Assembly (NCBI GenBank): GCA_020832665.1
Contig: JAFIEG010000001.1
Location: forward strand, 1-64,000
DNA from: Pararhodobacter sp.
Lineage (GTDB): Bacteria > Pseudomonadota > Alphaproteobacteria > Rhodobacterales > Rhodobacteraceae
Length of the DNA: 64,000 bases
Direction: 5' to 3'
Every line of letters starts with the position of its first letter. Position 1 is the stretch's first letter. The position numbers were made by a program, and so were the translations under genes. This document shows positions 1 to 64,000 of the stretch, in pieces. A model generated the notes under the pieces. That model searched no databases and had not been told where the DNA came from. It worked only from the letters and a program-made list of their open reading frames with translations.

Positions 1-79
1 CCCCTCTGGCCTGCGGCCATTCACCCCCCGGCGTATTTCAGGCAAGATGAAGGGGGGGCGGATTTTCAGGAGGGTGAGA

Positions 80-736
80 ATGGACTGGTTTGCGCCGGTC
101 AATGCCTATTGCGAGCGCACGGGGCCTGAATACTGGGCCGAGCCGGTGAATGCGTTGAGCAATGCCGCCTTTCTGATCGCGGCGGCGGTGATGGCCTGGC
201 GCCTGCGCGGGCAGGCGCTGCCGCTGGCCTGGGCGATGGTGGCGGTGCTGGCCGCGATCGGGGTGGGGAGTTTTCTGTTTCACACTCATGCCAACCGGCT
301 GACCGGGCTGATGGATGTGCTGCCGATTCTGGCTTTCATCCTGCTCTACATCTTCGCCGCGACGCGTGATTATCTCGGCGCGCGGCCCTGGCTGGCCTTG
401 CTGGCGGTGGCAGGGCTCTTTCCCTTTGCGGCGGCGCTGGTGCCGGTGTTTGCGATGGTGCCCGGGCTGGGCTCATCGGCAGGATATGCGCCGGTGCCGC
501 TTTTGATTCTGCTTTATGCCGCGCTCTTGTGGCGGCGCGCGCCGGCTACTTCGCGCGGCATGGCGGTGGGGGCGGGGCTGTTGCTGGTGTCGCTGTTTTT
601 CCGAAGCATCGATCAGGCGATTTGCGATGCCTTTGCGCTGGGCACGCATTTCATGTGGCACATCCTCAACGCCGTCATGCTGGGCTGGATGATCGAGGTC
701 TACCGCCGGCAAATGGCCGGGCTCACCGTGGCTTGA
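80..736 (+). CDS. Ceramidase-family (alkaline ceramidase-like) integral membrane protein
   Basis: ORF with internal ATG MDWFAPVNAYCERTGPEYWAEPVNALSNAAF; multiple hydrophobic segments; 'FLFHTHAN' and 'ALGTHFMWHILNA' His motifs typical of the family. Confidence 0.75.
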   Translation: MDWFAPVNAYCERTGPEYWAEPVNALSNAAFLIAAAVMAWRLRGQALPLAWAMVAVLAAIGVGSFLFHTHANRLTGLMDVLPILAFILLYIFAATRDYLGARPWLALLAVAGLFPFAAALVPVFAMVPGLGSSAGYAPVPLLILLYAALLWRRAPATSRGMAVGAGLLLVSLFFRSIDQAICDAFALGTHFMWHILNAVMLGWMIEVYRRQMAGLTVA

Positions 737-813
737 ACGGGGTGGGCGCGGTTTCCATGTTAGATTGAGAATGCGGGCAGAGCGGAGAACGACGACGAAA
801 GGAGGGAGAGACC

Positions 814-996
814 ATGAACAAGAGCATTCTCGACCGTCCGCGCGCCGACGCTTCCACGCGGCTTGAGCGTTATCTGCAGATCGAACGCGGCAGCGGGCCG
901 CACCCGGCGGTGCGCGTGTTGCACCGCAAGCGGCGCGACGAACGCCCGATGGCGCTGGTGCCGCGCAACCGCATCATGTGGCGGCGCAGCGTCTGA
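814..996 (+). CDS. Small basic hypothetical protein (60 aa)
   Basis: ATG preceded by strong SD aaaggaggga; convergent to ilvE with a hairpin between. Confidence 0.5.
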   Translation: MNKSILDRPRADASTRLERYLQIERGSGPHPAVRVLHRKRRDERPMALVPRNRIMWRRSV

Positions 997-1013
997 ACCC
1001 GCCGAACGGCAAG

Positions 1014-1040
1014 AAAAAAAGGCGCGCAAGGCGCGCCTTT
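1014..1040 (-). terminator. Rho-independent terminator of ilvE (possibly bidirectional)
   Basis: Perfect 10-bp inverted repeat AAAGGCGCGC-AAG-GCGCGCCTTT followed on the minus strand by a T tract (AAAAAAA on +). Confidence 0.75.
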
Positions 1041-1067
1041 CACCATGTCCTTCGACATGTGCCCGAT

Positions 1068-1934
1068 CTAACTGCGCACCAGCTTTTCATAGGCCGCTGC
1101 CACATCGCGCGTCAGCTGGCCGACCTGGAAGTGCCAGTCGCCGATCTGGCCCACCGGCGTGACCTCGGCAGCCGTGCCGGTCAGCCAGCATTGCTGGAAG
1201 CCGGCGAGTTCCTCGGGCATGATGTGGCGCTCATGCACGGTGATGCCCATGTCCTTGAGCATCTGGATGACTGTCTGCCTTGTAATGCCGTTGAGAATGG
1301 CATCGGGGATCGGCGTGTGCACCTCGCCATCCTTGACGAAAAAGACATTGGCCCCCGTCGCCTCGGCAACATAGCCGCGATAGTCGAAGAACAACGCATC
1401 CGAGCAGCCCTTTGCCTCGGCGGCGTGCTTGGACATGGTGCAGATCATGTAAAGCCCGGCGGCCTTGGCCGAGGTGGGAATGGTATCGGGTGAGGGCCGC
1501 TTCCACTTGGCGATGTCGAGCTTGGCGCCTTGCATCTTGGCGTCGCCGTAATAGGCGCCCCATTCCCAGGCGGCGATGGCCAGCCGCACCGGGTTACGGC
1601 GCGAGGCCACGCCCATATCCTCTCCCGCGCCGCGCCATGCGACCGCACGCAGATAGGCTTCGTTCAGGTTGTTGGCCTTGAGCACCGCCGCCTTGGCCTC
1701 TTCGATCTGGTCGACCGACCAGGGGATGGGCATGTCCAGTTGCCGCCCCGATTCGAGCAGCCTTTTGGAATGTTCGCGGCTCTTGAATATCTTGCCGTTA
1801 TAGCAGCGCTCGCCCTCGAACACCGACGAGGCGTAATGCAGCGCGTGGCTGAGCACATGGGTGGTGGCATCGCGCCAGGGCGCCAGTGCCCCGTCCATCC
1901 AGATGAACCCGTCGCGATTGTCGTATGCGGTCAT
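1068..1934 (-). CDS. ilvE: Branched-chain amino acid aminotransferase
   Basis: MTAYDNRDGFIWMDGALAPWRDATTHVLSHALHYASSVFEGERCYNGKIFK...; class IV aminotransferase features. Confidence 0.92.
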   Translation of the reverse strand: MTAYDNRDGFIWMDGALAPWRDATTHVLSHALHYASSVFEGERCYNGKIFKSREHSKRLLESGRQLDMPIPWSVDQIEEAKAAVLKANNLNEAYLRAVAWRGAGEDMGVASRRNPVRLAIAAWEWGAYYGDAKMQGAKLDIAKWKRPSPDTIPTSAKAAGLYMICTMSKHAAEAKGCSDALFFDYRGYVAEATGANVFFVKDGEVHTPIPDAILNGITRQTVIQMLKDMGITVHERHIMPEELAGFQQCWLTGTAAEVTPVGQIGDWHFQVGQLTRDVAAAYEKLVRS

Positions 1935-2108
1935 TGATGCCCCCTGATACCCCGTGAGAGTTTCCGATTGTTGCGCCTGCCGGGCTAGGGTTCGACAGAA
2001 AGTTACGCCAAAACGCGAAACGGCTAGCAATTGATTCTTGGAAAGTCAACAAGACTGACATAAACTGAGCGCGAAAAATGCTCCGGTTCGGGCACAAGTG
2101 AACGGGTA

Positions 2109-2624
2109 ATGCGACAGGCAGGCATGAGCGATGGCGCGGCAGGGGGCGAGAGCCTTCTTTTTCTGACCGATGAGCAGCTGCGCAAGGGAATCGAGGCGAT
2201 GTTCTTCGCCTATCGCGGCTTTACCGCCGATCCTGACCGTATTCTGGCCGAGATGGATTATGGTCGCGCGCATCACCGGGCGCTACATTTCATCAATCGC
2301 AGCCCGGGGTTGACGGTGAATGCGCTGATGGCGGTTCTGGGGGTGACCAAACAGTCGCTCAACCGGGTGCTGCGCCGGCTTATCGCCGACGGGCTGGTGG
2401 AAAGCCGCGTTGGCCGGCGCGACCGGCGCGAGCGTCACCTGTATCTGACCGCCGACGGCGCCGAGCTGGAGCGGCGCCTTTCCGAGGCCCAGCGCGCGCG
2501 CATGCGCGCGGCTTATCGCGCCGCCGGGCCGCAGGCGGTCGCGGGGTTCCGGCAGGTGCTGGAAGCGATGATGGACGACCAGATTCGCGCGCAATACCAG
2601 GCCATGCGGGACACCCGGGCATGA
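2109..2624 (+). CDS. MarR-family transcriptional regulator
   Basis: wHTH region LTVNALMAVLGVTKQSLNRVLRRLIADGLVESRVGRRDRRERHLYLTADG. Confidence 0.85.
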   Translation: MRQAGMSDGAAGGESLLFLTDEQLRKGIEAMFFAYRGFTADPDRILAEMDYGRAHHRALHFINRSPGLTVNALMAVLGVTKQSLNRVLRRLIADGLVESRVGRRDRRERHLYLTADGAELERRLSEAQRARMRAAYRAAGPQAVAGFRQVLEAMMDDQIRAQYQAMRDTRA

Positions 2625-3394
2625 GTGTGCGCACTCATTCTGCGCCCCTATCCGATGGCGGATCCGGCGCGGCGGCGGGCAGCCCGGCGGCGGCGCATCT
2701 GCTGATCGTCGATGATGACGACCGTATTCGCGGGCTCTTGCAGAAATACCTTATCCGGCAGGGGTTTCTGGTGACCGCCGCGCCCGATGCGGTGCGTGCG
2801 CGGCGGTTGATGGCGGGGCTCGCCTTCGATCTGGTGGTGCTCGATGTGATGATGCCGGGCGAGGATGGCATCAGCCTGCTGGCCTGGCTGCGCCGCGAAT
2901 CGGCGGTGCCGGTCATCCTACTCACCGCGCGCGGCGAGACGCGCGAGCGGATCGAGGGGCTGGAAGCTGGCGCCGATGATTATCTGGCCAAGCCCTTTGA
3001 GCCGCGCGAACTGGTGCTGCGCATCAACGCCGTCTTGCGCCGCACGCCGCAGGCTGGCCCCGAGACGCTGACGCCGCGCCTCATGGCGCTGGGGCGGCTG
3101 CGATACGATCTGGAAAGCGGTGAGCTGCAAGAGGGCGGCCAGCCGGTGCGCCTGACCCAGACCGAGGCGGCGCTGATGCGGGTGCTGGCGGCGCATCAGG
3201 GCGAGGTGCTCAGCCGCGAGGCGCTGGTCGATCAGCTGGGCCGTGACCGCCCCGGCGGCGCCGGCGAACTGGCGCAGGAGCGCGCCATCGATGTGCAGAT
3301 CACGCGCCTTCGCCGCAAGATCGAACCCGACCCGAAGCGCCCGCGTTTCTTGCAAACCGTGCGCGGCGAGGGGTATCGGCTGACCGGCGGTTGA
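2621..3394 (+). CDS. OmpR-family response regulator
   Basis: Receiver domain LLIVDDDDRIRGLLQKYL..DLVVLDVMMPGEDG..; C-terminal wHTH; overlaps upstream gene by 4 nt. Confidence 0.9.
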   Translation: MSVRTHSAPLSDGGSGAAAGSPAAAHLLIVDDDDRIRGLLQKYLIRQGFLVTAAPDAVRARRLMAGLAFDLVVLDVMMPGEDGISLLAWLRRESAVPVILLTARGETRERIEGLEAGADDYLAKPFEPRELVLRINAVLRRTPQAGPETLTPRLMALGRLRYDLESGELQEGGQPVRLTQTEAALMRVLAAHQGEVLSREALVDQLGRDRPGGAGELAQERAIDVQITRLRRKIEPDPKRPRFLQTVRGEGYRLTGG

Positions 3395-4767
3395 AGGAGG
3401 GCGCGCACTTGGCATCGGTCATCGACTCGGCCTATCTGGGCGACGGTTTCGGCACGGCTTCCATGCGCGAGGTGTTTTCCGACCACGCGCGGTTGGCGGC
3501 ATGGGTCGAGGCCGAGGTGGCGCTGGCGCAAGCGCAGGCCGAGCAAGGCATGATCCCGCCCGAAGCGGCCGAGGCCATCGCCCGCGCCGCGCGCCCCGAT
3601 GCGCTGGATATGGCGGCCATGAAGGCCGATTACGATGTCTCGGGCGTGGCGATCGTGCCGCTGGTCAGGCATCTGGGCGCGTTGATCGACGAGCACTCGC
3701 GCCGCTGGCTGCATTACGGCGCCACCACGCAGGATATCGTCGATACCGGCACGGTGCTGCAGATGCGCCGGGCGCTGGCGCTGATCAGCGACGATCTTGA
3801 CGCCGTGGCGCGAGCGCTGGCCGTGCTGGCGCGCGCGCATCGCGATACGGTCATGGCCGGGCGCTCGTTTCAGCAGCAGGCGGTGCCGGTCACCTTTGGT
3901 TACAAGGCGGCGGTGTGGCTTGACGAGATGCTGCGCCACCGCACCCGGCTGGTGGCGCTGCGCCAGCGGCTGGAGGTGGTGCAACTAGGTGGCGCGGTGG
4001 GCACGCTGGCCACGATGGGCGATCAGGGGCCGGCGGTGCGCGCGGCGATGGCGCGGCAACTGGGGTTGGGCGAGCCGGGTATCACCTGGCATGTCGCGCG
4101 CGATCGCTGGGGCGAACTGGTGCAGTGGCAAGCGCTGGTCGGCGCCAGCCTTGGCAAGATCGCCGGCGAGGTGGTGCTGTTGATGCGCTCCGAGGTGGGC
4201 GAGGTCTTCGAGGGCGCGGTGCCCGGCCGCGGCGGCTCGTCGACCATGCCGCAAAAACGTAACCCGGTTTCCTGCCCGCAGATCATCGCCATTGCCCGCA
4301 AGCTGCGCGATCTGCCGGCGCTGCAGCTCGATGCCATGATGCAGGAGCATGAGCGCGGGGCCGGGGCCATGCCGATGGAGTGGCTGACCGTCCCCGAGGG
4401 GTTCGTGCTGCTCTCTGGCGCGCTGGCGCAAACGCGGTCGCTGCTTGAAGGGCTGGAAATCGACGCTGCGCGCATGCGCGCCAATCTCGCCGCCGGCGGC
4501 GGGCTGATCATGGCCGAGGCGGTGATGATGGGGCTGGCGCCGGCAATGGGCCGTGACGCGGCCAAGGCGGCGGTCGAGGGCGCGGCGCGGCGCGCGCGCG
4601 AGGGCGGGCAAAGCCTGCGCGCGGCGCTCATGGCCGATGCGGCGCTGGCGGCGCATCTAAATGCCGCAACGCTCGACCGGCTGCTCGATCCGGCGCGCTA
4701 CACGGGCAGCGCCGGCGCCATGGTCGATGCCGTGCTGCAGCAGGCTGCCGCGGCTGGGCTGGGCTGA
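3391..4767 (+). CDS. pcaB: Fumarase/adenylosuccinate-lyase superfamily protein, 3-carboxy-cis,cis-muconate cycloisomerase-like
   Basis: Signature GRGGSSTMPQKRNPVSCPQI; TTQDIVDT motif; length 458 aa; overlaps upstream gene by 4 nt. Confidence 0.75.
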   Translation: MKEGAHLASVIDSAYLGDGFGTASMREVFSDHARLAAWVEAEVALAQAQAEQGMIPPEAAEAIARAARPDALDMAAMKADYDVSGVAIVPLVRHLGALIDEHSRRWLHYGATTQDIVDTGTVLQMRRALALISDDLDAVARALAVLARAHRDTVMAGRSFQQQAVPVTFGYKAAVWLDEMLRHRTRLVALRQRLEVVQLGGAVGTLATMGDQGPAVRAAMARQLGLGEPGITWHVARDRWGELVQWQALVGASLGKIAGEVVLLMRSEVGEVFEGAVPGRGGSSTMPQKRNPVSCPQIIAIARKLRDLPALQLDAMMQEHERGAGAMPMEWLTVPEGFVLLSGALAQTRSLLEGLEIDAARMRANLAAGGGLIMAEAVMMGLAPAMGRDAAKAAVEGAARRAREGGQSLRAALMADAALAAHLNAATLDRLLDPARYTGSAGAMVDAVLQQAAAAGLG

Positions 4768-4844
4768 GCGCGGCGCTTTCATTCCGCACGCCCGCGCGCT
4801 AATCAGGCGCAGCACCGCCAACCAACCAAGGGCCCGCGCGCATC

Positions 4845-6197
4845 ATGACAAAGACCCCGCCCCCCGCCGAGCTGACCGAGGCCCTGCTCGATGCCGCGCG
4901 CCGCGCCGGTGCCGAGGCCGCCGATGCCATCGTGATCGAGGGCTGCTCGGTCTCGGTCGATGTGCGTGACGGCGCGCTGGAGCAGGCCGAACGCGCCGAG
5001 GGGATCGATCTTGGCCTGCGCGTGCTCATCGGTCGCCGCCAAGCCTGCGTATCAAGCGGCGATGCCCGGCCCGAGACGCTGCTGGCCATGGCCGAACGCG
5101 CCGTGGCCATGGCGCGCGAGGCGCCCGAAGACCCCTGGGCTGGGCTGGCCGAGCCCGCGCAGCTTGCAGGTCGGCGCAATGCCGAAGGGCTGGAACTTGA
5201 CGACCCCGCGCCCGAGCCCGAACCCGCCGCGCTGGAAGCCCGCGCCCTTGCCGCCGAGGCCGCCGCGCTGGCCGTTTCCGGCATCAGCCGGATCGACAGC
5301 GCCTCGGCCTCATACGGGCGGCGGCTGGTGCATCTGGCGGCCTCGAACGGCTTTTCGGGTGGCTATGCGCGCACCATGCATTCCACCAGTTGCGTGGCGA
5401 TCACCGGCGAGGGCACCGGGATGGAGCGCGACTGGGCCGCCGAATCGCGCATCCATCTGGCCGATCTGCCGCCGCCCGAAGAGGTGGGCCAGCTCGCCGG
5501 TGAACGCGCCGCCGCGCGACTGGGCGCGCGCAAGCCGCCCTCGGGCGCCTTTCCCGTGCTCTATGACGAGCGCGTGGCAAATTCGCTGATCGGGCATCTG
5601 GTGGCGGCGATCAACGGCACCGCCATCACCCGCGGCGCAAGCTGGCTGCGCGATGCGCTGGGCCAGCCGGTGCTGCCCGCCGCGCTCAGCCTGAACGAAG
5701 ACCCGCATCGCCGGCGCATCAGCGGCTCGCGCCCCTTCGATGCCGAGGGCCTGCCCACCGCGCCGCGCGCGCTGGTGGCGGATGGCGTGCTGCAGGGCTG
5801 GGTGCTCGATCTGGCCACGGCGCGCAAGCTGGGGCTGGAAAGCACCGCCAATGCCAGCCGCGGCCCCTCGTCGCCGCCCTCGCCATCGACCTCGAATCTG
5901 GCGCTTACCCAGGGGGTGCACAGCCGCGACGATCTGATCCGCGAGATGGGCACGGGGCTGCTGGTGACTTCGCTAATCGGCGCCACCATCAACCCCAATA
6001 CCGGCGATTACTCGCGCGGCGCCTCGGGCTTTTGGGTCGAAGGCGGCGAGATTCGCTATCCGGTCAATGAATGCACCATCGCCGGCAATCTGCGCGACAT
6101 GCTCATGCGTCTGACCCCGGCCAATGACGCGCGCACGCATCTGGGCACAGTGGTGCCGTCGCTTCTGGTCGAGGGGCTCACCCTTGCCGGCAGCTGA
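4845..6197 (+). CDS. pmbA: TldD/PmbA-family metallopeptidase
   Basis: RRAGAEAADAIVIEG..., GTGLLVTSLIGATINPNTGDYSRGASGFWVEGGEIRYPVNECTIAGNL typical PmbA C-terminus. Confidence 0.9.
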   Translation: MTKTPPPAELTEALLDAARRAGAEAADAIVIEGCSVSVDVRDGALEQAERAEGIDLGLRVLIGRRQACVSSGDARPETLLAMAERAVAMAREAPEDPWAGLAEPAQLAGRRNAEGLELDDPAPEPEPAALEARALAAEAAALAVSGISRIDSASASYGRRLVHLAASNGFSGGYARTMHSTSCVAITGEGTGMERDWAAESRIHLADLPPPEEVGQLAGERAAARLGARKPPSGAFPVLYDERVANSLIGHLVAAINGTAITRGASWLRDALGQPVLPAALSLNEDPHRRRISGSRPFDAEGLPTAPRALVADGVLQGWVLDLATARKLGLESTANASRGPSSPPSPSTSNLALTQGVHSRDDLIREMGTGLLVTSLIGATINPNTGDYSRGASGFWVEGGEIRYPVNECTIAGNLRDMLMRLTPANDARTHLGTVVPSLLVEGLTLAGS

Positions 6198-7014
6198 ACT
6201 GCCTCTCAATGGCAACGACCCGCAGGCAGCCGATCTGGCGCTGCTCACCGAGGCCGCCATGGGCGCCGGCGCGATTGCGAAGCGCCATTTCGGGCAGGGG
6301 TTGCAGGGCCGGGAAAAGCCCGGCGGCCAGGGGCCGGTGACCGAGGCCGATATCGAGGTCAACGATTACCTGCACGCGCGGCTGATGGAGGCCCGGCCCG
6401 GCTATGGCTGGATGTCCGAGGAAAGCGCACCGCTGGAAAACCGCGCGCGGCTGGGCGCGCGGGCGGTGTTCGTCATCGACCCGATCGACGGCACTCGCGC
6501 CTTCATCGAGGGGCAGAAAAGCTTTGCCCATGCGCTGGCGGTGGTCATCGCCGGCAAGCCGGTGGCGGCGGTGGTGCATCTGCCACTTCTGGGGCTGACC
6601 TATCGCGCCATCGCCGGGCGCGGAGCCTGGCTCAATGACCTCCCGCTCACTGCATCGGCGCGCGGGGTGGTGACCGGGGCGCGGGTGTTGGCCACGCGCC
6701 CCACGCTCGAGCCGCGCCACTGGCCCGGCGGCGTGCCGCTGGTGCAGCGCCATTTCCGCCCCTCGCTGGCCTGGCGGCTGGCGCTGGTGGGCGAGGGCGC
6801 GTTTGACGCCATGATCACGTTGCGCGATGCATGGGACTGGGATATCGCCGCCGCTGCGCTGATCGCCGCCGAGGCTGGCGCTTGCGTCACCGACCGCCAC
6901 GGCGCGCCCTTGCGCTTCAACAGCGAAGGGGCGCTCAATGCCGGTGTGCTGGCGGCGCCGGATGCGCTGCATGCCGGGCTCTTGCAGGCGCTGGGCGTGC
7001 AGCAGAGCGATTGA
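6184..7014 (+). CDS. cysQ: Inositol monophosphatase family / 3'(2'),5'-bisphosphate nucleotidase CysQ-like
   Basis: Motifs PVTEADIEVNDYL, MSEES, VIDPIDGTRAFIEG, WDWDIAAAALI; start assigned to in-frame TTG overlapping pmbA. Confidence 0.8.
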   Translation: MPAAELPLNGNDPQAADLALLTEAAMGAGAIAKRHFGQGLQGREKPGGQGPVTEADIEVNDYLHARLMEARPGYGWMSEESAPLENRARLGARAVFVIDPIDGTRAFIEGQKSFAHALAVVIAGKPVAAVVHLPLLGLTYRAIAGRGAWLNDLPLTASARGVVTGARVLATRPTLEPRHWPGGVPLVQRHFRPSLAWRLALVGEGAFDAMITLRDAWDWDIAAAALIAAEAGACVTDRHGAPLRFNSEGALNAGVLAAPDALHAGLLQALGVQQSD

Positions 7015-7066
7015 ACGCGGTTGCGGGCAGACCTGCCCTGCCCGGCCGCCCGTCAGGGAGAAGGAC

Positions 7067-7312
7067 ATGGCACAAAGGCTGCATCTGGTTTTCGGGGGAG
7101 AGCTGACCGACCCCTCTGGCACCGAATTCGTCGATCTGTCGCAGATTCACATCGTCGGGCTTTTTCCCGATTACGCCAGCGCCTATCGCGCCTGGAAGGC
7201 CGAGGCGCAGCGCACCGTCGATCAGGCCGCGACGCGCTATTTCATCGCGCATCTGCACAGGCTGCTGGAAGAGACCCATGAAAACAGCGCGACCGAGGCG
7301 TTGGGCGGCTGA
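7067..7312 (+). CDS. DUF4170-like small protein
   Basis: MAQRLHLVFGGELTDPSGTEFVDLSQIHIVGLFPDYASAYRAWKAEAQRTVDQA; SD agggagaagg. Confidence 0.75.
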   Translation: MAQRLHLVFGGELTDPSGTEFVDLSQIHIVGLFPDYASAYRAWKAEAQRTVDQAATRYFIAHLHRLLEETHENSATEALGG

Positions 7313-8569
7313 TTGGCCGCGCAGGAAGCCGCCCGGGTGGAGCCCGCGCCTGGGCTTGCGACTGATGCCCGTGCCGGCTTCCGGCCCGACGCGCGGCGAG
7401 GCCACGCCGTGAGCGCCGCCGCCAATGCGCCGCTGCGCTTGTGGCTGCACGCTGCTGACAAGGGCGCCAGCGCGGCGCTTTCGGTGCTGGCGCAGCATCT
7501 GGCTGAAAAGCCGGCGGCGCTGGTCTGTGTGCAGACCGGCCCGGGCGGGGATGGGCTGGCCGGGGCGCCGGGTCAGGCGGCGGCGGTCGATGCCTTTTTG
7601 CGTGAGCACGCGCCGGTGGTGCTGGTCGTGGCTGGCGAGCCCCTGCCGCGCGGGCTGATCGAGCGCGCAAGGGTGCATGGGCTGGGCCGGTTTCTGGTCG
7701 ATGCGCCGCGCCCGGCGGATCGCGGCGGCTGGCTGCTCTGGCCCGGCGCCGGCACCGGCACCGGGCGGCTGTTGCGCCAGTTCACCCAGATACACGCCCG
7801 CGACAAGCGCGCCGCCGAGGCGCTGGCGCGCCGCGCGGGGGGCGGGGTGGCCGTGCAGGTCACCGGGGCGCTGGCCCGCCACCGGCCGGCGCCGCCCTGC
7901 AACCGTGCCGAGCTGGAGGCACTTCGCGCGAGCCTGGGCGGTCGCCCGGCCTGGTTCGCCCAGTCGCTGCCCCTGTCCGAGGCCGAGGCGGCGTTTCGCG
8001 CCCATGTCCACGCGCTCAGGCTTGCGCACCGGCTGTTGCTGATCGTCAGCCCCGCCGATCCCGCCGACAGCGCCGCGCTGGCCGATTGCGCGGCCGGAAT
8101 GGGGCTCGCCACCGCGCAGCGCAGCCGCGACGACGAGCTGGGCGAGACCACCCAGCTTTTTGTTGCCGATGATGGCGACGATCCGGGCCTTTTCCTGCGG
8201 CTGGCGCAGATCTGCTATCTGGGCGGAGGGCTTACCCCCGGCACCCCGCCACCGGCCCCGGTGTCGGCAGCGGCGCTGGGCGCGGCGCTGATCCATGGCC
8301 CGCATTGCAGCGCCGACGACCGGCCGCTGCTGGAACGGCTCGATCGCGCCGGCGCGGCGCGGCGTATCGGCACGGGCGCCGAGCTGGGCCCGGCGGTGGG
8401 CCATTTCCTGCAGCCCGAAACCCTGGCGCTGGCCGCGCTCAGAGCCTGGGAGATCGCCAGCGAGGGCAGCGATGCCACCGAGCGGCTGGCGCAGACACTG
8501 CTGGAGTGGTGCCGCCACGAGGCGTCGCAGGCCGGCCCTGGCGCCGGCGGCGCAGGGGGCAAGGCATGA
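7313..8569 (+). CDS. waaA: 3-deoxy-D-manno-octulosonic acid transferase-like (GT30)
   Basis: Position immediately upstream of lpxK; GT30-like N- and C-domains ([15 protein letters not shown].. , [24 protein letters not shown]); start may be GTG 7409. Confidence 0.7.
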
Positions 8570-9567
8570 GGCCGCCGGGCTTCTGGCTCAACCCGCCCAA
8601 GGCGCCGGGCTGGCAGGCGCGGCTTCTGGCGCCGCTGGGGGCGCTCTATGCACTGGCCACAAGGGTGCGGCTGCGCCGCCGCCCTCAAGCGCCGCCCGGG
8701 CGGCCGGTGATTTGTCTGGGCAATCTCAACGCCGGCGGCACCGGCAAGACCCCGGCCACCATCGCCCTGGCGCAGCTTTTCGCGGCGCGCGGGCGCGCGG
8801 TGCATGTCGTCTCGCGCGGCTATGGCGGGCGGTTGGCCGGGCCCTTGCGGGTTGACGAGCGCCGGCACGCGGCCAGCGATGTCGGCGACGAGCCGCTGCT
8901 TATCGCCGCCTTCGCGCCGGTCTGGGTGGCGCGCGAGCGCGCCGCCGGGGTGCAGGCGGCCTTTGATGCGGGCGCCGATCTTGTGCTGATGGATGACGGC
9001 TTTCAGAACCCCTCGCTGCGGCCCACGCGCGCGGTGGTGGTGGTCGATGCCGAGATCGGCTTTGGCAATGGCCGCTGCCTGCCCGCCGGGCCGCTACGCG
9101 AGCCGGTGCAGGCGGGGCTGAAGCGCGCCGATCTGGTGCTGGCCATCGGCGAGGCAGCGGCGCAGGCGCGTTTCACGGCGTGCTGGGGGCAGGCGCTGGC
9201 CGATGCAAGGCCGGGAGGGGTGCCGCTTTTCGGCGCGCGGCTGGTGCCGCTGGCCACCGGCATGAACTGGCGGGATCTGCCGGTGCTGGCCTTTGCCGGC
9301 ATCGGCCGGCCCGCAAAGTTCTTCGCCACGCTGGCCGCGCAGGGTGCCCGGATTCTGCGCGCGCAGGCGCTCGACGATCACCAGCCGCTGAGCCCGGCGC
9401 TGCTGGCCCGGCTCGAACGCGAGGCGCGTGGCCTGGGCGCGCAGCTTGTCACCACCGAAAAGGATGCCGTGCGCCTGCCCCTGGCGCTGCGTCGGCAGGT
9501 TCTGACGCTGCCGGTGCGGTTGGAGATCGATGCGCCCGAGCGGCTGCTGGCGATATTGGAGGGCTGA
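8566..9567 (+). CDS. lpxK: Tetraacyldisaccharide 4'-kinase
   Basis: P-loop [40 protein letters not shown]. Confidence 0.92.
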
Positions 9568-9655
9568 TACCCAATCCGCTTGTTCATCTCGGCAGTTCGG
9601 CGGCAACGCCCTGCCCGTGCTTCCCGAAACGATCACGAGAAATCAGTGCAGTCCG

Positions 9656-10312
9656 TCAGAACGGCGCCTTGCTGCGGAAATCCAGCATCACCCCCGTTGC
9701 CGGATGCGCCAGGCGCAGGCTTTCGGCATGCAGCATCATGCGCGGATACTTCGCCGCGCTGGCGGCATCGGCATAGAGCGGATCGCCCAGTATGGGGTGG
9801 CCCAATGCCTGCATGTGCACGCGCAGTTGGTGGCTGCGCCCGGTGACGGGTTTGAGCTGCACGCGCGCATACCCGCCATGGCGGCGCAGCACCCGCCAGT
9901 CGGTGCGCGCCGGGCGCCCGCTCTGGTGGCAGACCATCTGGCGCGGCCGGTTTGGCCAGTCAACGATCAGCGGCAGTTCGATGCGCCCGCGATCCTCGGC
10001 CGGTTCGCCCCCGATCAGCGCAACATAGCGCTTCGAGATGCGTCGCGCCTCGAACTGCCGGCCCAGATGCGCCTGCGCGTGTGGGCTGAGCGCGAACACG
10101 ATCAGCCCCGAAGTGTCGAGATCGAGCCGATGAACCAGAAGGATCTGCGCGAATGCCTGTCGCAGCCTTTCGATCAGGCAATCGGCCCGATCCTCGCCGC
10201 GCCCTGGCACGCTGAGCAGCCCGGCGGGCTTGCAGGCCACCAGGATATCGTCATCGACATGCAGCAGGTGGATGGGGCCGGCGGGAGGGGCGTAGGTGAA
10301 GGTGGTGCTCAT
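9656..10312 (-). CDS. RluA-family pseudouridine synthase
   Basis: VHRLDLDTSGLIVFALSPHAQAHL, TGRSHQLRVHMQALGHPILGDPLY. Confidence 0.92.
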   Translation of the reverse strand: MSTTFTYAPPAGPIHLLHVDDDILVACKPAGLLSVPGRGEDRADCLIERLRQAFAQILLVHRLDLDTSGLIVFALSPHAQAHLGRQFEARRISKRYVALIGGEPAEDRGRIELPLIVDWPNRPRQMVCHQSGRPARTDWRVLRRHGGYARVQLKPVTGRSHQLRVHMQALGHPILGDPLYADAASAAKYPRMMLHAESLRLAHPATGVMLDFRSKAPF

Positions 10313-10324
10313 CGGCGCGTGACT

Positions 10325-10435
10325 AGAGCATGTCGAAAAAAAATGGAAACCGGTTTTTCGCTTCTCGGACATGCGAAAATAAAAGGTTATGGCGTGTCGG
10401 GCGAATTCGAATGAGCGCGACATGCCAAAAAAGTA
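10325..10435. repeat. Intergenic palindromic repeat element (two consecutive imperfect hairpins)
   Basis: GCATGTCg...cGGACATGC followed by GGCGTGTCG...CGACATGCC, with an internal AAACCGGTTT core. Confidence 0.55.
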
Positions 10436-10569
10436 TGATCAGAGAAAGTGAAACCGCAGCCAGAGCATGTTTGCCCGTGCCTGACCAGGCGTATTGCTTC
10501 AAACTGATATCTTCTCCAGCCTTCGGCGGGCGGACCGTCTGCCGCAGCCGCAAGCGGCACCCGATCTGC

Positions 10570-10911
10570 TTAATCCAGCGCGCGCATGAGCTTGCGTTCA
10601 AGCGGCGCCAGCACCTGGCGTAGGCTGGCGCCGCGCTTGAGCACCTGCCCCTGGGGGCCGTAAAGCGCGTATTGCCCCTGACGCTGGCGCAGCGCCGGTC
10701 GCTTCTCGATCCGGTAGAGCGGGGTTTCGGCGGTACGGCGAAAGACGCTGAACACCGCGCGCTCGCGCAGCGTGGAGATGGCATAGTCGCGCCACAGCCC
10801 CGCCGCCACGAAACGGCCATAGACCGACAGTATCGCCCCCAGTTCGCGCCGGTCGAAACTCACATCTTCCCGGGGGCGCGAGAAGCTGCCGGCTGGGGTC
10901 AGCACATTCAT
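10570..10911 (-). CDS. DUF2794-family protein
   Basis: [66 protein letters not shown]. Confidence 0.8.
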
Positions 10912-10995
10912 GGTCAAACCCTGCCGGGCGGAAGGGGGCAAATCAAGCCCCGAGCCGCCGACGAGGTGAAAAAACGACGTTCCACCGCCCCTGCC

Positions 10996-11391
10996 TCAGC
11001 CGCAGAATATCCGTACGATGCGATCGCGCCGTCTTTCGGTTTCGACATTCAGCCGGGAGGGGCTGTGATCCATCGTCACCGGATCGCCGGTGCGGAAGAT
11101 ACGCACCACGCCGCGCGCCGGGAACGGTTCGGGCAGCCGTTCGCCCACCAGATGCTGATAGCGCGAGGCGCCACAGGCATCGGGATCGTCAGATGGGCCG
11201 TTGCGCGGCCCGCGTGGTGGTCTGCGACGGGGTTGCTGATCGTTCGAGGGTGGCACGATGCGCGGCTCGCGTGGTCTCACTTCGCCAGAAGGCGGCGAGA
11301 TCCGGGTATCACGCGGCGAATCGTATGTCGGCGGCCCGTATTCGCAGGCGGCCAGGGCAAGAGTGGCGACAATCGGGATAACAAGGCGCAT
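10996..11391 (-). CDS. Peptidase inhibitor I78-family lipoprotein
   Basis: Signal/lipobox [17 protein letters not shown]-terminus [40 protein letters not shown]. Confidence 0.75.
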
Positions 11392-11514
11392 GGACTTGCT
11401 CCATTTGCTGCTTCGTCGCTTCACACTGCCCCAGTGGCGGGCACGGCACAAGCCCGCCCGGCGGCCGCCCGCCGACTACTGGACACAACGCCGGGCAAGG
11501 GCTATCCCGCCACA

Positions 11515-11988
11515 ATGGCAAAAACGGACAACCCGAACTACAAGGTCATCGCCGAGAACCGGCGCGCGCGCTTCGATTACTTCATCGAAAGCGATGTCGA
11601 ATGCGGCATCGTGCTGACCGGGTCAGAGGTGAAATCGCTGCGCAGCGGCCAGGCCAATATCGCAGACAGCTATGCCAGCGTCGAGCAAGGTGAGCTGTGG
11701 CTGATCAACGGCTATATCGCGCCCTACAAGCAGGCCGGCATCTGGGGCCATGAAGAACGCCGCCGGCGCAAGCTTCTGGTCAACCGGCGCGAGCTGGCGC
11801 GGATGTGGGCCGCGACCGCCAAGGAGGGCATGACGCTGGTGCCGCTGGTGATGTATTTCAACCATCGCGGGCTGGTTAAGCTGAAGATCGGCATCGCCAA
11901 GGGCAAGAAACTGACCGACAAGCGCGCCACCGAGGCCAAGCGCGACTGGGACCGCCAGAAACGCCGCCTGCTGAAGGAGCATGGCTGA
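11515..11988 (+). CDS. smpB: SsrA-binding protein
   Basis: [54 protein letters not shown]..; [16 protein letters not shown]. Confidence 0.96.
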
Positions 11989-12017
11989 CGCGCCCGGCCC
12001 CGCCCCGGCCCGCCTTT

Positions 12018-12734
12018 TCAGCCCGCGTCACCCGAGGCACGCCGCAGCAGGAACACACTGCGCTTCCTTGTACGGCGGGTCAGCGTCTGCACTTCGTCCT
12101 CGACTTCAAAGCCGTGCTGGCGAAACAGCGCCACGATGTCGTCGCGGTTGAGTTGGTCTCGAATCGGCTTGTTCTCCGAGGGCCAGTGACTGGCCCCCGT
12201 GGCGTAGCCGATCTCGATGATCGCATGGCCGCGGCATACACGCGCCATTTCGGTAAGCGCCTGTTTGGCCTGCGCGAAGGGTAGAATGTGGCGCAGGAAT
12301 CGGACACTGACCACAAGGTCGAAACTGCCATCGGCAAAGTTCAGGGCGGTCGCGTCGCCCTCTACCAGTTCGATGCCCTGCGCTTCATTGCCGGCGCGCG
12401 CGCGCGCTCTTTCCAGCATCGAGGTCGACGCATCCAGCCCGCAAACCCGGTCACCGCGCTGGATGTAGAACTCCATGAAACGCCCGGTCCCCACGGGGAC
12501 ATCCAGAACGCGCAGACCTTGCGGCAGCCGCTCCAGAAGGGCGCTGACTGCCGCCTGCTCGCGCTGCCAGCGCAGCTTGGTTTCACGTTCGGCGTCGTAG
12601 TATTCGGCAATGTCGCCATAGTAGACATTGCCCTTCGGCGGGTTACGCAGGAACAGCTTTCGCAAGGCCCAGCGCAGGCGCGGCAGGCGGATTCTAAGCG
12701 AGTGTAGCAATGGCGCCCTATGACCGGCAGTCAT
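12018..12734 (-). CDS. Class I SAM-dependent methyltransferase
   Basis: VLDVPVGTGRFMEFYIQRGDRVCGLDAS..; LVEGDATALNFADGSFDLVVSVRFLRH. Confidence 0.85.
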   Translation of the reverse strand: MTAGHRAPLLHSLRIRLPRLRWALRKLFLRNPPKGNVYYGDIAEYYDAERETKLRWQREQAAVSALLERLPQGLRVLDVPVGTGRFMEFYIQRGDRVCGLDASTSMLERARARAGNEAQGIELVEGDATALNFADGSFDLVVSVRFLRHILPFAQAKQALTEMARVCRGHAIIEIGYATGASHWPSENKPIRDQLNRDDIVALFRQHGFEVEDEVQTLTRRTRKRSVFLLRRASGDAG

Positions 12735-12888
12735 GGCGGCTTCCCTTCATGGATGGTTTCGCGCAACGCTCGGATCCTGCGGCCTTGCGGGTTGTTCCCT
12801 ATCGCCGGAACAGCACGCATTCAAGTTGCTTTGGGTTCCAATTTTGTCAAGCGATCGTTATGCTTCATCGAACTGTTACAATCCACGC

Positions 12889-13776
12889 ATGCGCGCCTTC
12901 CCGCACTGGAAACCGATCATGGCAAGAATTCACGCCGATGAAATTGAAACGGTCTCTGCCCCAACGGTGGAACAGGCTGTCATCTATGCGCAGCGCCATC
13001 ACGCCAATGCCCGGGTTCTGGAAATCGCCAGTGGCGGCCGGCGCTACTGGATGAAACAGCGCGAGCAGTACGAGACCTTTCGCAAGCGGTTGTCCAAGGG
13101 CGACGCGTCCGACGCGCTTCGCCGCGAAGGCCGGAACCTGCAAGAGCTTGCGCAAAAGGGCATCCCCGTACCCGAGATCGTTGCCAAAGCCGAGGACTAT
13201 CTGGTGGTGTCGGATTGCGGGAAGACCTTGAATGATCTGTTTCTGACCACCGAGCATCGAGGCGAGGAGGTTGCTCGGGCCTTCTCCGAAGCCGGGCGCG
13301 CGCTGGCTGATCTGCACCGCAAGGGCCTGGCACTGGGGCGTGGCAAGGCAAAGGATTTCTGCTGGGACGGCGAGCGGATATGCTTCATCGATTTGGAGGT
13401 TTCGCCGCTGCGGTTCGAACCAGCCACCTCGGGGCGCCGCAATCTGGTTAATTTCATCTTCTACAGCTATTTCGCGGCCTTCCACTTCGGTCGCGACATC
13501 GAGCCCGAGCTGCGGGCGTTCTTGCAAGGCTATCTTGAAGCCAGGGATGCGGACACGCTCGCCACGCTTGCTGCCGCGCGCCGATGGGCGCGCCGCCGCT
13601 GGTGGCTTGCCGCCCTGAGCATGCCGGTTGCGCTGTTGCGTCCGCCGAGAAAGTCACCGGATTTCAGGGCGGTCGCGCCCACGCTGATGCTGCTGACGAC
13701 CCACGAACCGCCAGAACCTGCAGCCCGGGAAAAAGATGCCCGGCAGCCGGCAGACATGTCCGCTGCGGTGCCCTGA
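12889..13776 (+). CDS. Kdo/lipopolysaccharide-kinase-like (protein-kinase-fold) protein
   Basis: KRLSKGDASDALRREGRNLQELAQKGIPVPEIVAKAEDYLVVSDCGKTLNDL; ALADLHRKGLALGRGKAKDFCWDGERICFIDLE resembles HGD..N/D-x-D kinase loop; start may be 12919. Confidence 0.6.
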   Translation: MRAFPHWKPIMARIHADEIETVSAPTVEQAVIYAQRHHANARVLEIASGGRRYWMKQREQYETFRKRLSKGDASDALRREGRNLQELAQKGIPVPEIVAKAEDYLVVSDCGKTLNDLFLTTEHRGEEVARAFSEAGRALADLHRKGLALGRGKAKDFCWDGERICFIDLEVSPLRFEPATSGRRNLVNFIFYSYFAAFHFGRDIEPELRAFLQGYLEARDADTLATLAAARRWARRRWWLAALSMPVALLRPPRKSPDFRAVAPTLMLLTTHEPPEPAAREKDARQPADMSAAVP

Positions 13777-13929
13777 AGCGCGGCAACCTGAAACCGGAAA
13801 AGCGCCGTCGCGGCGCTGCCGTGCCGACGAACCGATCAACCAAAGCCGGTATCATGCGGTGAGCGGTCGGTGGCTGTCAGTGCGCGGCTTCTCCCGCCGG
13901 TGCCCGAAGTGCTATCCGCCAAGGCGCCA

Positions 13930-15174
13930 TCACGGGCCGACCATGGCCTGCATGTCGAAGATCGGCAACAGCACGGCCAGCACGATGGCCAGCACCACAG
14001 CCCCAACCACAACCATGGCCAGCGGCTCCAGCAGCGCGGCCAGCCGCTTGCGCCGGCTGCGCAGCGCCGATTCGGCCAGCACCGCGGCGCGTTCGGTCAT
14101 CGGCGCCAGCCGCGCCGAACTTTCCCCAGCCTGGATCAGCTGATGCGCCACCGGGTGCAGAAAGCCCAGCCGCCGCAGCGAGCCGGCCACCGATTCACCG
14201 CGCGAGAGCGCCTCTCCGGCGGCGTCGGCCTCGGCGCGCAGGGGTTCGATATCCACCACATCCGCGGAAAAGCGCAGCGCCTCGGTCAGCGGCAGGCGGC
14301 TGGCGACAACCAGCGCCAGCGTGCGCAGATACTGCGCCGCCGCCGCCATGCGCAGGAAGCTGCCGGTGACGGGCAGGCGCAGAAGCAGCCGGTCGCGCCG
14401 CCGGCGCAGCGCCGGCACCCGTGCAAAGCCCAGCGCCAGCGCCGCCAGCGCCGCCGCCAGCGCCCCGAGCGCGGCCAGATTGTTTTCGATGAAGCCGGTC
14501 ATTGCCAGCACCGTCTGGGTCAGCGCCGGCAATTCCTGGCCGGAGGATTCGAACATGCCGACGATCTCGGGGGCGACGGTGACCATCAGCACCGCGCAGA
14601 CAAGCACTGCCACGCCGGCCACGAAGGCGGGATAGATCAGCGCCGAGGCAATGGCGGCGCGGTCGCTGGCGCTGCTTTCCAGATGTTCGGCGAGGGTGGA
14701 AAAGACGCGGTCGAGATCGCCCGACTGCTCGCCCGCGCGCAGCGCCGCGGCAAACCACACCGGCAGCCCGCCGCCGGCTTGCGCCAGAGCCTCGGAGAGC
14801 GGCGCGCCCGCCATCAGCCCGGCACGGGCCTCGGCCGCCAGCCGCTCGATACGCGGCGCCGCGGCGGCCGTCTGCACCGCTGCCAGCGACGCATCGGCTG
14901 AAAGCCCCGCACCCAGCAGCACCGCCATCTGGCGGGTAAAGACGGCCAGCATGTCATGCTCAAGCCGCCGGGTGCGCCAGCCGGTGCCCTTGCGGCCGGT
15001 GCTAATGCCGCCGCCATCGGCCCCGTTGCCCCCTCCCGCGCGTGCTGTGATCTCGGCGGGCATCAACCCCATGGCGGCGATCTCGGCCGAGGCGCCGGCT
15101 TCGTCCTCGGCCACAACCATGCCGCGGCGGCGGCGCCCCTCGGAGGTAAAGGCAGTATAGGCGAAGGTCTTCAT
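13930..15174 (-). CDS. gspF: Type II secretion system inner-membrane protein GspF
   Basis: MKTFAYTAFTSEGRRRRGMV; ALRAGEQSGDLDRVFSTLAEHLE; three TM helices. Confidence 0.9.
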   Translation of the reverse strand: MKTFAYTAFTSEGRRRRGMVVAEDEAGASAEIAAMGLMPAEITARAGGGNGADGGGISTGRKGTGWRTRRLEHDMLAVFTRQMAVLLGAGLSADASLAAVQTAAAAPRIERLAAEARAGLMAGAPLSEALAQAGGGLPVWFAAALRAGEQSGDLDRVFSTLAEHLESSASDRAAIASALIYPAFVAGVAVLVCAVLMVTVAPEIVGMFESSGQELPALTQTVLAMTGFIENNLAALGALAAALAALALGFARVPALRRRRDRLLLRLPVTGSFLRMAAAAQYLRTLALVVASRLPLTEALRFSADVVDIEPLRAEADAAGEALSRGESVAGSLRRLGFLHPVAHQLIQAGESSARLAPMTERAAVLAESALRSRRKRLAALLEPLAMVVVGAVVLAIVLAVLLPIFDMQAMVGP

Positions 15175-16625
15175 GAAGTCGCGCCGATGACCCGACGCAA
15201 CTCGTCGAGCGTGGTCTCGCCGCGCGCCACCTGTTCAAGCCCGGCGCGAAACAGCGTTGCCTCCTCGCGCCCGCTGGCTGCGCGCATGGCGCTTTCCGTG
15301 GCGCCTTCGTCGATGGCTGCGCGCAGCGCGTCATCGACTTCGAGAATGTCGAAAACGCCGACACGGCCGGAAAAGCCCGTGCCCTCGCAGGCGGGGCAGC
15401 CCCGCCCCTGGCCGATACTTTCTGGCGCGTCGAGCCCCTGCGCGGCAAAGAGCGCGCGTGTTGCGTCGTCTGCCGGCTGCATCTGGCGGCACTTGCGGCA
15501 CAGCCGGCGCACCAGGCGCTGCGCCACCACCCCGCGCAAGGTGGCCGAGATCAGATAGGCCTCGAGCCCCAACTCGCGCAGCCGCACCACCGCCGAGAGC
15601 ACGTTGTTGGCATGCAGCGAGGAAAATACCAGATGCCCGGTCAGTGCCGCCTCGGCGGCCACCAGCGCCGTTTCGCTGTCGCGTATCTCGCCAACGAGGA
15701 TCACATCGGGGTCTTGCCGCAGGATCGAGCGCAGCCCGCGCGCAAAGGTCAGTCCGATTTCCGGGTTCACCTGGGTTTGCGAAATGCCGGGCAGGTCGAA
15801 TTCGACCGGGTCCTCGACGGTGAGGATGTTGCGCTCGTCACGGTCCGCCAGCCGCAGGAAGGAATAGAGCGTCGTCGTCTTGCCGCTGCCAGTGGGGCCG
15901 GTGGCCAGGATGATGCCGTTGGGCAACGCCGCCAGCCGGTGCAGTTGCGCCGATTGCGCGGCGCTCAGGCCCAGCCTGTCAAGCGCCATCAGCCCGGCGG
16001 TGCGATCCAGAAGGCGCATCACCACACGCTCGCCGTGATGGCCGGGCAGGGTGGACATGCGCACATCGATGGCGCGCCCGCCCAGCCTGAGCGCGATACG
16101 CCCGTCCTGGGGCAGGCGGGTTTCGGCGATGTCGAGCCCGGCCATCACCTTGAGCCGCGACACCACGCGCCGGCCGGGCACATCGCGGCGGTCGAAAACC
16201 GTCTGCATCGTGCCATCGATGCGCATGCGCGCGCGCAAACCGTCCTCATGCGGTTCGAGATGCAAATCCGAGGCTTCGGCGCGCACCGCGCGGCGCAGAA
16301 GCTGGTTGACGAGCTGAATCACCGGCGCCTCGGTGGCATCTTCCAGAAGGTCGCGGGCGGCGCCGGCGCGTTCGGTCTCTTCCAGATCAAAGGCCAGCTC
16401 GCTTTCGCCCTCACCGCCTCCAGCCTGCGCTCCGGCGCGGTCATAAAGCCGCGCTAGTGCCGTCTGAAAGGCATCAAGGGCCAGGGTCTCCGGCTCGAGC
16501 GGGCAGCCGGCGGCCCGGCGCGCCTCGCGCAGCCCGTTGAGCGTTGCCTCGGGCCCGGCCAGTAGCTGCGCGCCATCGAGCGCCACCTGATTGTCGCGGG
16601 CAAAGGCAAAGGACAGAAGGGCCAT
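15171..16625 (-). CDS. gspE: Type II secretion system ATPase GspE
   Basis: Walker A GPTGSGKTTTLYSFL; Asp/His boxes; CxxC..CxxC (CRKCRQMQ..CPACEGTG) zinc motif. Confidence 0.94.
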   Translation of the reverse strand: MALLSFAFARDNQVALDGAQLLAGPEATLNGLREARRAAGCPLEPETLALDAFQTALARLYDRAGAQAGGGEGESELAFDLEETERAGAARDLLEDATEAPVIQLVNQLLRRAVRAEASDLHLEPHEDGLRARMRIDGTMQTVFDRRDVPGRRVVSRLKVMAGLDIAETRLPQDGRIALRLGGRAIDVRMSTLPGHHGERVVMRLLDRTAGLMALDRLGLSAAQSAQLHRLAALPNGIILATGPTGSGKTTTLYSFLRLADRDERNILTVEDPVEFDLPGISQTQVNPEIGLTFARGLRSILRQDPDVILVGEIRDSETALVAAEAALTGHLVFSSLHANNVLSAVVRLRELGLEAYLISATLRGVVAQRLVRRLCRKCRQMQPADDATRALFAAQGLDAPESIGQGRGCPACEGTGFSGRVGVFDILEVDDALRAAIDEGATESAMRAASGREEATLFRAGLEQVARGETTLDELRRVIGATS

Positions 16626-16640
16626 TGGCGCGCCCCCTCG

Positions 16641-18563
16641 CTACTGGCCGGTGTCGACCATCAGCCGTGGCGGAAGCGCCGGAAACAGCCGGTCGCGCAC
16701 CGCGCGATCGACATAGGTGCTGTCGAAGGGCTGGTTCAGATCGACCCCGTCGAAGGGAAAGCCGGTGCGCTGCACCTGCGGGTACACCGAGTCGGTGCGC
16801 GGGCTGATCTCGCGCGACAACCGCTCGGTCTGGCGCGCGATTTCGCGGGTGATGCGCTCGGCATCGCTTTCCGAGCGCACTACTCGCGGGCGCAGCATGA
16901 CCAGCAGCACGCGCTGGCCTTCCTGCACGTTGCGGCCCCGAAACAGCGCCCCCAGCACCGGCAGGTTGGACAGCCCCGGCACGCGCTCGTTGTTGGTGCG
17001 CGACGAATCCTCGATCAGCCCGCCAAGGATGATCACCTGCCCGTCGCCGACCAGCGCGTTGGTGGTAAGCCGCCTGCGCGCCGTTACCTCGCCGCCGGCG
17101 GCGGCGGTCGTGCCGGTCAGGTTCGAAACCTCTTGCGCGATTGCCATGCGCACGGTGCCATCGGTGGTAATTTGCGGGCGCACACGAAGGGTGAGCCCCA
17201 CATCCTGGCGCTCGATCGTCTGGAAAGGGCGCTCGGGCACGGCGCTGTCGCCGACGGTTGAAAAACTGCCGGTGACGAAGGGCACGTTCTGCGCCACCAC
17301 GATCTCGGCTTCCTGGTTGTTCAGCGTCAGTACCGCCGGGGTCGAAAGCAACCTGGTCGAGCGCTCGCGGGCGATGGCGCCGATCAGCGCCGCAAATCGG
17401 CGCTGATCGGTTGCGCCCAGCAGGCCGCCTGACCCCGGCGAGGGGGTGTTGCCGCTCATCGCGGCCGAGATCAGCGTGATCAGCGAGCTGCGCCCATCAA
17501 GCTGGAAGGCGGTGCCGCCGATGATGGCATCGTTGAGAATCCCGCCGAACTGGACCGAGAGATCGGAAAAATTCTCGGCCGATATCTCGAAGATGACGGC
17601 CTCGATGAGCACCTGCGAGGGGCGGGTGTCGAGCGACCGAATGGCCTCGGCGATGCCGTCGGCGCGGTCGCGCGGGGCGCTGATCAGGATGGCGTTCGAT
17701 TGCGGCTCGGCGACGACGGTAACCGCGGCCTGCCCCTCATCCCCGGCGCCGATGGACTGGCGCACCACCTCGGCCAGTTCGGCGGCATCGGCATAGTTGA
17801 GCCGCACCACCCGCGATACCGCGCGCTGCTGGGGGGTGTCGAGCTGCATGACGATATTGCGGATGCGCACGCGAAACGCGTCGGGTCCCGATACCACGAT
17901 GGCATTGGCGCGCGAATCGGCCGAAAGCCGGGCGCCCGAGGGCGCCGACACCACGCCCTGGATGACCGGCAGCAGCTCTTCGGCGCGCCCGTGATTGAGG
18001 CGAATCGCCTCGACCGAGCGGTCGCCGGTCCGCGCGAGCCTGTCCACCAGCGCTTCGATGCGGGCGATGTTCTCGCGCCGGTCGGAGAGCACCAGCAGCC
18101 CGGCATTGGGAATCGCGGTCAGATTGGCCTCGGGCGGGATCAGCGGCGCGACGACATCATAGACTTCATCGACATCATCGGCATCGACGGGAATCACCCG
18201 TGTCTCGAAGCCGCCGGCGCGGCCCTGCGCGCCCGGTGACGGGCTCAGCCCGCCGGCGCCGCGGGCGGGCACGATGCGGTCAATTCCTTCGCCCTCGATG
18301 ATGGTCAGCCCGTTCATTTCGAGCACGTTGACAAAGATTTCCAGCATCACCGAAGGCGATACGGGACGCGGTGCAAAGACCGTGACGGTGCCGGAAATGT
18401 CCGGGTCCATCAGGAAGTTGCGCTGCGTCTGCTCTGCCACCAGCTGCACGAAGGCGCGCAATTCGACCTCGCGCAGGTCAAGCTGCACCTGTGCCGATAC
18501 CGGCTTTGGCGCGGGCAGGGCCAGCGCCAGGAAAAGCAGCAACGGGGTGAGCAAACGAGTCAT
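16641..18563 (-). CDS. gspD: Type II secretion system secretin GspD
   Basis: N0/N1 repeats, VLIEAVIFEIS, secretin domain NNQEAEIVVAQNVPFVTGSF..VGLTLRVRPQI..; signal peptide. Confidence 0.94.
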   Translation of the reverse strand: MTRLLTPLLLFLALALPAPKPVSAQVQLDLREVELRAFVQLVAEQTQRNFLMDPDISGTVTVFAPRPVSPSVMLEIFVNVLEMNGLTIIEGEGIDRIVPARGAGGLSPSPGAQGRAGGFETRVIPVDADDVDEVYDVVAPLIPPEANLTAIPNAGLLVLSDRRENIARIEALVDRLARTGDRSVEAIRLNHGRAEELLPVIQGVVSAPSGARLSADSRANAIVVSGPDAFRVRIRNIVMQLDTPQQRAVSRVVRLNYADAAELAEVVRQSIGAGDEGQAAVTVVAEPQSNAILISAPRDRADGIAEAIRSLDTRPSQVLIEAVIFEISAENFSDLSVQFGGILNDAIIGGTAFQLDGRSSLITLISAAMSGNTPSPGSGGLLGATDQRRFAALIGAIARERSTRLLSTPAVLTLNNQEAEIVVAQNVPFVTGSFSTVGDSAVPERPFQTIERQDVGLTLRVRPQITTDGTVRMAIAQEVSNLTGTTAAAGGEVTARRRLTTNALVGDGQVIILGGLIEDSSRTNNERVPGLSNLPVLGALFRGRNVQEGQRVLLVMLRPRVVRSESDAERITREIARQTERLSREISPRTDSVYPQVQRTGFPFDGVDLNQPFDSTYVDRAVRDRLFPALPPRLMVDTGQ

Positions 18564-18647
18564 CTGGGCGATTGTTGCTTTTTGCTGGTCGAGGTCAACA
18601 AGGGAAAACGTGCCGGACGCGAAACGTGACCGCCCGCGCCTGTCCGA

Positions 18648-19313
18648 TCACGGCGTTCTTGGCGCATCGGTGCTGCGCGGCACGGCATCGGTGATGGGGA
18701 CGCGCGGTCGATCATTGTGATCACCATCATCAAATGCTTCGTCTTCATTGAGGCGTTGCCGGCTGCCCGCGCGCGGGCCGACGCCGACCCCGTTCTCTTC
18801 GTGGTCATCGAACTCGATCAGGAATAACTCGCCGAAGCTTTCCAGCACCACCCCCTGTCTGGTAATTTCGGTTACGCGCTCGCCGCCCGAGAGCCGATCG
18901 CCCAGGCGCACCAACTCGATACCCATCGGCCCCTCGGCCAGCACCCAGCCGCCCTCGGCGTCGGTTATGATGCCTCGCAGACGGTAGTCGGGGTCGGGTT
19001 CGGGCGGTGGCGGGGAGTCGCGGGGTGGCGGCACCTCTTCGGGCTCGGCTTCTGGCGGCGCTGGTGGCGGTGGCTCGCCAAAGGCGGCGGGCCATGGCCT
19101 TGTGCCGGGGCCGGCGTCGCGCGGCGCGGCCTCGGTGGGGCTCGCGCCCGGCGGTGATGCGGCGGGTGGCGGCAGAACTGCCGCTTCGGGCACCGGTCGG
19201 GCCAGGCCCAACGCCAGCGTGCCCAGCCCGAAACCGGCCAGCACCGCCGCCAGGGCGGTCAGGGCCGGGCTGTAACGAACCGGCCGGGGCGGGAAGGGTT
19301 GCGCAGAGGTCAC
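18648..19313 (-). CDS. gspC: GspC-like type II secretion protein (Pro-rich linker)
   Basis: Single TM, Pro-rich stretch, HR-type domain YRLRGIITDAEGGWVLAEGPMGIELVRLGDRLSGGERVTEITRQGVVLES; directly upstream of gspD. Confidence 0.75.
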   Translation of the reverse strand: MTSAQPFPPRPVRYSPALTALAAVLAGFGLGTLALGLARPVPEAAVLPPPAASPPGASPTEAAPRDAGPGTRPWPAAFGEPPPPAPPEAEPEEVPPPRDSPPPPEPDPDYRLRGIITDAEGGWVLAEGPMGIELVRLGDRLSGGERVTEITRQGVVLESFGELFLIEFDDHEENGVGVGPRAGSRQRLNEDEAFDDGDHNDRPRVPITDAVPRSTDAPRTP

Positions 19314-19412
19314 GGTTCCGGCTCTTCATTGGCGCAAGACATGCTGAAACTGGACAATAACCGCCGCGGAAACTAGCCTGCAATGGCAATCCGCCATGCC
19401 GGACATTTCGCC

Positions 19413-19937
19413 ATGCGTTTCAGATCGACCCGTCGCCTGTTGCCGCTGTTTTCGGCGGCTTTCCTGCTGGCTTCCTGCGAGGCGGCGGGCACCCTGCCTG
19501 GTGGCGGGCCGCGCAGCGATTACACGGTTGCCCGCCAGGCGCTCGAGACCGGGAATTACACGCTCGCCATTCGCCGCTACGAGAGCCTGATCGCCAGCCA
19601 GGAAGGGCGCTCGGCGGCGCGGCTGCAGCTTGAGCTTGCCCATGCGCTGCTTCGCGCCAACCGTTTTGACGACGCCATCGCGCTGGCCTCGCGGCTGACC
19701 GGACGGCAGGGCGATTCGATCGAAGCCTCGGCGCTGGCTGTGCGCGGCACCGCCCGCCACGAGGCGGCGCGCGAGCGCATGGAGCGGGGCGAGAACGGGG
19801 AAGAACTGCGCGAGCTTCTGCAAGGCGCGCGCGCCGACCTTTCCGCCTTTCTGAGCGATCATGCCGCGCTCGACGCTGCCGGCAGCATGCGCGCGCGTGT
19901 GCAACTCATCGAAGCTGATCTCGCCGGGCTGGGCTGA
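19413..19937 (+). CDS. TPR-like lipoprotein
   Basis: Lipobox LPLFSAAFLLASC; helical repeats DYTVARQALETGNYTLAIRRYESLIASQEG; divergent from gspC. Confidence 0.6.
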   Translation: MRFRSTRRLLPLFSAAFLLASCEAAGTLPGGGPRSDYTVARQALETGNYTLAIRRYESLIASQEGRSAARLQLELAHALLRANRFDDAIALASRLTGRQGDSIEASALAVRGTARHEAARERMERGENGEELRELLQGARADLSAFLSDHAALDAAGSMRARVQLIEADLAGLG

Positions 19938-19991
19938 GAGGGGCGCGATTGCACCAGGCAAGCCGGCCGCTGACGGCCTTCGCAGCAGCCC

Positions 19992-20068
19992 TGGCGACCC
20001 CTCGAGGACTCGAACCCCGAACCTGCTGATTAGAAGTCAGCTGCTCTATCCAGTTGAGCTAAGGGGCC
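19992..20068 (-). tRNA. tRNA-Arg (anticodon TCT), CCA encoded
   Basis: Minus strand GGCCCCTTAGCTCAACTGGATAGAGCAGCTGACTTCTAATCAGCAGGTTCGGGGTTCGAGTCCTCGAGGGGTCGCCA folds as cloverleaf; loop CTTCTAA. Confidence 0.95.
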
Positions 20069-20279
20069 GCTTCAACTGCCTGATAGCCCCGCCCGGCCTC
20101 AAGATAAAGCGCGATTTGTCCCGTACGGGCAAGCACCGGGCCGCTGCCGCGCGGCGCAAAAGCCACAGAAGGGGCGCACAACCGACCGGCAGGGCAGCGT
20201 TTTTCTGGACCGCGCAGTACTCAGGCGTTATGCTGCCGCGCAAACGGGGCGCAACGACCCCGGCAGAATGAGGCAGTCC

Positions 20280-21458
20280 ATGGCATTCCCCGAGCGGTTC
20301 TCGAACCTGCCGGAATACGCATTCCCGCGCCTGCGCGCGCTGCTCGATGCCCACGAACCCGGGGGCACGCCGCTGGCGATGTCGATCGGCGAGCCGCGCC
20401 ACCCCATGCCCGGTTTTCTGGCCGAGGTGCTCAACGCGTCGCTCGCCGGCTTTGCGCGCTACCCCGCCAATGAGGGCAACGCCGCGCTTCTTGAAGCCTT
20501 CGCCGGCTGGCTGGGGCGGCGCTATGGCGTGGAATTGGCGCATGAGCGGTTGATCGCGCTCAACGGCACGCGCGAAGGGTTGTTCAACGCCGCGCTGGCG
20601 CTCAGCGCCGAGGAAAAACGCGGGAAAAAGCCCGTGGTGCTGATGCCCAATCCCTTCTATCAGGTCTATGCCGTGGCCGCGCTCGCCGCCGGGGCCGAGC
20701 CGCATTTCGTGCCCGCCATGCCCGAAAGCGGCCATCTGCCCGATTTCACAGCGCTGCCCGCCGCGCTGCTCGACCGGGTCACCATCGCCTATATCTGCTC
20801 GCCGGCCAATCCGCAGGGCGCGGTGGCCTCGCGCGCATATTGGGCGGCGCTGCTGGCGCTGGCCGAGAAGCATGATTTCCGCATCTTCGCCGATGAATGC
20901 TATGCCGAGATCTACCGCGACACCCCGCCGCCGGGCGTGCTGGAAGTGGCCAGCGATGCCGGCGCCGACCCCGAGCGCGTGCTGAGCTTTCATTCGCTTT
21001 CCAAGCGTTCGAACCTGCCGGGTTTGCGCTCGGGCTTCGCCGCCGGCGGTGTGGAAAGCATCCGCGCCATGCGCCGGCTGCGCGCCTATGCCGGTGCGCC
21101 GCTGCCCGAGCCCTTGCAGGCAGTGGCTGCCGCCGCCTGGAACGACGAGGCGCATGTGGTGGAAAACCGCGCGCTCTATGCAAGGAAATATGCGCTTGCC
21201 GACGAGATTCTGGGCGATCTGCTCGGCTACATGGCGCCGCAAGCCGGTTTCTTCCTGTGGCTGCCAGTGGATGACGGCGAGCAAGCGGCGCTGAAGCTGT
21301 GGCGCGAGACCGGCCTGCGCGTGCTGCCCGGCGCCTATCTGGCGCGCGACACCGAAATCGGCAATCCCGGCGCCGGCTTCATCCGTGTGGCGCTGGTCGC
21401 ACCCGAAGACGAGACACGCCGCGGGCTATCTGCCCTGCGCGCCTGTCTGTATTCCTGA
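20280..21458 (+). CDS. dapC: PLP-dependent aminotransferase, succinyldiaminopimelate transaminase-like
   Basis: Class I/II aminotransferase; YICSPANPQGAV; SLSKRSNLPGLRSGF Schiff-base Lys motif. Confidence 0.8.
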   Translation: MAFPERFSNLPEYAFPRLRALLDAHEPGGTPLAMSIGEPRHPMPGFLAEVLNASLAGFARYPANEGNAALLEAFAGWLGRRYGVELAHERLIALNGTREGLFNAALALSAEEKRGKKPVVLMPNPFYQVYAVAALAAGAEPHFVPAMPESGHLPDFTALPAALLDRVTIAYICSPANPQGAVASRAYWAALLALAEKHDFRIFADECYAEIYRDTPPPGVLEVASDAGADPERVLSFHSLSKRSNLPGLRSGFAAGGVESIRAMRRLRAYAGAPLPEPLQAVAAAAWNDEAHVVENRALYARKYALADEILGDLLGYMAPQAGFFLWLPVDDGEQAALKLWRETGLRVLPGAYLARDTEIGNPGAGFIRVALVAPEDETRRGLSALRACLYS

Positions 21459-21473
21459 ACGAGGTCCATCATC

Positions 21474-24400
21474 ATGGCGTCCTATCCCAGCCCCCAGCGT
21501 CAGCCGCTTCTGGACAGCCGCCTGCAGGCCCTGATCAGCCAGCGGGGCCGAGAGTTGCTGGGCCTGGCGCTTATTTTCCTCGGCGCGGCGATGTCGCTGA
21601 TCTTGTCAACCTATGCGCCCGATGACCCGTCCTGGATGGCGTCGTCTGATGGTCCGGTGCAGAACGCGCTGGGCCGGCCAGGGGCGACGATCGCCTCGCC
21701 GGTGATCATCATCACCGGGCGCGCGGGCTGGGGCATCGTGCTGGCGTTGTGCGTGTGGGGCTTCAGGCTGGTGATCCATCGCGGCGAGGGCAACATCCTT
21801 GGCCGCTCGGTGTTCGTGCCCATCGCAGTTGCGCTGAGCGCGGTGTGGCTTGCCTCGCTGGTGCCGGGGCCGGGCTGGGGGCTCGATTTCGGGCTTGGCG
21901 GCATGTTCGGCGATACCGTGCTGGGGGCGCTGCTCACTGCGCTGCCGCTGAGCAGCACCGCCGGGCTGAACATGCTGACACTGGCGCTGTTCGCCGCCAC
22001 GCTGGCGCTGTGGCTTTACGTGCTGGGCTGCAGCTTTCGCGAGCTGGCCGAGATTGCCCGGTTCCTGGGCGTGGGGCTGGTGCTGAGCTATGCCGGGTTT
22101 GTGGCGGCGCTGGCCGGTCTGCTGCGCGCGCTGGGCATGGCCGGGCAGCGCTGGCAGGGCTGGCGCGACGAGCGCCGCCAGATGGCGCAGGCATCGATGG
22201 CGGCGGCTGGCGCCGGCGGATGGCAGGCGAACCACCCCGCTCCACATCATCCCCCGCATCAGCCGGTGATGCCGCCCGTCACCGGCGCCGCCTCGCAGCC
22301 GCATGGCCAGCCCTGGCCGGGGCATGGCGCCCAAACCGGGCGCGCCGGCGCGCGCGTACTGCGCGCCGAACCGGCGCTGGGCAGCTTTTCCGGCGCTTCC
22401 GCCGCGATGGCTGGTTCGACGGCGGGCGGGGCGCATGCCGTGGATGGCGCCGCCTATGCCGGCGCGGGCTGGCACCATCCGCACCAGCCTTACCCGCCCG
22501 CCCCCACCCTTCATGCCGCCCCGCAGGCGCCGCACGCGCCGGCGGCGTGGCCCGGCACACCGGGCGGGCCCGTGGGAGAAATCCACGAGCCTCCTGCCCA
22601 GCGCCCCGGCCTGCTGGCGCGCGTCTCGGCGCTGGGTCGGCGGCTGGCCGAGCCCGCGCCCGAGGCCGAGCCGCTGGCAGACCTGCCCGAGACCGGTGAC
22701 GAAAGCGCCGACCGTATCCGCAACCGGATCACCGACGTGATTCGCGCCCGCCAGCGTCAGAAGCCGGTGCTGCGCGTGTCGCCGGCCATGCCGGGCGCGG
22801 CGGGCGGGCCTTTGGCGCATGGCGCCGCTGTGCCCATGCATGGCGTGCCCGCCGCTGGCGGTGGGCTTCCGCCGGGCCCGGCACCGCTGCGCCCCGAACC
22901 CGCGCTGCGCGCCCCGGCGCCGCAGCCTGGCGCGCCGGGGCCCTTCGGCGGCGCCCCCTATGGCGATCCTTATGCCGAACCGGCCGAGGATGCCGCCCGC
23001 CCGGGTGCCCGTTGGCGCAACCGGGCTGATGCCCCCGAGCCCGCCGATCACGACGATGACGGCATGGTATTCGATGACGACATCGCCCTGGCCGGCCAGC
23101 CCGAAGACCCCGTCCCCGGCAGCCATGTGCTGCACCGCCGCGTGGTGCAGCCGCCGCGCACGCGCAGCCCGCAGCCCTCGCGCCGCGCCCGCGCCGAGGC
23201 CCAGCCCGGCCTGCGCTTCGAGGAAGCGCCGCCGCCGGCCTATGAACCGCCGCCGCTGGCGCTGCTCACCGATCCGGGCAAGGTAGAGCGCTACACGCTT
23301 TCCGACGAGGCGCTGGAAGAAAACGCCCGCATGCTGGAATCGGTGCTCGATGATTACGGCGTGCGCGGCGAGATCGTGGCGGTGCGCCCGGGCCCGGTGG
23401 TCACGCTTTACGAACTGGAGCCCGCGCCGGGGCTCAAGGCCAGCCGCGTCATCGGCCTGGCCGACGATATCGCGCGCTCTATGTCGGCGCTCTCGGCGCG
23501 CGTGTCCACCATGCCGGGGCGCTCGGTCATCGGCATCGAGCTGCCCAATGCGCGCCGCGAAAAGGTGGTGCTGCGTGAAATCCTTGGCTGCCGTGATTTC
23601 GGTGACAGCCAGATGCGCCTGCCCATCGCACTGGGCAAGGATATCGGCGGCGAGCCGGTGGTGGCCAACCTGGCCAAGATGCCCCACCTGCTGATCGCAG
23701 GCACCACCGGCTCGGGCAAGTCGGTGGCGATCAACACCATGATCCTGTCGCTGCTTTACCGGCTGACGCCCGAGGAATGCCGCCTGATCATGATCGACCC
23801 CAAGATGCTCGAGCTTTCCGTCTATGACGGTATCCCGCATCTGCTCTCGCCCGTCGTCACCGACCCCAAGAAGGCCGTGGTGGCGTTGAAATGGGTGGTC
23901 GGCGAGATGGAAGAGCGCTACCGCAAGATGTCGAAGATGGGTGTGCGCAACATCGAGGGCTTCAACGGGCGCGTGCGCGAGGCGCTGGAACGCGGCGAGA
24001 TGTTCAAGCGCACCGTGCAGACCGGCTTTGACGACGAAACCGGCGATCCGGTCTTCGAGACCGAGGAATTCGCCCCCGAGGCGCTGCCCTATGTGGTTGT
24101 CATCGTTGATGAAATGGCCGATCTGATGATGGTGGCGGGCAAGGAGATCGAGGCCTGCATCCAGCGCCTGGCACAGATGGCGCGGGCGAGCGGAATCCAT
24201 CTGATCATGGCCACGCAGCGCCCTTCGGTGGATGTGATCACCGGCACGATCAAGGCCAACTTCCCCACCCGCATCAGCTTTCAGGTGACATCCAAGATCG
24301 ACAGCCGCACCATTCTGGGCGAGCAGGGCGCCGAGCAGCTTCTGGGCATGGGCGACATGCTGTACATGGCCGGCGGCGCGCGCATCACCCGCATTCACGG

Positions 24401-24746
24401 GCCCTTCGTTTCGGATGAAGAGGTCGAGGAGGTGGTGACGCATCTAAAAAGCTTCGGCCCGCCCGATTACCAGTCAGGCGTGCTGGAAGGCCCCGACAGC
24501 GAGCGCGAGGCCGATATCGACGCGGTGCTGGGGCTCGGCGATGGCTCGGGCGGCGAGGATGCGCTTTACGATCAGGCGGTGGCGATCGTGGCCAAGGACC
24601 GCAAATGCTCGACCAGCTATATCCAGCGCAAGCTGGGCATCGGCTACAACAAGGCCGCGCGGCTGGTCGAACAGATGGAGGACCAGGGCGTTGTCAGCCA
24701 GGCCAACCATGTGGGGAAGCGGGAGGTGTTGGTGCCGGAGGTTTGA
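21474..24746 (+). CDS. ftsK: DNA translocase FtsK
   Basis: TM N-terminus, long Pro/Ala linker, motor [54 protein letters not shown], gamma domain [22 protein letters not shown]. Confidence 0.96.
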
Positions 24747-24884
24747 GGGCGGGGATGGCAGCTTTGCGGGACGGAACGGACATTGACGGTCGCTTACTTT
24801 CAGCCAAGTTAATCAGCTAGCTTTAGGCTTTCAGGCGACTATCTTGTCAAACTGTGAATTGATGAGCTTATTTATTAAGAAAAA

Positions 24885-25694
24885 GTGGGAAGTGCAGTGT
24901 CTCATGGGGTTTTTGAATCGTCAGAGGTTCCAGATGATCTTTTCGAGTGCGCAATTTATTTGAGAAACAATATTATAGGCCTCACAACCGAAGGCGGCTC
25001 GGAAGCTGGTTACAAAGCAGCTCGCATTCGGTTAATGAACGATCCTGCAAGCAAACGACTACTCCCCGAGTTTGTTCGACATTCAAACGACGCTGCGTCG
25101 GTTCGAGCCGCACTTTGGACTGTGGCAAGTGGCTCGGGATCTTGGGCCATACGTAGAGGACATGTCAGTGACGCTTTCAAACCGATACTGGCTTTTCTGG
25201 AGACTGGTGGAGGAGCTGCTGACAATGCGATCACTGATGGTCTTACCGACTATGATGCCCCCGCAATACAGGCATTTTGGGCCAAGGCACTTGAAAGGCG
25301 TTCGACAGACCCAGACGGAGCGGTGACAGCTGCAAGCACTCTTCTTGAAGAGGTTTGCAAGCACATCATTGAGGACAGCGGTAACGACTGGGAAAAGAAC
25401 TGGAATATACCAAAGCTATACGCTGAGGCTTCTAAGAATTTAAACCTCGCACCATCCCAACATCAGGAGAATTTATTCAAGACGATCTTAGGGAATTGCC
25501 AAAGTATAGTTCAAAGTATCGGATCACTTAGAAATAAAGGTGGCGATGCTCATGCAGGTGGACGTTCGCGTGTACCATTCAAGCCACGTCATGCTGCTTT
25601 GACGGTAAATCTTGCCGGCTCGATGGCACTTTTCCTGATAGAGACTTGGCAATCGAGAGCCGACAGCGATAAGAATTCCGATGGAAGAAAGTAG
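24885..25694 (+). CDS. Abortive-infection (Abi_C-type) family protein
   Basis: C-terminal AASTLLEEVCKHIIEDSG...QSIVQSIGSLRNKGGDAHAGGR pattern; AT-richer than neighbours; GTG start. Confidence 0.7.
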   Translation: MGSAVSHGVFESSEVPDDLFECAIYLRNNIIGLTTEGGSEAGYKAARIRLMNDPASKRLLPEFVRHSNDAASVRAALWTVASGSGSWAIRRGHVSDAFKPILAFLETGGGAADNAITDGLTDYDAPAIQAFWAKALERRSTDPDGAVTAASTLLEEVCKHIIEDSGNDWEKNWNIPKLYAEASKNLNLAPSQHQENLFKTILGNCQSIVQSIGSLRNKGGDAHAGGRSRVPFKPRHAALTVNLAGSMALFLIETWQSRADSDKNSDGRK

Positions 25695-25796
25695 TTGAGA
25701 AAAAATCCACATTCCGCTGTCTATGACCGCTCAGTGCTCGTTCTGCCCGGTTAACAGCCGCGCCAGCAGCCCGCGCAGCGGCCACCCGTCGGCCTG

Positions 25797-27092
25797 TTAA
25801 CCAGTCGCGACCAGCCGCTCGCCCTCGACCCCGGCAATCACCGCCTCGACCACCGCGCCCACCGGCTGATCGGTGCCAAAGACCACCTCGGCGAATTGCT
25901 CGGTCCGCCCCATGCGCGCGCTTTCCATCAGCACGCGGTGGCGCCGCCCGACCTGCTCCGCCAGATGAGCCGCCGCCGCCGCATGCCCCGCCGCGCGCAG
26001 CCGGGCGGCGCGCTCGCGGATCACCGGCCCCGGCAGTTGCGGCATACGCGAAGCCGGGGTGCCCTTGCGCGCGCTGAAGGGGAAGACATGCAGCCAGGTC
26101 AGCCCGCAATCGGACACCAGCTTCAGCGAGTTTTCGAACATCGCCTCGCTCTCGGTGGGAAAGCCCGCGATGATATCGGCGCCGAACACCATGTCGGGGC
26201 GCAGCCGCCGCGCCTCGGCGCAAAACCGTATCGCATCGTCGCGCAGATGGCGGCGTTTCATGCGCTTGAGGATCATGTCGTCGCCCGCCTGCAGCGACAG
26301 GTGCAGATGCGGCATCAGGCGCGGTTCGGTGGCGATGGCCTCCATCAACGCCGGGTCCACCTCGATCGAATCGATGGAACTGATGCGCAGCCGAGGCAAC
26401 TCCGGCACCAGCCGCAGGATGCGCCGCACCAGATCGCCCAGACGCGGCGCGCCCGGCAGATCGGCGCCCCATGAGGTCAGATCAACCCCGGTGAGCACCA
26501 CCTCGTTATAGCCTTGGCCCGCCAGCCGCCTGATCTGTTCCACCACCACGCCCGCGGGCACCGAGCGCGAATTGCCCCGCCCATAGGGGATGATGCAGAA
26601 GGTGCAGCGATGATCGCAGCCGTTTTGCACCTGCACATAGGCGCGCGCGCGGGTGCCGAAACCGTCGATCAGATGCGCCGCCGTCTCGCGCACCGACATG
26701 ATGTCATCGACCTGCACGCGCTCGCCCTCGCCGATCAGATCGGGGGTCAGCCCGGCCCAGGTGGCGGGTTGCATCTTCTCGTGATTGCCGATCACGCGCG
26801 CCACTTCGGGCATGGCGGCGAAGGTCTCGGCCTCGGTCTGCGCGGCGCAGCCGGTGACGACGATCGCCGCGCCCGGGTGCTCGCGGTGCAACCGGCGGAT
26901 CTCCTGGCGCGCCTTGCGCACGGCTTCGGCGGTGACAGCGCAGGTGTTCACCACCACCAGCCGCCCGGCACCGGCCTCGGCCGCCAGCGCCTTCATCGCC
27001 TCGCTCTCATAGGCGTTGAGCCGGCAGCCCAGCGTGGCGAAGACGGGCGGCTCGGCGGGTGGTTTGGGGGGCGGATTGACCGGTGCGTTCAT
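25797..27092 (-). CDS. mtaB: tRNA t6A37 methylthiotransferase-like radical SAM protein
   Basis: [37 protein letters not shown] radical SAM CxxxCxxC; TRAM-like C-terminus. Confidence 0.9.
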
Positions 27093-27931
27093 GCCACCCC
27101 CGCCAGAAAGGCCGGGCTGAGCACGCCCTGAAAGACATCGGCCACCGGCCCGCTGAGCCAGACACCATCCTCGCGCCACTCCACCGCCAGCTCGCCGCCA
27201 TCGACCACCAGCGCCACCTGCCGCCCCACCAGCCCCCGCCGATGCGCCGCCACGGCCACCGCGCAGGCGCCCGAGCCGCAGGCCAGCGTGATGCCGGTGC
27301 CGCGCTCCCACACCCGCATGCGCAGCCGGTCGGGGCCAAGCACGCTGACGAATTCGACATTCGTGGCCTGCGGAAAAAGCGGGTGATGCTCCATCTCGGG
27401 GCCGCGCGCTTCCAGCGCCACAAAATCGGCATCGTCGACGAAGAAGACGCAATGCGGGTTGCCCATGCCCACCGCCGCCGGGCTGCCCGCAATGGGCAGG
27501 GCATCGGTATCGGCGGGCTCGGCCAGCGGCACGCCGTGCCAGTCCAGCAGCGGCGGCCCCATATTCACCCAGATCGGCCCGCCGGCGCGCCTTTCGGCCA
27601 GCAGCAGCCCGCGCTCGGTGCGGATGCTCAGCCGCTCACGCCTTTGCTCGCGCATCACCAGATCGGCCACGCAGCGGGTGGCGTTGCCGCAGGCGCCGGC
27701 GCGGCTGCCATCGGCGTTCCAGAAATCAAGCGTCAGATCGGCCCCCTCGCCGCCATCGTGCAATTCGGCAAGCTGGTCATAGCCCACGCCGCGATGCCTC
27801 TCGCCGATGGCGCGTGCCAGCGCCGCAGTCATCATCGCCCCGCGCCCGCGCGAGTCTATGATGACGAAATCATTGCCCGCCCCGTGCATCTTGCGAAAGG
27901 GCAGGCCGGAAGGGGCCGCGCGCGTGTTCAT
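27089..27931 (-). CDS. dapF: Diaminopimelate epimerase
   Basis: [44 protein letters not shown]. Confidence 0.96.
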
Positions 27932-28062
27932 GCGCGGGCATATATACCGCTTGCGGCGGTCTTGCCAGTGCGGCGATTGGCGGTGTCTTGTTGTTGTATT
28001 CGATCAGGGCAATCAAACGTAGATCGCCTGATCGGCTCGGATAACCTGGCTTGTATGCCCGG

Positions 28063-28126
28063 CCGTGCCGCGGGCACGGGCAGCGCCTGACCGCCCCCGT
28101 CACGCCGAAGGCGTGCCTGCGGCACG
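28063..28126. repeat. Cluster of short GC-rich palindromes
   Basis: CCGTGCC-GCG-GGCACGG (28063-28079), CACGCC-GAA-GGCGTG (28101-28115), CGTGCC-TGC-GGCACG (28112-28126). Confidence 0.6.
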
Positions 28127-28207
28127 ACGCGGGCGCTTCGCTTCCGCCTGCGGCCGGGCACTGCCCGCGCCTCCGGCCAGTGGCGTTTCCGAAAAGCCTG
28201 ATCCCCA

Positions 28208-29083
28208 CTACCGCGTCGGCACCGGTTCGTCGCCGCGATAGTCGTAGAAGCCGCGCCCGGTCTTGCGGCCCAGCCAGCCGGCCTCGACATATTTGGTCAA
28301 GAGCGGGCAGGGGCGGTATTTAGTGTCGGCCAGCCCGTCATGCAGCACGTTCATGATTGCCAGGCAGGTATCGAGCCCGATGAAATCGGCCAGTTCCAGC
28401 GGCCCCATCGGGTGGTTGGCGCCCAGCTTCATCGACTCGTCGATCGAGCGCACATTGCCCACGCCCTCATAAAGCGTATAGACCGCCTCGTTGATCATCG
28501 GCATCAAGATGCGGTTGACGATGAAGGCGGGGAAATCCTCGGAGCTGGCGGCGGTCTTGCCCAGCTTTTCCACCACGCCCAGCAGGGTCTTGTAGGTGGC
28601 CTCGTCGGTGGCGATGCCGCGGATGAGTTCCACCAGCTGCATCACCGGCACCGGGTTCATGAAGTGGAACCCCATGAATCGCTCGGGCCGGTCGGTGCGG
28701 CTGGCCAGCCGGGTGATGGAGATCGACGAGGTGTTCGAGGTCAGGATCGTGTGTGGTTGCAGATGCGGCAGCAGATCCTCGAAGATGGCCTGCTTGACCG
28801 TCTCGCGCTCGGTGGCCGATTCGACGATCAGATCGGCCTTGCCCAGATCGGCCAGCCTTGTGGTGGTGGAGATGCGCGCCATCGCGGCATCCTTTACCTC
28901 GGCGGTGATCTTGCCGCGCGATACCTGGCGCTCAAGGTTGCGGTCGATCAGCGCCACGGCGCGTTCCAGCGCCTCGGCCGAGATGTCGTTTAGCAGCACC
29001 TCATAGCCCGCAACGGCAAAGACATGGGCAATCCCGTTGCCCATCTGGCCCGCGCCCACCACGCCGACAGTCCTGATTTCCAT
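28208..29083 (-). CDS. 3-hydroxybutyryl-CoA dehydrogenase
   Basis: VGVVGAGQMGNGIAHVFAVAGYEVLLNDI; SNTSSISITRLA; GFHFMNPVPVMQLVELIRG; ~291 aa. Confidence 0.93.
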   Translation of the reverse strand: MEIRTVGVVGAGQMGNGIAHVFAVAGYEVLLNDISAEALERAVALIDRNLERQVSRGKITAEVKDAAMARISTTTRLADLGKADLIVESATERETVKQAIFEDLLPHLQPHTILTSNTSSISITRLASRTDRPERFMGFHFMNPVPVMQLVELIRGIATDEATYKTLLGVVEKLGKTAASSEDFPAFIVNRILMPMINEAVYTLYEGVGNVRSIDESMKLGANHPMGPLELADFIGLDTCLAIMNVLHDGLADTKYRPCPLLTKYVEAGWLGRKTGRGFYDYRGDEPVPTR

Positions 29084-29183
29084 ATGCGTTCCCTCGCTGC
29101 TGCCGGCCAAGCTTATGCCCCGTCGCGGGGCAGGTTCAAGGCCCCAGGCTGCGGGGCGGGAGCGGGTGAGGCGCATCGGCCAT

Positions 29184-29939
29184 TCATCGCCCTGCGCCCT
29201 CGCCTTCGCGGAAACGGCGCTTCCAGTCCCGGCTGAGCGCATCGGCCATGCGCGCAACACCGGGCTCGAGCGCCTTGGGCGCCGGCGGGGATACGCAAAG
29301 CGCGCGGCAGATTCGCGCGACGGTCTGTCCTGGCGCAGTAGCGAGGGTCTCGTAGCGAATGCGCAGGCATGCGATGCCCTGCGCCTTGATCCATGCCTGC
29401 CAGGCGGCGTCCTGTTGTTCAAGCTCGGCCATGGCCCTTGCAATACGCTCGCGGTCGTAGCGGGGGGCTTGCGGTGGGGCCAGGCGCTCGACCTCGCTGC
29501 CATCGGGGCCGATGTGCCACAGCCCCGTCTGCCGCGCGCGCACCAGCGACACCGCCTGCGCCAGCTTGTCGGCGCGGCTCAGATGGATGCACAACGTCTT
29601 GCCGAAGGCGGCGCGCAGCCGCTGCCCGTCGGTTTCGAGGCCGGGATGAACCTGCTCGATCATCGCCATCAGCCGGACGAGATTGCGATGCATCAGCCTT
29701 GCGCCGAAGATGCCGGTTTGCGCCGTACCGGCGCGGCGTGCCGCCGCCAGATGCGCCGCCGCATGGCCGGGCTCGCCGGCGCTGGCCGGCGGCGGCAGGC
29801 CCCATTCGCGCGCCCAGCGGGGATCGACATCATCCATGAAGAAGGAATCGGGCGCCCCGGCGACCCCGGTGGCGGTCAGCAGCTCGCAAAGCAGGGTGCT
29901 GCCGCTGCGCGGGGTGGTGCAGATGATGTAGCTGTCCAT
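29184..29939 (-). CDS. Stf0-type sulfotransferase
   Basis: MDSYIICTTPRSGSTLLCELLTATGVAGAP PAPS-binding loop; RADKLAQAVSLVRARQTGLWH. Confidence 0.8.
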   Translation of the reverse strand: MDSYIICTTPRSGSTLLCELLTATGVAGAPDSFFMDDVDPRWAREWGLPPPASAGEPGHAAAHLAAARRAGTAQTGIFGARLMHRNLVRLMAMIEQVHPGLETDGQRLRAAFGKTLCIHLSRADKLAQAVSLVRARQTGLWHIGPDGSEVERLAPPQAPRYDRERIARAMAELEQQDAAWQAWIKAQGIACLRIRYETLATAPGQTVARICRALCVSPPAPKALEPGVARMADALSRDWKRRFREGEGAGR

Positions 29940-30021
29940 GACTGGCGCCCTTGCCTGCGGCTGCGACCCGGCTGCGAAGATTGCCGCCGGCGGGGGCACC
30001 GTGCAAGGGCGGGATGTGCAG

Positions 30022-30088
30022 GAACGGCCATTCGAACGGCCGTTCAACGCGATTTCGAAATCGCGTTAAAGCGCCCTCGAAGGCGCTT
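30022..30088. repeat. Tandem array of three TCGA-centred palindromes
   Basis: 30022-30045 GAACGGCCATTCGAACGGCCGTTC; 30046-30067 AACGCGATTTCGAAATCGCGTT (perfect); 30069-30088 AAGCGCCCTCGAAGGCGCTT. Confidence 0.9.
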
Positions 30089-30166
30089 CCTGGCCGATGG
30101 CACCGGAGCCGTGGCGAGAAAAAGGGCGGGCTCGCGCCCGCCCGTCAGTTTGGTGTCGATAGTCGT

Positions 30167-31093
30167 TCAGAGTTTCTCGGTCAGCTCGGGCACGGCCTGG
30201 AACAAATCAGCCACCAGCCCGTAATCGGCGACCTGGAAGATCGGCGCCTCTTCATCCTTGTTGATGGCGACGATGACCTTGCTGTCCTTCATCCCCGCCA
30301 GGTGCTGGATCGCCCCCGAAATGCCGATGGCGACATACAGTTCGGGTGCCACCACCTTGCCGGTCTGGCCCACCTGCCAGTCATTGGGCGCATAGCCCGA
30401 ATCGACCGCCGCGCGCGAGGCGCCGACGGCGGCGCCCAGCTTGTCGGCCAGCTTCTCGATGAGCGCGAAGTCTTCCTTCGAGCCCAGCGCCCGGCCACCC
30501 GACACCACACGCTTGGCCGAGGTCAGTTCGGGCCGGTCGGAGGCCGCGACCTTGTCCTCGACCCATTCGCTGAGCCCCGGATTGTCGGCCGCCGAGACGT
30601 TTTCCACCGGCGCGTTGCCGCCCATGCCGGCGGCGTCGAAGGTCGAGGTGCGGATGCTCACCACCTTCACCTTGTCGGCCGATTTCACCGTCTGGATGGC
30701 GTTGCCGGCATAGATGGGCCGCTCGAAAGTGTCGGCATCGACCACGCCCGAGACATCGGTGATCACCATCACATCCAGCAGTGCCGCGACGCGCGGCAGG
30801 ATGTTCTTGGCATCCGTCGTGGCCGGCGCCAGGATGTGGCTGTAATCTCCGGCCAGCTTGACGATCAGCGCGGCGGTGGGTTCGGCCAGGCGGTGGCCCA
30901 GGCTGGCATCCTCGGCGCACAGCACCTTGGCCACGCCATCGATCTTTGCCGCTTCGGCGGCGGCATCGGCAGCGCGCGCCCCGGCGCAAAGCAAGGTCAC
31001 CTCGCCCAGCTTCTTCGCCGCGGTTACCGACTTGGCGGTGGCATCGAGGCCCAGTTGGCCGTCACTCACTTCGGCAAGCAGAAGAACGCCCAT
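30167..31093 (-). CDS. etfA: Electron transfer flavoprotein subunit alpha
   Basis: [91 protein letters not shown]. Confidence 0.97.
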
Positions 31094-31854
31094 CAGATCA
31101 CCCCCGCTTCGTCTTTCAGTTTCGCCACCAACTCATCGACCGAGCCCACCTTGATACCGGCCTTGCGGGCCTCGGGCTCGGCGGTCTTGATGACCGTCAG
31201 CCGCGGGCTGACATCGACGCCGTAATCTTCGGGCGTCTTTTCATCGAGCGGCTTCTTCTTGGCCTTCATGATGTTGGGCAGCGAGGCATAGCGCGGCTCG
31301 TTGAGGCGCAGATCGACGCTCACAATGGCCGGCATCGTCACCTTGATCGTCTGCAGCCCGCCATCGACCTCGCGCGTGACCAGCGCGTGATCGCCCTCGA
31401 TATTGACCTCGGACGCGAAAGTGGCCTGGCTCCAGCCCAGCAGCGCCGACAGCATCTGCCCGGTGGCGTTCATGTCGTTGTCGATGGCCTGCTTGCCGCA
31501 CAGCACCAGACCCGGCTTTTCCTCATCGACCACGGCCTTGAGCAGCTTGGCCACCGCCAGCGGCTCGATATCGTTGTGCACGTCATCGGCGGCCACGATC
31601 AGGATGGCGCGATCGGCGCCCATGGCGAGCGCGGTGCGCAGCGTCTCCTGCGCCTGCTTCACGCCGATCGACACCGCCACCACTTCCTCGGCGGCACCCT
31701 TTTCACGCAGACGGATCGCCTCTTCGACCGCAATCTCGTCAAAAGGGTTCATCGACATCTTCACATTCGCCAGATCGACCCCGCTGCCATCGGCCTTGAC
31801 GCGAACCTTGACATTGTAGTCGATCACCCGCTTGACCGGCACCAATACCTTCAT
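31093..31854 (-). CDS. etfB: Electron transfer flavoprotein subunit beta
   Basis: [53 protein letters not shown]. Confidence 0.97.
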
Positions 31855-31998
31855 GGGTGTTCCTCTCTCCCTCTCGCAGCCCGGGCTGGGCCGGGCTTGA
31901 TGGATTCATGCCCGCTTACCTAACGGCTGTGCTTTGCGAAAAACAGTGCAAAAACGACCCGCAGGCGCGGCGGGACGCCGCGTTTTGCCCGTGAATGC

Positions 31999-32571
31999 CT
32001 AGCGGTTCGCGCCCGGTACCCAGAGGATATCATCGGCGCCGTTGGCATTGGCCACGCGCCCGGCGACAAAGAACCAGTCCGACAGCCGGTTGAGATAGCG
32101 CAGCGCGGCCTCGTTGATCGCTTCCTCGCGCGCCAGCGCCACCGCCAACCGCTCGGCGCGCCGGCTGACGGTGCGGCACAGATGCAGATGCGCCGCCAGC
32201 GCCGAGCCGCCGGGCAGGATGAAGCTGCGCAGCGGTTTCAGATTTGCGTTCATGGCGTCGATCTCGGCCTCCAGCCGGTCAACCTGCGCCGGAACCATGC
32301 GCAGCGGCTGATACTCGGCCTGATCGTCCTTTTGCATGTCGGGGCGGCACAGATCGGCGCCAAGATCGAAAAGATCGTTCTGGATGCGCGCCAGCGCCTC
32401 GGCCATCGGCCCTTCGGCATGCAGCCGCGCCAGGCCCAGCGCGGCGTTGGCCTCATCGACGGTGCCATAGGCCTCGACGCGCAGCGCGTCCTTGGCCACG
32501 CGAGAGCCATCGCCCAGCGCGGTGTCGCCCTTGTCGCCGGTGCGGGTATAGATGCGGTTTAGAACGACCAT
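31999..32571 (-). CDS. PduO-type cob(I)yrinic acid a,c-diamide adenosyltransferase
   Basis: MVVLNRIYTRTGDKGDTALGDGSRVAKDALRVEAYGTVDEANAALG; RTVSRRAERLAVAL; LNRLSDWFFVAGR. Confidence 0.93.
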   Translation of the reverse strand: MVVLNRIYTRTGDKGDTALGDGSRVAKDALRVEAYGTVDEANAALGLARLHAEGPMAEALARIQNDLFDLGADLCRPDMQKDDQAEYQPLRMVPAQVDRLEAEIDAMNANLKPLRSFILPGGSALAAHLHLCRTVSRRAERLAVALAREEAINEAALRYLNRLSDWFFVAGRVANANGADDILWVPGANR

Positions 32572-32574
32572 GAT

Positions 32575-32781
32575 TTACCCTCTCATCCTGAACCAGGCAA
32601 AGGCGACGATGAGGATCACCGCCACGAATTGCGCCGCCAGCCGGTAGCGCATCAGCCGGTTCGCATGCTTGCGATTGAACTCGCCGCCGCGGGCGAAACC
32701 GCCGATGCCGATGAGCAGGATCACCAGCACCGCCAGCGAGGCAATGGCCGCGACGATGAAGAGCGGATCGTTGAGAAGCAT
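32575..32781 (-). CDS. Twin-transmembrane HIG1-domain-like protein
   Basis: MLLNDPLFIVAAIASLAVLVILLIGIGGFARGGEFNRKHANRLMRYRLAAQFVAVILIVAFAWF. Confidence 0.8.
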   Translation of the reverse strand: MLLNDPLFIVAAIASLAVLVILLIGIGGFARGGEFNRKHANRLMRYRLAAQFVAVILIVAFAWFRMRG

Positions 32782-32904
32782 GCTGCCTCCTTTTCCGTTG
32801 CCGCAGATGTAATGCCTTTGGCGCGGGATGCCAGCGAAAACAGGGCTGGCGGGCGCGGCACGCGCCGGCGGGCAACGTCGCCGGGTGTCCAACTGCCTGT
32901 TCTG

Positions 32905-35316
32905 TCAGCCCCGCAGCGTGCCGCCCGTTGCCTTTTGCACCTTTTCGACGATGAGCGAGCTCACCGCCTCGATTTCGGCTTCGGTCAGGGTGCGCTCGCG
33001 CGGCTGCAGGCGCACAGTGATGGCCAGCGACTTGCGCCCCGCCCCCATCTGTGCCTCGGCCTTGTCGCCGGCGAATTCATCGAAGACCCGCACGCTCTCA
33101 ATGAGCGCCTTGTCGGCGCCTTGCGCGGCGTTCACCACCGCCTGCGCTTCGGTGCGCGCATCGAGCACAAAGGCGAAATCGCGCTCGACCGCCTGCAGGT
33201 CGCTCAACTCGAGCGCGGCACGGGTGGCGCTGGCGGCGCGCGGCTGAGGCAGCTCGGCCGGGTGCAGGGTAAAGGCCACCGCCGCGCCCTTGATGCCGAA
33301 GGCGCGCAGGATGCGCGGATGCACCTCGCCGAACCAGGCCAGCGCCTTTTTCGGCCCCAGCGTCAGCCGCCCGGCGCGGCCGGGGTGAAACCAGCCCGGC
33401 GCGGCGCGGTCGATCTGCTGCTTTGCCGGGGCGCCAAGGGCTGCCAGCACCGCCTCGGCATCGGCGCGGGCGTCGAACAGATCAACCGCGCGCTGACTGC
33501 CATGCGGATCGCGCGGGCCGGCATGGCCGACCAGAAGCCCGGTGGCATGCTGCGCCTCTTCGGCCGGCTCGCCGCCATGAAAGACCGGGCCCAGCTCGAA
33601 CAGGGCAACATCCATGAAGCCGCGCGCCTGGTTGCGCGCCGCCGCCTGCAAAAGGCCGGGCAGCAGATCGGGGCGCAGATGCGTCATCTCGCTGGAGATG
33701 GGGTTTTCAAGCGCCACCGCCGCATCGCCGCCGCCGAACAGGCGCGCCGCTTCATCCTCTATGAAGCTGTAGGTGATGCATTCATGATAGCCCAGCGACG
33801 CCAGCGTGCGCCGTGCCATGCGCTCGCGTTTCTGCATCTGGGTCAGGATCGGCGCCGGCACGCCGGCGGGGCGGCGCAGCGGCGCGCCCTCAAGCCGGGT
33901 GAGCGAGGCAATGCGCGCCACCTCTTCCACCAGATCGGCCGGGCCCTGAATGTCGGGCCGCCAGCTGGGCGGAAACGCCTTGTTCCCCTCAAGCCGGAAG
34001 CCCAGTGCGGCGAGGGTCTCGCGCTGCGCCTCTTCGGGGATGTCCATGCCCACCAGCCGCGCCATCGCGCCGGCGTCGAATTCATGGCTGCGCCTTGTGT
34101 CGGGCACCGCGCCGTCGGACACCACATGCGAGGGCTCGCCGCCGCACAGATCGAGGATCATGCGCGTGGCCAGTTCCAGCCCCGGCCCGGTGAAGGCCGG
34201 GTCAACGCCGCGCTCGAAACGATAGCGGGCATCGGAGTTGACCTTCAGCGCGCGGCCGGTGGCGGCAACAGTGATTGGGTCCCAATAGGCCGATTCAAGG
34301 AACACATCGACGGTTTCCTCGGTGCAGCCCGAATGTTCGCCGCCCATGATGCCGGCAATGCTTTCCACCCCGGAATCATCGGAAATGGCCATCATGCCGG
34401 GCGCGAATGTGTAGCTCTTGCCGTCCAGCGCGAGGATTTCCTCGCCGCCCCCGGCAGGGTGAATGCGCAGGGTGTCGCCCTGCACCTTGGCCAGATCGAA
34501 CACATGCAGCGGGCGATTGAGCGCGAAGGTGAAGTAATTGGTGATATCCACCAGCGCCGAAATCGGGCGCAGACCGATCGCCTTGAGCCGCTTTTGCATC
34601 CAGTCGGGCGAGGGGCCGTTCTTCACGCCGCGAATGGTACGGCCCATGAAGAGCGGGCAGCCCTTTTCCTTCAATTCCGGGTCGATCTGCACCTTCAGCT
34701 TGCTGTCAAACCGCCCCGCGACGGGTTCGATCTCCAGCGGCTTGAGCCGCCCCAGCCCACGCGCGGCCAGATCGCGGGCGACGCCGCGCACGCCCAGCGC
34801 ATCGGGGCGGTTGGGGGTGACCTTGATATAGATCATCGGGTCATTCAGCCCGGCATAATCGATATAGCGCGCGCCTAGCGGCGCATCCCCGGGCAGTTCG
34901 ATGATGCCCTGGTGATCGTCCGAGATTTCCAGTTCGCGCTCGGAGCACATCATCCCGTTCGATTGCTGGCCCCTTATCACGCCAGGCTTAAGGTCCATTC
35001 CGGTGCCGGGGATATGCGTGCCCACCGGCGCGAACACCCCCACCATGCCGCCGCGCGCATTGGGAGCGCCGCAAACCACCTGCACCTCGTCGCGGCTCTC
35101 GCCATCGAGCACCTCGACCCGGCACAGGCGCAGCCGGTCGGCATCGGGGTGGGGCGAGGCCTCGATGATACGGGCGATGCGAAAGGCGCCCAGCCGCGCG
35201 GCGGGGTCGTCGACTTCTTCCACCTCCAGCCCCAGATCGGTGAGCGCCTCGGTGATCTGGTCCAGCGTGGCCTCGGTTTCGAGATGATCCTTGAGCCAGG
35301 ACAGGGTGAACTTCAT
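32905..35316 (-). CDS. pheT: Phenylalanine--tRNA ligase beta subunit
   Basis: MKFTLSWLKDHLETEATLDQITEALTDLGLEVEEV; EMR tRNA-binding domain; AGIMGGEHSGCTEETVDVFLESAYWDPI. Confidence 0.97.
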   Translation of the reverse strand: MKFTLSWLKDHLETEATLDQITEALTDLGLEVEEVDDPAARLGAFRIARIIEASPHPDADRLRLCRVEVLDGESRDEVQVVCGAPNARGGMVGVFAPVGTHIPGTGMDLKPGVIRGQQSNGMMCSERELEISDDHQGIIELPGDAPLGARYIDYAGLNDPMIYIKVTPNRPDALGVRGVARDLAARGLGRLKPLEIEPVAGRFDSKLKVQIDPELKEKGCPLFMGRTIRGVKNGPSPDWMQKRLKAIGLRPISALVDITNYFTFALNRPLHVFDLAKVQGDTLRIHPAGGGEEILALDGKSYTFAPGMMAISDDSGVESIAGIMGGEHSGCTEETVDVFLESAYWDPITVAATGRALKVNSDARYRFERGVDPAFTGPGLELATRMILDLCGGEPSHVVSDGAVPDTRRSHEFDAGAMARLVGMDIPEEAQRETLAALGFRLEGNKAFPPSWRPDIQGPADLVEEVARIASLTRLEGAPLRRPAGVPAPILTQMQKRERMARRTLASLGYHECITYSFIEDEAARLFGGGDAAVALENPISSEMTHLRPDLLPGLLQAAARNQARGFMDVALFELGPVFHGGEPAEEAQHATGLLVGHAGPRDPHGSQRAVDLFDARADAEAVLAALGAPAKQQIDRAAPGWFHPGRAGRLTLGPKKALAWFGEVHPRILRAFGIKGAAVAFTLHPAELPQPRAASATRAALELSDLQAVERDFAFVLDARTEAQAVVNAAQGADKALIESVRVFDEFAGDKAEAQMGAGRKSLAITVRLQPRERTLTEAEIEAVSSLIVEKVQKATGGTLRG

Positions 35317-35518
35317 CGCGCAACTTCCCCGCATTTGAGCGTCCGGCCCCGATTAAAGCGCCTTGGCCCGAGTGTGAAGCGGATTGTGCAGGGAAGGGGC
35401 GGCGCCTTTCGTCCTGCGCACAGGCCGGGGCCGAGTTTCAGGGCCCGCATGGGCGCGTCGGCGCCGGGAATTACCCTCTTGTCAAAAGCGGGCTCTCGCG
35501 GTAGTTGCCGCCCACGGT

Positions 35519-35595
35519 CGGAGTGTAGCTCAGCTTGGTAGAGCACTGTCTTCGGGAGGCAGGGGCCGGAGGTTCGAATCCTCTCACTCCGACCA
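35519..35595 (+). tRNA. tRNA-Pro (anticodon CGG), CCA encoded
   Basis: CGGAGTGTAGCTCAGCTTGGTAGAGCACTGTCTTCGGGAGGCAGGGGCCGGAGGTTCGAATCCTCTCACTCCGACCA; loop TTCGGGA. Confidence 0.96.
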
Positions 35596-35877
35596 ATAAA
35601 AACAAGGGCTTGCAGCGACGCGTGAAATGGCCTGCCCCGGCTTTACCCCAGAATCGGGCCGATTCTTGGCGCGCGCCCAATCCCTGACATCCGAAGACGG
35701 TCACAAAATGGCGCAAGCGTAAGAGTGTTGCCGACCTGAAGACTTGGCCGAAGGATACACGCTCGGCGGTTCTGACCGACGACGAGGCGATGATCGACGC
35801 CTTCCGGGCGCCATTTGCTTGCGGCGCCGCACCTGGGCGGCGCCGCTTGGCCAGCGGATCACCTGCCTTGGCCTAGC

Positions 35878-36003
35878 TCAACCCATTGGGAAGGCGAGCA
35901 CGAGTACTGCCAGCAGTAGCAAGATCATGATGATGACCTCCAACCACGGCGCAGGGCCTTGCCCGCCTTTTACCTCGCGTTGTGACCGAATGCCTTTCGA
36001 CAC
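35878..36003 (-). CDS. Candidate 41-aa single-pass membrane protein (not in supplied ORF track)
   Basis: GTG start, SD AGGAGGA just upstream; MSKGIRSQREVKGGQGPAPWLEVIIMILLLLAVLVLAFPMG*. Confidence 0.55.
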   Translation of the reverse strand: MSKGIRSQREVKGGQGPAPWLEVIIMILLLLAVLVLAFPMG

Positions 36004-36176
36004 GACATCCTCCTGTTCCGGTTTCACCTGGTTTGCGAAGCGCCCGGAAGCGGAGCACCGCCGGATTGCGACCTACCGGCCCCGCTTCCGGTGCGGGACA
36101 TGGTTCTTGAGCATCTTCGGCCTCCTGTATGTGGGAACATGGATCGTTCGCCTTGTCTGGGCCCGGCGCGGGGCGC

Positions 36177-37163
36177 TCAACGCTTCCCTGACGCGGATTG
36201 CAATTGCGATGGGATCGTTTGCTCCGTGACCACAGGATCGGTGCGCGGAACATTCATGTTCGCCTCAGGTCGCGTGGGTTTATCACCAGTTTCCCCCAGG
36301 ATCCGGAGGCGTCGCACCGAAGTCGAAGTGCCCGATCTGCGCAGCGCTGTGTCGACTTCGCGCCAGATCGCATCGCGGGCATCGATTTCGTGGTCGAACC
36401 GCTCGAGCCAGTAGCGAAGTGCGTAGCGAATCCCCTCGGCCTCGATCGCTTGGATGCGAATGTCGGGCGCGGGCGTCTGCCTGATCAACGGCGCATTCCG
36501 GAGCGCAGCGCTCAGAATCTCGGCGCCCTTCGTTGCCGGCAAGGCATGATCGAGCGTGATCTCCATCTGCACCCGGAACTCGGAGCGCGGCGCGCTGTAG
36601 TTGACGATCCGCTGGCGAGAGATCTGGCTGTTCGGCAGGATCACATAGGTGGAATCCCGCGTCAGCAGCCGGGTCGTGCGCCAGCCGATCTCGATGACCC
36701 GACCGCGCGCCAGGCCCTCGACATCGACCCAGTCGCCAATACGAAACGGTGCTTCAAGGCCGAGCGCGATGCCTGACAATGTGTCGGCCACGACGTTGCG
36801 AATGGCGAAGCCCAGCAGCGCCAGCACGACGCCCGAGCCGGCAAGCGCGCTGCCCGCGCTGTGACCCAGAAGAAGCATTCCGCCCGAGACCACGGCGATC
36901 AGGAACAAAAGCGCCGAGACAAGTTCGCGCAAAAGCTTCGGTACCGGGCGGTTGCGCGGGCGCAGCCCGGAAAGGGCCAGATCCGCAACTCGGCCGAGCA
37001 ACCACGCGGTGCCCAGATAGGCGCCCATCTGAAGCACGTTTTGCGCCTGCTCGCCCAGCGGGCCGAAACCGAGGCGTCCGCTCAGCTCCGATCCGGACAG
37101 GCCCAGGGCCACAAGTGCACTCAGAAAGATTACCGGCGCAACCAGCCGGCGAATTCCAGTCAT
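36177..37163 (-). CDS. MscS-family mechanosensitive ion channel
   Basis: GSGVVLALLGFAIRNVVADTLSGIALGLEAPFRIGDWVDVEGLARGRVIEIGWRTTRLLTRDSTYVILPNSQI. Confidence 0.9.
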   Translation of the reverse strand: MTGIRRLVAPVIFLSALVALGLSGSELSGRLGFGPLGEQAQNVLQMGAYLGTAWLLGRVADLALSGLRPRNRPVPKLLRELVSALLFLIAVVSGGMLLLGHSAGSALAGSGVVLALLGFAIRNVVADTLSGIALGLEAPFRIGDWVDVEGLARGRVIEIGWRTTRLLTRDSTYVILPNSQISRQRIVNYSAPRSEFRVQMEITLDHALPATKGAEILSAALRNAPLIRQTPAPDIRIQAIEAEGIRYALRYWLERFDHEIDARDAIWREVDTALRRSGTSTSVRRLRILGETGDKPTRPEANMNVPRTDPVVTEQTIPSQLQSASGKR

Positions 37164-37366
37164 GACAGTTTCCTCGGGTCGCGCGTGCTGATGCGTTCGT
37201 TCTTGCGCGGCGCAGGGCAGGGGGGCAGGGGCTGGCGCTGGTTTGCCTGGCCCGCTTGGAAGGCGGGTGTGAATGCCGTCCTGCAGGACGGGCAGCGTCC
37301 GGCTGCGGCGCGCGGCACGCGCGCGCCGCAACGGGCACAATCGACGGGGATGAACCGGCGAGGCAT
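37160..37366 (-). CDS. Small zinc-ribbon protein
   Basis: MPRRFIPVDCARCGARVPRAAAGRCPSCRTAF (two CxxC); stop overlaps mscS start by 4 nt. Confidence 0.55.
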   Translation of the reverse strand: MPRRFIPVDCARCGARVPRAAAGRCPSCRTAFTPAFQAGQANQRQPLPPCPAPRKNERISTRDPRKLS

Positions 37367-37427
37367 GGCTGCCTTCCTTCCTTGACGAAGACACCCTTTC
37401 CGCGGGGCGGCATTGACGGGGGTGGGG

Positions 37428-37844
37428 TCAGGTCTTGGGCGCCTCCGCGCTCATGGGCGCGACCTCCAGCACGGTCAGTGCGCGCCTTTCACCTGCGCGG
37501 GTTGTCCAGCGGAAGCGATCGCCTGACGAGAGCCCCAGAAGGGCCACGCCAACCGGCGTCAGGATCGACACGATCCCGCGGCTGATATCGGCATGTTCCG
37601 GCCAGGCCAGGATAACCCGCTGGGCACGCCCGATCACCTCGTCGCGATATGTCACGTCGCTGCCGATCGTGATGACATCGGCAGGCAGGCGCGCGGCCGA
37701 GACCAGCTTTGCCGAGGCCAGCTTCGTGACCAGGGGGTCGGAAACCTCGGGAAAGCGCGCGACGGCGGCTTCGGCCAGCGCTTCCAGCCGAGGGACAAGG
37801 TTGGCATCGATGACCGCGCGGGCGCGGCGAAGGGAGCGGGACAT
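37428..37844 (-). CDS. Rnk/GreA-type nucleoside diphosphate kinase regulator-like protein
   Basis: ITIGSDVTYRDEVIGRAQRVILAWPEHADISRGIVSILTPVGVALLGLSSGDRFRW. Confidence 0.85.
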   Translation of the reverse strand: MSRSLRRARAVIDANLVPRLEALAEAAVARFPEVSDPLVTKLASAKLVSAARLPADVITIGSDVTYRDEVIGRAQRVILAWPEHADISRGIVSILTPVGVALLGLSSGDRFRWTTRAGERRALTVLEVAPMSAEAPKT

Positions 37845-37888
37845 GAGAGCCTCCAGTGAGTTTGAAAGTGATCTGACGCCGGGAGCGG

Positions 37889-38407
37889 TCAGTCGCCGGC
37901 GCTCGATTGAGGCCCGGCCTGCGCGTGGACCGCGAGGATCTGCACCTCGCCGACCACCCCCTTTGCGTCGAGGAGCGGTGCGCGCTGACCGACTGACATG
38001 CCGATCAGCGTGACACCAAGGAAGGTGCAGACCGGCAGACGACAGCGAGCGCGGTCAGGAAAGCCCCAGTGATAGAGCGTGCGCGTCTCGGGCCGGTGCC
38101 GGTCGATGGCAAAGGCAACCCGGGCCGTTCCGGTAACCGTGTCTGGCGGTATCTCGTCATCGTTGATGACAAGCGCATCCGCCGATTTGGCTCGGATCAG
38201 ACGTGCAAGACGCATGAACAGGGCGCCGCCCAGATCCTCGCATCGGCGGCGATGTTCCTGCAGATCCCAGTAATCGTGATATGCAAGCACGGCGCGAAAG
38301 GGGCGCAGCGCGGCAATATCGCATGCCGCTTCCCCCTGCGTGTCCCGTTGATGATCAGGAATGTCGCCCGCGCCACCGGGGCGCAGGGCATCGAGACGAC
38401 GACGCAT
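37889..38407 (-). CDS. Second, divergent Rnk/GreA C-terminal-domain-like protein
   Basis: VTGTARVAFAIDRHRPETRTLYHWGFPDRARCRLPVCTFLGVTLIGMSVGQRAPLLDAKGVVGEVQILAV aligns with neighbour's C-terminal half. Confidence 0.65.
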   Translation of the reverse strand: MRRRLDALRPGGAGDIPDHQRDTQGEAACDIAALRPFRAVLAYHDYWDLQEHRRRCEDLGGALFMRLARLIRAKSADALVINDDEIPPDTVTGTARVAFAIDRHRPETRTLYHWGFPDRARCRLPVCTFLGVTLIGMSVGQRAPLLDAKGVVGEVQILAVHAQAGPQSSAGD

Positions 38408-38817
38408 GATGACTCCTCGACGGGCATGCGCCCGTTCGGCTGACCTTGGCTCTGAAGAGATTTTCCCCGGGGAAAGGGGTCAGCAGGTGACCGCCTCTGC
38501 CCGGGGCAGAGAGCGCGTCAGCAGCGAGCCGGAGCAGATCCGGAACCTGACAAGAGGAGCGAACGTCACCATGACTGGAAGGTAGGCAATGGCCGGCACA
38601 AAGTCAAACCAACCACCTGAAAAACAGGAATTTCCGCCCACTGTCGCCATTCTGGCACAGAAAGCGCTCAGCAACTGGCCCGTGCCGATCCTGATTGCAG
38701 GGGCACTGCCCGATGCCACCAGGCGAGTACCTGCCCGCCGTCATCCTCCCAACGCGCCAGGCATTCCCAGCCCGGCCCTCGCCCGGTTGAACGGGCGGGG
38801 GCAGCGGTTGCACAGGT

Positions 38818-38950
38818 CATCACATCGCTCACCGTGCCGAAGTCCTTGATCTTTGCGACAGGCTGCAGTTCCTGCCCTCCTTTCAGTGTATTCGCACCGG
38901 AAGGTAATGGCGGGCCCCATACCTTCGAAGGCACGGTGAGCGATGTGATG
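38818..38950. repeat. 21-bp perfect inverted repeat, arms 38818-38838 and 38930-38950
   Basis: CATCACATCGCTCACCGTGCC / GGCACGGTGAGCGATGTGATG separated by 91 nt. Confidence 0.9.
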
Positions 38951-39221
38951 CATCGGCGGCGGCGCTGGCCAGAGTTGCCGGGCGCGAATCGTCTGAGTTC
39001 AGATCCTCGACAAGCCGGGGGATTTGGCGGCGTGTCACTCCGGTATCTCGAAGCTCCCGGTCGCTGAGGCGCTCGAGCGCCCGAATCGTCTTGCGCCGTT
39101 GCCAACCAAGGAACGACGCCTTGGCGCGCCTTGCGATGGTTGCGACGAAATCGCCCGTGGCAAGATTGACAAACGGGATCCGTGCAATGAACGGATCAAC
39201 CGCAGCTGAATTGCGTGACAT
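38883..39221 (-). CDS. DUF1127-domain protein
   Basis: AKASFLGWQRRKTIRALERLSDRELRDTGVTRRQIPRLVEDL; SD AGGAGG. Confidence 0.75.
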   Translation of the reverse strand: MSRNSAAVDPFIARIPFVNLATGDFVATIARRAKASFLGWQRRKTIRALERLSDRELRDTGVTRRQIPRLVEDLNSDDSRPATLASAAADASHRSPCLRRYGARHYLPVRIH

Positions 39222-39500
39222 CACGACCTCCTGCTACATCAGAGCGGTCGTTGCTGGTGGTTGCTTGACCCGTTGCACAACGACCGTACTTCCAAGAACA
39301 CTGCTCGCAAATACCACTCGCTCGCGCGGTGCCATCATGTCGCTTGAATGTTCGATTGGACTTCTCTCAACTCCCCGCGGCGGTGGCCGCAATGGCGGCA
39401 CCGCGCGGGGTCAGCTGCGGTTCAGTAGCGGCCCCTTTAAGCCGGGACGACGCCCATTATGCCGTAGAAGAAAGGTCATGATCCAGAGTTTGGCATTGGC

Positions 39501-39514
39501 TTGATCAGGTTCAA
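39501..39514. promoter_or_regulatory. FNR/CRP-like half-palindromic site
   Basis: TTGAT-CAGG-TTCAA, one mismatch to TTGAT-N4-ATCAA. Confidence 0.35.
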
Positions 39515-40187
39515 GCCGATGGCGCGGCGCTGCGGCATTTAGTCATAGAGGCAGTTATCTAGAGGCGGCAGGCGCCGGAACGGTCTCAAACTGGGGGGCA
39601 TACTTCCCGTCGCCGCCGAGCATGGGCCTAAATCCTGCCAGTGTACGGTGCAACTGGCCTATCGGCCCTTCGAAGATCTCCAGATAGGTCATTGTGCCTT
39701 CGATCTCTATGTTCATGCCACCCAAAAGCAGACGTTCCGTTGCAAGCATTGTGTTCGCTGATGTCGCGATCAAGGCCAGCATCATTGCGCAGAGGCAAGA
39801 ACACCTTGCATGTCGTTCCCCTTGACGGGCCGCCAGCACTCGACAGGGCGATTATTGAATCTCCGAGCAATGCGCGGCTGTTCCTTCGGTCAACCCTTGC
39901 AGTGAAGCTCGGAAACACCGTGGCGATGTTTGAAAACCTGAACAAGCGCCAGGTACATCCGTCGCGCCCGGTTTTGCGAAGAGTTTGCGCAAGGAGTGGC
40001 CTTGAAGAGCCCGCACAGACAATGCCGACACGCGTTATCATGATCTCTTCCTTCATTTGATTAAAGGTCGTCCCGGAAATAAATGTATTTCTGTCAATGG
40101 CTTGCCGATTTTTCAATCTGGCAGCCATCGCTGCCAAGCGGCGCAGAATCTCTCCTTGAAGAGTCCCATTTCGCTGAGTATAACGTA

Positions 40188-40212
40188 GTTCTGTATAATA
40201 GAATATCGTTCC
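40188..40212. promoter_or_regulatory. Composite operator candidate (GTTCT-N7-AGAAT-N3-GTTCC)
   Basis: Same architecture as site at 63728-63752; ~37 bp upstream of RraA ORF. Confidence 0.5.
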
Positions 40213-40248
40213 CGGAACTGGGCAAGTTGCAGAGGAAGGGGTCAGAAG

Positions 40249-40938
40249 ATGGATGTCCTTGGAGGCCGCGAAGACGAGTTTGTCGAGCGCTTGAGGCGGA
40301 TTGATTGCTGCGCGATCTCGGATGCCCTGGACCAGTTGTCGCTGGGGGGGCAGGTAACAGGCGTGCCGATGCGTTCTGGCAGCGCAGAACGGATCGCGGG
40401 CCGTGCTGTCACGTTGAAACTGCATGATGGGCCGCGGCCCGAAGGGCCTGTTCGGCATCTGGGAACCAAAGCGGTTGAGATGTCGGGGCCTGACAACGTG
40501 ATCGTGGTTGAACAGCGCACGGGGCTCGATGCCGGGTGCTGGGGGGGATTGCTGACGCTTGGCGCCAAGCTGAGGGGCGTTGCAGGTGTGGTGGCCGACG
40601 GCCCGGTGCGCGACATCGGCGAGGCGCGCGAATACGACTTTCCGGTCTTTTCGACGGCACTGACGGCACTGACAGCCCGGTCCCGTGTGGTTGAGGCGGC
40701 AACAAATGCGCCGGTCTCACCCTGGGGGGTCAAGGTGCACCCCGGCGACTTTGTGATCGCCGATTCTTCGGCCATCATCTTCATTGCCGCCGGTCAGATC
40801 GAAAACGTGCTCATTGCCGCCGAAGCTATCGCGTTCAAGGAAGCGGCAATGGCCCGCGCCCTGATGGCGGGCACGCCGATCAGCGCGGTGATGGGCGGTG
40901 ATTACGAACACATGCTGGAAGGGGGCAAGGATCAATGA
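40249..40938 (+). CDS. RraA-family protein (aldolase-like), copy 1
   Basis: GVAGVVADGPVRDIGEAREYDFPVFSTALT; VHPGDFVIADSSAIIFI. Confidence 0.88.
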   Translation: MDVLGGREDEFVERLRRIDCCAISDALDQLSLGGQVTGVPMRSGSAERIAGRAVTLKLHDGPRPEGPVRHLGTKAVEMSGPDNVIVVEQRTGLDAGCWGGLLTLGAKLRGVAGVVADGPVRDIGEAREYDFPVFSTALTALTARSRVVEAATNAPVSPWGVKVHPGDFVIADSSAIIFIAAGQIENVLIAAEAIAFKEAAMARALMAGTPISAVMGGDYEHMLEGGKDQ

Positions 40939-41597
40939 TCTTTGATGCGACGCGCACCACGACGACCGACTTTTCTCGCGTGGCGCCTGACCTGGCAAAT
41001 CGCGCTCGAGGGATTCCCATTGCCACATTGCATGAGGCTGGGGGAAAGGTCGGATTCCTGCCTTCTGCCATCAAGCCCATTACCGCTGGCCTGGGGTTTG
41101 CGGGGCCTGCGCTGACGGTGCAGTCGCCGGGTGGCGATAACCTGTGGCTGCACCGCGCGCTGGAAGCCGCGAGGCCAGGGGATGTCATGGTGGTTCATAC
41201 CGGCGGTGCCCATGATTTCGGCTATTGGGGAGAGATCATGTCAACGGCCGCCCGTGCACGCGGATTGGCCGGGGTGGTCATCGACGGCGGCGTGCGCGAT
41301 GGTGCGTTGCTGACTGACATTGGTTTGCCGGTCTTTGCACGCGGGATTTCGGTGCGGGGAACGGGCAAGGATTTTGGTGCAACGGGCTGGATCGGCGCGC
41401 CACTGCTGCTGGGATGTGTAGTGGTGCAGCCGGGCGACCTGATTGTTGGCGATGCGGACGGAGTCATTTGTGTGCCGCAGGCCGTCGTCGCGCGGGTGCT
41501 GGACGCATCAGCCGCGCGGGAAGAGGCTGAACAGGACCAGATCCGGCGGCTTGAGGCCGGCGAAACGACAATGGAAATCTTCGGCTTTCATCCGTGA
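40935..41597 (+). CDS. RraA-family protein, copy 2
   Basis: GLAGVVIDGGVRDGALLTDIGLPVFARGISVRGTGKDFGATGWIGAPLLLGCVVVQPGDLIVGDADGVICVP; overlaps copy 1 by 4 nt. Confidence 0.88.
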   Translation: MIFDATRTTTTDFSRVAPDLANRARGIPIATLHEAGGKVGFLPSAIKPITAGLGFAGPALTVQSPGGDNLWLHRALEAARPGDVMVVHTGGAHDFGYWGEIMSTAARARGLAGVVIDGGVRDGALLTDIGLPVFARGISVRGTGKDFGATGWIGAPLLLGCVVVQPGDLIVGDADGVICVPQAVVARVLDASAAREEAEQDQIRRLEAGETTMEIFGFHP

Positions 41598-41646
41598 TGT
41601 TTGGGATTGACGGCGCCGGGGGTGGCGGGCTATCTATGGCCTTAAT

Positions 41647-41661
41647 ATAAGGCAACCTTAT
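41647..41661. promoter_or_regulatory. MarR-type operator candidate ATAAGG-CAA-CCTTAT
   Basis: Palindrome upstream of thiolase-like gene; same core as 47053-47069. Confidence 0.6.
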
Positions 41662-41678
41662 TAAAATCGGGGGCGGTT

Positions 41679-42848
41679 TTGAGCATCAAGGGTAAGGCCT
41701 GTGTCGCAGGGATCTTTGAGCATCCCACGCGGCGCGCAGATGGGGTTTCCACCGCACAGTTGCATGCCGAGGTTGCTTTGGGCGCGCTCGCCGATGCCGG
41801 GCTCTCGCTTGCAGATGTGGATGGCTATTTCTGCGGTGCCGATGCGCCGGGATTGGGCGGGTTTTCGATGGCCGAGTATCTGGGCCTGACGAACCTTCGC
41901 TACATGGACACCACCGAAACCGGGGGTTCGTCTTATCTGCTGCACGTCTCGCACGCGGCGCGGGCCATTGCGACGGGTCAATGCAATGTCGCATTGATCA
42001 CTATGGCCGACCGACCCTTGGCAGCGAATGCGGGGCCCGTGCTGGCCGGGGTGGACATGTCACTGGTGCCAGAGCGTGATTTCGCCTCACCGGTCGCGTT
42101 GCCGCCGGTTTTCGGCTACGCGCAGATCGCGCGACGGCACATGTACGAATACGGCACGACGCCTGAACAGCTCGCCTGGGTCAAGGTTGCGGCATCACAT
42201 CACGCGCAGCACAATCCGCATGCCAAGCTGCGCGACGTTCTCGGCATTGAGGATGTTCTGGCCTCGCCCCTTGTGGCGGATCCCTTGCGCCGGGCCGATT
42301 GCTGTGTCGTCACGGATGGGGGCGGCGCATTGGTCGTGGCCCGGCCCGAGATTGCAAAAGGCCTGAAACGCCCGTTGGTCAAGCTGGCCGGGGCGGGTGA
42401 GGCGATGAAGCACAACGCCGCTGGTCGAATGCAACCGATGCACTCGGCAGGTGTGCACAGCGCTGCGAGGGCGTTTGCCGAGGCAGGCGTAGCGCCCGGC
42501 GATATCAGATACGCCTCGCTCTATGACAGTTTCACCATCACCGTGATCATGCAGCTTGAGGATATCGGGTTTTGCGAAAAGGGGCAGGGTGGTCGGTTTG
42601 TTGCCGATGGCAATCTGATTTCCGGCATTGGCAAGCTGCCCTTCAACACCGATGGCGGCGGGCTGTGTTCAAACCATCCCGGCAACAAGGGCGGCATGAC
42701 CAAGATGATCGAGGCCGTCCGTCAGTGTCGGGGCGAGGCGCACCCGGCGGTGCAGGTCAAGAACCATGATCTGGTTCTTGCCCATGCTACCGGCGGGTTG
42801 ATGTCCAGCCAGCACATGGCGGGAACAGTCATTCTGGAGGCGGAATAA
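41679..42848 (+). CDS. SCP-x/lipid-transfer-type thiolase-like protein
   Basis: YMDTTETGGSSYLLHVSHAARAIATGQCNVALITMADRP; LPFNTDGGGLCSNHPGNKGGMTKMIEAVRQCRGEA; TTG start. Confidence 0.85.
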   Translation: MSIKGKACVAGIFEHPTRRADGVSTAQLHAEVALGALADAGLSLADVDGYFCGADAPGLGGFSMAEYLGLTNLRYMDTTETGGSSYLLHVSHAARAIATGQCNVALITMADRPLAANAGPVLAGVDMSLVPERDFASPVALPPVFGYAQIARRHMYEYGTTPEQLAWVKVAASHHAQHNPHAKLRDVLGIEDVLASPLVADPLRRADCCVVTDGGGALVVARPEIAKGLKRPLVKLAGAGEAMKHNAAGRMQPMHSAGVHSAARAFAEAGVAPGDIRYASLYDSFTITVIMQLEDIGFCEKGQGGRFVADGNLISGIGKLPFNTDGGGLCSNHPGNKGGMTKMIEAVRQCRGEAHPAVQVKNHDLVLAHATGGLMSSQHMAGTVILEAE

Positions 42849-42851
42849 GCA

Positions 42852-44534
42852 ATGCTCGGAAAACCCAAAGGCACACAAACCCCCGCCAGTGCTGAGTTCC
42901 AGGCGTTCACCGAGGCCGCGCAGCGCGGCATTCTGGTGCTGCGCGAATGTCAAGACTGTGGAGAGCTTCACCACTATCCGCGCGCACATTGCCCGTTCTG
43001 TGCCGGTCGCAACCTGAACTGGCGCGAAGCAAGCGGGCGAGGAAGGCTGTACTCCTTTACCCGTATGCCGGGCGAGCGCCGGGCAGTCGCCCCCGCGATC
43101 GTGGATCTGGACGAAGGGTTGAGGCTGAACACAGTTGTGCTGGATGCGGATGTGCACCGGCTTGCAATCGGCGACGCGGTGCAACTGCGCTTTCAGCCGG
43201 ATCCCCAAGGTACGCCTCGGCTGGCCTTTACCACCCCCGAAGCCGAGGCCGCGCGTGCCTATTCCGCGCGTGCCTTTGAGGCCGTTGACGCCGACCGCGA
43301 GGGGTTCGCAGCCTCCTGTGCCCCTGCACCGGTCGACACTGTCGCCGTGGTTGGTGGGGGCAATATGGGGATCGGGATCGCCACCGCGTTCCTCAAGACC
43401 GGGATTTCGGTGATGTTGATGGACCAGAACGCCGACGCGCTCGCCGGCGCGCGCGCGCGGATAGCCGAAACCCTTGAGCGCGATGTTCAGCGCGGGCGGC
43501 TGGCCGCTGATCATGCTGCCTTACGGATTGCCGCGCTGGAAACAACAACCGATATGACCAGACTGGCGTCAGCAGATCTGGTGGTCGAGGCGGTGTGGGA
43601 AGACATGGCCTTGAAGCAACAGGTATTTGCCGATCTCGATCGCCTCGCACGGCCGGGCGTCTGCCTGTGCTCGAATACCTCAACGCTGGACATTGACTCG
43701 ATTGCCGCCGCAACTGGCAGGCCGGATCGCGTGGTCGGGTTTCATTTCTTCAACCCCGCGCATGTGATGAGATTGCTCGAAGTGGTGCGAGGCAAAGAAA
43801 CGTCGACCGAAACGCTTGCCCTGGCAACACAAGTCGGCATGCGGCTGGGCAAGGTGGCGGTCGTGGTGGGCAACGCGCATGGCTTTGTCGGCAACCGCCT
43901 GATGATAGCGCGCGAGCAAGAAGCCGGACGCCTGTTGCTGGAGGGTGCGCTACCCGACCAGATCGACGCGGTACTGACGCGGTTCGGCATGCCGATGGGC
44001 TCGTTTGAAATGCAGGATATGGCTGGCGGGATTGAGTTGAGCTATCGCGCCCGGCAGGCGAGGGGCGAGAAGAGCCCGGTGATCGACCGCCTGTTTGAAG
44101 CCGGGCGTCTGGGGCAGAAGACCGGCAAAGGCTACTACCGCTACGAGCCGGGCAGGAAACGCCCGCTTGTTGATCCCGAGGCGACGGCAATCATCGAGGC
44201 GGCCTCGGCGGCCGAGGGGATCGAACGGCGGCGTATCGATGGCGCAGAAATCGAGGATCGGCTGATCCTGCCCATGATCAACGAGGGCGCGAAACTTCTG
44301 GCCGAGGGGATCGCCGCTCGCGCCAGTGATATTGATGTCGTCTGGCAGACCGGTTTCGGGTGGCCTGAGTGGAAGGGCGGGCCGATGTATTACGCCGATC
44401 AATTGGGGCTGGCCGAGGTGCACAAACGCCTTTCCTCGCTGCAAGGCGCGCAGGGGGTCCGTTTCAGCCCTGCCCCATTGCTGACCGAACTGGCAGCGAA
44501 AAGCGCAACATTTACTGCCATCGAGGCCACCTGA
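42852..44534 (+). CDS. Fusion: DUF35 Zn-ribbon/OB-fold domain + 3-hydroxyacyl-CoA dehydrogenase
   Basis: N-term LRECQDCGELHHYPRAHCPFCAGRNLNWREASGRGRLYSFTRMP (DUF35) then VAVVGGGNMGIGIATAFLKTGISVMLMDQN...CSNTSTLDIDSIAAATGRPDRVVGFHFFNPAHVMRLLEVVRG...VGNRLMIAREQEA (3HCDH). Confidence 0.9.
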   Translation: MLGKPKGTQTPASAEFQAFTEAAQRGILVLRECQDCGELHHYPRAHCPFCAGRNLNWREASGRGRLYSFTRMPGERRAVAPAIVDLDEGLRLNTVVLDADVHRLAIGDAVQLRFQPDPQGTPRLAFTTPEAEAARAYSARAFEAVDADREGFAASCAPAPVDTVAVVGGGNMGIGIATAFLKTGISVMLMDQNADALAGARARIAETLERDVQRGRLAADHAALRIAALETTTDMTRLASADLVVEAVWEDMALKQQVFADLDRLARPGVCLCSNTSTLDIDSIAAATGRPDRVVGFHFFNPAHVMRLLEVVRGKETSTETLALATQVGMRLGKVAVVVGNAHGFVGNRLMIAREQEAGRLLLEGALPDQIDAVLTRFGMPMGSFEMQDMAGGIELSYRARQARGEKSPVIDRLFEAGRLGQKTGKGYYRYEPGRKRPLVDPEATAIIEAASAAEGIERRRIDGAEIEDRLILPMINEGAKLLAEGIAARASDIDVVWQTGFGWPEWKGGPMYYADQLGLAEVHKRLSSLQGAQGVRFSPAPLLTELAAKSATFTAIEAT

Positions 44535-46348
44535 TGCCCAGCTATCGCGCCCCCGTCGAGGATTACCTGTTCTTGCTGCATGATGTCGCACGTGTGCAGG
44601 ATTACCATGACCTGCCGGGTTTTGGCGATCTGGAACCCGGCTTTACCAGCGAGTTGCTGCGCGGGCTGGCGGCGTTTCACGAAGATGTCCTGCACCCTTT
44701 CAACATGGCGGCCGATGCTGAAGGCGCGCAACTGGTAGACGGTGCGGTACAGACGCCCTCAAGCTATCGCGGGTTGGCCGATGCCTATCGTGAAGCCGGC
44801 TGGTTGTCGGCAGGGGTATCCGAAGAAATCGGCGGTGCTGGTCTGCCACCGGTAATGACCCTGGCGATCAGCGAATTCGGCGTATCCACGGCGCAATCGT
44901 TGCGGATGTATTTTGCCTTTTGCGCCCCCGCTGCAGAAATGCTGAACGCCTTTGGAGATGACTGGATCAAGACGCATGTGGTGCCGCACCTGGTGACAGG
45001 TAGCTGGACAGCGACAATGGCGATGACCGAACCCCATTGTGGCACGGATCTACGCCAGCTGCGCACCCGTGCAGAAGCACAGCCTGACGGCACCTATCGC
45101 ATCAGCGGGTCCAAGATGTTCATTTCTGGCGGCGACAACGATCTGGCAGAGAACATTGCGCATATCGTGCTGGCCAAGGTGCCCGGTGAGGATGGGAAAC
45201 TGGCAAATGATCTGTCGGCCGTTAATGTTTTTCTGGTGCCCAAGCTACAGATCGATGTGCAGGCGGGCACCCTGACCGGACCCAATGGCGTTAGTGTCGG
45301 TTCGATCGAACACAAGATGGGGCTGGGTGCCAGCGCAACCTGTGTGATGAATTTTGACGATGCCTTGGGATACCGGATCGCCGCGCCGGGGCAGGGGACC
45401 GCAGCCAATATGGCGGCGATGTTCTTCCTGATGAGCTATGCCCGGATCGGTGTGGCGATGTCAGGCGTGGGATATACCGAAATCGCGCAGCAGAACGCCG
45501 CCGATTATGCCCGCGAGCGGCTATCAGGTCGCGCCATGCAGGGACCGGTCAATCCCCAAGGTGCGGCCGACCCGATTATCGTTCATCCTGATATCCGCCG
45601 TCTGTTGCTTGGCGCGCGCGCGTTTGCCGAAGGTGGGCGGGCACTGGGGATCAAGATGGCACTGATGCAGTCGCTGGCAAGACACGCCAGCGACAAGGAA
45701 GAACGACAACGCCTGAACGATATCATGGATGTGCTGACCCCCGTGATGAAAGCGTATTTCACCGACAAGGGGTTTGCCTGCGTCAACGATTGCCTTCAGG
45801 TTCTGGGTGGACACGGCTATATCGCGGATCACGGGTTGGAACATTTCGTTCGCAATGCGCGGGTCGGTCAGATTTATGAGGGTTCGAATGGAATTCAGGC
45901 CACCGATCTGGTGCGGCGCAAATTGCGAAAGCAGGGCGGAAGGGCACGACAGGCGTTCCTTGGTGAGATTTCCGATACCATTGCGCGCCACTCTGACTCG
46001 CCGGTGATGGCCGAATTCATCACCCCCCTGCGCAACGCCCATTCTGCGCTGAATGCGGTCCTCGACATTGCCGCCGAGGCTGAACACGCCCACCCCGATG
46101 CCGTTGGTGTCGCAGCTTATGATATCCTGACCATGTTCGGCATTGCCGCCATTGGCTGGAGCTGGGCAGAGGTCGCGGGTGTCATTCTAACCGGGGAAAC
46201 CACGCAACTTTCCTCTGACGAGGCGCAGCGAAAGCTGGCTGTGGCACGTCTTTGGATGGCGCGCGAGATGCCGATGATCGCCGCCCTGGGCGACCGGGCC
46301 CTGCAGGGAGTTGACGTTCTGATGGACCTGGACGCCGAACTCGTGTGA
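44534..46348 (+). CDS. Acyl-CoA dehydrogenase, long DmdC-like subfamily
   Basis: MPSYRAPVEDYLFLLHDVARVQDYHDLPGF; MAMTEPHCGTDLRQLRTRAEAQPDGTYRISGSKMFISGGDNDLAENIAHIVLAKVPG; VLGGHGYIADHGLEHFVRNARVGQIYEGSNGIQATDLV. Confidence 0.92.
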   Translation: MPSYRAPVEDYLFLLHDVARVQDYHDLPGFGDLEPGFTSELLRGLAAFHEDVLHPFNMAADAEGAQLVDGAVQTPSSYRGLADAYREAGWLSAGVSEEIGGAGLPPVMTLAISEFGVSTAQSLRMYFAFCAPAAEMLNAFGDDWIKTHVVPHLVTGSWTATMAMTEPHCGTDLRQLRTRAEAQPDGTYRISGSKMFISGGDNDLAENIAHIVLAKVPGEDGKLANDLSAVNVFLVPKLQIDVQAGTLTGPNGVSVGSIEHKMGLGASATCVMNFDDALGYRIAAPGQGTAANMAAMFFLMSYARIGVAMSGVGYTEIAQQNAADYARERLSGRAMQGPVNPQGAADPIIVHPDIRRLLLGARAFAEGGRALGIKMALMQSLARHASDKEERQRLNDIMDVLTPVMKAYFTDKGFACVNDCLQVLGGHGYIADHGLEHFVRNARVGQIYEGSNGIQATDLVRRKLRKQGGRARQAFLGEISDTIARHSDSPVMAEFITPLRNAHSALNAVLDIAAEAEHAHPDAVGVAAYDILTMFGIAAIGWSWAEVAGVILTGETTQLSSDEAQRKLAVARLWMAREMPMIAALGDRALQGVDVLMDLDAELV

Positions 46349-46354
46349 CGCCTG

Positions 46355-46783
46355 TTACTTCTGGTAAAGCCGGGTCAGGTTGTCGACAAACCGGGCGCGT
46401 TCATCTGCCGGCAGGCGTGAAATATAGGCTTCTTCGGCCTCCAGCACGGCCTTGTCGCAACGATCCTGTATCGCCAGCCCCTTTTCCGTGCGTTTGACGA
46501 ACAGGTTCCGGCGGTTGCCATTCTGATAATTGCGTTCGACAAGCCCTTTGGCTTCCAGCGCGGACAAATATTCACCCATCGACTGCGCGGTCATGTTCTG
46601 CCGTCGCGCCAGTTCAGCAGAGGTGCAGGGTTCAAACCGTTTCAATGAACTGAGCACCGTGTACTGGCCCGTAGTCAGGCCTTCGTCACGCAGCGCATTT
46701 TCCATGATGCCGTCAATTCTCTGGAAATGGCGCAAGAAATAGAAAAAGACCCTGGGTGCGGTGGTGCGGGTTGTCCCTGTCAT
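46355..46783 (-). CDS. MarR-family transcriptional regulator (cluster-local)
   Basis: TGQYTVLSSLKRFEPCTSAELARRQNMTAQSMGEYLSALEAKGLVERNYQNGNRRNLFVKRTEKG. Confidence 0.9.
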   Translation of the reverse strand: MTGTTRTTAPRVFFYFLRHFQRIDGIMENALRDEGLTTGQYTVLSSLKRFEPCTSAELARRQNMTAQSMGEYLSALEAKGLVERNYQNGNRRNLFVKRTEKGLAIQDRCDKAVLEAEEAYISRLPADERARFVDNLTRLYQK

Positions 46784-47052
46784 GCGGTATTCCTCTAATT
46801 CCCGATCCGGAGTTCGTATACCGATTGATTCGCGTTGCTGGCACCCACGGGATCGCTATGTTCCTCGGCACTGGACATGTCATGAACAAGCTTGGGGCGC
46901 AACGTATGCCATGAGCTTTTGGCGATGTCCTTATCCTTGAGGTAGCGTGTTCGCCAAGAAAATGGTGTGCGAACCATCGGTTCTGCTGTGCAATGGGTGT
47001 TTGTCGGCGCGTTGGCGCGCCAACTGCCGCAAGCCTTATCTGGCTGCTTGAC

Positions 47053-47069
47053 AATAAGGTAGCCTTATT
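47053..47069. promoter_or_regulatory. MarR-type operator candidate AATAAGG-TAG-CCTTATT overlapping TTGACA
   Basis: 7-bp perfect arms; TTGACA at 47048-47053; roughly equidistant from marR and SBP starts. Confidence 0.65.
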
Positions 47070-47328
47070 ATAAATTCTGCCTGTGGAAACGGTGATCCGG
47101 AATCAGGTTCGATCACGAGGGCATAATCTGGGAGGAGCCAGTCAACACCTCGCGACCGCCATCCGTCAGGATGACAGGGAATTTTCTTGAACGTGCTGCA
47201 AGACGGCCTTTGGCCGCACCCGATCGGACTTCGGACTTCGGACTGTCGGGGCGGGCCAGGCTTGGGGGTCAACGGCAAGGGCGCGCGCTGCCCGCCATGT
47301 GAAGCGCGGAAAAAAACAGGGGAGAGTT

Positions 47329-48888
47329 ATGAAGCACATGTCGAAAAGAATAAGCGCCATTGCGGTGGCGTCGTTGCTCGCCACAACCGCGCTGGCCGGA
47401 CCCGAAGACGGGACACTGACGGTCGCCCTCTCACATCCGGTCGAGGCACTGGACATCTATATGGGGCCAGGCCCCGAGGTGGCGATGACTGCAAACGCGG
47501 TTTTTGCCCCGCTGGTCGCATACGACTCCGGCACGCAGAGCTATGTGGGGGTGATCGCGGAAAGCTGGGAGCGGGTCGATGATCTGACTATGGAATTCCG
47601 TCTGCGCCCGGACCTGGTGTTTCAGGACGGATCTGTCCTGGATGCCGAAGATGTCGCATATACGATCAACTTCATCACTGATCCTGATACCCGCTTTCGC
47701 CTGAAGTCGCGCTTCGCCGCCTTCTCGGGTGCCGAAGTGGTTGATCCGCTGACGGTGCGTGTGTACACGCATGAACCGTTCCCGATGCTTCTGGCGCGCA
47801 TGGTCGGCATTCCTATCTACCCCTCGGACAGCCATTCGGCCCTTGGCGAAAACTACTCGGAATGGGGCCGCGCGCCTATCGGCTCTGGCCCCTACCGTGT
47901 CACGGAATTTGATGAATCCACCGGCATTGTGCTGGAGCGCTGGGACGGCTATCAGCTTGGGCCACGTCCGGATTTCGATCGTATCGTGTTCCGCGCTGTC
48001 CCTGATCGCCAAACCCAGGTCGCCGAGATGCTGGCTGGAAATCTGGATGTGATCGTTGCCTCATCACCCGACCAGATCTCCACGATGGAGATGATGCCCG
48101 GCTTCGAGGCAACAGTCATTCCCGACATGATGGTCCAGTATATGTACCTGGATGCGGCGAACCGATCTGGTGTCGAGGTTTTCCGTGACCAAAGGGTGCG
48201 CCGGGCGGTGTTCCATGCGATCGACCGCGAAGCAATCCGCACCAACATCGTTTCGGGTGGACATGCCGTGCCTGAATTGCTGCGGCTTTGCCTGCCCTAC
48301 CAGGTGGGATGTCCTGATGGCGGTGAACCGCAAAGCTACGACCCGGAACTGTCACGGCAGCTTCTGGCCGAAGCTGGCTATGCCGACGGGTTCGACCTGC
48401 AGGTTTCGACATGGGGTCCGTCGCGGGCCATCACCGAGGCCGTTGTGGGCTATCTGCGCGCGGTCGGTATTCGGGCCAGTGTCGATGCCATGACACTGGG
48501 CGCGTATCGGCAAAAGCAGGTCGACGGTGGATTGCAGGCCCTTGTGTCGAGCTATCCTTACGGCGGGTTGCCGGATACCGGGGTCGTGGTCGATTTCTAC
48601 TTCGGATCGGAGGATCGCGACTATTTCAACGATCCCCGATTGCAGCAGCTGACGGTCGAGGCCAACGTGTCGCTCGATCCTGATACTCGCGCCGCGCTGT
48701 TCCGTGAAGCTCTGGATCTGGTTCAGGAAGAGGCCTACATCCTGCCCCTGTCCAGTGACCCGACCGTGGTGATCCACACCGACGCCGTTAGCGTCAATGC
48801 CTCACCGCGTGGGGATGTACTGTTCGCGCAATTCAGCCTGTTTGAAAGCTTTGGCGAAGTGCCCATCATCCTCGGCTGGGCTGACTGA
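47329..48888 (+). CDS. Peptide/nickel/opine-type (family 5) ABC transporter substrate-binding protein
   Basis: Signal MSKRISAIAVASLLATTALA; LRPDLVFQDGSVLDAEDVAYTINFITDP; GSGPYRVTEFDESTGIVLERWDGY. Confidence 0.92.
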   Translation: MKHMSKRISAIAVASLLATTALAGPEDGTLTVALSHPVEALDIYMGPGPEVAMTANAVFAPLVAYDSGTQSYVGVIAESWERVDDLTMEFRLRPDLVFQDGSVLDAEDVAYTINFITDPDTRFRLKSRFAAFSGAEVVDPLTVRVYTHEPFPMLLARMVGIPIYPSDSHSALGENYSEWGRAPIGSGPYRVTEFDESTGIVLERWDGYQLGPRPDFDRIVFRAVPDRQTQVAEMLAGNLDVIVASSPDQISTMEMMPGFEATVIPDMMVQYMYLDAANRSGVEVFRDQRVRRAVFHAIDREAIRTNIVSGGHAVPELLRLCLPYQVGCPDGGEPQSYDPELSRQLLAEAGYADGFDLQVSTWGPSRAITEAVVGYLRAVGIRASVDAMTLGAYRQKQVDGGLQALVSSYPYGGLPDTGVVVDFYFGSEDRDYFNDPRLQQLTVEANVSLDPDTRAALFREALDLVQEEAYILPLSSDPTVVIHTDAVSVNASPRGDVLFAQFSLFESFGEVPIILGWAD

Positions 48889-48968
48889 TCCCATGATCCG
48901 GTGCGGGCGCCCCAGGGTGCCCGCAATCCCTCGGGCACCTCGCGCCCGCACCAAGAACGAGAATTTGC

Positions 48969-50852
48969 ATGACCAGCGCTGACGTGCCCTTCATATCGGT
49001 GCCTTTCATCGAACGGCACCTCGACATCGAAACCCGCGACGATGGCGTGCTGGTCGTGCGGAACTCGACACCATTGCGGCCGCTTGAAGCGCATTTGCCG
49101 GCCCTCTTCCGAAAAGCCGCCGATCGCAACCCGGATCGCACCTGGCTTGCCAAGCGGCCGGTACCCGGCGCCGACTGGGAACGCGTAAGTTACATGCAAG
49201 CCCGCCGTGCAATCGATGGTGCAACCCAAGCCTTGCTAGAACTGAGCGCTGTGGGGCGCCCGTTGATGATCCTCAGCGGCAACTCCATAGAACACGCACT
49301 GATTAGCATGGCGGCGATGCAGGCCCGCATGCCGGTAGCGCCCATAGCGCCGCCCTACTCGCTGCGCAGTACTGATTTCGCAAAGCTGCGTGGGATAGCT
49401 GATCTTCTGGAACCTGCCGCTGTCTTTGTGCAAGACCTCGCACTTTTCGAAGCCGCGCTGCGAATCTTCGATCCGGCCCAGGTCACGTTCATCTGCGTCG
49501 ATGGCGAAGCTGAAGGGATCAACGCGCAGCGTTTTGACGAGATGGCAAAGCGCAGGCCCTCCGCAGCGGTCGAGGATTCCATTGCGCAGATCAACCACGA
49601 CACAGTGGCGAAATACATGTTTACCTCGGGGTCAACGAACGACTCCAAAGCCGTAATCACCACCCAGCGCATGCTTTGCGCAAATATCGCGATGAGCGAT
49701 CAAGCCATCGACCTGGAACCGGACAACCCGCCACATTGTACGGTTGACTGGTTGCCTTGGCATCATGTGATGGGCGGCAACTCGGTCTTCGGGATGACCT
49801 TGGTCAAGGGCGGGACGCTGTATATTGATGGCGGCAATCCTACTCCGCAAGGGTTTGCCGAGACCTTGCAGAACTTGCGCGAAATCTCGACCTCGCGGTT
49901 TGCCAATGTGCCAGTCGGCTTTGCCATGCTGACCGAGGCTATGGAAAAGGACGAAGGCTTGGCCAAGACCTTTTTCCGCGATCTGATTTTCGTGGGCTAT
50001 GGCGGCGCCCGGCTGGCCGACGACACCTACAAACGCTTTCAGGCACTTTCGATCAAGCATACCGGCCGGCGCATCTCTTTCCTGTCAGGTTTTGGCGCAA
50101 CTGAAACGGGTCCGTCCGCGATGTATGTCTACTGGACAACCGATGAAACCGGATTGATTGGCCTGCCTCTGCCGGGATGCGAGGTCAAGTTGCTGCCACT
50201 GGATGAAGAACGATACGAAGTGCGCGTGCGCAGCCCCGGGGTTACACCCGGCTACTTCGGGCGCCCAGACCTCAGCAGAGCCGCCTTTGACGAGGAGGGC
50301 TTTTTCAAGATGGGCGATGCGGCAAGCTTTGTCGATCGCAAACGTCCGGAAGAGGGGTTTCGATTTGCCGGGCGTGTAAGTGAGGAATTCAAGCTGCAAT
50401 CGGGCACTTTCGTGCGTACCGGCGCGCTCAGAGTGAAGGCTCTGGACATGTTGGCGCCATTGGCGCTGGACGCAGTGGTTACCGGGCAGGACCGCACCTT
50501 TGTCGGCCTGCTGGTCTGGCCGAACGTCTCTGCCTGCCGCGCATTTCTGGGCGACAATGAAAGCCCCGTCGCCGTGTTACTGGCTTCACCCGCCCTGCGC
50601 GCCCAGTTCGCCCAACGGTTGGCCGAATACAATTCAGCCAACCCAGGCAGCAGCATGCGCGTTGAGCGCATCATCGTGATGGCCGAGCCTTTGTCGATGG
50701 AAGCAGGTGAGATTACCGACAAGGGCTATGTGAACCAGCGCAAGGCGCTGGAAACCCGCCGTGACGCTGTCGTGGCCCTTTACCAAGGTCCGCCCCCGGC
50801 CGAGGTCATTCAACCGTCAACCCATTCAGTGCCAGCAGGGGCGAACCAATGA
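48969..50852 (+). CDS. AMP-forming acyl/aryl-CoA ligase, feruloyl-CoA synthase-like
   Basis: YMFTSGSTNDSKAVITTQRM, LPWHHVMGGN, LSGFGATETGPSAMYVYW, RFAGRVSEEFKLQSGTFVRTG. Confidence 0.85.
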   Translation: MTSADVPFISVPFIERHLDIETRDDGVLVVRNSTPLRPLEAHLPALFRKAADRNPDRTWLAKRPVPGADWERVSYMQARRAIDGATQALLELSAVGRPLMILSGNSIEHALISMAAMQARMPVAPIAPPYSLRSTDFAKLRGIADLLEPAAVFVQDLALFEAALRIFDPAQVTFICVDGEAEGINAQRFDEMAKRRPSAAVEDSIAQINHDTVAKYMFTSGSTNDSKAVITTQRMLCANIAMSDQAIDLEPDNPPHCTVDWLPWHHVMGGNSVFGMTLVKGGTLYIDGGNPTPQGFAETLQNLREISTSRFANVPVGFAMLTEAMEKDEGLAKTFFRDLIFVGYGGARLADDTYKRFQALSIKHTGRRISFLSGFGATETGPSAMYVYWTTDETGLIGLPLPGCEVKLLPLDEERYEVRVRSPGVTPGYFGRPDLSRAAFDEEGFFKMGDAASFVDRKRPEEGFRFAGRVSEEFKLQSGTFVRTGALRVKALDMLAPLALDAVVTGQDRTFVGLLVWPNVSACRAFLGDNESPVAVLLASPALRAQFAQRLAEYNSANPGSSMRVERIIVMAEPLSMEAGEITDKGYVNQRKALETRRDAVVALYQGPPPAEVIQPSTHSVPAGANQ

Positions 50853-51661
50853 GAAAAGAATACCAGGTCATCGCTGCCGATTTCCTTGGAGCGGTGGCGT
50901 ATCTCAAGTTGTCCCGCCCCGACAAACGCAACGCCATCAACGACCAGATGATAGAAGAGATGGCGGACTTTCAGGATACACTGCCTGACGAAACCCGCGC
51001 CATCATCCTGCACGCCCAAGGCGAGCATTTCTGTGCCGGTCTCGATCTGGTTGAACGGATACAGAATCGCTCGAGCGATCCTCTGAGCGGAATCAAGCGC
51101 TCGCGCGCCTGGCACAGTGTTTTCGAGCGGTTCGAGCACGGCACCGTGCCGGTAATCAGCGTTCTCAAGGGCGGCGTGATCGGAGGAGGGCTGGAGCTTG
51201 CATCGGCCACGCATGTGCGGGTCTGTGAAGCATCAACCTATTTCCAACTGCCAGAGGGGCAGCGCGGAATCTTCGTGGGCGGCGGCGCCTCGGTTCGGGT
51301 GCCAAGGATCATTGGGGCCGGACGGGTGACGGAGATGATGTTGACGGGGCGTCGAATCTACGCGCAGGAAAGCCAGGCGATTGGGCTGGGGCATTATCTG
51401 GTCGGCGACGGCCAGGGGCTGGCCAAGGCGAAGGAACTCGCACAAGCGGTCATTGGCAATTCCACCGTGTCCAATTTCGCAATCATCAATGGCGTGTCAC
51501 AGATCGCCGAAATGGGTACCGCCAGCGGTTATTTCGCTGAATCCGTGCTGGCGACGATGACGGCGCGATCAGGTGACTTTGCGGAACGTACAACAAAATT
51601 CCTCGATAGCCGCCGTCGCAATCGGGAGGAAGCAAGCCATTCGGACAGAACATCCGAATAA
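50849..51661 (+). CDS. Enoyl-CoA hydratase/isomerase (crotonase) family
   Basis: LKLSRPDKRNAINDQMIEEM; HAQGEHFCAGLDLVE; GGVIGGGLELASATHVRVCEASTYFQLPEGQRGIFVGGGASVRVPRIIG. Confidence 0.92.
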   Translation: MRKEYQVIAADFLGAVAYLKLSRPDKRNAINDQMIEEMADFQDTLPDETRAIILHAQGEHFCAGLDLVERIQNRSSDPLSGIKRSRAWHSVFERFEHGTVPVISVLKGGVIGGGLELASATHVRVCEASTYFQLPEGQRGIFVGGGASVRVPRIIGAGRVTEMMLTGRRIYAQESQAIGLGHYLVGDGQGLAKAKELAQAVIGNSTVSNFAIINGVSQIAEMGTASGYFAESVLATMTARSGDFAERTTKFLDSRRRNREEASHSDRTSE

Positions 51662-51691
51662 CGCTGGCGCAGTTACAGACAAGGGAAGACC

Positions 51692-52702
51692 ATGGGCAAG
51701 ATCATCGACTGTCACGCGCATATGGCGGTCCCAACTCAATTGCCCGCCTACAAGGCGGGGCTGCTTTCGCATCGCGGCGCTCACGGGCGCGGCAAGGTCG
51801 GCGCAACGGACGCAGATATCCAGGCCGCTTTTGACCGGGTAGAGATGGCACCAAAGGGGCATCTGGCTTGCCTGGATGAAGCGGGCGTGGATATGCAGGT
51901 TCTGTCCCCGCGACCCTACCAGATGATGCATTCTGAAAAGCCGGAAAAGTTGGTGCATTGGTATATCGAAGAGGTCAATGATCTGATCGCACGCCAATGC
52001 GCCATGTACCCGGATCGTTTTGTCCCCATGGCCGGCCTTCCACAGACGGCGGGAGATCCGATTGAAAATGCATTGCCCGAGCTGGAGCGCTGCGTAAGGG
52101 AGATGGGGTTTCGCGGATGCCTGGTTAATCCAGATCCTTACGAAAACAACGGTCAGAAAGCGCCGCCTATGGGTGATCGCTATTGGTATCCGCTTTACGA
52201 AAAGCTGTGCGAGCTGGACGTTGTGGGCCATATCCACTCGGCTAGCTCTCGGCGGGTTGAGCGAGAGCCGTACTCTCTGCATTTCATCAACGAAGAAACC
52301 ACGGCCGTCTATGGCTTGTGCAAATCCACCGTGCTGGACGATTTTCCGGAACTGAAGATCCTGGTCAGCCACGGGGGCGGCGCGATCCCATATCAGTTTG
52401 GCCGGTTCGATTCTTCGTCGGTACGGCGACCGCCACGGTTTGCCGACCGGATGCGGCGGCTCTATTACGACACGGTCCTTTATTCGCGCGAGGCGGTGCA
52501 ACTTTTGCTCAAGGTGGTTGGCCCGGAGCAATGTTTGTTTGGCGCTGAAATGCCGGGTGTCGGTTCGGCAATCAACCCTGAAACGGGCAAGACATTTGAC
52601 ACAATCGTTCCCTACATTCGCGAATGCGAATTTATCACTAACGCCGAGAAAGAGGCCGTTCTGGGTGGTAATGCGCAGCGGCTGTTCAAGATAGATGCGT
52701 GA
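51692..52702 (+). CDS. Amidohydrolase-2 family, 4-oxalomesaconate hydratase (LigJ)-like
   Basis: IIDCHAHMAV; LVNPDPYENNGQKAPPMGDRYWYPLYEKLCELDVVGHIHSAS; LVSHGGGAIPYQFGRF; CLFGAEMPGVGSAINPETGKTFD resembles LigJ 'LFGSEMVGAVRGIDPTTGHYFDD'. Confidence 0.75.
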   Translation: MGKIIDCHAHMAVPTQLPAYKAGLLSHRGAHGRGKVGATDADIQAAFDRVEMAPKGHLACLDEAGVDMQVLSPRPYQMMHSEKPEKLVHWYIEEVNDLIARQCAMYPDRFVPMAGLPQTAGDPIENALPELERCVREMGFRGCLVNPDPYENNGQKAPPMGDRYWYPLYEKLCELDVVGHIHSASSRRVEREPYSLHFINEETTAVYGLCKSTVLDDFPELKILVSHGGGAIPYQFGRFDSSSVRRPPRFADRMRRLYYDTVLYSREAVQLLLKVVGPEQCLFGAEMPGVGSAINPETGKTFDTIVPYIRECEFITNAEKEAVLGGNAQRLFKIDA

Positions 52703-52759
52703 CTGAATGTAATACGGCTTCAGGGTGACAGAAAGTCGTTGAGTAGGGAAGAGCCGGAC

Positions 52760-53677
52760 ATGTGGCGGTATTTCGTAAAAAGGCTAGGCATCGCCATTTT
52801 GGTTGTGATCACCGTATCGGTGATCAGTTTTGGCTTGCTGCGGCTGTCGGGGGATCTTGCGCAGATTATCGCGGGCGAAGGGGCCACACAGGCCCAGATT
52901 CAGGAAACGCGCATTCTCTACGGGCTCGATCGGCACATGGTATTGCAGTATCTTGACTGGGCCGGAAAGGCCATGACAGGAGATCTCGGGCGCTCGTTGT
53001 TTACCAATGAACCTGTCTTTCAATTGATCGCAACACGTCTTCCGGTTACCGCAACCCTTGCATTTTCCAGTTTGCTTCTGGCGATATGTGTCGCGCTGCC
53101 GCTGGGTGTCTTTGCCGCTGTCTATCGCAACAGCTGGATTGACCGCGCCGCGCTGGGCATCGCGGTTTTCGGCAGTGCGGTGCCCAATTTCTGGTTTGCA
53201 CTGGTTCTGATCTATATTTTTGGCGTGCAATTGCGCCTGTTGCCGATCTCAGGCAGCGCGTCATGGTGGCACTTCGTTTTGCCGACGGTTACCCTTTCTA
53301 CAATGGTCATGCCCCAGATCATGCGATTGACTCGCGGTGGCATGATCGATGCGCTGGATTCAGATTATGTCAAGATGGCATGGGCCAAGGGTCTTAACCC
53401 CGGGATCGTGTTTTTCAAGCACGCTTTGCGTAACGCCCTTCTGCCAGTAGTCGCGCTTTCTGCGGTATCGCTCGGTTTCCTTCTCGGGGGGTCTGTCATC
53501 GTGGAATCGGTGTTCTCGCTGAACGGTATTGGATCACTGGCGTATGAATCCATTCAGCGCGCCGACTTTCCCGTCGTTCAATCGATTCTCTTTGTACTGT
53601 CGTTCATTTACGTTTTACTGACGCTGCTGTCTGACCTCATCAACGCGCGCATCGACCCGCGCATTCGCTTGTACTGA
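52760..53677 (+). CDS. ABC transporter permease (DppB/OppB type)
   Basis: MWRYFVKRLGIAILVVITVSVISFGLLRLSGD; DYVKMAWAKGLNPGIVFFKHALRNALLP EAA-type loop. Confidence 0.93.
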   Translation: MWRYFVKRLGIAILVVITVSVISFGLLRLSGDLAQIIAGEGATQAQIQETRILYGLDRHMVLQYLDWAGKAMTGDLGRSLFTNEPVFQLIATRLPVTATLAFSSLLLAICVALPLGVFAAVYRNSWIDRAALGIAVFGSAVPNFWFALVLIYIFGVQLRLLPISGSASWWHFVLPTVTLSTMVMPQIMRLTRGGMIDALDSDYVKMAWAKGLNPGIVFFKHALRNALLPVVALSAVSLGFLLGGSVIVESVFSLNGIGSLAYESIQRADFPVVQSILFVLSFIYVLLTLLSDLINARIDPRIRLY

Positions 53678-53689
53678 AGGAGGCGCGCC

Positions 53690-54592
53690 ATGTCGAACAC
53701 GCCCGCGCCTCTCGATAACATGGAGTTGGCCATGCCCACTCCATGGCAGCAAAGCTGGTCAATGGCAAAATACCACCTTGGCCTGCAAACCGGAGCATTG
53801 ATCGTTCTGATAGCCCTGATCTGCGCTGTTTTTGCCCCCTGGATCGCGCCGACGGACCCATATGCACAGGATCTCGCCAACCGCCTTGCCCCCACCATAT
53901 GGCAGGAAGGCGGCAGCTGGGCACATATTCTCGGCACCGACGGGTACGGTCGCGATGTGTTCTCAAGGTTGATCTGGGGCACCCAGGTAACAATGATCGT
54001 GGGCTTCGGCGCGGCCGTCATCTCGGGCATTGTCGGGTCAACATTGGGCATGTTGGGCGGTTATCTGGGCGGGCGGGTTGATGCAGCGGTGATTTTCCTG
54101 ATCAACGTCAAACTCGCAATGCCCGGCGTGCTGATCGCGCTGTCGCTGGTGTCGATCTTTGGCGGCTCATTGCTGTCGATCACTATAATCTTGTCGCTCT
54201 TGTTCTGGGACCACTTTGCCGTGGTCACCCGTACAGCAACGCAAGAGGTTCGGACCCGCGAGTTCATCGCCGCCGCTGAATGTTCGGGCGCTTCACGGAG
54301 CTGGATCCTGTTTCGTGAAATCCTGCCCAACATCACCAGCAAGATCATCGTCATCGGGTCACTGGAAATGGGGATTGCCATTTTGGTCGAGGCCGCACTC
54401 AGCTTTCTGGGACTGGGAATCCAGCCGCCAACGCCGTCTTGGGGCATTCTGGTAGCAGAGGCGCGCGATACGATGTTCTTCAAGCCTCATCTGATCATCG
54501 CACCTGGACTGGCCATCTTCATTCTTGTGGTGGGGATCAATCTTCTGGGCGACGGCATCCGCGACGTGACCGAGCCGCAGGGAAGGAACTGA
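53690..54592 (+). CDS. ABC transporter permease (DppC/OppC type)
   Basis: HILGTDGYGRDVFSRLIWGTQVTMIVG; EFIAAAECSGASRSWILFREILPN. Confidence 0.93.
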   Translation: MSNTPAPLDNMELAMPTPWQQSWSMAKYHLGLQTGALIVLIALICAVFAPWIAPTDPYAQDLANRLAPTIWQEGGSWAHILGTDGYGRDVFSRLIWGTQVTMIVGFGAAVISGIVGSTLGMLGGYLGGRVDAAVIFLINVKLAMPGVLIALSLVSIFGGSLLSITIILSLLFWDHFAVVTRTATQEVRTREFIAAAECSGASRSWILFREILPNITSKIIVIGSLEMGIAILVEAALSFLGLGIQPPTPSWGILVAEARDTMFFKPHLIIAPGLAIFILVVGINLLGDGIRDVTEPQGRN

Positions 54593-54596
54593 TCCC

Positions 54597-55637
54597 ATGG
54601 CAGACATGACCGACGCTTGCCCCGCCCCGATCCTCAGTGTGCGCAACCTGGAAGTGACACTTAGAACACCGGTGGGCGATTTGCAGGCAACGCGTGGCGT
54701 GTCCTATGATATTCTGCCAGGCGAAACCTTTGCCATTGTGGGTGAATCAGGATGCGGAAAATCGATCGCGTCGATGGCACTGATGGGCCTGTTGCCCCGG
54801 ATCGCCCACGCGAGCGCAGATCGTTGCCGTTTTGACGGACAAGAGATCCTGGGGCTCTCACGCCGAAAGCTGTCGAGGATCCGCGGCAATACACTGAGCA
54901 TGATCTTTCAGGATCCGATGACCTCGCTTAACCCGGTCTATACGATTGGTGATCAACTCACCGAAGTGTTTGTGCGCCACGGAAAGGGTAACCGGGCACA
55001 GGCGCGCGAACGCGCCGTCTTTCTGCTGGAGCGTGTCGGGATAAAGAATGCGTCCGCGCGGCTGAATGCCTATCCGCACCAATTGTCTGGCGGTCTGCGC
55101 CAGCGCGTGGTCATCGCAATGGCGATGATGTGCAGCCCGAAGTTGATCATTGCCGACGAACCCACTACTGCACTGGATGTCACCGTACAGATGCGAACGC
55201 TGGCACTGTTGGCTGAATTGCAGAAAGAGTTCGGGCTATCAATCATCCTGATTACCCATGATCTGGGTGTCGTCGCTTCGCTGTCTGATCGGGTTGCCGT
55301 GATGTATGCAGGCCAGATCGTTGAAACAGCTCCAACCGCACAATTGTTTGCAGATCCGACACATCCTTATACGCAGGGCCTGATCCGGTGCATTCCGTCC
55401 TATGGTACGCCGGATCCGGATTCCGAGCTGTCGACAATTCCGGGGATGGTTCCGTCGCTGATCGGTCGGCAGAAGGGCTGCGCTTTTCGCAATCGGTGTC
55501 CCCTGGCCTTTTCAGATTGTGGGCAAGTTGCAGAGGTTGCCCTGCAGAAAACAGGAGAAGACCACGCTTATCGCTGCCTTCGTCCGCATGATTCACTTAT
55601 CGCGCATTGGCGGGGCTTGCATGGAGAGTCCGTGTGA
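54597..55637 (+). CDS. ABC transporter ATP-binding protein (DppD/OppD type)
   Basis: [38 protein letters not shown]-terminal oligopeptide-ABC motif. Confidence 0.94.
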   Translation: MADMTDACPAPILSVRNLEVTLRTPVGDLQATRGVSYDILPGETFAIVGESGCGKSIASMALMGLLPRIAHASADRCRFDGQEILGLSRRKLSRIRGNTLSMIFQDPMTSLNPVYTIGDQLTEVFVRHGKGNRAQARERAVFLLERVGIKNASARLNAYPHQLSGGLRQRVVIAMAMMCSPKLIIADEPTTALDVTVQMRTLALLAELQKEFGLSIILITHDLGVVASLSDRVAVMYAGQIVETAPTAQLFADPTHPYTQGLIRCIPSYGTPDPDSELSTIPGMVPSLIGRQKGCAFRNRCPLAFSDCGQVAEVALQKTGEDHAYRCLRPHDSLIAHWRGLHGESV

Positions 55638-56650
55638 TGTTCGATTCAACCGCTGAACCCGCCCTCAGGCTTTGCGATGTCGAGGTCAGTTTTCCCGTCC
55701 GGCGGGGCTTTTTTTCCGCAGCCGGCAAGCTCCATGCGGTTAACAAGGTTTCTCTGGACGTTGCTCGCGGTGAGTTTATCTCGATTGTCGGGGAATCGGG
55801 CTGTGGAAAATCAACGCTTGCAAAGGTGCTGCTGGGGCTGCAACCCGTCACCTCGGGAACAATTCAGATCAATGGCAAGAATTTGGCCGATTACTCAAGA
55901 AAGGAATTGGCGTATCAGGTCCAGCCGATTTTTCAGGATCCCTATTCGTCGTTGAACCCGCGCAAATCGGTGGCGGCGAACATTGCCCTGCCGCTGATCC
56001 TGTCCGAGAAACTGACAGCCAGGGAGATCCGTAAACGTGTGCATGAGATCATGGAGATGGTGTCTCTGCCCATACGTTTCGAGCACAGCTATCCCAGTCA
56101 GATGTCAGGCGGGCAGCGCCAGCGCGTTGCCATCGCCCGCGCTCTGATCACCCGCCCGCGTATCCTGGTCTGTGATGAACCGACCTCGGCGCTGGACGTG
56201 TCCGTGCAGGCGCAAATCCTGAACCTTCTGAGGGATCTCAGCCGTCGGCTCAACCTGACGTCGATCTTCATCAGTCACGACCTGTCGGTTGTCCGGCACC
56301 TGACCCGGCGGGTCGCGGTGATGTATCTGGGCCGGGTGGTGGAACTGGGCGATTCCGAGGAAATCTTCAACAACCCCAGGCACCCCTACACACAACTTCT
56401 GATCCGCTCGATTCTGCCACCGGATCCCACGTATCGGCTGCCCCCGGTAACCTGGGACGGTGGTGGCCCCGATCCAACCAACCCGCCGCCGGGTTGCCAT
56501 TTCAACCCGCGTTGCCCCTATGCCACAGATCTGTGTCGCACAGCGTTGCCGGCACTCATCAAGGCAGGTGATGCCCATGTTGCCTGCCACGCCTGGCACG
56601 ACATCGATGCGTGGCGGGCCGCTGGCGGCAAAACCCCGCAGCTTTCCTGA
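55637..56650 (+). CDS. ABC transporter ATP-binding protein (DppF/OppF type)
   Basis: [37 protein letters not shown]. Confidence 0.94.
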
Positions 56651-56663
56651 AAGGAGGACTGCA

Positions 56664-57677
56664 ATGGCGAAAATCGTCACTGCAATGGCCACGGCCCACG
56701 GGCCACAACTGCACACCACGCCTGAACAATGGCTGCTGCGCACCGAATTCGACCGCCGCGCCAAGCATCCGTTCCGGGGTGGCATCTACTCTTACGAGGA
56801 ACTTCTGGAACTGCGCAAGGATGAGGGGCTGGCCGAGAAATCTTCGCCGACCGCGATGGCAGCCGCCCATGCCCGCTGTCAGGACGCCATGCGCAAGATG
56901 GCCGAAATATGGGACACAATGGACGCAGATGTCGCGGTGATTTTTGGCAATGACCAGCAGGAAATCTACGGTGATGATCTGAACCCGGTGTTCATGGTCT
57001 ATTACGGCGACAAGATCCCGCATCACCCCTCATCCGAGGAAGGGCGGCGCATGCTGCCACCGGGCATCGTCGAGGCTGAACCGGGGCACGCACCTGATCA
57101 TCGGATCGAGCATTTCGGTCAACCCGAATTGGCCAGGCACATCATCCAGTCGCTGGTGGCGGCGGAATTCGACATCGCCGGATCGCCGCAACTGCCGGTG
57201 CATAACCCGAAAAGCACCGGCGTCAGCCACGCCTTCGGGCATATCTATCGGCAAGTGATGCGCGACAAGGTGATACCCAATGTCCCCGTCTATCAGAACA
57301 CCTTTTATCCACCGAACCAGCCGACCGCGCATCGGGCCTATACCTTTGGCAAGGCGGTGGGTGATGCAATTCGTTCTTGGGACAGCGATTTGAAGGTTGC
57401 GCTCTTTGCTTCCGGTGGGATGACTCATTTCGCCATCGATGAAGAATTTGACCAGCGCTTCGTTCGTGCACTGCGCGAAAAAGACACCGATTTCCTGTGT
57501 TCGATTCCGCTGCGCGATCTCCAGGCCGGGACATCCGAGTTCAAGACCTGGATCTCTCTGGCCGGGGCGCTGGAGCCTGAAACCGTAGAGATGCACGAAA
57601 TCGACTATATCCCCTGCTATCGCACACCCGCCGGAACGGGCACCGCGCAGGGGATGTATTGGTGGAGCTTCGCCTGA
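56664..57677 (+). CDS. Class III extradiol (LigB-family) ring-cleavage dioxygenase, gallate/3-O-methylgallate-dioxygenase-like
   Basis: MAKIVTAMATAHGPQLHTTPEQW...; FRGGIYSYEELLELRKDEGLAE; DVAVIFGNDQQEIYGDDLNPVFMVYYG; GVSHAFGHIYR; resembles DesZ from memory. Confidence 0.8.
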   Translation: MAKIVTAMATAHGPQLHTTPEQWLLRTEFDRRAKHPFRGGIYSYEELLELRKDEGLAEKSSPTAMAAAHARCQDAMRKMAEIWDTMDADVAVIFGNDQQEIYGDDLNPVFMVYYGDKIPHHPSSEEGRRMLPPGIVEAEPGHAPDHRIEHFGQPELARHIIQSLVAAEFDIAGSPQLPVHNPKSTGVSHAFGHIYRQVMRDKVIPNVPVYQNTFYPPNQPTAHRAYTFGKAVGDAIRSWDSDLKVALFASGGMTHFAIDEEFDQRFVRALREKDTDFLCSIPLRDLQAGTSEFKTWISLAGALEPETVEMHEIDYIPCYRTPAGTGTAQGMYWWSFA

Positions 57678-57693
57678 GGGGCAAGGAAAGACA

Positions 57694-58347
57694 ATGACCG
57701 ACACGAATCTGGACCGTGTGCGCAGGCTCGACACCGCCACGCTTTCCGACGCGATGGACAAGCTGGGCATCGAGGGCGTCTGCCGTGGCATCAAGCCTCG
57801 CAATCAGGATATCGGGCTGGCCGGGCGGGCCTTTACCGTCCTTTATGGCCCGATAGACCCGGTGAACCCCGGCACTGTGGGCGACTATATCGACGATCTG
57901 GAGCCCGGCACGGTGGTCGTGTTGGACAATGGCGGGCGGGAAGACTGCACCGTCTGGGGTGACATCCTGACCGAGGTTGCACATGCCAAGGGGTTGGGCG
58001 GCACGGTGATCGACGGGCCTTGCCGTGATGTGCACCTTTGTCTGAAGCTCGGCTACCCGGTTTTTTCGCGTAGCTACTCGATGAAGACCGGCAAGGATCG
58101 TGTGCAGGTTGATGCGGTGCAGGTTCCGGTCAATATCGGTGACGCGCGGGTTAACTCCGGTGATCTGCTGCGCGGCGATTCCGACGGTGTCGTGGTCTTG
58201 CCCAAGGCGCGCGAGGACGAGATTCTGGCGATGGCCGAGGCTATCGAAGCCGCAGAGGAAAAGATCCGCACTGCGGTAAGGGCAGGGAAACCCCTGCGCG
58301 AAGCCCGCGCTGAGTTGGGCTATCACACACTTCAAACCAAGGCGTAG
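57694..58347 (+). CDS. RraA-family protein, copy 3 (possible 4-carboxy-4-hydroxy-2-oxoadipate aldolase)
   Basis: RRLDTATLSDAMDKLGIEGVCRGI; GTVIDGPCRDVHLCLKLGYPVFSRSYSMKTGKDRV; immediately after LigB-family gene. Confidence 0.8.
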   Translation: MTDTNLDRVRRLDTATLSDAMDKLGIEGVCRGIKPRNQDIGLAGRAFTVLYGPIDPVNPGTVGDYIDDLEPGTVVVLDNGGREDCTVWGDILTEVAHAKGLGGTVIDGPCRDVHLCLKLGYPVFSRSYSMKTGKDRVQVDAVQVPVNIGDARVNSGDLLRGDSDGVVVLPKAREDEILAMAEAIEAAEEKIRTAVRAGKPLREARAELGYHTLQTKA

Positions 58348-58376
58348 AGCAGCCTGCTCTTGGGTTGGGAATCAGT

Positions 58377-58406
58377 CCCGGCGGTGTTCTCGCCGGGATT
58401 TTTCTT
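58377..58406 (+). terminator. Rho-independent terminator
   Basis: CCCGGCG-GTGTTCT-CGCCGGG followed by ATTTTTCTT, 30 nt after RraA copy 3 stop. Confidence 0.85.
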
Positions 58407-58523
58407 ACGCCAATGTTCCGAGCATCAGCACCGCATGGCTCCATGCAGAGCGGGGTGGGCTTGTTCGCGCTTCTCATAAATTACTGAAATAGAGAGATAT
58501 ATACTCAGGGCGGGTGCCTTGTT

Positions 58524-58544
58524 TTGACAATATAAGGCTACTTG
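58524..58544. promoter_or_regulatory. Promoter with degenerate MarR-type half-site (TTGACAATATAAGGCTACTTG)
   Basis: AATATAAGGCTAC vs AATATAAGGCAAC at 41644; TTGACA -35-like. Confidence 0.4.
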
Positions 58545-58569
58545 ACAAAACGGCAAATAGAATTCTAAT

Positions 58570-58579
58570 TTGCATGCAA
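58570..58579. promoter_or_regulatory. TTGCATGCAA palindrome, candidate GntR/FCD operator
   Basis: Perfect 10-bp palindrome just upstream of reductase start; GntR-type gene encoded downstream. Confidence 0.35.
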
Positions 58580-58594
58580 TATGGAGGAGCAATC

Positions 58595-59644
58595 GTGACC
58601 CTTTCCAGAACCGATACAGCGCTTCTCGAAGACGTGCCCGGCTTTGTTCGCCTGCGTGTGAAGGAAGTGGTTCGTGAAACCGCCGAGGCCAGCTCGCTGG
58701 TCTTTGACGTTCCCGCCACACTGACCGGCACTTTTCGTTATCGCCCCGGCCAGTTCCTGACTCTCCGCCACGAGGTGGGGGGAGAGGTGCTTTTTCGCAA
58801 CTATTCGCTGGCCAGCGCGCCGGGGGTCGATGCCGACCTGAAGGTAACGATCAAGCGCGTAACAGACGGGCGTGTGTCGAACAGCTTGCTTGATACCGTC
58901 GTGGCGGGCGCAGAACTGCTGGTCATGCCGCCAAAGGGCATCTTCTGCCTGCGCCAGGGCACGGTACCGGTGGTGCTGTTTGCGGCCGGCAGCGGCATCA
59001 CGCCGGTAATCTCGATCCTGAAGCAGCTCCTGACAAGCACCGAGCGCAAGGTGACGCTCGTCTACGCAAACCGTGACCCCGAACAGATCATCTTTCGCGA
59101 GGAACTGAGCCGCCTGCATGAGCGATACGGTGCGCGGATGCGGCTGGTGCATCGGCTCGACAGCATTCAGAGCATTCTGTCAGCCGCCGAGGTGCAAGGC
59201 TACGCAGACAGCGCCACCGAGTACTACCTTTGTGGCCCCGCGCCCTTCATGGCCACTGTCCGCGAGGGGCTAATACAGGGTGGTGTCTGTGAAGTGCGCG
59301 TTTTCCTGGAAAGCTTCGATCCGGTTGCTGCTGAGGTCCAACCTGCCGAGGCGCCGAGCGAGGGTGAAAGCGCGCGCGTCGTCCTCCGATACAAAGGCGA
59401 AGAGCACCAGATAGCGGTCGGCCAAGGCGAGACAATCCACGCCGCCGCAGCTCGCCAGGGTCTGAACCTGCCGTTTTCGTGCAGGGCCGCGTTCTGCGGG
59501 TTGTGTATCGCACGGGTAACCGCAGGCAGCGTGCACCTGCAAGACAATCTTGGCGGCATCACTGATGCGCAGATTGCCGAGGGTCTGACACTGACATGCC
59601 AGGCGCTGGTCGACAGCGCCAAGGCCAGCGTCGTTTTCGACTGA
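58595..59644 (+). CDS. FAD/NAD(P)H oxidoreductase with C-terminal plant-type 2Fe-2S domain (oxygenase reductase)
   Basis: FRNYSLASAPGVDADLKVTIKR; VVLFAAGSGITPVISILKQLL; LPFSCRAAFCGLCIARVTAG..LTCQA; GTG start with SD ggagga. Confidence 0.9.
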   Translation: MTLSRTDTALLEDVPGFVRLRVKEVVRETAEASSLVFDVPATLTGTFRYRPGQFLTLRHEVGGEVLFRNYSLASAPGVDADLKVTIKRVTDGRVSNSLLDTVVAGAELLVMPPKGIFCLRQGTVPVVLFAAGSGITPVISILKQLLTSTERKVTLVYANRDPEQIIFREELSRLHERYGARMRLVHRLDSIQSILSAAEVQGYADSATEYYLCGPAPFMATVREGLIQGGVCEVRVFLESFDPVAAEVQPAEAPSEGESARVVLRYKGEEHQIAVGQGETIHAAAARQGLNLPFSCRAAFCGLCIARVTAGSVHLQDNLGGITDAQIAEGLTLTCQALVDSAKASVVFD

Positions 59645-59712
59645 GCCGAAAACCCGGGCGTGCCCCGCTTCCGGCGCCACACGCCCCATCATCGCAAAGG
59701 GAGAGAGAAGCC

Positions 59713-60978
59713 ATGCTATCCATCGAAGACAACACCCTGTTGACCCAGACCGGGCCGGGCACGCCGATGGGCGACCTGTTCCGCCGTTTCTGGCTACCCG
59801 TCGCCCTGTCGCGCGAAGTCGGCACCTTTGACAAGGGACCGACCAAGGTAAACGTGCTGGGCGAAAAGCTGATCGCCTTTCGCAACAAGGACATGTCCAT
59901 AGGCCTTGTCGATTCGATGTGCCCGCACCGTTTGGCGAACCTGTATTGGGGCCGCAACGAAGGTGACGGCCTGCGCTGCGTCTATCACGGCTGGAAGTTC
60001 GACAAGGATGGCAACTGCCTGGAGCAGCCTGCTGAATCCGAGCAAACCTGCTTCAAGGAGCATGTAAAGCTGCGCGCCTATCCCGCGCGCGAGGCGGCAG
60101 GCGTGATCTGGGCCTATATGGGGCCCGAAGACAAGCAGCCCGCATTTCCGGACTTCGAATTCGCGCGCGTACCCGAGAACCACACCTATTCTTCGAAGCG
60201 GCTGCAACTGTGCAACTGGTTGCAGAACCTCGAAGGAGAGCTTGACACAGCGCATGTCCAGCAACTGCACGCGCACGAGGTCGTCGAAGGGTCGATGATC
60301 GCACTTCCGCCGCGCTACGAAATCAAGGATACGGGTTTCGGTATGCTGATGATCGCCAAGCGCGAGGGTGAAGACGGCACCCCGCATGCAGGAAAGATCA
60401 ACTGGCGCATGACCCCCTACATCATGCCCGCGGGCACATTGATTCCGCAGACCCCGGACAAGCCGCAGCACCTGACCTTTGCCGTTCCGGTCGATGATGT
60501 GACCATGATGGGCTACACCGTGTCGTGGCGCGCCAACGAACCAATGAGCGAGGCGGACATGAAGCGGTTCGAAGAGGATGACATCCTGCATTTGCGCGTC
60601 GATCCAAAGACATTTCTGCCGTTGGCGAACATCCACAACGACTACCTGATTGATCGCGCCTCGCAAGCAACCGAGACAATGACCGGGATCGCCGGGTTGC
60701 GCATGCAGGACGTCGCCGTGCAAGAGGATATGGGCGGTCCTATTGCACAGCGTCATCGAGAAAAACTGGGTTCGACCGATCTCGCCATCGTCATGATGCG
60801 GCGCAAGCTTCTGGCCACAGTAAACGCTATGTTGAACGGTCAGGAGCCTCCGCAACCCGGCAATGCCGCCGCATTCAATTGCCGGTCGGTTTTCGCAGAA
60901 GAAAGCTCGACGAAATCCTGGCAGGAGGTTTTTGCCGAAGCCCAGCCAGGCGGAAACGCTCAGGCTCTTGATGCCTGA
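59713..60978 (+). CDS. Rieske aromatic ring-hydroxylating (or O-demethylating) oxygenase alpha subunit, phthalate-4,5-dioxygenase-like
   Basis: Rieske CPHRLANLYWGRNEGDGLRCVYHGWKF; LTQTGPGTPMGDLFRRFWLP; LEGELDTAHVQQLH iron-site region. Confidence 0.9.
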   Translation: MLSIEDNTLLTQTGPGTPMGDLFRRFWLPVALSREVGTFDKGPTKVNVLGEKLIAFRNKDMSIGLVDSMCPHRLANLYWGRNEGDGLRCVYHGWKFDKDGNCLEQPAESEQTCFKEHVKLRAYPAREAAGVIWAYMGPEDKQPAFPDFEFARVPENHTYSSKRLQLCNWLQNLEGELDTAHVQQLHAHEVVEGSMIALPPRYEIKDTGFGMLMIAKREGEDGTPHAGKINWRMTPYIMPAGTLIPQTPDKPQHLTFAVPVDDVTMMGYTVSWRANEPMSEADMKRFEEDDILHLRVDPKTFLPLANIHNDYLIDRASQATETMTGIAGLRMQDVAVQEDMGGPIAQRHREKLGSTDLAIVMMRRKLLATVNAMLNGQEPPQPGNAAAFNCRSVFAEESSTKSWQEVFAEAQPGGNAQALDA

Positions 60979-61050
60979 GGTGCCGCTAGTCTAGAAAAAC
61001 GTGCCGGGCGCAAGGTCGCGCCCGGCCCACGCCTTCACCGAAAGGACGCC

Positions 61051-61698
61051 ATGGAGCCCGTCAGCCGCAAAAGCGGTCAGAGCAGCGCCGAAGTGGTCGA
61101 GTCGATCCGCGAGGCCATCCGCGCGGGCGAATTGCTGCCAGGCATGCATCTGAAGCAGGCCGAATGGGCGGTTCGACTGGGCGTAAGCCGGGTACCAGTG
61201 CGTGAGGCATTGGGTATTCTGGAATCCGAAGGGATCCTGATTCACGAACCGCATCAAGGCTATTCCGTAGCGCTGTTGTCAGACAGTGAAATCCGGCAAC
61301 TCTATTTGCTGCGGCGCCTTATCGACCGAGAAATTGCTGCTGCGCTGACCTGGCCAGACGAAACCCGAATGGCACAATTGCGTATGTTGGGTCAGGCAGC
61401 CGAGTCGGCAATTGCCGCGAACAATGCCGCGGAATGGTTGTCTTGCAATGATCGCTTCGTAATAGCGGTTTACCGGCTTTGTCCGTTGGAAATTCTGGTG
61501 GGCGAGGCCATCAAGCTGTGGCGCAGGACTGAAACCGTCCGTTCGGGGAGGGTGCGCTACGAATGGACCACCCTGAGCCCCGAAGCGATCCGCCAGACTG
61601 TCAGTCGCATTCTCTCGACGCTTGAAGACCGGGACCGGCCGGCGCTGAAGTCCGCTCTTGGGCGGCTGACACGTCTGCCCCGACGTGCGGCGCCGTAA
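61051..61698 (+). CDS. GntR-family (FadR/FCD) transcriptional regulator
   Basis: SIREAIRAGELLPGMHLKQAEWAVRLGVSRVPVREALGILESEGILIHEPHQGYSV. Confidence 0.92.
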   Translation: MEPVSRKSGQSSAEVVESIREAIRAGELLPGMHLKQAEWAVRLGVSRVPVREALGILESEGILIHEPHQGYSVALLSDSEIRQLYLLRRLIDREIAAALTWPDETRMAQLRMLGQAAESAIAANNAAEWLSCNDRFVIAVYRLCPLEILVGEAIKLWRRTETVRSGRVRYEWTTLSPEAIRQTVSRILSTLEDRDRPALKSALGRLTRLPRRAAP

Positions 61699-61704
61699 TG
61701 CGCG

Positions 61705-62418
61705 CTACACTTCTGGCAGATTGCCGGGCGCGGTACCCAACTGGACAGACAGGGCCACAGCCTCGCGCAAGGCAATGCGCGAGTATGTTTTCCGCTCCTT
61801 TGGGCCGAAGCGATTTTTCGGGCCGCTGATCGTCAACGATCCGATCAGTTTGCCCCTCATTCCAAACACTGGCGCTGCGACAGCGGCCATGTCCGGATGA
61901 CGTTCGCCAATCGAGCTGAACATCAGTTCGTCAGCCTTGGCCGAATGGGGCAAGCCACCCTGGAACGCGGTAATTGCTTTTCCGCTGGCACCTTGTGTTG
62001 CCTCCAAGGCATCACCCACTCGAATATGGTCGCGGATCATCTGGGCGGCTTCGCTTCGGAACAGGCAGATGCGTTTGTCCCCCTCGGGAACATAGAACGA
62101 CGCATTCTCGTTTGTCTCGGCAACAATCCGGTCGAGGACAGGTTGCACATGAACCTCGAGGTTGAACGAGCCGCGATAGACAGCCCCGAGTTCAGCTAGT
62201 GTCGGACCCAGCGTATAGCTGCCGTTATCCAGTCGGCGGACATAGCCAAAAGTTTCCAGCGATCCAAGAAGTCGCAGGATCGTGCTTTTGTAAAGCCCCG
62301 TACGTTCGGACATTTCCTTGAGTGACAGCGGTCCCGAGGTGCCGCGAAATACATCAAGGATCGTCAACGCCCGGTTGACAGCCAGAACACCCATCGCCGA
62401 TTTTGGTTTTTCACTCAT
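61705..62418 (-). CDS. IclR-family transcriptional regulator
   Basis: VNRALTILDVFRGTSGPLSLKEMSERTGLYKSTILRLLGSLETFGYVRRLDNGSYTLGPTLAELG. Confidence 0.93.
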   Translation of the reverse strand: MSEKPKSAMGVLAVNRALTILDVFRGTSGPLSLKEMSERTGLYKSTILRLLGSLETFGYVRRLDNGSYTLGPTLAELGAVYRGSFNLEVHVQPVLDRIVAETNENASFYVPEGDKRICLFRSEAAQMIRDHIRVGDALEATQGASGKAITAFQGGLPHSAKADELMFSSIGERHPDMAAVAAPVFGMRGKLIGSLTISGPKNRFGPKERKTYSRIALREAVALSVQLGTAPGNLPEV

Positions 62419-62478
62419 AGCATGGCAGCCCGACTCCGTGATACCCGATCAGTTCATAGTCGCATTCTTCTGTGCGGT

Positions 62479-63714
62479 CTATCTGGCAGTGATGATGCCT
62501 TCACGTTCAAGTGCCGCTATTGTCGCGGGTGCGATGCCGATGGATTCAAGGATCGCCGCGGTATGCTCGCCCAGTCGGGGGGGCGGTGTTCGTGCGCCGG
62601 GTTCGCTGTCTGATAGCCTGTAGCCCGCGCGCATCACGCGTGTATGCGTGTCTTGCCCTTTTTCGTCGGCCAGATTCTGAACCAGCCGACGGCCGGTGAC
62701 TTGCGGATGTGCCAACGCTTGCGGCACGGTCAGGACCGGGCCGGCCGGCACCCCCAGCCGCGTCAAGGCCGCGACCCAATGCTCGACGGTATTCCCCGCC
62801 AATGCCCCGTTGATCTGAATGTTCAGATCAGCGCGGTTGCGCTTGCGTGCCTCGCGATCGCAAAATCGCGGATCTTCCGGCAGGTCAGGTCGGCCAAGCA
62901 GTTCGCAGAGCCGTGAAAACTGTTCATCCTTGTTGGCGGCAATATTCAATGGCCCATCCGCAGCATGGAACGTCCCCGAAGGTGCGGCGGTCGTGTTCTC
63001 GTTGCCAATAGGTGCAGGATGCACACCTGCGGCAAGAAAATTTGAAACAGCCCAGCCCATCGAGACGATTGAGGAATCCAGCATCGAAACGTCAATGAAC
63101 TGCCCCTTGCCTGTCCGCGCCCGCGCAAACAGGGCGGCCAGCGTGGCGAAGGCACCCGTCAATCCGCCAATCGTATCCGCCACCGGATACCCCACGCGCA
63201 GCGGGGCGGTTTCGGGTGATCCTGTCACCGACATGATCCCTGACATCCCCTGAATGATCTGGTCATAGGCCGGGTTGTTTCGCAGCGGACCATCCTGACC
63301 GAATCCCGAGATGGCACAATATACCAATCCAGGATTGATCTCGCGGAGTGCCGCATAGCCGAGTTTCAGTCGTTCCATCACGCCCGGACGGAAATTCTCG
63401 ACGACCACATCAGCCGTACGCACGAGGTCGCGGAACAATTGGCGACCCAGGTCGTTTTTCAGATCAAGCGCCAATGAGCGCTTCCCGGCGTTCTGCGCCT
63501 GAAACGACGCCCCAACCAGCTGTTCGTTGAGTTCCGCCGAGGCCCCAAGCCGCCGAGCCAGATCCCCTCCATCAGGGTTTTCGACCTTGATGACATCCGC
63601 GCCAAGTAGCGCCATCTGATAGGTGCAAAACGGCCCGGACAGGACATTGGTCAGGTCCAGAACACGCACACCTTGCAGCAGCGCGGCGGGGGGCAAGGTG
63701 TCAGGGTGCGTCAA
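62479..63714 (-). CDS. CaiB/BaiF (class III) CoA-transferase
   Basis: LLQGVRVLDLTNVLSGPFCTYQMALLGADVIKVENPDGGDLAR; AGKRSLALDLKNDLGRQLFRDLVRTADVVVENFRPGVMERL. Confidence 0.94.
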   Translation of the reverse strand: MTHPDTLPPAALLQGVRVLDLTNVLSGPFCTYQMALLGADVIKVENPDGGDLARRLGASAELNEQLVGASFQAQNAGKRSLALDLKNDLGRQLFRDLVRTADVVVENFRPGVMERLKLGYAALREINPGLVYCAISGFGQDGPLRNNPAYDQIIQGMSGIMSVTGSPETAPLRVGYPVADTIGGLTGAFATLAALFARARTGKGQFIDVSMLDSSIVSMGWAVSNFLAAGVHPAPIGNENTTAAPSGTFHAADGPLNIAANKDEQFSRLCELLGRPDLPEDPRFCDREARKRNRADLNIQINGALAGNTVEHWVAALTRLGVPAGPVLTVPQALAHPQVTGRRLVQNLADEKGQDTHTRVMRAGYRLSDSEPGARTPPPRLGEHTAAILESIGIAPATIAALEREGIITAR

Positions 63715-63727
63715 GGCATCCTCCAGT

Positions 63728-63752
63728 GTTCTATTAATCAGAACGATGTTCT
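63728..63752. promoter_or_regulatory. Composite operator candidate GTTCT-N7-AGAAC-N3-GTTCT
   Basis: Immediately upstream of CoA-transferase; same layout as 40188-40212. Confidence 0.55.
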
Positions 63753-63777
63753 AAATAATTAAAGGCACGCACTTCTG

Positions 63778-64000
63778 TCAACCCGTCGCGCTGATCCGGT
63801 TGCGCGCCAGCGAGAAAACGCCACCCGCGCGGATCCAGTCCAGCTCGGTTGGAGTGTCGATGCGGCACAAGCCTTCGCGCTCGATCGGCGCCTCGCCCGG
63901 AGTGGTCAGCGTAACGGTTACCCGTGCATGCAGCCGGTTCATATTGGCCAACCCCCGGATGCAGACCACCGTACCAGCGTTTACTCCTGCTTTCGATGCG
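63778..64000 (-). CDS. C-terminal fragment of an aconitase-like hydratase (runs off window)
   Basis: Open to window edge: ASKAGVNAGTVVCIRGLANMNRLHARVTVTLTTPGEAPIEREGLCRIDTPTELDWIRAGGVFSLARNRISATG; 'RIDTPxExxxxRxGG' resembles aconitase C-termini. Confidence 0.4.
   Translation of the reverse strand, partial: ASKAGVNAGTVVCIRGLANMNRLHARVTVTLTTPGEAPIEREGLCRIDTPTELDWIRAGGVFSLARNRISATG

Follow-up and report, generated by a model that had tools for sequence, protein, structure and literature searches.

The window, a 64,000-nucleotide stretch of DNA from Pararhodobacter sp., encodes a thiolase-like protein (THL; 41679 to 42848, forward strand; 389 amino acids) without the thiolase Cys nucleophile, followed by a gene that fuses a DUF35 domain to a 3-hydroxyacyl-CoA dehydrogenase. 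Because it lacks this Cys and has a dehydrogenase with a DUF35 docking domain as its partner, THL probably cleaves the side chain of an aromatic compound by chemistry other than that of thiolases. Our leading interpretation of the sequence, held with a little less than even confidence, is that THL is a Cys-less C-C lyase, docked via DUF35 to the dehydrogenase, that would perform a hydrolytic retro-Claisen cleavage to an aromatic acid and acetyl-CoA. This interpretation draws on direct analysis of the missing Cys, the invariant residues Y282, S284, C330, and H333, the fold, the gene fusion, and the conserved gene set.

The THL gene is an intact open reading frame with a TTG start and a TAA stop (42846 to 42848). 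Its product is an SCP2/Ltp2-type thiolase-fold protein that matches the Thiolase_C_1 domain and belongs to the uncharacterized subfamily PRK08142 (NF006010, “thiolase domain-containing”) of NCBIfam, with 635.5 bits against a curated cutoff of 462. Residues 78 to 97 read TTETGGSSYLLHVSHAARAI. Alignments with solved relatives (e.g., 7yvy, “EAACASGG”) place the thiolase Cys on Gly83 of THL, within G82-G83-S84-S85 (41922 to 41933, forward strand). Three Cys-type paralogues from the same genome (L086 to L088; “NACATG,” “NFCAGG,” and “AACASG”) also align their Cys to Gly83; they retain the Cys, HDCF, and GHP and provide a natural contrast to THL. The position is anchored by the bile acid side-chain aldolase CtSal, whose “LGGASS” aligns with THL free of gaps and whose second Gly, Gly89, is in register with Gly83; Gly89 occupies the catalytic Cys position of SCP-2 thiolases (PMC12329534). 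MAFFT --auto set the Cys of distant paralogues two columns off, but L-INS-i, HMMER, and the Sal anchor concur on Gly83. Gly is found at this position in 90/90 family members; 80 of the 90 loci were chosen via six short seed peptides, none containing G83, YDSFT, C330, or H333, and L109 to L117 came from an unseeded search. The Cys nucleophile at the N terminus of helix Nα3, typical of classical and SCP2 thiolases, is therefore absent from THL, and alignment with the Ltp2, Sal, and thiolase relatives bears out the preliminary description, which had read the frame as Cys-less.

A nucleophile shifted to position 84 was rejected as not catalytic, since this residue is Cys in only 24/90 family members and mostly Ser (63/90). 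Cys330, Cys299, Cys208, and Cys209 were considered as replacements; they are conserved, yet none lies at the nucleophile position. A conserved catalytic Cys elsewhere had been named beforehand as evidence against a Cys-less enzyme, and the outcome is divided: the family has Cys330 without exception, though away from the nucleophile position.

The remaining active-site residues are strictly conserved. The Y282-D-S-F-T286 motif (42522 to 42536, forward strand), invariant in 90/90 members, corresponds to YDCY in Sal, YDHF in Ltp2, and HDCF in SCP2-thiolases; the acid Cys of HDCF is missing from THL, which has YDSF there. Residues 323 to 339 read NTDGGGLCSNHPGNKGG, and alignments and family conservation delimit a second motif, N323-TDGGGLC330-SN-H333-P334 (42645 to 42680, forward strand), of which N323-TDGGGLC330 and N332-H333-P334 are invariant across the 90 members. 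The His of the GHP motif of classical and SCP2 thiolases is kept in THL as NHP, with His333 in all 90 members, in agreement with the single C-terminal His noted earlier. Y282 and S284 are likewise present in 90/90, and D283 and C330 are also invariant. Ser284 lies at the position of the catalytic Cys304 of Sal and His296 of Ltp2, and His333 at that of the catalytic Tyr344 of Ltp2 and Gln352 of Sal. Since Tyr282, the predicted base, is shared with both aldolases but Ser284 and His333 differ, the THL active site, as read from these alignments, is a third arrangement of Tyr282, Ser284, and His333.

An AlphaFold2 model of THL built from 54 aligned sequences had a mean pLDDT of 88.6, with low confidence for the loop bearing His333 (about 61 for block 331 to 340). 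The top Foldseek matches in the PDB were 4u4e, CtSal-Shy(DUF35), and Ltp2-ChsH2(DUF35), with true thiolases ranking lower. The closest solved protein in both sequence and fold, 4u4e, is an uncharacterized putative thiolase of Sphaerobacter thermophilus from structural genomics; it shares GGSS, YDSF, and HP with THL but has Ser in place of Cys330. A maximum-likelihood tree separates Cys-type from Cys-less proteins on a branch with 100/99 support. Sal, Ltp2, and a paralogue from the window genome (L085) form one branch (97/83), and the THL family groups with 4u4e on a second branch (100/98) outside it; these deep placements are provisional because several branches are long. The suggestion that THL is Ltp2-like therefore holds for the fold and the YD motif but not for clade membership or the catalytic acids, as THL has neither Cys304 nor Tyr344.

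The DUF35 domain that had been noticed next door is indeed present and proves to be the N-terminal domain (zf-ChsH2 plus OB) of a 560-amino-acid fusion to a 3-hydroxyacyl-CoA dehydrogenase (42852 to 44534, forward strand), a fusion that the preliminary description did not mention. The gene begins three bases after THL. The closest solved matches to the DUF35 part are CtShy-DUF35 (9myr_B; E value, 4e-13) and ChsH2-DUF35 (1e-8), and its zinc knuckle, C-x2-C-x10-C-x2-C (42948 to 43001, forward strand), is of the canonical C4 type rather than the Cys3His1 type of Shy. The dehydrogenase part is FadB-type 3HCDH (E value, 1e-101); within 43332 to 44147 (forward strand) it retains the Ser (SNTS), His (GFHFFNP), Glu (LLEVV), and Asn (GNR) motifs, which are also kept in the fusions of Pinisolibacter (L001) and Advenella (L003), and the enzyme is apparently intact. 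An Alcaligenaceae metagenome-assembled genome (L002) carries the same fusion, truncated by the contig end. No further full-length fusion was found among 399 genomes of the phylum besides the window's own, and no plasmid record covers 80% of the fusion query. In nearly all the remaining PRK08142 members, the gene directly downstream encodes a standalone DUF35 with no fused dehydrogenase, and the catalytic residues of these members are exactly those of THL. DUF2889 occurs twice among 126 scanned neighbors of these standalone-DUF35 THL genes (L004 to L080).

The organization resembles that of CtSal-CtShy (PDB 9myr), which shares with THL the Cys-to-Gly replacement, the YD motif, and an enzyme with an N-terminally fused DUF35 encoded downstream of the lyase gene. 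It differs in the active site (YDCY with catalytic Cys304, and Gln352, versus YDSF and His333), in the zinc site, and in the partner, which is a MaoC hydratase rather than a dehydrogenase; DUF35 rides on a hydratase in the steroid aldolases Sal and Ltp2 but on a dehydrogenase in the window. Ltp2-ChsH2 (PDB 6ok1) shares the Cys-less thiolase fold, the YD motif, and a C4-type DUF35, but has YDHF with the acid Tyr344 in place of YDSF with His333 and falls in a separate clade. In Shy-Sal, the DUF35-tethered hydratase performs the step preceding the aldolase, with DUF35 N terminal and the partner gene downstream (PMC11321319). Because the tethered enzyme there makes the aldolase substrate, THL should by analogy act on the dehydrogenase product, a 3-oxoacyl-CoA. 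Benzoylsuccinyl-CoA thiolase BbsAB (7pxp) also combines thiolase-fold and DUF35 subunits and has an aromatic 3-oxoacyl-CoA substrate, but it is annotated and studied as a thiolase, has HDAF and GHP motifs, and its DUF35 is not fused to a dehydrogenase.

An acyl-CoA dehydrogenase gene (44534 to 46348, forward strand), whose ATG overlaps the stop codon of the fusion, is faced by a MarR-type regulator (46355 to 46783, reverse strand) of the family of the hydroxycinnamate gene regulators CouR and FerC. An acyl-CoA synthetase (PRK12582; 48969 to 50852, forward strand; 809 bits versus a cutoff of 777) and an enoyl-CoA hydratase with both Glu positions kept (PRK08150; 50849 to 51661, forward strand) follow. 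Together with the acyl-CoA dehydrogenase and the fused dehydrogenase, they are predicted to supply all activities needed to convert an aryl-propanoate to the 3-oxoacyl-CoA. The adjoining amidohydrolase (51692 to 52702, forward strand; 469 bits to 6e6i) is a LigY homologue (OH-DDVA meta-cleavage hydrolase family); a CouO-type hydrolase, which would make THL redundant, was thereby ruled out at this position. Farther along the forward strand are a LigB-type extradiol dioxygenase that is a LigZ candidate (56460 to 57677), a ferredoxin-NAD(P)H reductase for a Rieske oxygenase (58514 to 59644), and a Rieske oxygenase with a LigXa_C domain (DDVA O-demethylase type; 59596 to 60978). Two overlapping RraA-like aldolase genes (40249 to 41597, forward strand) lie just upstream of THL and are conserved in Pinisolibacter, and a third RraA-like open reading frame (57694 to 58347, forward strand) has a position conserved in L120. 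Judged by homology, the LigY, Rieske/LigXa_C, reductase, LigB-type, and three RraA-like genes constitute a putative DDVA-type biphenyl pathway, and the cluster probably degrades lignin-type aromatic acids. One of the three RraA-like aldolases could cleave 4-hydroxy-4-methyl-2-oxoglutarate from the LigY product CHPD.

The DDVA-like biphenyl genes (LigY, LigXa-type Rieske, reductase, and LigB-type; 51692 to 60978) adjoin a dipeptide-type ABC transporter (47299 to 48888 and 52739 to 56650), which stands in the place of DdvT and DdvK of Sphingobium, an arrangement conserved in Pinisolibacter (L120). Immediately beyond the window lie genes for a FAH-family hydrolase and a gentisate-type cupin dioxygenase (L121, 2930 to 4767; contig C118, about 66429 to 68266), with a second gentisate-type dioxygenase ~2 kb beyond this pair.

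Much of this gene set recurs. THL, the fusion, the acyl-CoA dehydrogenase, the synthetase, the hydratase, MarR and IclR regulators, a FAH-family protein, and a gentisate-type cupin dioxygenase are shared by the window genome, Pinisolibacter, and Advenella. Almost all of the window gene set is present in Pinisolibacter, with its order kept; Advenella lacks LigY but has the side-chain module, together with 3-hydroxybenzoate-6-monooxygenase-like and gentisate-dioxygenase-like genes. The adjoining ring enzymes come from families whose substrates are free acids: the LigXa/LigY type, and the type with 3-hydroxybenzoate 6-monooxygenase and gentisate dioxygenase. Neither the window contig nor the surroundings of the Pinisolibacter and Advenella clusters contain an aldehyde dehydrogenase, and no thioesterase was found among the annotated open reading frames.

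We propose that THL performs the last step of a β-oxidation-like route that shortens the side chain of an aryl-propanoid or aryl-propenoid. The synthetase, acyl-CoA dehydrogenase, and hydratase would generate a 3-hydroxy-3-aryl-propanoyl-CoA, which the DUF35-tethered dehydrogenase would oxidize to the 3-oxoacyl-CoA. THL would then cleave this thioester with no covalent adduct on a Cys, water most likely being what adds to it, and release the free aromatic acid directly, alongside acetyl-CoA. In this scheme Tyr282 of YDSF would be the base that takes a proton from the hydrated ketone, and the acetyl-CoA enolate would receive its proton from His333, possibly aided by Cys330. Hydration makes the 3-oxo group a gem-diol, so Tyr-initiated cleavage and enolate protonation would amount to the retro-aldol mechanism applied to another substrate. 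Here we infer complex formation, the substrate, water as the acceptor, and the residue roles. An aromatic acid is set free by hydrolysis in the same way by CouO and, as predicted, by HpeF (PMC4737184, PMC9618137): the reaction proposed here for THL, from an aromatic 3-oxoacyl-CoA to an aromatic acid and acetyl-CoA, is also theirs, and CouO is part of a MarR-controlled hydroxycinnamate pathway, but both belong to the amidohydrolase superfamily, whose fold is unrelated to that of THL. More tentatively still, THL could represent a thiolase fold turned into a DUF35-tethered, hydrolytic retro-Claisen 3-oxoacyl-CoA hydrolase with a Tyr/His site that serves lignin-type side-chain shortening, possibly of 5,5′-dehydrodiferulate to DDVA. 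In the literature outside subscription papers, we found no earlier account of a 3-oxoacyl-CoA hydrolase with a Cys-less thiolase fold, nor one of a gene cluster for diferulate.

The main rival to the retro-Claisen reading is a Sal-like retro-aldolase, in which THL would cleave the hydratase-made 3-hydroxyacyl-CoA to an aromatic aldehyde and acetyl-CoA while the dehydrogenase serves a side branch. Sal and Ltp2, the nearest characterized folds, have Gly at the Cys position and the YD motif, and all characterized Cys-less relatives (Sal, Ltp2) are retro-aldolases. A Cys-less paralogue of the window genome, L082, also has an aldehyde dehydrogenase directly downstream. The DUF35-borne dehydrogenase, however, would consume the very 3-hydroxyl group on which retro-aldol cleavage depends, the cluster has no aldehyde dehydrogenase nearby in any of three genomes, and THL, which is outside the Sal/Ltp2 clade, lacks Tyr344 and the Cys304 whose replacement by Ser inactivated Sal. 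Retro-aldol cleavage of a 3-hydroxyacyl-CoA, as the preliminary description had suggested, is thus conceivable but not the best fit, and we consider it rather unlikely.

The L082 locus (G000:C157:35788-36897; YDAF, with DUF35 upstream and the aldehyde dehydrogenase at C157:36947-38323) is itself likely a retro-aldolase unit. Since it adjoins an aldehyde dehydrogenase, aldolase-type members probably exist in the window genome, and the locus may illustrate, by contrast with THL, a possible aldolase context. Family-wide neighbors were considered as an arbiter between aldolase and retro-Claisen chemistry, but the contexts are mixed and do not settle the question: the 29 sampled loci include SDR (7), acyl-CoA dehydrogenase (7), TctC (7), CoA-transferase (3), and ECH (3) neighbors, SDR being more frequent than aldehyde dehydrogenase, which is not among the listed families.

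Thiolysis by a true thiolase would yield aroyl-CoA and acetyl-CoA; CoA would then have to attack directly, with no covalent Cys intermediate, or another residue such as Cys330 would have to take over as nucleophile. The gene order and the fusion match ordinary β-oxidation ending in thiolysis, and Cys330 and His333 are invariant. We nevertheless regard this outcome as improbable, as the nucleophile position is Gly in 90/90 family members, Cys330 lies three residues before His333 in the thiolase GHP region, and neither an aroyl-CoA thioesterase nor an aroyl-CoA ring pathway appears among the annotated neighbors. That THL has no catalytic activity and serves the dehydrogenase as a scaffold or CoA-binding partner is very improbable: the MaoC domain of ChsH2, without catalytic residues, is such an inert partner in related steroid enzymes (PMC11321319), but Y282, D283, S284, H333, and C330 of THL are strictly conserved in the 90 members, those with standalone DUF35 included.

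Across the Pseudomonadota, PRK08142 genes carry thiolase or acetyl-CoA acetyltransferase annotations. If members of the subfamily are Cys-independent lyases, the aroyl-CoA expected from these annotations is the wrong product, and a free acid or an aldehyde would be formed in its place. The dehydrogenase fusion offers a hint to the substrate that members with a standalone DUF35 lack, and an uncharacterized family thereby becomes open to functional tests. The cluster further suggests that CoA-dependent removal of side chains may be connected to the pathway for DDVA, a 5-5 lignin dimer.
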